Origin: a virus
Length of the DNA: 23,168 bases
Strand: one strand, 5' to 3'
Virus record (IMG/VR): IMGVR_UViG_3300021960_009438
Location: 1-23,168 of that record
Part shown: piece after piece, positions 1 through 23,168 of the stretch
Numbering within the stretch: the stretch's first letter is position 1
Layout: every line of letters starts with the position of its first letter
Position numbers and translations under genes: made by a program
Notes under the pieces: generated by a model
The model's database searches: none
Told to the model about the DNA's origin: nothing
Seen by the model: the letters and a program-made list of their open reading frames with translations, nothing else

Positions 1-54
1 GGCGGAGTTAAGAAAGATGTCAACGAAAATACATTTGCAGGAATGTCTCTATGA
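1..54 (+). CDS. C-terminal end of an unidentified protein (partial)
   Basis: Frame 1 is open from the window edge to a TGA at 52-54, giving 17 codons ending in ...TFAGMSL. The stop overlaps the next start as ATGA (51-54), the coupling style used throughout the window, which supports this being the true end of an upstream gene. Too little is present to assign a function. Confidence 0.55.
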   Translation, partial: GGVKKDVNENTFAGMSL

Positions 55-230
55 GCACAATAGCTACCAGCTCTGAATGTAGTAACTGTGGAGCAGAGTA
101 TAGTGTAAGTTATGATGATGATCAGTTTGGTATAGGTACAGAGGATCCAACGTTTTGTCCTTTCTGTGGTACTGAACTTGATCAGTTTTATGTTGAAGAT
201 GATATAGAAGAGTTGGACTTTGAAGAATAA
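51..230 (+). CDS. Small acidic zinc-ribbon protein
   Basis: A 59-residue ORF starting at ATG 51, coupled to the upstream gene by ATGA. It carries two cysteine knuckles, CSNC at residues 10-13 and CPFCG at 36-40, the pattern of a four-cysteine zinc ribbon. The tail (from about residue 48) is very acidic. Small zinc ribbons of this kind are common in T4-like phages and may bind nucleic acid or protein; no specific role can be assigned. The next gene overlaps its last 11 bases. Confidence 0.7.
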   Translation: MSTIATSSECSNCGAEYSVSYDDDQFGIGTEDPTFCPFCGTELDQFYVEDDIEELDFEE

Positions 231-873
231 AACACTGAAGCATTGGTTTGATTACTATCAGTGTGACAAAAGTAGTTCCCATAGCTACCACGTGGTATAT
301 GAACCATACCTAGATAAATTCACAACACCTTTTAACTTACTTGAAATTGGAATATTCAGAGGTGCATCGAGTAGAGCATTTATAAACTGCTACGATAACG
401 TGCACTACTATGGTGTAGATATATTTGATAGAGAAAGTGTTGATATTGTAAGTGATCTAGAGGATAATCCCAGATTCGAATTTTTAAAAACGGATTCCAC
501 TTCCGACACTTCTACTAAGTTAATTAAAGACGGTTGGGGCGACGTATTGTTTGATATCATTATCGATGATGGCTCCCACCTTCATGACGACATTACAACA
601 ACGTTTGCTAATTTCTATCCAATGCTGAAAGTTGGTGGGACGTACTTTATTGAAGATGTTTTTCCTAATACTTTTGAGGGATTGGTCTTTACCGATAACA
701 AGTTAACTGGACAACGTAATTACTTTTTAGATAACAACAATAAGTTTAACGATAAAACTTTTAGTAATCTCTTAGATACGATCGAAGGCGTTACTCCATC
801 TACTTTTGAACACATTGACCTTCGAGTGCAAGACAACAGAACTGATAGCTACATTCTAAAAATTACAAAATAG
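220..873 (+). CDS. Class I SAM-dependent methyltransferase
   Basis: A 217-residue protein with a Rossmann-type SAM-binding fold. The glycine motif LEIGIFRGAS is at residues 41-50, an acidic GVDIFD strand end at about 65-70, a DDGSH motif at 116-120 and a GG..FIED strand at 139-146. The DDGSH/FIED pair is typical of small O-methyltransferases of the TylF/CmcI-like group, often found in sugar or antibiotic pathways (family knowledge). The start is taken as TTG 220, overlapping the zinc-ribbon gene by 11 nt; no in-frame ATG precedes the fold. As the first enzyme of the cassette it may methylate a sugar, but the substrate is not visible. Confidence 0.8.
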   Translation: MKNKTLKHWFDYYQCDKSSSHSYHVVYEPYLDKFTTPFNLLEIGIFRGASSRAFINCYDNVHYYGVDIFDRESVDIVSDLEDNPRFEFLKTDSTSDTSTKLIKDGWGDVLFDIIIDDGSHLHDDITTTFANFYPMLKVGGTYFIEDVFPNTFEGLVFTDNKLTGQRNYFLDNNNKFNDKTFSNLLDTIEGVTPSTFEHIDLRVQDNRTDSYILKITK

Positions 874-881
874 GAGTTGAC

Positions 882-1283
882 ATGAGCTGGACCTACCAAG
901 GCCAGCCATTTACATCTAATATGATAGGTGACAATATCGGGTTTGTATACCAGATAACTAATTTACAAAATGGAAAAAAATATATTGGAAAGAAGTGGTT
1001 TTGGTCTACTAAGAAACTACCTCCGCTTAAAGGTAAGAAACGTAAGCGAACGGTAAAGAAAGAATCCGATTGGATGAAATACTTTGGCTCTAGTGAAGAG
1101 GTAAAGTTGTTAGTTGAACAGCACGGTGAAGATAACTTTCAGAGAGACATTCTTCGCTTGTGTAAAACTAAAGGTGAATGTACGTATTACGAGGCCAAAT
1201 TTCAGTTTGACTTTGACGTGCTTTTGAGGGATGATTACTACAACGAGTTCATTGGTTGTAAGATCCACAGCAAACATTTATGA
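882..1283 (+). CDS. GIY-YIG domain protein, SegE-like
   Basis: A 133-residue protein. The N-terminal half has the two GIY-YIG strands in relaxed form: GFVYQI at 20-25 and KKYIGKK at 32-38. A basic linker (about 50-60) and an ESDWMKYFGSS segment at 61-71 follow, the layout of the SegE-like GIY-YIG proteins of T4-like phages. Such proteins include free-standing homing endonucleases that cut related phage genomes at intronless sites; others are of unknown role. It begins 9 nt after the methyltransferase with a GGAG ribosome site and overlaps the next gene by 4 nt. Its position at the edge of a variable cassette fits a mobile gene, but activity is an inference. Confidence 0.75.
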   Translation: MSWTYQGQPFTSNMIGDNIGFVYQITNLQNGKKYIGKKWFWSTKKLPPLKGKKRKRTVKKESDWMKYFGSSEEVKLLVEQHGEDNFQRDILRLCKTKGECTYYEAKFQFDFDVLLRDDYYNEFIGCKIHSKHL

Positions 1284-2239
1284 ATAAGATTGTATTTTTT
1301 AGTGATTGGAAAAGGATGTATAAGCATCCGACCCCACAATGTGAGCCTTTCGTAGAAGTTCCTTTTAGTGATATCAATTACCACAAGGATGCTGATGCAT
1401 ATGTTCAGATTAACATTCAGCACCCATATCATGTAAAAGAACCTTTTCGTGAACCTTTCTACAACTTCATTAAAGACAGTGGTAAACCATCTATAGTATT
1501 TGAGTCTGCTGTATTCAGACAGAACGTCAATGACAACTTCTTTAAAAAGTATTTTAGATTCTCTTGGAATAGCTTTTTGTGGAACGAAGGTAACTTTGGA
1601 CCGATGGGTAACGGACCAGACAGATGGGAACGTATCCAGAAAGAGCATGATATTGAAATAAAGCCCTGGCGTGACAAGAAAGGCGAGTATATCTTAGTTG
1701 TACTCCAGCACGTTATTGATACTAGCCTTGTTCGAATGATCCAACAGTACGGATCTTACTATAAGTGGTTACACAATTGTATCAGTCGTATCAGAGAAGC
1801 TACAAATCTTCCGATTGTAATCCGTCCTCATCCAAAGCATGGGATGTATTCTAACTTCTTTGAAGCTCACATGGTGCCAGAGGTTTTAGAGTTGTTTCCC
1901 GATGTCCATTGGTCCAGCAACCAAGGTTCGGAAGGTCTTAACGGTGGCAAGTATCTTCAAAAGGATTTAGACGATGCACATGCTGTCGTTGGTTGGACGT
2001 CTAATGCATTGACAGAAGCAGCGTGTTACGGTGTACCTGTCTATCCAATGTCACCTGGCTCAATGGCAACTCCAATAGCATCATATCATCTTTCAGAGAT
2101 CGATAAAGTACATAAGATGCCAGACCGTCAACAGTGGTTAAACGACTTGGCATACTGTCAGTGGACCTATGATGAAATAAAAAATGGAACAGCGTGGGAT
2201 CATATTAAAAATGCTGAACTAAATACAAAAGACGTATAA
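1280..2239 (+). CDS. Glycosyltransferase-like protein (GT-B type), paralogue A
   Basis: A 319-residue protein. The C-terminal half looks like the nucleotide-sugar-binding domain of a GT-B enzyme: IRPHP at 181-185, then VGWTSNALTEAACYGVPVY around 237-255. The latter matches the S..L.EA...G.P pattern of capsule-polysaccharide and related transferases. Residues 282-300 (DRQQW.NDLAYCQW...EI) recur in the protein encoded at 3259-4161, so the two are paralogues. No membrane segment is seen. It overlaps the GIY-YIG gene by 4 nt. Glycan or sugar transfer is the best guess; donor and acceptor are unknown. Confidence 0.6.
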   Translation: MNKIVFFSDWKRMYKHPTPQCEPFVEVPFSDINYHKDADAYVQINIQHPYHVKEPFREPFYNFIKDSGKPSIVFESAVFRQNVNDNFFKKYFRFSWNSFLWNEGNFGPMGNGPDRWERIQKEHDIEIKPWRDKKGEYILVVLQHVIDTSLVRMIQQYGSYYKWLHNCISRIREATNLPIVIRPHPKHGMYSNFFEAHMVPEVLELFPDVHWSSNQGSEGLNGGKYLQKDLDDAHAVVGWTSNALTEAACYGVPVYPMSPGSMATPIASYHLSEIDKVHKMPDRQQWLNDLAYCQWTYDEIKNGTAWDHIKNAELNTKDV

Positions 2240-2252
2240 TTCGGAGAGTAGC

Positions 2253-2510
2253 ATGTCAGAATATTCTAACGAAGAGCTCGAAGAACAAACCTTACAGTTG
2301 TATCAAGAAATGTTTAGTATGGTTATGGAAAAGTGTACTACCCATAGTAGTATTGCAGTAGCTGGTACAATGATTGGTTTAGCTATGAGGTTATATCGCA
2401 CAGCTTTAGATGATAATGATTATATGAACATGATGGAATACATTACAACCAATCATGATTTAATTGAACCTTTTTCTCTTATGGAGTTTGAATCGCCAAC
2501 AGTACATTGA
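2253..2510 (+). CDS. Small acidic protein of unknown function
   Basis: An 85-residue ORF with a good ribosome site (CGGAGAG) shortly before ATG 2253. It is predicted mostly helical, with a central small-residue stretch (SIAVAGTMIGLAM, about 33-45) and acidic ends. The central stretch is amphipathic rather than a clear membrane helix. I do not recognise a family. It sits between two glycosyltransferase-like genes, 13 nt and 8 nt from its neighbours, so it is co-transcribed with them. Confidence 0.65.
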   Translation: MSEYSNEELEEQTLQLYQEMFSMVMEKCTTHSSIAVAGTMIGLAMRLYRTALDDNDYMNMMEYITTNHDLIEPFSLMEFESPTVH

Positions 2511-2518
2511 GGTGAGTT

Positions 2519-3262
2519 ATGAATGATGATGTGAGAATTTTTATTGGTTCCTCTTCTAACGGAGAGGATGCAGAAATTGAATGTGCGTATGAGTACAGCT
2601 TGAGACAGAACTGTACTCGTGAGCTTGATATTGTTTGGATGCGACAAACAAACGATACAGACAGCTGGTGGGGTGGATGGAACACTCCAATGTGGTCCAC
2701 TCCTTTCTCTGGCTTTAGATGGGCTATCCCAGAGTACTGTGAGTTTAAAGGTAGAGCAATCTACACTGACTGTGATATGATCAACTATCGTGATATGGCT
2801 GATCTTATTGATATTGACATGGAAGGAAAGCCAGTCGCAGCCAGGCGAGGTAATCGTTTTGGCGGTCATGAGTTTTGTGTAATGGTATTTGACTGTGCTG
2901 CGTTTGAACAATACGCTTTGCCAGTAAGCCGAATGAAAACTATTGCAGAAACCCACCACAGGTTTATTCGTAAGTTTTCTGGCAACTCTGATCTGGTACA
3001 CGACCTTGATCCAAAGTGGAATGTACTAGATGGAGAGAACTATCGATTAAATGACATCTACCAACTACACTTTACCAATATGGCTACGCAGCCATGGCGT
3101 CCTGGTTGGTATACTGGCCAACCAAAAGAGCATCCAAGAGAAGATGTGGTAAAGGAATTTCAAACCTACGCTTCGTATGCTTCTAACTTTGGTTTTGATT
3201 ACAAGGCACTGAAGCAAGAACTTCAAGAAAACAATGTACAATACAATATTATAGGCCGATGA
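2519..3262 (+). CDS. Glycosyltransferase, GT-A fold, GT8-like
   Basis: A 247-residue protein. It starts with a short beta strand VRIFIGSS, and a strand ending in a DxD motif, RAIYTDCDM (D84, D86), is the usual metal and nucleotide-sugar site of GT-A enzymes of the GT8 type. FRWAIPEY at 66-73 just before it fits the pre-DxD helix of such proteins. A GG.E segment at about 134-137 and HFTNM near residues 182-186 could be acceptor-side elements. The ATG at 2519 follows a strong GAGGTGAG site. It lies between two paralogous GT-B-like genes and overlaps the second by 4 nt. Sugar specificity is unknown. Confidence 0.65.
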   Translation: MNDDVRIFIGSSSNGEDAEIECAYEYSLRQNCTRELDIVWMRQTNDTDSWWGGWNTPMWSTPFSGFRWAIPEYCEFKGRAIYTDCDMINYRDMADLIDIDMEGKPVAARRGNRFGGHEFCVMVFDCAAFEQYALPVSRMKTIAETHHRFIRKFSGNSDLVHDLDPKWNVLDGENYRLNDIYQLHFTNMATQPWRPGWYTGQPKEHPREDVVKEFQTYASYASNFGFDYKALKQELQENNVQYNIIGR

Positions 3263-4161
3263 AAGTAACAATATATGGTAAGTCTGCCAACCATCCAAGG
3301 TTTGAGCAGACCTTGATGAAGTTTGCTACTGGTGTTATTGATAGTGGTGACGATGCATTCTTATCCTACGACGAGGACTACTACGACTGTGATGTAGCTG
3401 TGATCTTTGGTTCGTGGAAAGATCGCGACATGACTCACCACAATGTCAAACGTAACATAGTTAGCAAAGCTAAGAAGTTTATAGTACTTGAGACTCCTCT
3501 TATTGGTCGTGGTCCTGTAAAGGATGTCATGGATGATGACTGGTACCGGATTGGTATAGGTGGCTTCTTAGCGGATGATGGTATCTTTCACAATGGTCAT
3601 AAACATGGTTCTACTAGATGGGATCTTATCCGTAAACATTTTGGTATCAAGCTACCAACCTATCACGTAAACGGCAATCAGAATATCGTGGTTGCATTGC
3701 AACTTCCTCAAGATGCAAGTCTAAGAGGAGCAAGCATTGAAAAGTGGTGCCGCGACACTTGTATGGCCATTCGCACTCAGACAGATAAACCTATCATTGT
3801 AAGGTTACCTCAGCTTCAACGTAACTGGGACGTAGAGCCATTGGAAGTAGTAAAGAATCTTCCTAACGTATCCTTTCAGATGGGTACTGCTGACAACCTT
3901 ATTCCAACGTTGAAAGAAGCTAGGTGCACAGTGACATACTCTAGTGGGTTCGCCATCGATAGCTTGCTTAACGGATGTCCAACTATAGCGATGAATCCAG
4001 CTAGCTTTGCGTACGACATTGCTCCTAACACTGTAGACGACATTGACAACCCAAGGTGCCCTTCTAGAGATCAGTGGTTATATGACTTATCGTATTGCCA
4101 GTGGCATGTAAGTGAAATAGAAAACGGACTGCCTTGGAGGCAGCTGAGAGAATTGTTATGA
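3259..4161 (+). CDS. Glycosyltransferase-like protein, paralogue B
   Basis: A 300-residue protein. Its C-terminal third has the same plan as the 1280-2239 product: PIIVRLP at 178-184 in place of IRPHP, TYSSGFAIDSLLNGCPT at about 226-242, then R.QWLYDLSYCQW..SEI at 270-287. The N-terminal part is different, with a strand-rich segment DVAVIFGSWKDRDMT (45-59). The HP pair of paralogue A is replaced here by LP, so its chemistry or substrate may differ. It begins in an ATGA overlap and ends in another. Likely sugar transfer, but it could be a non-catalytic partner. Confidence 0.55.
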   Translation: MKVTIYGKSANHPRFEQTLMKFATGVIDSGDDAFLSYDEDYYDCDVAVIFGSWKDRDMTHHNVKRNIVSKAKKFIVLETPLIGRGPVKDVMDDDWYRIGIGGFLADDGIFHNGHKHGSTRWDLIRKHFGIKLPTYHVNGNQNIVVALQLPQDASLRGASIEKWCRDTCMAIRTQTDKPIIVRLPQLQRNWDVEPLEVVKNLPNVSFQMGTADNLIPTLKEARCTVTYSSGFAIDSLLNGCPTIAMNPASFAYDIAPNTVDDIDNPRCPSRDQWLYDLSYCQWHVSEIENGLPWRQLRELL

Positions 4162-4727
4162 CAGATCATTTAGGTGGGCACCTCAACCGAACCAATATTG
4201 ATGAGGGTGCGTTACAGTGGCTAATCGATACCTTTAATCCAATTTCATTTCTGGATATTGGATGTGGTCCTGGTGGTATGATTGAACTGGCAGCTAGTAA
4301 GAACCTGTTTGCTAGAGGTATAGATGGAGACCCTACAGTAGCATCACCCGACATTGTTACACACGATTTTGAACTAGGTCCTGTTGACATGCTACACGAC
4401 GCATTGGGTGGTGTATACGATATCGGTTGGTCTGTAGAATTTGTAGAGCATGTTTACGAAAAGTACATGGACAATTACATGCCTGCCTTTCGAAATTGTA
4501 AAGTTGTAGTGATTACGTACGCACCTCCAGGCACCCCTGGACACCATCACGTCAATCTCCAAGAAGAAGATTACTGGATAGACAAGTTCAAGGAATATGG
4601 TTTTACATACAACGCAGAGATGTCTTCGAAGCTTCGCGAATCGTCGACGATGAATCTTAAAAAAAAGAGTCACGAAAAAAGATTTGTGCAAAAAAGAGGT
4701 ATGGTTTTCCTCAATGATTCTTTCTGA
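4158..4727 (+). CDS. SAM-dependent methyltransferase
   Basis: The preferred start is ATG 4158, in an ATGA overlap with the previous stop, giving 189 residues; a TTG 24 nt upstream would add 8 residues inside the previous gene. The SAM-binding loop DIGCGPGG is at 33-40 and the acidic strand GIDGD at 54-58. A V EFVEHV helix (about 93-98) and VVITYAPPGTPGHHHVN (about 114-130) follow. The GHHHVN ending recurs in phage methyltransferases, from family memory. The C-terminus is Lys-rich. Likely acts on a glycan, nucleotide sugar or protein of the cassette. Confidence 0.75.
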   Translation: MTDHLGGHLNRTNIDEGALQWLIDTFNPISFLDIGCGPGGMIELAASKNLFARGIDGDPTVASPDIVTHDFELGPVDMLHDALGGVYDIGWSVEFVEHVYEKYMDNYMPAFRNCKVVVITYAPPGTPGHHHVNLQEEDYWIDKFKEYGFTYNAEMSSKLRESSTMNLKKKSHEKRFVQKRGMVFLNDSF

Positions 4728-5787
4728 TCTGAACAGAGACCACGGATTAGTATTGCCACAATTAAGCGACTTGGGTTTAACAGAGTCGCTGTTCCCTGAC
4801 GACATTAATATAATGCCGCTTGAGAATGCATTTTATTCTTATCGGTCTAATGAGTTCAATGCAGCTTACGATAAGTTTGTAAAACAAATTCTAATGCATG
4901 TGTCTCTCACACCCAATCAACTAGAGATTGTTAAAGCTCAAGGCAATCGAATTAAAAAGACAGCGGCTATTTACTTTGACTCATGTAATAAGCAGGTAGA
5001 GCGCAACGACCTACCAGATAGCGAGTTATATCAAAAGTTTGATGAAGACGGTTGTGTAGGTTTTAAGATTAATGAAGATGAGATGTACAAGTTAAGGACT
5101 GCTTGCTCAACTGACGTACACAAACTTCAAGCTCAACCTAATCGCAAAGCCGTTCCTACAAAGCATGATTCGTATGATCGAATAAAGGTTTTAGATCAAA
5201 ACCACTTGGCGTTTAGTTTGGTAGATAAGTTGTTCAAGATGCACGGTGTGTTTGACACCGTGACCAAATACAATAGAAGTAAAGCTAACTTAAAATTAGA
5301 TACTGTTGCTCTTCATGTTGCAAGGCCCGATGACACACATCACTATCAGACGCTAAGCGATGTACCTGGTAGTCCTAAGACAATATCTTTCCACATGGAT
5401 CCAAAGTTCAATGTAATGAAAGCTATATTGTATTTGTGTGACGTTACCTACTATAATGGTCCCTTCACTACAATACCTAAATCCAACAGATGGTATCATC
5501 CTGAGTTCGAGAGGATCATTGCTTGTGGCAATAGTGTAGGTAACTATCTTAGTAGCCCTGATCACCGAAAGGCCATGTCTATCTTCCCTGACGTTATGAC
5601 AAAGAACGTAATCATGGGTAAGTACTTTAAAGATGGAAGCGCTTGTTCAAATATACTGATGAAACAACAACATAAGTATTTAAGTAAAGAAGCAGATTGT
5701 ATTCTGTTTGATCCAGCACAGACAATTCACAGAGGCGGGTTGTGTGATGAAGGTGAGAGAGTCAATTTACAAATTATTATGAGGTAA
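4714..5787 (+). CDS. Phytanoyl-CoA-hydroxylase-like Fe(II)/2-oxoglutarate dioxygenase
   Basis: A 357-residue protein if it starts at ATG 4714, overlapping the previous gene by 14 nt; TTG 4684 would add 10 residues. The non-haem iron triad is visible: FHMDPKF gives H227 and D229, and QTIHRGG gives the distal H339. GERVNLQI supplies R349 to hold 2-oxoglutarate. This order and spacing fit the PhyH family, which hydroxylates small substrates using O2. The first 190 residues are helical and lack a known motif, so the catalytic domain is the C-terminal half. In this setting it may oxidise a sugar or lipid intermediate. Confidence 0.7.
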   Translation: MILSDLNRDHGLVLPQLSDLGLTESLFPDDINIMPLENAFYSYRSNEFNAAYDKFVKQILMHVSLTPNQLEIVKAQGNRIKKTAAIYFDSCNKQVERNDLPDSELYQKFDEDGCVGFKINEDEMYKLRTACSTDVHKLQAQPNRKAVPTKHDSYDRIKVLDQNHLAFSLVDKLFKMHGVFDTVTKYNRSKANLKLDTVALHVARPDDTHHYQTLSDVPGSPKTISFHMDPKFNVMKAILYLCDVTYYNGPFTTIPKSNRWYHPEFERIIACGNSVGNYLSSPDHRKAMSIFPDVMTKNVIMGKYFKDGSACSNILMKQQHKYLSKEADCILFDPAQTIHRGGLCDEGERVNLQIIMR

Positions 5788-5789
5788 TC

Positions 5790-6503
5790 ATGTTATCTGA
5801 AGAAGTACTTGAACGTCGAAAGTGGAAGAATCATCTTTACAACAAACTTCTTACCAGCTCTATCCTTAGACTACTACCAGACTACATAACACCCAACACA
5901 CTTACTATCGATATAGGTGGTAACAGTGGGTACCAAACATACTTCCATGCAAAGTATAACAATGTAGTAACCTACGAGCCAGTGCCAGATTTGTTTAAAG
6001 TTCTAAAGTTTAACCTTGAAGGTTTAAATAATGTAACTTTGATAAACAAAGCGGTGAGTGATAGTTGTAAAGATATAACTCTCCATGTAGATGTCAACCG
6101 GTTATCGATGACCAGTCAGATAGCCTTAGTAGACAGTACCGAGATGGTCGTGCCAGCTATTTGTATTGATGATGAAAACTATGAAAATGTTGGCTTTATA
6201 AAAGTCGATGTAGAGGGATTTGAGCTCGATGTATTAAAGGGAGCAGTAAACACCATTGAAAAGTGGCGACCTACAATGATGGTTGAAGTTTACCAACCAT
6301 GGTGTGACAAGGTAGGATTTGACTGCAGTGAGATATTTGATTTCTTTGTTGACAGGGACTACCGTATACTGTATTATGACTGTGAGCAAGTTAAAATGGT
6401 TGAATGTGGTGAGGCTGGTTTCACGGACGTAGCTCAGGCTGTGGAGGCCGTTCATAAATTACATCATCTTCACGATGGTGACTTCCTATTCGTGGCAAAC
6501 TGA
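5790..6503 (+). CDS. FkbM-family SAM methyltransferase
   Basis: A 237-residue protein. TIDIGGNSGYQT (39-50) is the SAM-binding loop, YEPVP at 62-66 the acidic ribose-binding strand, and IKVDVEGFELDVLKGA at about 137-152 the FkbM signature. MMVEVYQPW follows at 163-171. The family O-methylates hydroxyls on sugars and natural products. ATG 5790 follows GAGG closely, and the stop overlaps the next start as TGATG. The third methyltransferase of the cassette, of a different subfamily from the others, suggesting distinct methylation sites. Confidence 0.88.
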   Translation: MLSEEVLERRKWKNHLYNKLLTSSILRLLPDYITPNTLTIDIGGNSGYQTYFHAKYNNVVTYEPVPDLFKVLKFNLEGLNNVTLINKAVSDSCKDITLHVDVNRLSMTSQIALVDSTEMVVPAICIDDENYENVGFIKVDVEGFELDVLKGAVNTIEKWRPTMMVEVYQPWCDKVGFDCSEIFDFFVDRDYRILYYDCEQVKMVECGEAGFTDVAQAVEAVHKLHHLHDGDFLFVAN

Positions 6504-7162
6504 TGAGTCATTTTTCATTAACTAAAAAGTTTATCTTTATCCATGTTCCTAAGACTGGTGGAGTAGCAATGCTCGACTATCTAAGAAGGACAAAGGACTT
6601 ACAGAAAGTACAGGACCTTAGAGACGAGCTTGGATTTAGACGTTCTGGTTGGGACGATAACCATTACTACTACAGTACAACTGTAAATACTTTGATGGAA
6701 ATTTACGGTGGCATTTATGACTTTAATGATTGGACAACCTTTGGTGTAGTTCGTAATCCGTTTCAGAGAATGGTATCAATGTATCTTCATAGATTGCGTA
6801 AACCTAAGTACAATACTGACGCCGATCAGAAAGTATTAAACAAGGGATTTGAATACTGGCTGCTAAACACTCAACATAGAGCAGACAAGCACATTACGAC
6901 CAGACCACAAATGGAGTGGTTTGACACTTGTATCAATACACAAATTATCTGTCAGAGCAAACTAAACACAAAGTGGTTGAAGGAAGTTAGTAACACTCAA
7001 ACAATTGAAGGATCACTTCCAGTAAAACACACTAGTAACAAACCAATCGATAGTTACGACCACTACCACACTACTGAGACTGTTGACTTTATTGAAAAAG
7101 TGTTTGCAAGAGATATTGCGTGGGGTGGATATAAGTCACCTAAAGTATTGTATGATGTATGA
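6503..7162 (+). CDS. Sulfotransferase family protein
   Basis: A 219-residue protein. HVPKTGG at 14-20 is the 5'-phosphosulfate-binding loop and VVRNPFQRMVS at 82-92 the 3'-phosphate-binding motif of PAPS-dependent sulfotransferases (Sulfotransfer_2-like). It would move sulfate from PAPS to a sugar hydroxyl or amine. No membrane anchor is visible, so it is probably cytoplasmic, unlike eukaryotic Golgi relatives. It overlaps both neighbours by 1 and 4 nt. Together with the glycosyltransferases it points to a sulfated glycan product. No PAPS synthesis gene is in the window, so PAPS would come from the host. Confidence 0.85.
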   Translation: MSHFSLTKKFIFIHVPKTGGVAMLDYLRRTKDLQKVQDLRDELGFRRSGWDDNHYYYSTTVNTLMEIYGGIYDFNDWTTFGVVRNPFQRMVSMYLHRLRKPKYNTDADQKVLNKGFEYWLLNTQHRADKHITTRPQMEWFDTCINTQIICQSKLNTKWLKEVSNTQTIEGSLPVKHTSNKPIDSYDHYHTTETVDFIEKVFARDIAWGGYKSPKVLYDV

Positions 7163-7530
7163 GTACTGTGGGCAATACAGCTCTGCTTCCGTATGGGGTA
7201 ACTCCATCTGCTCCACCTATTGAACTTCCAAAGGTCCAGGAGTTTAAAGATGATCGGGGACGTAATGCCGAGAAGTATTTTCAAAGTGAAATCGATCAGT
7301 TAAATGAAAAATATCAGAGGCTAGTAAAGCTAGCCAACGATACACAAATGGTGTACAATGCGCAGTACAATTTTGTTCCTAAAGTAGGTACTACCTACTA
7401 TCTGTACTGGACTGGTAACGATTACTTGCTTTCAATTATTGAAAACTGGAAATGGGATAAGCATGAGTTTGTAGGTGCTTATCAATTAACAAGCGATAAT
7501 GTTTGGGTGAGAAAGAATGGGACTAGGTGA
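7159..7530 (+). CDS. DUF2452-like conserved phage protein
   Basis: A 123-residue protein. LLPYG..PSAP.IELP at about 9-24 and PKVGTTYYLYW..ND.LLS at about 74-93, then a W.DKHEFVGAYQL ending, match my memory of DUF2452 proteins, which begin with LPYG/SAP and end with a small beta-rich domain. The middle (about 30-65) is a probable coiled coil. Function is unknown. It starts in an ATGA overlap and its end runs 14 nt into the next gene. Confidence 0.55.
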   Translation: MSTVGNTALLPYGVTPSAPPIELPKVQEFKDDRGRNAEKYFQSEIDQLNEKYQRLVKLANDTQMVYNAQYNFVPKVGTTYYLYWTGNDYLLSIIENWKWDKHEFVGAYQLTSDNVWVRKNGTR

Positions 7531-8335
7531 TGACATGATGTGGCTTGGCGAAGCTGCAGAGGTCCACAAACAAAATCCAGATGCTGTTATTCATGATGGA
7601 CGTGAATATAGTCCGATGTGGAAAGGGCACGATTGGGTTGTTGCTCCCGATTACAACGGACCAAAGAAGAAGATAAAGGTACCTAGAAAGCCTGGTGGTA
7701 ATAGATGGTACATTGAAGGTTGGGGCCCTGGTAAGATAATCTACAAAGAATATCAACCAAAGCCAGCACCGTACATTGTTTCTAAAGAAGAATTGGAAAG
7801 AGCCGAGGACATTCTCAAACAACATGGTGTTGACAAACACTTTGTCATTGTAAATCCAGACACAAAGAATACCACCCTATCCACTAACAAGGATTGGGGA
7901 TTTAAACGATGGCAAGAGCTAACCAATCTTCTTAGCGATCATATTCAAGTCGTTAGAGTAAAACCTGGTAAGTCTGTAAACGATGTGTCTGGTCATGTAG
8001 AGTATGGCCAGAAAATGCTTGACAATGCGATCAATATAGTGGAAGATGATGTCCGTATTGCATTTGCTATAATGTCTTTGAGTAGCGTTATTGTAACAAG
8101 CGAAGGAGGTGTACATCACTTTGCTGCTGCTGTACAGGTTCCGGCTTACGTAATATACGGTGGAGTTATTCACCCAGACCAAACAGGATATTCTGGAAGG
8201 GATCAAACGTATTATTTTGTAGGAGACAAACCGTGTGGTAGTCAAGTACAATGTAATCACTGTAAAGATGCAATGGCTGCAATCAAACCACAAATGATTT
8301 ATGAGGATGTGCTGGAGGAAATAAATGGCATTTGA
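7517..8335 (+). CDS. Glycosyltransferase family 9 (heptosyltransferase-like)
   Basis: A 272-residue protein. GLGDDMMWLG right after the start Met matches the N-terminal GLGD loop of ADP-heptose:LPS heptosyltransferases, which supports ATG 7517 despite a 14-nt overlap. TSEGGVHHFAAAV at 194-206 and YVIYGG at 211-216 are the nucleotide-sugar-binding motifs of the GT9 C-domain. Cys 240, 246 and 249 resemble the Cys-rich segment found in many phage and bacterial GT9 proteins. It is shorter than cellular heptosyltransferases (about 320-350 aa), mainly in the N-domain. It may add a sugar to LPS or to a phage glycan. Confidence 0.8.
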   Translation: MGLGDDMMWLGEAAEVHKQNPDAVIHDGREYSPMWKGHDWVVAPDYNGPKKKIKVPRKPGGNRWYIEGWGPGKIIYKEYQPKPAPYIVSKEELERAEDILKQHGVDKHFVIVNPDTKNTTLSTNKDWGFKRWQELTNLLSDHIQVVRVKPGKSVNDVSGHVEYGQKMLDNAINIVEDDVRIAFAIMSLSSVIVTSEGGVHHFAAAVQVPAYVIYGGVIHPDQTGYSGRDQTYYFVGDKPCGSQVQCNHCKDAMAAIKPQMIYEDVLEEINGI

Positions 8336-8570
8336 ATGGAATCGTATTCACAAGTCTGAAGAGTACTTGGAACGTATTATTAACGAGTTAGTGTTCGAAC
8401 AAGTAACCGAACACTACGCAGTAGATTCAATTGAAGAGCTTACTAGAGATCAAGTTGCTGAGCTCGAGTATTTCAGAGATGAAGTCCTCCACGAGTACAG
8501 TCCTTTGCAGATTGGTTTTTCAGATGTAATACAGATGTGGGAATCGGAGAACTGGGATGAAGCAAGGTAA
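8325..8570 (+). CDS. Small acidic conserved phage protein
   Basis: An 81-residue, mostly helical, strongly acidic protein. EEL.RDQVAELEYFRDE around 38-53 and SPLQIGFSDVIQMWE at about 59-73 resemble small uncharacterised proteins of T4-like marine phages, from memory. A GGAGG site precedes ATG 8325. It overlaps the glycosyltransferase by 11 nt and the cupin by 14 nt. No function can be assigned. Confidence 0.6.
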   Translation: MAFEWNRIHKSEEYLERIINELVFEQVTEHYAVDSIEELTRDQVAELEYFRDEVLHEYSPLQIGFSDVIQMWESENWDEAR

Positions 8571-8904
8571 GGTTTGGGGTGAAACTAAACTGGTAGCGTT
8601 GGTACCAGGTGTATTAGAGTTTCACCGTATTGAGGCAAAGAAAGGTGGTGTATGTAGTAAGCATGCTCACCAAAGTAAGACCAACGGCTTCTTTGTAGAG
8701 TCTGGTAAGCTGTTGATTCGAGAATGGCAGAACCGATATGACCTTGTCGATGAGACCATCTTGGAAGCAGGTGACTACTGTATCGTACCTCCTGGTGTGT
8801 ACCACCAGTTTGAGGTTCTGGAAGATTGCATAGCATTTGAGCTTTACTATGCAGAGTTGGTAGGGGATGATATCGTAAGAGAAAGTGTGGGGTTCAAGCA
8901 ATGA
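8557..8904 (+). CDS. Single-domain cupin
   Basis: A 115-residue double-stranded beta-helix protein. Cupin motif 1 is G30...H36-A-H38...E48.G50, and motif 2 is GDYCIVPPGVYHQF (72-85) with H83. These residues are the usual ligands for one metal ion. Small cupins may be sugar-phosphate isomerases, epimerases, dioxygenases or sensors; sequence alone cannot choose. Its place beside sugar-nucleotide genes suggests a role in making or sensing a sugar. It overlaps neighbours by 14 nt and 4 nt. Confidence 0.78.
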   Translation: MKQGKVWGETKLVALVPGVLEFHRIEAKKGGVCSKHAHQSKTNGFFVESGKLLIREWQNRYDLVDETILEAGDYCIVPPGVYHQFEVLEDCIAFELYYAELVGDDIVRESVGFKQ

Positions 8905-9125
8905 TCACCATTTATTCACGACCTGGATGCAAGTGGTGTGAGACATCTAAGTCTATTCTAGAGTTAAAGGGTATTGAGTACAATGAACTAATGCTCGATG
9001 TAGATATTACAGTCGAACAACTTAAACAGTTAGTACCTGGTGCCAAGTCTGTTCCTCAGATAATGGATGATAATATCTACGTTGGTGGTTACAAAGAGTT
9101 AGTTGAGTATTTGGATACAAAGTGA
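8901..9125 (+). CDS. Glutaredoxin
   Basis: A 74-residue protein covering a complete minimal glutaredoxin. The redox centre CKWC is at 10-13, the cis-proline motif SVPQI at 50-54 and the GG pair that binds glutathione at 62-63. It would shuttle electrons from glutathione to protein disulfides or to ribonucleotide reductase, as T4 NrdC does; no nrd gene lies in this window. It starts in an ATGA overlap with the cupin and overlaps the next gene by 4 nt. It may keep cassette enzymes or a host target reduced. Confidence 0.88.
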   Translation: MITIYSRPGCKWCETSKSILELKGIEYNELMLDVDITVEQLKQLVPGAKSVPQIMDDNIYVGGYKELVEYLDTK

Positions 9126-9889
9126 AAATTGGTATTGTTGGTTATGGTCATGTTGGCAAGGCAACTCACAAGTTGTTCCCTGATGCCCAAATATATGATC
9201 CTGCCATCCACAAATATGGAACTCCTCTCAGGAACATCGACATAGCCTTTCTTGCTGTTCCAACTCCCTGGAATGGTAAGGAACTTGATTGCTCGGCTGT
9301 AGAAGATGCTCTGTGTAAAATACCTTGCGAGCTAGTTGTAATACGCAGTGCAACTTACCCAGGATTTGCAGATGAAATGTCTGTAAAATACAACAAGCGA
9401 ATTGTGATACAACCTGAGCACTTGGGTGAAACTCCTAATCACCCAATGACTCATCTTGGGGAAAGGCAGTTTATGATACTTGGTGGGTCAGCTGAAGATC
9501 GTAGAAAAGTGATTGAGTGTTATGCATCAGTGTACAATTCTAATATTACAATTAGACAAATGTCTGCCAAAGAAGCTGAGTTTGTAAAATTGTCCGAAAA
9601 CAGGGCTATCTTTTGGAAAGTGATGCAGTGCCAAGAATTATATGACGCTTGTGAAGCAGCTGGTATTGATTACTACACTGTAAGAGAAGCTGTGTATGGA
9701 GATGACCCAAGGCTTGACTTATGGTTTAGTTTCGTGTACCCTGACAGCAGAGGTGCAAACAGTAAATGTATTCCTAAAGACGTACATGCATGGAATCATT
9801 TTTGTGAAAGCGTGGGACTAGATGCCTATGCTACTAAACATCTTCTAACCTACAATGAGACGCTAGTGAGTAAATCGAATGAGTACTAA
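9122..9889 (+). CDS. UDP-glucose/GDP-mannose dehydrogenase-like protein, short form
   Basis: A 255-residue protein with GTG start 9122. An N-terminal NAD Rossmann motif GYGHVG (7-12) and VPTPW (46-50) match the family. EFVKLSEN (153-160) places the catalytic-type Lys156 and Asn160, and KCIPKD (215-220) holds Cys216. Cellular enzymes are about 390-450 residues; the C-terminal UDP-binding domain is missing. The catalytic Lys, Asn and Cys all remain, so it is not an obvious wreck. It may oxidise or bind a sugar nucleotide with a partner supplying the missing domain. It overlaps the glutaredoxin (4 nt) and the glycosyltransferase (11 nt). Confidence 0.75.
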   Translation: MKIGIVGYGHVGKATHKLFPDAQIYDPAIHKYGTPLRNIDIAFLAVPTPWNGKELDCSAVEDALCKIPCELVVIRSATYPGFADEMSVKYNKRIVIQPEHLGETPNHPMTHLGERQFMILGGSAEDRRKVIECYASVYNSNITIRQMSAKEAEFVKLSENRAIFWKVMQCQELYDACEAAGIDYYTVREAVYGDDPRLDLWFSFVYPDSRGANSKCIPKDVHAWNHFCESVGLDAYATKHLLTYNETLVSKSNEY

Positions 9890-10892
9890 GTTAAAGATAA
9901 TTGACGATGCACCTAAAATGGAAGCTGAAGGAGATGAGTTTTCATTTGGTGGTGTGACTACTGATGAGCTATCCAAGAATGCAATGGGTGGCACTGAAAT
10001 GATGAAGCATGGTCTGTATGACCGTCTCGATCCGGAGTTGCGAGACAAAGTGCAAATCATTTGCAGTCGTGTTAGAGAAGTTGATAGTAATCGGCCAACA
10101 ATTTTGTGGTTGCACGATATGTTCAATGATCCAGAAGCTCAACATTTGCAGGATGCAGAGCAACGCGCGCGCTTCGATAAGTTGGTGTTTGTTTCTAACT
10201 TCCAAAAGACACAGTATGAACTCGCATACGGTTTAAAGCCAAGTGAGTATGTTATCTTAAAGAACTGTATCAAACCAATTGAAGCTCACGTAAAGCCTTC
10301 TCCAGCAGATCAGATTAACATTATCTACCACACTACACCTCACCGTGGATTAGATATTCTAGTGCCCGTATTTGAAGAGCTGTGCAATCACCATGACAAT
10401 ATTGTACTGGACGTATACTCTAGTTTTAACATTTACGGTTGGGGTGAACGAGATGCTGACTACGAGCATTTGTTTGAGAAGTGCCGTAACCACCCAAAGA
10501 TAAATTACCACGGCTATCAGCCTAACGATGTAGTGCGGGAAGCATTAAAGAAAGCACACATCTTTGCATTTCCATCTATCTGGCCAGAGACATCCTGTAT
10601 AGCTGCTATGGAGGCCATGTCGGCTAGATGTGCTGTGATCGCACCAGACTTTGCTGCTCTACCGGAGACACTGGCTGGCTTTGGGATTACATATAGCATG
10701 CATGAGGATATTAATGTACATGCCAACATCTTTATCCAGGTACTTAATCAGACCATTAACCAAATGAATACTGATGCTATGGATAACCGACTTGACTTTC
10801 AAAAAGCCTATGTCGATGGATTTTATACTTGGGAATCAAGAGTACCTCAGTGGGAGTCGTTAATTCAAAGCCTGGTAAACAGGGCAACATAA
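9879..10892 (+). CDS. Glycosyltransferase family 4 (GT-B)
   Basis: A 337-residue protein. NAMGGTEM at 34-41 is the N-terminal glycine loop, VFVSNFQK at 103-110 the acceptor-side strand, and YHTTPHRGLDIL at 150-161 the donor-binding turn. FPSIWPETSCIAAMEAM (231-247) gives the E-x7-E signature (E237, E245), with CAV.APD and ALPET after it. This is a complete GT4 layout. The last part (about 300-337) is helical. It is the final gene of the cassette. Donor and acceptor unknown. Confidence 0.85.
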   Translation: MSTKLKIIDDAPKMEAEGDEFSFGGVTTDELSKNAMGGTEMMKHGLYDRLDPELRDKVQIICSRVREVDSNRPTILWLHDMFNDPEAQHLQDAEQRARFDKLVFVSNFQKTQYELAYGLKPSEYVILKNCIKPIEAHVKPSPADQINIIYHTTPHRGLDILVPVFEELCNHHDNIVLDVYSSFNIYGWGERDADYEHLFEKCRNHPKINYHGYQPNDVVREALKKAHIFAFPSIWPETSCIAAMEAMSARCAVIAPDFAALPETLAGFGITYSMHEDINVHANIFIQVLNQTINQMNTDAMDNRLDFQKAYVDGFYTWESRVPQWESLIQSLVNRAT

Positions 10893-10894
10893 AT

Positions 10895-11212
10895 ATGTTG
10901 ATGGGTAATGTAATACAGTTTCCAGGAACTAGAATAGATCCTGTCCAACAACAAGTTGATGACTTCTACGAGAAGGAGCTATCCAAGGCCTTCATTGAAG
11001 ATTTCGTTGATAAAGTTGGACATGGTCTAGTAAACGAATTACATAACAATGGTTATGATGTAGATGATGAAGAGTTCATAGTAAGATATATGTACTCACT
11101 GGAAGTTGTTAAATCCGTACTATATAATAGTAAGAACATTGACCACATCCTTACTAGCAGAATTGGTAAGCAAGCAAGAAAATATTTTGAAAATGAAGTG
11201 ACGGAACAATGA
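10895..11212 (+). CDS. Conserved phage protein, unknown function
   Basis: The start is taken as ATG 10895, two bases after the previous stop and about 10 nt after an AGGG site, giving 105 residues; ATG 10901 is also possible. VIQFPGTR near residues 6-13 resembles the start of several small T4-like proteins of the V.PFP type. The middle is acidic (YDVDDEEF at about 56-63) and the rest helical. No motif indicates an activity. It overlaps the next gene as ATGA. Confidence 0.6.
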   Translation: MLMGNVIQFPGTRIDPVQQQVDDFYEKELSKAFIEDFVDKVGHGLVNELHNNGYDVDDEEFIVRYMYSLEVVKSVLYNSKNIDHILTSRIGKQARKYFENEVTEQ

Positions 11213-11649
11213 ATGAATCAATCTATGAAACCCTTCTAAAAGTAGCTAAACTCGATGGTAACAAAGCAAGGTCTGAAGCACTATCTGCTTATCAGAATGA
11301 CTTTCCTATTAAAGTTATTCTTGATCTTGTCTACAATCCAAACATAAAGTTTCTACTTCCAGAGAGCGATCCACCCTATACTCCTGTCGACGAAGGCATC
11401 GATGCACAGAATGTGCTTAAAGCAGACATTCGTCGTTTAAAGTACTGTCTAAACATTCCAGACGGAGAACAGCTTCGTCCTCACAAACGTGAGCTTATGT
11501 TTATTCAAATGCTTGAAGCTGTCGATGCTAAGGACGCTAAACTTCTTTTAGCTGTAAAGAACAAGAAGTTGCCACCTGAGCTCAAAGACATAACAGAGAG
11601 TGTAGTGAGGAAAGCGTTCCCTGGGATTGAAGAGAAATGGAAAAAGTAG
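11209..11649 (+). CDS. DUF6433-like conserved T4-type protein
   Basis: A 146-residue, mostly helical protein. SIYETLLKV at the N-terminus, FLLPE.DPPYTP at about 48-59, RELMFIQMLEAVDAKDAKLLLAVKNKK at about 88-114 (read in two parts) and RKAFPGIEE near the end match the DUF6433 proteins of T4-like phages as I remember them. No enzyme motif is present, and its role is unknown. It is coupled at both ends by short overlaps and precedes other genes of the conserved block. Confidence 0.62.
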   Translation: MNESIYETLLKVAKLDGNKARSEALSAYQNDFPIKVILDLVYNPNIKFLLPESDPPYTPVDEGIDAQNVLKADIRRLKYCLNIPDGEQLRPHKRELMFIQMLEAVDAKDAKLLLAVKNKKLPPELKDITESVVRKAFPGIEEKWKK

Positions 11650-12254
11650 CTTTTATTATTGGCAACGGTCCAAGCAGAAAGAAGTTCGACATAACAAAGC
11701 TAAAGGGTAACGGAACAATATACGGGTGCAATGCCTTGTATAGAGACTACCCTGATCTTGTTGACTACTTAGTGTCAATTGACCCTCCGATTATAGAGGA
11801 AATAACTGCTAGCGATTTCCCAAAAGAAAAGTTTATTGTACCCCCATTAGAAGAGCAGTTTGAGGATCCTCAATATAACCAGTATCAGCGTTTTAGATCA
11901 AATGCTGGGGTCAATGCTATGCTGGAAGCAATAAAAGCGGGACACAACGTTTTATACTGCTTAGGATTCGACTTTATGATTAAGTCCCCTAAGATGTCAC
12001 TTGGAAATCTTTACGATGGTACTAACGCATACGGCCCTGAGACGCGTTCTAGGTACAATGATAATCTAAATAGAGTAAAGTACATGCAGTTTATAGCGCA
12101 TAAGTACAATAAAGTGAAATTCAAGTTTGTCGTACCTAGGTTCGGCAACAAAGATGAGTACCATAACTTGAATGCAAAAAATGTGTTTGGTGTATTCTAC
12201 GACTCATTTGAGCAGTCATTGCAGCAAGATGTTGCGGAGGCCGCTGTAGGATAA
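11637..12254 (+). CDS. Conserved phage protein with a GNGPS motif
   Basis: A 205-residue protein. IIGNGPSRKKFD at 7-18 is a nucleotide-binding-like loop also seen in the DUF115/MptE-like and some sialic-acid/GT groups. TIYGCNALYRDYPD at about 27-40 is a second distinctive stretch. RSNAGVNAMLEAI at about 87-99 suggests a helix after a strand. The protein may bind a nucleotide or sugar nucleotide; this is a motif-level inference. It overlaps its neighbours by 13 nt and 1 nt. Confidence 0.55.
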   Translation: MEKVAFIIGNGPSRKKFDITKLKGNGTIYGCNALYRDYPDLVDYLVSIDPPIIEEITASDFPKEKFIVPPLEEQFEDPQYNQYQRFRSNAGVNAMLEAIKAGHNVLYCLGFDFMIKSPKMSLGNLYDGTNAYGPETRSRYNDNLNRVKYMQFIAHKYNKVKFKFVVPRFGNKDEYHNLNAKNVFGVFYDSFEQSLQQDVAEAAVG

Positions 12255-12568
12255 TGCCGACCTATACTTTCAAAGATACCAACACCGACGAATACTTCGA
12301 AGAAATCATGTCCTATGATGAGAAGATTCGTTTCTTAGAAGAATGTCCCTGGATAACCTCTGTGCTCAATGGAATTAACATTGTGGCAGGCACTGGCATG
12401 GATTCTAGAATTAAGAATGATGACGGATGGAACGAAACCCTACAAAAGATAGGTGAAGCCCATCCGTCTAGTGACTTAGCTAATCGTTATGTTAAAAAGA
12501 CAGCGAAGGAAGCAAAGACTGAAAACGCTGTAGCGAAATGGAGGCAAACCCGTCAACTACAACAATAA
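12254..12568 (+). CDS. FmdB-like conserved phage protein
   Basis: A 104-residue protein whose start MPTYTFKDTNTDEYFEEIMS has the strand pattern of an FmdB-type zinc ribbon, but the metal-binding cysteines of true FmdB are absent here. The second part (about 57-80) has DDGWNETLQKIGEAHPSS, common in phage members. The C-terminus is basic (KKTAKEAKTENAV). Role unknown; relatives sit next to PhoH in T4-like phages in my memory. The start follows the previous stop as TAATG. Confidence 0.6.
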   Translation: MPTYTFKDTNTDEYFEEIMSYDEKIRFLEECPWITSVLNGINIVAGTGMDSRIKNDDGWNETLQKIGEAHPSSDLANRYVKKTAKEAKTENAVAKWRQTRQLQQ

Positions 12569-12580
12569 CTAGGAGCTACA

Positions 12581-13351
12581 ATGTCCGATCTCGGTTTAGC
12601 TTATCAAGAGTACGATTTTTACGAAGAATTATTCGAAAAGCCTAAAAGGATAAAAAGAAAGAAAGAACCGATTAAAAAATTCCAACTTAATTTAAGGATG
12701 GTACCGGCAAGAACTACTAACCAGCAAATTGCATATGATTACTTTGAACAAGAAGAGCATCTGATTCTTCATGGCCTTGCCGGCACTGGTAAAACCTTTA
12801 TCACATTGTACCTCGCTCTCAAACGATTGTTTGAACCTAATTGTTATCAAGATAAAGTAGTAATAGTAAGATCAGTAGTACCTACCAGAGAGATGGGTTT
12901 CCTTCCTGGTAGTGAAAGAGAGAAGATGAAAACCTATGAAGCTCCCTACCAAGCAATGTGTAACGATTTGTTTGGTAGAGGTGACGCGTATGAGATTCTA
13001 AAGACCAAAAACCAGATAGAGTTCATCAGCACTTCTTTCATCAGGGGCACTACAATGGACGACTCTATCATCATAGTTGACGAAGCTCAGAACTTGACCT
13101 TCCACGAGTTAGACAGTATAATTACAAGAGTAGGAGTTAACAGTCAGATTGTGTTTTGTGGTGACTGTGGTCAAACTGACTTAGACAAGCCTTGGGACAA
13201 AAGTGGTCTAGATCAGTTTATGAATATCCTTAATTACGTAGATGGATTTAAGAAAGTTGAATTTAGTTATGACGACATTATTAGGTCTGGCCTTGTGCGA
13301 GACTATTTGATTGCTAAAGATGGTTATCTGAATGACAATTTTGTATTATGA
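12581..13351 (+). CDS. phoH: PhoH-family ATPase
   Basis: A 256-residue protein. Walker A GLAGTGKT at 65-72, VIVRSVVPTREMGFLPG (94-110) typical of PhoH, Walker B IIIVDEAQN at 163-171 and the sensor-like VFCGDCGQTD (191-200) are all present. The protein is an NTPase with the core of superfamily 1 helicase-like folds; cellular PhoH is phosphate-starvation induced and linked to RNA metabolism. It is common in marine phages. A basic N-terminus (about 20-33) precedes the core. A clear AGGAG precedes ATG 12581. The end overlaps the next gene by 20 nt. Confidence 0.9.
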   Translation: MSDLGLAYQEYDFYEELFEKPKRIKRKKEPIKKFQLNLRMVPARTTNQQIAYDYFEQEEHLILHGLAGTGKTFITLYLALKRLFEPNCYQDKVVIVRSVVPTREMGFLPGSEREKMKTYEAPYQAMCNDLFGRGDAYEILKTKNQIEFISTSFIRGTTMDDSIIIVDEAQNLTFHELDSIITRVGVNSQIVFCGDCGQTDLDKPWDKSGLDQFMNILNYVDGFKKVEFSYDDIIRSGLVRDYLIAKDGYLNDNFVL

Positions 13352-14078
13352 TATCTTGTTACCTAATGAAACAGGTAACGTTGAAATTTCTTCATACCTT
13401 CGACCTTGTACAAATAAGTCATCATCGTGGTGGAATTCTCTTGATCTTTATCTCCAGGGTGCGAAGGATCTAGCTGGTTGGTTTAACCGATCTATCCGCA
13501 ACGGAAATGATTTGTGGCAGTCAGACACTCCCTTTACTATAAAGGTATGTCCTGGTGTAGGTGATCTTTTTAAGGCTAGTTTTTTGGTCACGTGGCCATG
13601 TGACTGCTTGCTTTCTATTAATGGGTCGGATAGAGATACTTTTACATTTCATTATAAAGGTGCTAACTATGATAGTGGAGAGAAGTTAGTGAGTTTTTAT
13701 TCTCATCCAACAGGACAATGGGAATCTAAATTCTCAGACATTTACCATGGCATGGTCAATCTTAAAATAGAGCTACCTGTAAAGTTGTGGAGTCCTAAAC
13801 CTACACCCATGATGTTCATCAGTCCTGATTATCATCTTAACTACGTACCATATAGCGTAATGCCTGGGATCGTTACCTGTAAACACGATAAGGTTTATAA
13901 TCTTAACATTAACACTATGTTCCCCTTACCAGAACCTGGAGAAACCGCTACGTATGAGTTTAAGGAAGGTACTCCTATATGCTACCTAACTATTATGAAC
14001 GGAAATACAAGACCTACATTAAAACCTAAAAAACCTAAAAACTTTATTCGTAAAAAATTCTTGAGAGGCAACTACTAG
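13332..14078 (+). CDS. DUF6065-like protein
   Basis: A 248-residue, beta-rich protein. WFNRSI at 50-55, CPGVGDLFKASFLVTWP at 73-89, then MMFISPDY (159-166) and EFKEGTPICYLT (210-221) follow the pattern I recall for DUF6065. That family has CPG...F, a P-rich middle strand and a GTP(I/F) ending, and its function is unknown. No metal-binding triad is evident. The start ATG 13332 lies 20 nt inside phoH and has no strong ribosome site, which suggests coupled translation. The C-terminus is very basic (about 229-244). Confidence 0.5.
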   Translation: MTILYYDILLPNETGNVEISSYLRPCTNKSSSWWNSLDLYLQGAKDLAGWFNRSIRNGNDLWQSDTPFTIKVCPGVGDLFKASFLVTWPCDCLLSINGSDRDTFTFHYKGANYDSGEKLVSFYSHPTGQWESKFSDIYHGMVNLKIELPVKLWSPKPTPMMFISPDYHLNYVPYSVMPGIVTCKHDKVYNLNINTMFPLPEPGETATYEFKEGTPICYLTIMNGNTRPTLKPKKPKNFIRKKFLRGNY

Positions 14079-14743
14079 TGTTTAATCACAATCCACCGTT
14101 AGACATTAGCGAGCTAGAAACCAAATCAATAGACGGTACAAGATACTATGAAACCCCAGATGGAAAACTATATCCGTCTGTCACTACCGTACTTAAAGAC
14201 CTGTCAGCAGAAGGTATTGCAGCATGGCGCGCCAAGGTAGGAGCAGATGTTGCCAACCGTATATCAGCTCAAGCGTCTGCAAGAGGTACTGCTGTACATA
14301 AACTTTGTGAAGACTACATTGACAACAAAGAAGACTACTTGGATGGTCACATGCCAGCTAACATTGAGACGTTTAATACACTCAAAGGTTTACTAGACAA
14401 GTATCTTGATAACGTTGTTATGCAGGAGGTGCCCCTGTACTCTAACTACTTAGAAGTAGGTGGACGTGTAGACTGTATTGGTGAATGGAACGGCAAGCTG
14501 TCTGTCATTGACTTCAAGACATCCAAACGACGAAAGCGTAAAGATCAGATTGGTAACTACTTCATGCAAGCAGCTGCATACTGTGTAATGTTTGAAGAAT
14601 TAACAAAGATTCCCATTACACAAACCATTATTCTAATGTCCGTCGATAATGACCATCCTCTAGTGTTTAAGTCTACTCGCGACGAATATATTGATCAATT
14701 CATGAAACAACGCGCAAGTTACCGCGACAAATACGGCCGTTGA
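14078..14743 (+). CDS. PD-(D/E)XK nuclease (RecB/Cas4-like exonuclease)
   Basis: A 221-residue protein with GTG start 14078, one base into the previous stop. YPSVTTVL (32-39) and ARGTAVH (68-74, H74) precede GGRVDCI (128-134, D132) and SVIDFKTSK (142-150, D145 and K147). These are the catalytic core of PD-(D/E)XK exonucleases, with K147 as the lysine and D145 as the second metal ligand. QAAAYC at about 163-168 is the usual Q...Y helix. Cas4, RecB-like and phage exonucleases all share this layout. It probably acts in phage recombination or DNA processing. It ends just as a promoter begins. Confidence 0.82.
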   Translation: MFNHNPPLDISELETKSIDGTRYYETPDGKLYPSVTTVLKDLSAEGIAAWRAKVGADVANRISAQASARGTAVHKLCEDYIDNKEDYLDGHMPANIETFNTLKGLLDKYLDNVVMQEVPLYSNYLEVGGRVDCIGEWNGKLSVIDFKTSKRRKRKDQIGNYFMQAAAYCVMFEELTKIPITQTIILMSVDNDHPLVFKSTRDEYIDQFMKQRASYRDKYGR

Positions 14744-14768
14744 CCTAACCTTAATTTTCAAGGATGAT
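14740..14768 (+). promoter_or_regulatory. Sigma70-like promoter A of a four-member family
   Basis: TTGACC at 14740-14745, a 17-base spacer and GATGAT at 14763-14768. The -35 overlaps the stop of the nuclease gene. A start near 14775 would leave a leader of about 21 nt with GAGTGAG before ATG 14796. The -10 is flanked by a short GGA/TCC dyad (14762-14764 and 14770-14772). The same -35, spacer and -10 pattern recurs at 19128, 19379 and 20987. Confidence 0.7.
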
Positions 14769-14795
14769 GTCCGCCTGTTTGAGTGAGATTTTGTG

Positions 14796-15116
14796 ATGGC
14801 TATTATATCTACTGGTTGTACGTATGACATGACTGGGCGCAAGCGTCGTAAGGCTAAGCCTAAGGGTGAAGTTTACAAAAAGTTCAAGCCTAAGCAAGCC
14901 CGTACTCATATTCCTCCTGCGCGAGCCTTTAGACGAGACGAAGGTGTCGAATACAAGTCTGCTGATATTGATTCGTGCAACACTGCTAAAACTAACACTA
15001 ACGTGTACACCGGTGAGCAGAAGCTACTTGGTATCAGTACTCTCCACAAATCGTGTCTGCAACCTGTCTTCGACAAGCAGACAGCGATAGACAATGCTCA
15101 GATGAGGCGCAACTAA
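14796..15116 (+). CDS. Basic protein of unknown function
   Basis: The start is taken as ATG 14796, 8 nt after GAGTGAG, giving 106 residues; a GTG at 14793 is adjacent. The N-terminal half is very basic (RKRRKAKPK at about 15-23, then KKFKPKQAR) and could bind nucleic acid. Three cysteines are scattered (8, 61 and 86) without a ribbon pattern. No family is recognised with confidence. It is the first gene after promoter A and is coupled to the next gene by TAATG. Confidence 0.65.
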   Translation: MAIISTGCTYDMTGRKRRKAKPKGEVYKKFKPKQARTHIPPARAFRRDEGVEYKSADIDSCNTAKTNTNVYTGEQKLLGISTLHKSCLQPVFDKQTAIDNAQMRRN

Positions 15117-15532
15117 TGTTTGATTATCTGAAGCACGTCGGTACTGTTATTGAGCACGTAGAGAAAGCTCTTCTTCTTTTTATTGTAATGGGTACAGTGT
15201 GGGCAGCTGGTTTTGACATCGTCCATATGTTCGACACACAAGGCAAGATGGCTCTTGCTGATTTGTTTATGCTCTTCATCTACGCTGAGATTCTTGGAAT
15301 GGTTGGCGCCTTCTATAGCAGCCACCGCATTCCTGTCACACTTCCTTTGATCATTGCTATGACTGCATTGACTAGAATGATACTTCTTCAGACCAAAGGA
15401 GACGAACCACTTAACATACTTTTTGAAAGTATAGGGATTCTGGTTCTGGCTGTTAGTGCTCTTATCATGAGCTACAAAGACAAACTCAGTTTACATAAGA
15501 AGGAAAAGTATGGACTTGCGAGAGAAGATTAA
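15116..15532 (+). CDS. psiE: PsiE-family membrane protein
   Basis: A 138-residue protein starting at ATG 15116, coupled by TAATG to the previous gene; E. coli PsiE is close in length. Four membrane helices are visible at about 17-38, 48-68, 72-91 and 101-120. ADLFMLFIYAEIL (48-60), HRIPVTLPLIIAMTALTRMIL (70-90, read in parts) and FESIGILVLAVSALIM (103-118) match the PsiE family. PsiE is phosphate-starvation inducible in enteric bacteria and its molecular role is unclear. The end overlaps the next gene by 23 nt. Its presence beside a basic protein in the unit from promoter A suggests early expression. Confidence 0.78.
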   Translation: MFDYLKHVGTVIEHVEKALLLFIVMGTVWAAGFDIVHMFDTQGKMALADLFMLFIYAEILGMVGAFYSSHRIPVTLPLIIAMTALTRMILLQTKGDEPLNILFESIGILVLAVSALIMSYKDKLSLHKKEKYGLARED

Positions 15533-15716
15533 CCACCGCCTCGACACGTTACAAGAGATGTTGGAGAACAACGAACACCTAGATAAGCCCCAGGCAGCTG
15601 AAGCTTTGATACATCGTATATCTCCTTTCTGGAGCATCTTGTCTGAAGAAGACCGTGACTACGTACAATGTGCTCAGCATGCAATAGAAGACGGAGTTAA
15701 ATGGGGTAAACCATGA
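15510..15716 (+). CDS. Small conserved phage protein
   Basis: A 68-residue helical protein. LREKINHRLDTLQEMLENN at the start and SPFWSILSEEDRDYVQCAQHAIE (about 38-60, read in parts) match a small protein of cyanophages and T4-like marine phages in my memory, function unknown. It has a good AAGGAAAAG ribosome site within the end of psiE, so a 23-nt overlap is credible. It is followed by an ATGA overlap. Confidence 0.68.
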   Translation: MDLREKINHRLDTLQEMLENNEHLDKPQAAEALIHRISPFWSILSEEDRDYVQCAQHAIEDGVKWGKP

Positions 15717-15910
15717 CTAAAGAACGCATGAAGGATCTTTTGATTATCGGAATGCTTCCTTTTCTTGTAGTAGCATATCAAACTACTGATTGGAGCTTTC
15801 TGAGTCCTCTCGATGGTCAAGAACGTAGGTGCGCCATCTATCATCAACATGCAAAACCATCTCATAAATGTGATGTTTACGACAAACCTAAATTATATTT
15901 TCATGATTAG
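15713..15910 (+). CDS. Small single-pass membrane protein
   Basis: A 65-residue ORF starting in an ATGA overlap. One hydrophobic segment, about residues 8-21 (DLLIIGMLPFLVVAY), is followed by a hydrophilic tail rich in His, Asp and Cys (C40, H44, H47, H51, C53). The residues could bind metal but no known pattern is met. No family recognised. It is the last gene of the unit from promoter A. Confidence 0.55.
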   Translation: MTKERMKDLLIIGMLPFLVVAYQTTDWSFLSPLDGQERRCAIYHQHAKPSHKCDVYDKPKLYFHD

Positions 15911-15987
15911 TGTCTCGGGATGACTTCAAACTCGCCCTGGTCGGTACGCACCGTCACCTGAGTAAGTGAAGAAACTGCTCGTTTTAT
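15911..15987. other. GC-rich spacer before the tRNA, possibly a gene remnant
   Basis: The 50 bases 15911-15960 contain 30 G+C (60%), well above the AT-rich surroundings. On the minus strand the frame from 15993 to 15907 is open for 28 codons and reads like a plausible protein end (AVSSLTQVTVRTDQGEFEV...) before a TAA, but it has no start and an upstream stop in the tRNA. On the plus strand a 19-codon frame opens at GTG 15910. Neither is accepted as a gene. No promoter is seen here. Confidence 0.4.
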
Positions 15988-16064
15988 CGGGGATTAGCTC
16001 AGCTTGGTAGAGCGTCCGGTTTGGGACCGGAAGGTCGAAGATTCGAATTCTTCATCCCCGACCA
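15988..16064 (+). tRNA. tRNA-Pro (anticodon TGG)
   Basis: The cloverleaf folds by eye. The acceptor stem is CGGGGAT (15988-15994) with ATCCCCG (16054-16060), then discriminator A and an encoded CCA (16062-16064). The anticodon stem TCCGG/CCGGA encloses TTTGGGA with TGG at 16022-16024. The T arm has GAAGA/TCTTC and loop TTCGAAT. UGG reads all four Pro codons with wobble. Phage-borne tRNAs may match phage codon use. No att-like duplication is visible within the window. Confidence 0.95.
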
Positions 16065-16069
16065 CTTCT

Positions 16070-16077
16070 TATAAATA
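16070..16077 (+). promoter_or_regulatory. T4-type late promoter
   Basis: TATAAATA at 16070-16077 is an exact match to the T4 late consensus, recognised by gp55-like sigma in T4. It stands just after the tRNA and 28 nt before ATG 16106, so a start near 16083 would give a leader of about 23 nt for the metallopeptidase gene. A second exact copy lies at 18259. Confidence 0.68.
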
Positions 16078-16105
16078 ACATACAATAATAAGAAAAATAC
16101 CATGT

Positions 16106-17527
16106 ATGTTTTTTGAACTTTGTAATACCCTATTCCTTTTGGGAATTCTATCTTCTTCCTGTCCCGTCCCAGATCACCCTGATCAAGGCGCCGTACTTGA
16201 TGAGTACTGTGATGGCACTACGCTTGTCACTATTACAGCAGATGGACAGGGCGGTGAACTTTTTACTGAGCAACCCGAATCTGAAGCATGCGGTTACGTT
16301 CCACCGCCACCTCCTGCAGGCACACTGCTTAATTCTGGATGTTCAAAGGACTTCCCTGGTGTAAAGTGGTTTCAGTATGCTGATGGAGAAGGCGGTACAT
16401 ACTCAGAGAAGGACAGAAGGTCATATGAATGTGGTTTTAGTCGCCAACTAAACTTATCAACGGATAAAGAGTATGGTGATAGGTTTGATCCTGTCATAGT
16501 CAATGTAGACTACAAAGACATGCTCGGTCGAGATGAACCTTGGGGCATGGTACATCACTCTACTACTATAGGAAGAGCAGTCAGACTAGATCGAGATACA
16601 GTAGCCATCTATGGGGATGGACGTACAGGAGATGGTATCTTTACTTTAGGTGTGCAAGAGATACAGTTTCGTATTGAACCAGAACCAGTCTGTACAGTAG
16701 AAAACAGAGTAGACTGTGTAGGATACACACAAAGAAGCTCTCAAAATTATATCTACTACGGTGAAGATGACGACAAGATAGTTACATGGGAACTTGGTAT
16801 ATTGTTATATGCTAGTCATGCCAAATACGGTATAGACGTTCCTATTAGTGTTCTTGAAGAATACGATGTTGACAGTTACCAATGGCAAAGGTACGAAGAA
16901 AAGGTCGAAAAGTATAATGAGGTATATGAAAAGTCTGGCGTATACATTAGATACAAACTTACTAAGGTATATCTTGCTCACTGGCACACTACCGAGAACA
17001 TAAAAAATATATCGGTTGGATTGCCGGTAGACATTGTACTTGGCAGGAATACATCATACCCAGATACGTGCGGGGTTGCTAAAGTGTCGACATACTTTAG
17101 TGAAGGCAAACCACCAGCATCTATGAGTAGATGTGACATATACACCGATCTACATGAGATGGGTCACTCTGTTGGACTTGCGCATGGTCCTGAGAATCAA
17201 TCATGGGAGGCATCTGGTTACATCTTTCCCGACTTTGGCCACGGGTACAACGATATATGTAATCGCAAAGATGATTTGATGTCGTATGGGTATGAAGGAT
17301 ACTTTCACTCTAATTCAAATTTAGATTGTGATCAAATTTTTCCAGGCAACTCATATGAAGGAATCCCTGCAGGCGGCAAAGATTTTTCAGATACGGCTTA
17401 CTCTCTTAACAGAGTAAGGTATAATGTTTCTCTTATACATAGAGAGAACGATTTTGTTGATGAGGACCCTAGACTACAGAAGATGTATTCTAGAAGTGTT
17501 CGTAAAGAGATTGAGGTAGTAGATTAA
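16106..17527 (+). CDS. Metzincin-type metallopeptidase with N-terminal virion-type repeats
   Basis: A 473-residue protein. The first 20 residues form a hydrophobic signal-like segment ending in a Cys (C19), perhaps a lipoprotein, though the lipobox is weak. Two Cys-rich repeats follow at 28-64 and 72-111, separated by a PPPPP linker. The C-terminal part holds HEMGHSVGLAHG (350-361): H350, E351, H354, G357 and H360 fit the zinc site of metzincins, and LMSYG at 391-395 is a Met-turn. Many Cys in the catalytic part suggest disulfides. It likely acts outside the cytoplasm, as a virion or secreted protease; the substrate is unknown. It is downstream of a late promoter. ATG 16106 has a weak ribosome site. 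Confidence 0.75.
   Translation: MFFELCNTLFLLGILSSSCPVPDHPDQGAVLDEYCDGTTLVTITADGQGGELFTEQPESEACGYVPPPPPAGTLLNSGCSKDFPGVKWFQYADGEGGTYSEKDRRSYECGFSRQLNLSTDKEYGDRFDPVIVNVDYKDMLGRDEPWGMVHHSTTIGRAVRLDRDTVAIYGDGRTGDGIFTLGVQEIQFRIEPEPVCTVENRVDCVGYTQRSSQNYIYYGEDDDKIVTWELGILLYASHAKYGIDVPISVLEEYDVDSYQWQRYEEKVEKYNEVYEKSGVYIRYKLTKVYLAHWHTTENIKNISVGLPVDIVLGRNTSYPDTCGVAKVSTYFSEGKPPASMSRCDIYTDLHEMGHSVGLAHGPENQSWEASGYIFPDFGHGYNDICNRKDDLMSYGYEGYFHSNSNLDCDQIFPGNSYEGIPAGGKDFSDTAYSLNRVRYNVSLIHRENDFVDEDPRLQKMYSRSVRKEIEVVD
16187..16438 (+). repeat. Two protein-level tandem repeats in the metallopeptidase
   Basis: The codons for residues 28-64 and 72-111 encode two divergent copies of one unit: G..L...C, a gap, ADG.GG, then (F/Y)(T/S)E, and a closing E.CG(Y/F). 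They are joined by a Pro-rich linker at 65-71. Units of this kind occur in marine phage fibre and tail proteins as I recall, which supports a virion role. The nucleotide sequences are not close copies. Confidence 0.7.
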
Positions 17528-17528
17528 T

Positions 17529-17669
17529 ATGGCAGGCAAAGGAAGTAAACCAAGACCTATAGAAGTCGATCGTAAGACTTACGATGACAACTGGGATCGT
17601 ATTTTCAATAAGGATAAAAAGAAAGATGTACGAGTACAAGTGCAGGATAGTAAAGATAGTAGACGGTGA
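17529..17669 (+). CDS. Small basic conserved phage protein
   Basis: A 46-residue ORF from ATG 17529, two bases after the previous stop. MAGKGSKPRP at the start, then V..KTYDDNWDRIF at about 13-26, match a widespread tiny phage protein (GKGDKPRP...WD.IF pattern), function unknown. The last 15 codons overlap the nuclease gene in another frame, so only the first 30 or so residues look like the conserved unit. Confidence 0.65.
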   Translation: MAGKGSKPRPIEVDRKTYDDNWDRIFNKDKKKDVRVQVQDSKDSRR

Positions 17670-18069
17670 CACTGTTGATGTAGACATCGATCTTGGTTTT
17701 GGCATCTGGGTTCGAGACGAGCGTGTACGTGTACATGGAATCGACACACCAGAGTCTCGTACTAGAGATAAAGTAGAAAAGAAGTTTGGTCTTGCCAGTA
17801 AGAAGTTTGTACAAGACACTCTAAAGAAAGGTTCAATCCAAACTCTGGTTACACAGAAGCCAGGCGATGAAGCTAAAGGTAAGTTTGGCCGGATCCTTGG
17901 AAAGTTTAAAGTTTACGATAGTGTCACTGATAGTTGGATGTTTATGGGTGACATCATGATTCGTGAGGGGTACGCTGTTCCTTATCAAGGCGGATCAAAA
18001 GATGAGCTTGTAGAGATGCATCTAGCTAATCGAAACAAGCTAATCTCTAAGGGTGTTGTAACCCTGTGA
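17626..18069 (+). CDS. Staphylococcal-nuclease-like (thermonuclease) protein
   Basis: The start is chosen at ATG 17626 (147 residues), as homologous sequence begins at MYEYKCRIVKIVDGDT. VDGDTVDVDIDLG (12-24) holds the calcium-site Asp and Thr, and RVRVHGIDTPESR (33-45) the catalytic Arg and the IDTPE motif of the SNc fold. The C-terminal helix region is shorter than in the S. aureus enzyme. It may cut host DNA or RNA, or process phage nucleic acid. No signal peptide is seen if this start is right. It is coupled to the lipoprotein gene by a GTGA overlap. Confidence 0.82.
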   Translation: MYEYKCRIVKIVDGDTVDVDIDLGFGIWVRDERVRVHGIDTPESRTRDKVEKKFGLASKKFVQDTLKKGSIQTLVTQKPGDEAKGKFGRILGKFKVYDSVTDSWMFMGDIMIREGYAVPYQGGSKDELVEMHLANRNKLISKGVVTL

Positions 18070-18263
18070 AACCATTAGCTTTTTTGCTGGCTATCTGTTT
18101 GTCTGGTTGTTCTTCTCTAAGGTGGCCAGATGATGTTGGTGTTTCTATAGAAGATCTGGAAGGTTTTGGTAATCCAGAGGTGTTTGAATGTCAAATTACG
18201 TTCAACGGTGAAGTCCCAATAGTGCCATGTGTAATCGAAGTAACCGTTACTTGGCAGATATAA
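18066..18263 (+). CDS. Small lipoprotein
   Basis: A 65-residue ORF with GTG start 18066. A signal peptide with hydrophobic core (LAFLLAI) ends in the lipobox LSGC, with C15 as the lipidation site, so a mature lipoprotein of about 50 residues is expected. The +2 residue is Ser, which usually favours outer-membrane sorting in enteric bacteria. It lies two genes before a holin-like protein, so an outer spanin or a superinfection-blocking lipoprotein are both possible; neither is shown. The stop overlaps the next late promoter box. Confidence 0.7.
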   Translation: MKPLAFLLAICLSGCSSLRWPDDVGVSIEDLEGFGNPEVFECQITFNGEVPIVPCVIEVTVTWQI

Positions 18264-18266
18264 ATA
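18259..18266 (+). promoter_or_regulatory. T4-type late promoter
   Basis: TATAAATA at 18259-18266, an exact match to the T4 late consensus, overlapping the stop of the lipoprotein gene (TAA 18261-18263). A start near 18272 would leave a leader of about 68 nt with an inverted repeat before the holin-like gene. Confidence 0.62.
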
Positions 18267-18299
18267 TAACATTATAAAGTTGTTTTCGTAATCTACTGT

Positions 18300-18330
18300 G
18301 ATTGATTTGGTTTATGTAAATTAATCAATC
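18300..18330. repeat. Inverted repeat in the leader of the holin-like gene
   Basis: GATTGATT (18300-18307) and AATCAATC (18323-18330) are perfect complements separated by 15 bases. The right arm abuts the GAGGTGG ribosome site (18331-18337). It could be an operator or an mRNA hairpin next to the start; no T-run follows, so it is not a terminator. Confidence 0.5.
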
Positions 18331-18340
18331 GAGGTGGAAT

Positions 18341-18652
18341 ATGAGCGACGAACCTATCAAAAAGTCCATACAGATCGATCTGGAAGTTGACACCAATGTA
18401 GTCAACAGTGGAACCAATCCATTCCAAAAGTGGATTTGGATGGCACACGCAATCGATGCCTGGAGGATCTTTCCAAGACTGTTCCTTACAGTTTACATTG
18501 TGCTTCTTTACAAGACCGTGATTTGGTATATGGAGTTACCAGATCCGTCTATGTCTCAATCTGGTCTTATCTCTGTTATTGTTGGTGCAGGCGCTGCGTG
18601 GTTTGGTTTATACGCAGGTACACATAAAGCTCCACCCTCCAACGACAAATAG
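18341..18652 (+). CDS. Holin-like two-TM protein
   Basis: A 103-residue protein. A hydrophilic N-terminus of about 40 residues is followed by RIFPRLFLTVYIVLLYKTVIWY (about 42-63, read in parts), a first membrane helix. LISVIVGAGAAWFGLYAG (76-93) is the second. The W.IFPR start and GAGAAWFGLY ending recur in putative holin-like proteins of marine phages, from memory. A short charged tail follows. This topology fits a class II holin or a phage membrane protein of unknown role. It is near a lipoprotein and a membrane-anchored protein, resembling a lysis region, but no endolysin is found in the window. Confidence 0.6.
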   Translation: MSDEPIKKSIQIDLEVDTNVVNSGTNPFQKWIWMAHAIDAWRIFPRLFLTVYIVLLYKTVIWYMELPDPSMSQSGLISVIVGAGAAWFGLYAGTHKAPPSNDK

Positions 18653-18662
18653 GATCTAAGCC

Positions 18663-19127
18663 ATGATGGAGATAGCCGCGGCCATATCAATGGCCAGCAC
18701 GGCGTTCAATGCTTTGAAAAAGGGGATGGAAACAGGACGTGAAATAGAGGATATGGTGGACTACTTTGGTAAGTGGTTCGAAGCAAAGGATGCCTTGTCC
18801 GAACAGAACATTAACGTAAACAACCAGCCAGCATTTAAAAAAATGTTTTCTGGTAACAGCGTAGAAGCTCAAGCTCTGCAAGTGACTCATGCTAAGCATA
18901 AGATCAAGCAAATGGAGAAAGAGCTATACGAGTACCTTCTGTATACTGGTCAGCAGCAGTTTTACAATGACATGATGGCTGAACGCAGGGTCATTCGTCA
19001 AGCTCGTATAGATGAAGCTATAAGACGATCAGATAGAAGAAGGTTTTGGTTTGACCTTATTATCGGAAGTGGGGCAGTGCTTATCGCTGTAGGAGTCATT
19101 GTCGGCGTCTTCATGGCCATACTGTAG
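18663..19127 (+). CDS. C-terminally membrane-anchored coiled-coil protein
   Basis: A 154-residue protein. MMEIAAAISMASTAFNALKKG starts with a small-residue helix, and GREIEDMVDYFGKWFEAKDAL (about 25-45, read in parts) resembles a family of marine phage proteins of the A..ngREi....g.f..Ak.el type. The middle is a charged helical region (about 75-128) and a single membrane helix lies at about 130-152. Role unknown. It ends just before promoter B. Confidence 0.6.
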   Translation: MMEIAAAISMASTAFNALKKGMETGREIEDMVDYFGKWFEAKDALSEQNINVNNQPAFKKMFSGNSVEAQALQVTHAKHKIKQMEKELYEYLLYTGQQQFYNDMMAERRVIRQARIDEAIRRSDRRRFWFDLIIGSGAVLIAVGVIVGVFMAIL

Positions 19128-19156
19128 TTGACCTAACAACCAAGTGCCCCGATAAT
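19128..19156 (+). promoter_or_regulatory. Sigma70-like promoter B, with a dyad around the -10
   Basis: TTGACC at 19128-19133, 17-base spacer, GATAAT at 19151-19156. The -10 sits in the loop of a perfect 7-bp dyad, AGTGCCC (19143-19149) and GGGCACT (19157-19163). With normal spacing the transcript would begin close to 19162-19164, at the ATG of the next gene. It directly follows the stop of the previous gene (TAG 19125-19127). Confidence 0.7.
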
Positions 19157-19163
19157 GGGCACT

Positions 19164-19382
19164 ATGAAAAAAGATGCACTTAAAGAAGCTGTCACTGATA
19201 CAGCACTCGCAGCGGCAATCAACGTGCCGCTCAACTATGTTCTTATCTCATTTGCGTTTTCATTGGAGTTGACTGCTTTGCAGTCGACTCTTTTGTTCAC
19301 TTCGGTGTTCACTGTAATCGCCATAACGAGAAAGTATTACGTCAGAATGCACTTTGAACGCCGCAGTTTACGCGGCTGTTGA
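19164..19382 (+). CDS. Small two-TM membrane protein
   Basis: 72 residues from ATG 19164. An ATG at 19155 is in frame but sits inside the -10 of promoter B, so it would be excluded from that transcript. Helices lie at about 18-37 and 40-56 (counting from the first ATG, add 3). EAVTDTALAAAINVPLNYVL and FTVIAITRKYYVR recall a conserved family of small phage membrane proteins (two TM and a basic RKYY.R tail), function unknown. No Shine-Dalgarno-like site is visible upstream of either ATG, consistent with a leaderless mRNA. Confidence 0.65.
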   Translation: MKKDALKEAVTDTALAAAINVPLNYVLISFAFSLELTALQSTLLFTSVFTVIAITRKYYVRMHFERRSLRGC

Positions 19383-19407
19383 CCTTACGTAAACTTTCCA
19401 GGATAGT
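19379..19407 (+). promoter_or_regulatory. Sigma70-like promoter C, with a dyad around the -10
   Basis: TTGACC at 19379-19384, overlapping the stop of the previous gene; 17-base spacer; GATAGT at 19402-19407. CCAGGA (19398-19403) and TCCTGG (19409-19414) form a perfect 6-bp dyad around the -10 region with a 5-base centre. A start near 19414 gives a leader of about 30 nt with AGAGAGAG before ATG 19444. TGTCC (19407-19411) can also pair with GGACA (19421-19425). Confidence 0.7.
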
Positions 19408-19443
19408 GTCCTGGTCAATTGGACACAAAGAGAGAGATTTGTT

Positions 19444-20394
19444 ATGGCACATATGGTTGAAACAATGGCATACGCTGGAGAAGTTCCTTGGCACGGTCTT
19501 GGTACAAAAGTACCTGCTGACTTAGGTCCTCTTCAGATGATGCAGAAAGCAGGTTGTGATTGGACTGTCAGCAAGCAGCAGATGTATGTCTTGGATGGCA
19601 TTCCTGTTACTGGTAAGAAGGCTCTGATTCGAGACGGTGAAAACGATGTACTCGATATCGTCGGTGACGATTGGAATCCTGTACAGAACTCTGAGGCTTT
19701 CGAGTTCTTTCACGAGTACTGCATGGCAGGTGACATGGAAATGCACACTGCTGGCTCGTTAGACAACGGTCGTAACGTGTGGGTGCTTGCTAAGGTGAAG
19801 GAGTCGTTCTCTATCCTTGGTGATGATCAAGTGGACAGCTACCTGTTGTTCTCTAACCCTCACAAGTATGGCAAGGCTATCGACGTGCGGTTTACTCCTA
19901 TCCGAGTTGTTTGCAACAACACTCTGACAATGAGCTTGAACGCTGACTCTAAGAACCAGGTCAAGTTGAACCACCGTACAGTTTTTGATGCTGACATGGT
20001 TAAGCAGACTTTGGGCATTGCTCACGATAAGTTCGCTAAGTACAAAGAAGTAGCAGAGTTCTTGTCTAGCAAGCGCTACACCAAGGAGTCGTTGGTCAAC
20101 TACTACAACGAAGTGTTCCCTCACACGTATGCTGGTAGCAAAGGCAAGACTGTAGAGTCTTTCGATGACCTGACTAAGAACGCTAAGGCTGCTCATGATG
20201 TACTGCACACTCAGCCTGGTGCTACTAAGGGTGAAGGTACCTTCTGGCAAGCATTCAACAGTGTGACGTTTATGACCGATCACTTGATGGGTCGCTCTGC
20301 TGAGACAAGACTGAATTCAGCATGGTTTGGACAAAACCAGACTCGTAAGGTCAAGGCTCTGCAGAAGGCAGTCGAGTTCGCTGAGGCTGCCTAA
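19444..20394 (+). CDS. DUF932 protein (phage/plasmid-like protein)
   Basis: A 316-residue protein. AYAGEVPWHGLGTKVPADL at about 10-28, a second segment with WNPVQNSEAFEFF (77-89) and RFTPIRVVCNNTLTMSL (149-165) match the DUF932 family (TIGR03299), which occurs widely in phages and plasmids. Function is unknown; expression is often early. It is driven by promoter C. The codons favour C endings (AAC, TAC, GAC, TTC, CGT, CTG) in contrast to the glycan cassette, suggesting selection for strong expression. A structured RNA/terminator follows its stop. Confidence 0.85.
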   Translation: MAHMVETMAYAGEVPWHGLGTKVPADLGPLQMMQKAGCDWTVSKQQMYVLDGIPVTGKKALIRDGENDVLDIVGDDWNPVQNSEAFEFFHEYCMAGDMEMHTAGSLDNGRNVWVLAKVKESFSILGDDQVDSYLLFSNPHKYGKAIDVRFTPIRVVCNNTLTMSLNADSKNQVKLNHRTVFDADMVKQTLGIAHDKFAKYKEVAEFLSSKRYTKESLVNYYNEVFPHTYAGSKGKTVESFDDLTKNAKAAHDVLHTQPGATKGEGTFWQAFNSVTFMTDHLMGRSAETRLNSAWFGQNQTRKVKALQKAVEFAEAA

Positions 20395-20404
20395 TTATGG
20401 GGAC

Positions 20405-20479
20405 GAACGGAGGGGAAGGGTTAGCCACCTGTACCCCCTCGAAGTCGGCTTATTGAGAGCCCCTCCGTTCACTTTTTTT
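20405..20479 (+). terminator. Structured RNA ending in an intrinsic terminator
   Basis: An 11-bp perfect stem, GAACGGAGGGG (20405-20415) with CCCCTCCGTTC (20460-20470), is followed by AC and seven Ts (20473-20479). The 44-base interior can form two hairpins: GGGT (20418-20421) with ACCC (20433-20436), and CTC.AAG (20438-20444) with CTT...GAG (20449-20457), closing a TCGG loop. The result is a three-way junction. AGCC in the first loop (20423-20426) is complementary to GGCT (20447-20450), so a pseudoknot is possible. It begins 11 nt after the DUF932 stop. Confidence 0.65.
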
Positions 20480-20554
20480 AGTATTAAGAATTCGTGTGCC
20501 ATGGCCCCGCATGGATATACTTTTCAAGGGTCAAAATTGATTGAAGGATTTGTT

Positions 20555-20872
20555 ATGCCTCATATATGTCAAAAAGTCGCCGCTTGGCGTACAGAAACAC
20601 AACCGTTTGTGTTTGAAGTGAAACAGCATGTTAACTATGATGTTGAAGATGGTAAGAAAGTTTTTATCAATGGACGCAAAGCTAAATTGGTAACATCAGC
20701 TTACATCGGAGCATCGCAGTATCACGCTGGAATGTGCTGGAATGAGTATCGACACATTCGAGATACTTGTGGTAAGACTGCTACTGGTAACCAAGGTCAA
20801 AAAATGGTCGAGATGGTTAAGGATGCTGGTAGACGTTGGTGGAAAAGCCGAAACGAAAACAGTTTTACGTAA
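20555..20872 (+). CDS. Protein of unknown function, Trp/Lys-rich
   Basis: Start is taken at ATG 20555 because GAAGGA lies 7-12 nt upstream, giving 105 residues; ATG 20501 would add 18 residues but has no ribosome site. QPFVFEVKQHVNYDVEDGKKVFINGRKAK (21-49, in parts) reads as beta strands, and the C-terminus is helical and basic (DAGRRWWKSRNENSFT). No motif is recognised. It stands between the structured RNA and an intrinsic terminator, so expression depends on read-through or an unseen promoter. Confidence 0.6.
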   Translation: MPHICQKVAAWRTETQPFVFEVKQHVNYDVEDGKKVFINGRKAKLVTSAYIGASQYHAGMCWNEYRHIRDTCGKTATGNQGQKMVEMVKDAGRRWWKSRNENSFT

Positions 20873-20878
20873 ATAGTG

Positions 20879-20902
20879 AACGGGCCCTCGGGCCCGTTTT
20901 CT
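20879..20902 (+). terminator. Intrinsic terminator
   Basis: AACGGGCCC (20879-20887) and GGGCCCGTT (20890-20898) form a GC-rich hairpin with a tiny loop, followed by TTTTCTT (to 20902). It sits 6 nt after the stop of the 20555-20872 gene and before an AT-rich spacer of about 90 bases, in which no gene is seen. Confidence 0.82.
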
Positions 20903-20986
20903 TAAACCGCATAAAACGTAGGTCTTTATTTTTATGCACTTTTGCAACTTTTTTGTAACTCCTTGTTTTGTTTAAGAATTTAGTTG

Positions 20987-21015
20987 TTGTCATTTCCACA
21001 TTTAGCCCGGATGAT
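20987..21015 (+). promoter_or_regulatory. Sigma70-like promoter D with an AT-rich upstream stretch
   Basis: TTGTCA at 20987-20992, a 17-base spacer and GATGAT at 21010-21015. CCCG (21006-21009) and CGGG (21019-21022) flank the -10. Upstream T-tracts (about 20927-20985) could act as an UP element. A start near 21022 leaves about 23 nt of leader, with GAGGA at 21032-21036 before ATG 21045. It would drive the train of small genes to the window end. Confidence 0.68.
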
Positions 21016-21044
21016 GGACGGGTAAATTAATGAGGAATACCGAT

Positions 21045-21338
21045 ATGCAAGACCGACTTTACATCCCTGAGTTTTTCCAAGAAGAGGTTGAGTTCAGCCA
21101 GGCTTCTTTCTACTTTACTCACTGGGGCAACCGCACTGGTAAGGACTTGCGTTTGATCGACAAGTTGATTGACTTCGAGAAGTGGTACGACCTGACTCTT
21201 CGTCAGATCCACGGTAACGTCCATGATCGTTACAAGGATGCGGATGACTTCTTCGAAGAGTGGAAGTGGGAGATCCTTTACTTCAACAAGCTGTTCGAAG
21301 GATTCCGTCAGTTGTTTGCACCTAAGGAGGCAGCGTAA
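21045..21338 (+). CDS. Protein of unknown function, acidic/aromatic
   Basis: Start is taken at ATG 21045, 8 nt after TGAGGA, giving 97 residues; an ATG 15 nt upstream overlaps the ribosome site. It is rich in Phe, Trp and Glu (FFQEEVEFSQASFYFTHWGN at about 8-27) with DRYKDADDFFEEWKWEIL at about 61-78. No family recognised. It is the first gene after promoter D and uses C-ending codons. It overlaps the next start by one base (TAATG). Confidence 0.68.
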   Translation: MQDRLYIPEFFQEEVEFSQASFYFTHWGNRTGKDLRLIDKLIDFEKWYDLTLRQIHGNVHDRYKDADDFFEEWKWEILYFNKLFEGFRQLFAPKEAA

Positions 21339-21844
21339 TGAAAGCTATCATTCAAACTCAACACTTGGAGAACTACGCTTGGCGTGAGGATGGTACTATT
21401 GGTACCGGTGCTGAAGCGTACTGGAAGTACAAGGGTGGCAACACCTACATCTTCAACTGTACTGTTGAGGACAACATGAACCCCGAGTGGTGGGCTCGTG
21501 TTGAGGCTGCTTGCACTAGCAAGAGCGACTTCTTCGAGGAGTACTCTGTTGGTGAGACTGTGGTCGATGACATCGACTTTCGTGTCTCTGATCACTGTGC
21601 TGAGTGGGATGCTCCGTACTATGGTACGATCAAGGACGATCGTATCTCTTTTAACCGCACGACTGAGAACCAGCCTATGTCTGGCATGCGTGCTGAAATC
21701 GCTAAGGAGTTCACTGCGTATGACGTGTTGGACAATGGTGAGCAAGTACACCACGGTGTCTCCTTTGAGATGGTGAACGGTGACCAAATCCGTTACAGTG
21801 AGCTTCGTGCTTGGTTGGATGCTCACGTTAAGGAGGCTGCGTAA
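21338..21844 (+). CDS. Conserved phage protein of unknown function
   Basis: A 168-residue protein. KAIIQTQHLENYAW at the start and YWKYKGGNTYIF (29-40) then DDIDFRVSDHCAEWDAP (77-93) resemble a family of phage proteins of the QHLENY...YWK.KGG...DDID type that I recall near DUF932 genes. Acidic, no enzyme motif. The codons strongly favour C endings, as in the DUF932 gene. TAATG overlaps join both neighbours. Confidence 0.68.
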   Translation: MKAIIQTQHLENYAWREDGTIGTGAEAYWKYKGGNTYIFNCTVEDNMNPEWWARVEAACTSKSDFFEEYSVGETVVDDIDFRVSDHCAEWDAPYYGTIKDDRISFNRTTENQPMSGMRAEIAKEFTAYDVLDNGEQVHHGVSFEMVNGDQIRYSELRAWLDAHVKEAA

Positions 21845-22044
21845 TGAGTATTAATTTTAACAGGAACGAGACACCTTGGTACAGCCGAGGTGCAACTGGT
21901 GAGTACTTGCGTGACTGGGCTGACTGTCTGCTTCACGGCAACGGACCTCAAGACTGCTTAGGGTTTGCTAAGAAGGCAAAGCGTGCAGGTCTTACCGACG
22001 CTGAGGTCAACCAGGTTCTGCGTGAAGAGTTGGAGGAAGCGTAA
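21844..22044 (+). CDS. Small protein of unknown function
   Basis: A 66-residue ORF starting in a TAATG overlap. GEYLRDWADCLLHGNG at about 19-34 and LTDAEVNQVLREELEEA at the end are helical. No family is recognised. It is within the same tight array as its neighbours; its stop overlaps the next start. Confidence 0.6.
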   Translation: MSINFNRNETPWYSRGATGEYLRDWADCLLHGNGPQDCLGFAKKAKRAGLTDAEVNQVLREELEEA

Positions 22045-22169
22045 TGTTGTTACCTGTATTGGTACTAACAGCTTGGTTTGTTTATGTTGAAGTTGAAATG
22101 CCTAATCGGACCAACGAATGTCCGTATGCAGAGTACGCTTGTGAAGAAGAGGAGAGTGTGAGTGAGTAA
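22044..22169 (+). CDS. Tiny single-pass membrane protein
   Basis: A 41-residue ORF from ATG 22044 (TAATG overlap). MLLPVLVLTAWFVYV (1-15) is a probable membrane or signal segment, followed by an acidic tail with two Cys (C26, C33) and a run of Glu. No family recognised. Its last 8 bases overlap the next GTG start. Confidence 0.5.
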   Translation: MLLPVLVLTAWFVYVEVEMPNRTNECPYAEYACEEEESVSE

Positions 22170-22359
22170 TGTTTGGTATGATATGATGGTCGATCGTTGT
22201 ATTGACCAGGTTGACGAGCTGAGCGACCAAGAGGTCCTTCAGATGGTTCCTGACTACGTTGATTTTTGTGAGCGTAGTGACATTAACGTCAACATTGACG
22301 AGGCTCGTGACCTTGCTACTGACTACCTGTTTGGTCTCGAAATGGAGCGTTGTGCATAA
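22162..22359 (+). CDS. Small acidic helical protein
   Basis: A 65-residue ORF with GTG start 22162 preceded by AGAGGAGAG. WYDMMVDRC at 5-13 and DQEVLQMVPDYVDFCERSDIN (22-42, in parts) form an acidic helix bundle. No family recognised. An ATG overlap (TAATG) joins the next gene. Confidence 0.6.
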   Translation: MSNVWYDMMVDRCIDQVDELSDQEVLQMVPDYVDFCERSDINVNIDEARDLATDYLFGLEMERCA

Positions 22360-22535
22360 TGCATGACGCTCTGATCTTTATGGTGACCTATGAGGGTCAG
22401 TGGGACGGTCTGAAGGGTGAATCACCTTACAAGTGGACTGCCTTCGACCGTATAGATGCCGAGAAGCTAAAGGATGAGCTCGAGGAGAAGTATCCCGAGC
22501 GACAATGGTCAGTCAGTGAAAAGGATGTGTCATGA
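22359..22535 (+). CDS. Small protein of unknown function
   Basis: 58 residues from ATG 22359, overlapping the previous stop as TAATG; a TTG 9 nt earlier gives three more residues. FMVTYEGQWDGLKGESPYKWTAFDRID is a strand-turn-strand start, then a helix KLKDELEEKYPERQW. No family recognised. It is coupled by ATGA to the next gene. Confidence 0.58.
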   Translation: MHDALIFMVTYEGQWDGLKGESPYKWTAFDRIDAEKLKDELEEKYPERQWSVSEKDVS

Positions 22536-22774
22536 AGCACAACCCAGTTGCATTGTACTTAATGGCATCGTATGCTTACTATTATGGCGACGATCCCATT
22601 ATGACTGATGGTGAATTTGATCAACTAGCCGTGTACCTGCTAAAGAACTTCGACAAGTACAAGTCACATCCACACTGTCCGACTCAGGATGATCTAAGAG
22701 CTGGCACTTACCTTGGTCAGTATCCAACCATTGTGCAAGTAGCACTTCAAGAGTATAGGAAAACAATGCGATGA
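22532..22774 (+). CDS. Small protein resembling the Ia domain of NAD-dependent DNA ligase
   Basis: An 80-residue ORF. SYAYYYGDDPIMTDGEFDQL (13-32) matches the SY.YY..D.P.MSD.EYD.L pattern at the N-terminal Ia domain of LigA. The rest (LRAGTYLGQYPTIVQVALQ, 55-73) does not carry a ligase active site, so this is at most a domain-sized relative. The pattern is short, so this is tentative. It is linked by ATGA at both ends. Confidence 0.5.
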   Translation: MKHNPVALYLMASYAYYYGDDPIMTDGEFDQLAVYLLKNFDKYKSHPHCPTQDDLRAGTYLGQYPTIVQVALQEYRKTMR

Positions 22775-22932
22775 TTTACATAGTGTGGTGCAAGTCTCCT
22801 TTTGGAACTGACTTAATGACAGTGTGGGAAGAACGTCATCTTGCTGAGAGAGAGGCACAGTCACTTACTAAGAGAGACCCGGAGGCTTTTTATTTTATAG
22901 AAGCCTTGGAAATATCAACTAGCTTGAACTAA
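22771..22932 (+). CDS. Tiny hypothetical protein
   Basis: A 53-residue ORF in an ATGA overlap. It begins MIYIVWCKSPFGTDL, a strand-like start, then a charged helix (WEERHLAEREAQSLT). It has the small-protein look of phage early genes. No family recognised. Confidence 0.5.
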   Translation: MIYIVWCKSPFGTDLMTVWEERHLAEREAQSLTKRDPEAFYFIEALEISTSLN

Positions 22933-22940
22933 ATAGTTTT

Positions 22941-23078
22941 ATGAAGACGCGTACTAACAATCTAGTAGCTAAGCATGCCCGTAAGTTTAACAAGGCAGCA
23001 GTGCATGCGGACAGAAAAAAGCAGGCGCGTAGAGGTATCGTAAAACATAAGGGCAAGCTGTATGAAGCGCAACTATAG
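22941..23078 (+). CDS. Small very basic phage protein, DUF7230-like
   Basis: A 45-residue ORF. VAKHARKFNKAAVHADRKK at 9-27 and RRGIVKHKG at 30-38 match a widespread tiny basic phage protein (VAK...FN..A...D.K...KRG pattern), which I associate with DUF7230. The high Lys/Arg content suggests nucleic-acid binding. It starts 8 nt after the previous stop and its end overlaps the next ORF. Confidence 0.62.
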   Translation: MKTRTNNLVAKHARKFNKAAVHADRKKQARRGIVKHKGKLYEAQL

Positions 23079-23168
23079 GCTTTGTTATCGACCATCGGAG
23101 GCACCAACACACCACATTCACGAAGTATTCTATGACGACCAAGACAGGGTCATATTGTACGAACGTGA
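23062..23168 (+). CDS. Conserved small phage protein (partial, C-terminus beyond the window)
   Basis: From ATG 23062 the frame is open to the window edge (35 full codons). YRLCYRPSEAPTHHIHEVFYD (5-25, in parts) matches a small phage protein of the YRLEY.P....IHEV.YD type in my memory. It overlaps the previous gene by 17 nt in another frame. Confidence 0.55.
   Translation, partial: MKRNYRLCYRPSEAPTHHIHEVFYDDQDRVILYER

Follow-up and report, generated by a model that had tools for sequence, protein, structure and literature searches.

T4-like phages begin with promoters of the host sigma70 type, and sigma70 has a strong preference for T at position -12. In Methylophilales phage Melnitz, 31 early promoters have been predicted (PMC9004378). 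T4-like phages also carry PeSLs, which are summarised in PMC4503421 as composite promoter-terminator cassettes (Arbiol 2010; Comeau 2014, cited there).

Here we describe a family of predicted promoters in one stretch of viral DNA (hereafter the window, meaning the whole stretch that was analysed), a 23,168-base virus record of a marine T4-like myovirus, and in the clade of viral contigs related to it. Like the Melnitz early promoters, the sites combine a TTGAC -35 element, an exact 17-base spacer and a -10 hexamer, lie mostly in intergenic positions on the gene strand, and stand beside a separate class of TATAAAT late boxes; unlike them, the clade has GATRRT in place of TATAAT, a nearly fixed G at -6 and C at -3, and most often C as the sixth base of the -35 element (PMC9004378). 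The alphaproteobacterial sigma70 promoters of Sinorhizobium meliloti share with the clade a well-kept TTG in the -35 element and the occurrence of leaderless mRNAs, which are predicted in the clade, but their -10 element is loosely kept whereas that of the clade is well kept in an altered form (PMC3616915).

Genomic setting

The window encodes PhoH (from 12581), a PD-(D/E)XK exonuclease (14078), a DUF7220 protein (19155 or 19164) and a DUF932 protein (19444). By DUF932, the nearest isolates are Melnitz and Phage C48C1 (56% identity each), both filed in Kyanoviridae, and then Sinorhizobium phage phiM12 (48%). Close relatives among viral contigs, designated here by L numbers, have exonucleases 83-95% identical to that of the window. 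Past the right end of the window, the gene order in relatives continues to a gp32-like gene. A search for the host through relatives in bacterial genomes returned one weak and uninformative match (Alicyclobacillus, 37% identity), and a search of Rfam gave tRNA as the sole match.

Four predicted promoters share one architecture

An earlier note on this DNA had pointed to four sites, at 14740, 19128, 19379 and 20987, as promoters of a single family. We found all four as described, each with an exact 17-base spacer and a G after the -10 element (Table 1), and three of them do overlap or adjoin the preceding stop codon (TGA inside the -35 box at 14740 and 19379, TAG directly before 19128). The glycan cassette, said to lack such sites, indeed contains no intergenic match; relaxed matches at 1207, 6145 and 8019 all fall within ORFs. 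At each of the four sites the -35 box matches TTGACA at five of six positions (TTGACC three times, TTGTCA once), the spacer is within the 16-18 bases of sigma70 promoters, and GATRRT keeps positions 2, 3 and 6 of the -10 element, with G rather than T at position 1.

Table 1. Predicted promoters and other signals in the window.
Feature	Position	Strand	Elements	Predicted start and leader	Context
Predicted promoter S1	14740-14769	+	-35 TTGACC 14740-14745; spacer 17; -10 GATGAT 14763-14768; G at -6	~14775; ~21 nt to ATG 14796	-35 box holds exonuclease stop TGA 14741-14743
Predicted promoter S2	19128-19157	+	-35 TTGACC 19128-19133; spacer 17; -10 GATAAT 19151-19156; G at -6	~19163; one base 5' of ATG 19164	stop TAG 19125-19127 immediately 5' of -35 box
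Predicted promoter S3	19379-19408	+	-35 TTGACC 19379-19384; spacer 17; -10 GATAGT 19402-19407; G at -6	~19414; ~30 nt to ATG 19444 of DUF932 gene	-35 box holds stop TGA 19380-19382
Predicted promoter S4	20987-21016	+	-35 TTGTCA 20987-20992; spacer 17; -10 GATGAT 21010-21015; G at -6	~21022; ~23 nt to probable ATG 21045	
Likely internal phoH promoter	13094-13122	+	TTGACC-N17-TATAAT; T at -12		
Terminator-like hairpin (fold)	20405-20479	+	11-bp outer stem; T run		3' of DUF932 gene
Terminator-like hairpin (fold)	20878-20904	+	TTTTCTT tail		~85 bp upstream of S4
T4-type late box	16070-16077	+	TATAAATA		after tRNA-Pro; same place in L083, L085, L093, L100 and others
T4-type late box	18259-18266	+	TATAAATA		before ORF 18341; conserved in L083, L084, L086, L100

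Within the window, TTGACC-N17-GATRRT occurs at three exact sites against 0.00 expected from dinucleotide shuffles, and allowing one mismatch gives eight sites against none for a reversed-pattern control. A scan with the plain sigma70 consensus returned 29 promoter-like sites where 27.0 were expected; as this is at the level of noise, the case for the four sites rests on comparison with relatives, and a plain scan would overlook the early promoters of phages like this one or mix them with chance matches. We used a weight model built from relatives only, with one vote per location and the window left out, although a near relative, L083, whose DUF932 protein is 97% identical to that of the window, was included. 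Searching both strands of the window, this model placed 19128, 19379, 14740 and 20987 as the top four (scores 20.8 to 15.5), where the same model on simulated sequence gave a mean maximum of 13.3 and a largest score of 19.3; a site at 13094 ranked fifth.

The sites recur at orthologous positions in the relatives. In about 15 distinct relatives the spacer of S1 has diverged in sequence, yet TTGAC, the spacer length of 17 and a -10 element of the GAT type are kept, and S2 is conserved in L083, L084, L086 and L089 with the same distance from -10 to ATG. The S3 ortholog keeps GATAGT in L083 and L086 and has TATACT in L084, so G at -12 is not obligatory; sites related to S4 are present in L083, L002 and L267. 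In a scan of clade contigs that set no requirement for G at -12, 18 of the 27 unique intergenic TTGAC words had xAxxxT at spacing 17 (17 of these with G first), compared with 2, 1, 0 and 6 at spacings 15, 16, 18 and 19. Together, conservation and spacing lend good support to the prediction that the four sites form a single promoter family, with sigma70 architecture and an ordinary layout.

The -10 element and discriminator differ from those of related isolates

Since sigma70 strongly prefers T at -12, the G found there, which the earlier note had not pointed out as a departure from the consensus, is unexpected. We assembled 32 clade sites from five locations, S1-S4 and a fifth, S5, which lies just past the right end of the window and was found in L132, L260 and L264. 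The resulting consensus is G-TTGACC-N17-GATRRT-GNNC, in which G occupies -12 at 30 of 32 sites (the other two have T) and -6 at 29 of 32, and C occupies -3 at all 32; these counts represent only five independent locations, the remaining copies being orthologs. A G precedes TTGAC at all locations except S5, and the sixth base of the -35 element is most often C. This is a known kind of promoter, and its variant part is the -10 element with the discriminator.

Melnitz and C48C1 use TTGACA-N17-TATAAT instead. A search for TTGAC-N18-NATRRT gave 20 sites in C48C1 and 21 in Melnitz, compared with 2 and 4 in controls, nearly all of them with T at -12. In 12 C48C1 and 8 Melnitz promoters, hand-picked as good examples of this pattern, T was present at -12 in 20 of 20, A was commonest at -6 and C was found at -3 in two of 20. 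Counted by location, the ratio of G to T at -12 is 5:1 in the clade and 1:18 in C48C1 (Fisher p 0.0006). The DUF932 gene of more distant relatives is likewise preceded by TTGAC(A/C)-N17-TATAAT-like promoters.

In a first set of loci, the 0.42 Mb belonging to the clade contained 22 unique copies of TTGAC-N17-GATRRT-GNNC, and the 2.4 Mb outside it contained none; there, TATRRT outnumbered GATRRT by 150 to 20. A scan of all viral contigs showed that the variant is not unique to the clade, since two further T4-like lineages share part of it. In the lineage of L359, L322 and L353, similar promoters occur in both a TATAAT and a GATAAT version, and G at -6 with C at -3 is common in each; in that of L323, four of five such sites have G at -12. 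Many of the remaining matches resemble coding or chance matches. In the wider group, T and G at -12 look exchangeable.

The L359 group, taken with L321 and L332 as well as L322 and L353, has repeated promoters that start with TTGACATTAATTCC and end in (T/G)ATAAT, and their spacer is partly common to different locations.

Inverted repeats around the -10 element (CCAGGATAGTGTCCTGG at 19379 and GTGCCCCGATAATGGGCAC at 19128) were considered as an operator or hairpin and rejected, as the repeats are broken in L083/L086 and L089 while the -10 letters are kept. A CsrA-like GGA reading was dropped because the base before GAT varies between sites (A, G, T or C).

Terminators, leaders and transcription units

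The proposal that the four sites mark separate transcription units held clearly for 20987 alone, which lies behind a terminator-like hairpin (Table 1). Folding revealed no terminator immediately 5' of 14740, 19128 or 19379. Readthrough from the preceding gene is therefore likely there, and these three promoters would probably supplement it instead of setting units apart. A 12-bp hairpin within the DUF7220 gene (19265-19291; GGAGTTGACTGC-TTT-GCAGTCGACTCT, then TTTTG) is probably not a conserved terminator, as L083 and L086 have a changed base in the stem and L084 no longer has the repeat.

No conserved hairpins were seen in the leaders by folding. At S2, in the window and in relatives, the -10 element lies seven bases 5' of ATG 19164, and no Shine-Dalgarno sequence precedes this ATG; from this short distance and missing ribosome-binding sequence, the DUF7220 mRNA is predicted to be leaderless or nearly so.

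Forty bases spanning the -10 element, discriminator, leader and Shine-Dalgarno sequence are identical between L083 (at S4) and L260/L262 (at S5). This 40-bp module stands before a gene starting MQDRLYIPEFF in L083 and before one starting MDISTLQ in L260/L262; the occurrence of one module before different genes, a feature of PeSLs, is thus found in relatives and not within the window. In L132, L260 and L264, a terminator hairpin stands a short way upstream of S5. As far as PeSLs are summarised in PMC4503421, the resemblance would lie in S5 directly behind a terminator and in this promoter-leader module of the relatives, whereas 14740, 19128 and 19379 differ from PeSLs in that no adjacent terminator was found and no conserved stem-loop was seen in their leaders.

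Near S4, the ORF at 20555-20872 is apparently absent from L083, where S4 directly follows the terminator behind the DUF932 gene, and it appears to have been gained or lost in the window phage or in L083. Where the window has the hairpin at 20405-20479, L002 has a tRNA-Cys (794-867).

Timing of expression

The T4 late element, a TATAAATA -10 without a -35, is absent from the four sites, and direct reading of the four spacers found no MotA box (TGCTT). The window does contain two TATAAATA boxes (Table 1). By count they are not enriched (2 found, 1.24 expected), but relatives have them at matching positions, behind tRNAs whose sequences differ, and this conservation in place indicates that two distinct promoter classes exist. 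The TTGAC class corresponds to the promoters called early in Melnitz (PMC9004378). By analogy, it is plausible that the four promoters act early, as the earlier note had proposed. Behind the box at 16070 lies an ORF of 473 amino acids (16106-17527) with a possible zinc metalloprotease motif, HEMGHSVGLAH.

Explanations for the conserved pattern

We consider it very likely that all four sites act as sigma70-architecture promoters, used by the host RNA polymerase for small genes between the exonuclease gene and gp32, and most likely early. In such a scheme, host polymerase with its housekeeping sigma factor would bind TTGAC and open the DNA at GATRRT, giving leaders of ~21 nt at 14740, ~30 nt at 19379 and ~23 nt at 20987. 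The promoters, presumably active and acting early in infection, would serve the small genes of this variable region of the T4-like myovirus, and the shared G-12, G-6 and C-3 would follow preferences of the host's housekeeping sigma factor. That the pattern is instead a by-product without promoter function, created by TGA stops in TTGACC and a start-like ATG in GATRATG, is scarcely credible: two of the -35 boxes do include a stop codon and a plain consensus scan does not rise above noise, but both boxes and the exact gap are kept while the spacer diverges, enrichment is seen only at 17, the GATAGT sites have no ATG, and 20987 is far from any stop codon. The small downstream genes have no assigned timing, which would suit middle promoters requiring a phage activator, like the MotA/AsiA promoters of T4. 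This we regard as improbable, given the full TTGAC -35 element, the lack of TGCTT in all four spacers, and the report that marine T4-like phages have no identifiable middle promoters (PMC9004378).

Two further explanations concern the variant letters. The GATRRTGNNC block might also be an operator, with binding of a phage regulator rather than sigma keeping G-12, G-6 and C-3, since the five locations share three fixed G/C positions that go beyond the sigma70 consensus or against it, and G at -12 should lower promoter strength. We think this unlikely, because the block occurs with TTGAC almost only at spacing 17 (22 unique copies; 5 at 20 and 0 at every other spacing between 12 and 23), and because the L359 lineage, with G-6 and often C-3 accompanied by either T or G at -12, is better fitted by a sigma or discriminator preference. 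A real possibility, although short of an even chance, is that these are ordinary sigma70 promoters kept weak, G-12 tuning strength down beside a good -35 element with sigma recognition unchanged. T and G do swap at -12 between orthologs (L084 at 19379) and within the L359 lineage, and GATAAT -10 boxes are also found among constitutive promoters of E. coli (PMC3946193). A or C would weaken a promoter too, yet -12 is G or T at every one of the clade sites, and G-6 and C-3 are left unexplained.

Returning to host-directed promoters of sigma70 architecture, the G in place of the relatives' T may reflect the host RNA polymerase. A tentative and rather doubtful extension is that early promoters of the clade and of the two other T4-like lineages have shifted to a coordinated variant, G-TTGAC-N17-GATRRT-GNNC, with the host's housekeeping sigma factor or a bound phage factor reading G-12 and the G/C-marked discriminator. 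If true, the host group of an uncultured phage could be read from its promoter letters. Should the letter change follow the host sigma factor, the promoter consensus could help in host assignment for uncultured marine T4-like phages, and the change would offer a natural, testable case of altered -12 recognition.

A likely internal promoter in phoH

No sequence in the scanned region matches sigma70 better than the site at 13094, TTGACC-N17-TATAAT, which the earlier note had missed. TTGAC and ATAAT are both kept there in 17 of 21 distinct phoH genes of the clade; synonymous codon shuffles within the genes gave a mean of 1.2 and a maximum of 7 (2000 runs), a comparison that is no strict probability because the phoH genes are related. 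The codons in the spacer vary freely among these genes. From this pattern of conservation, the site is likely to be an internal promoter in phoH. We also observed that the first ~16 codons of phoH (12581-12630 in the window) and the last ~10 have higher conservation at synonymous sites than the rest, and that the conserved 3' end overlaps the next gene.
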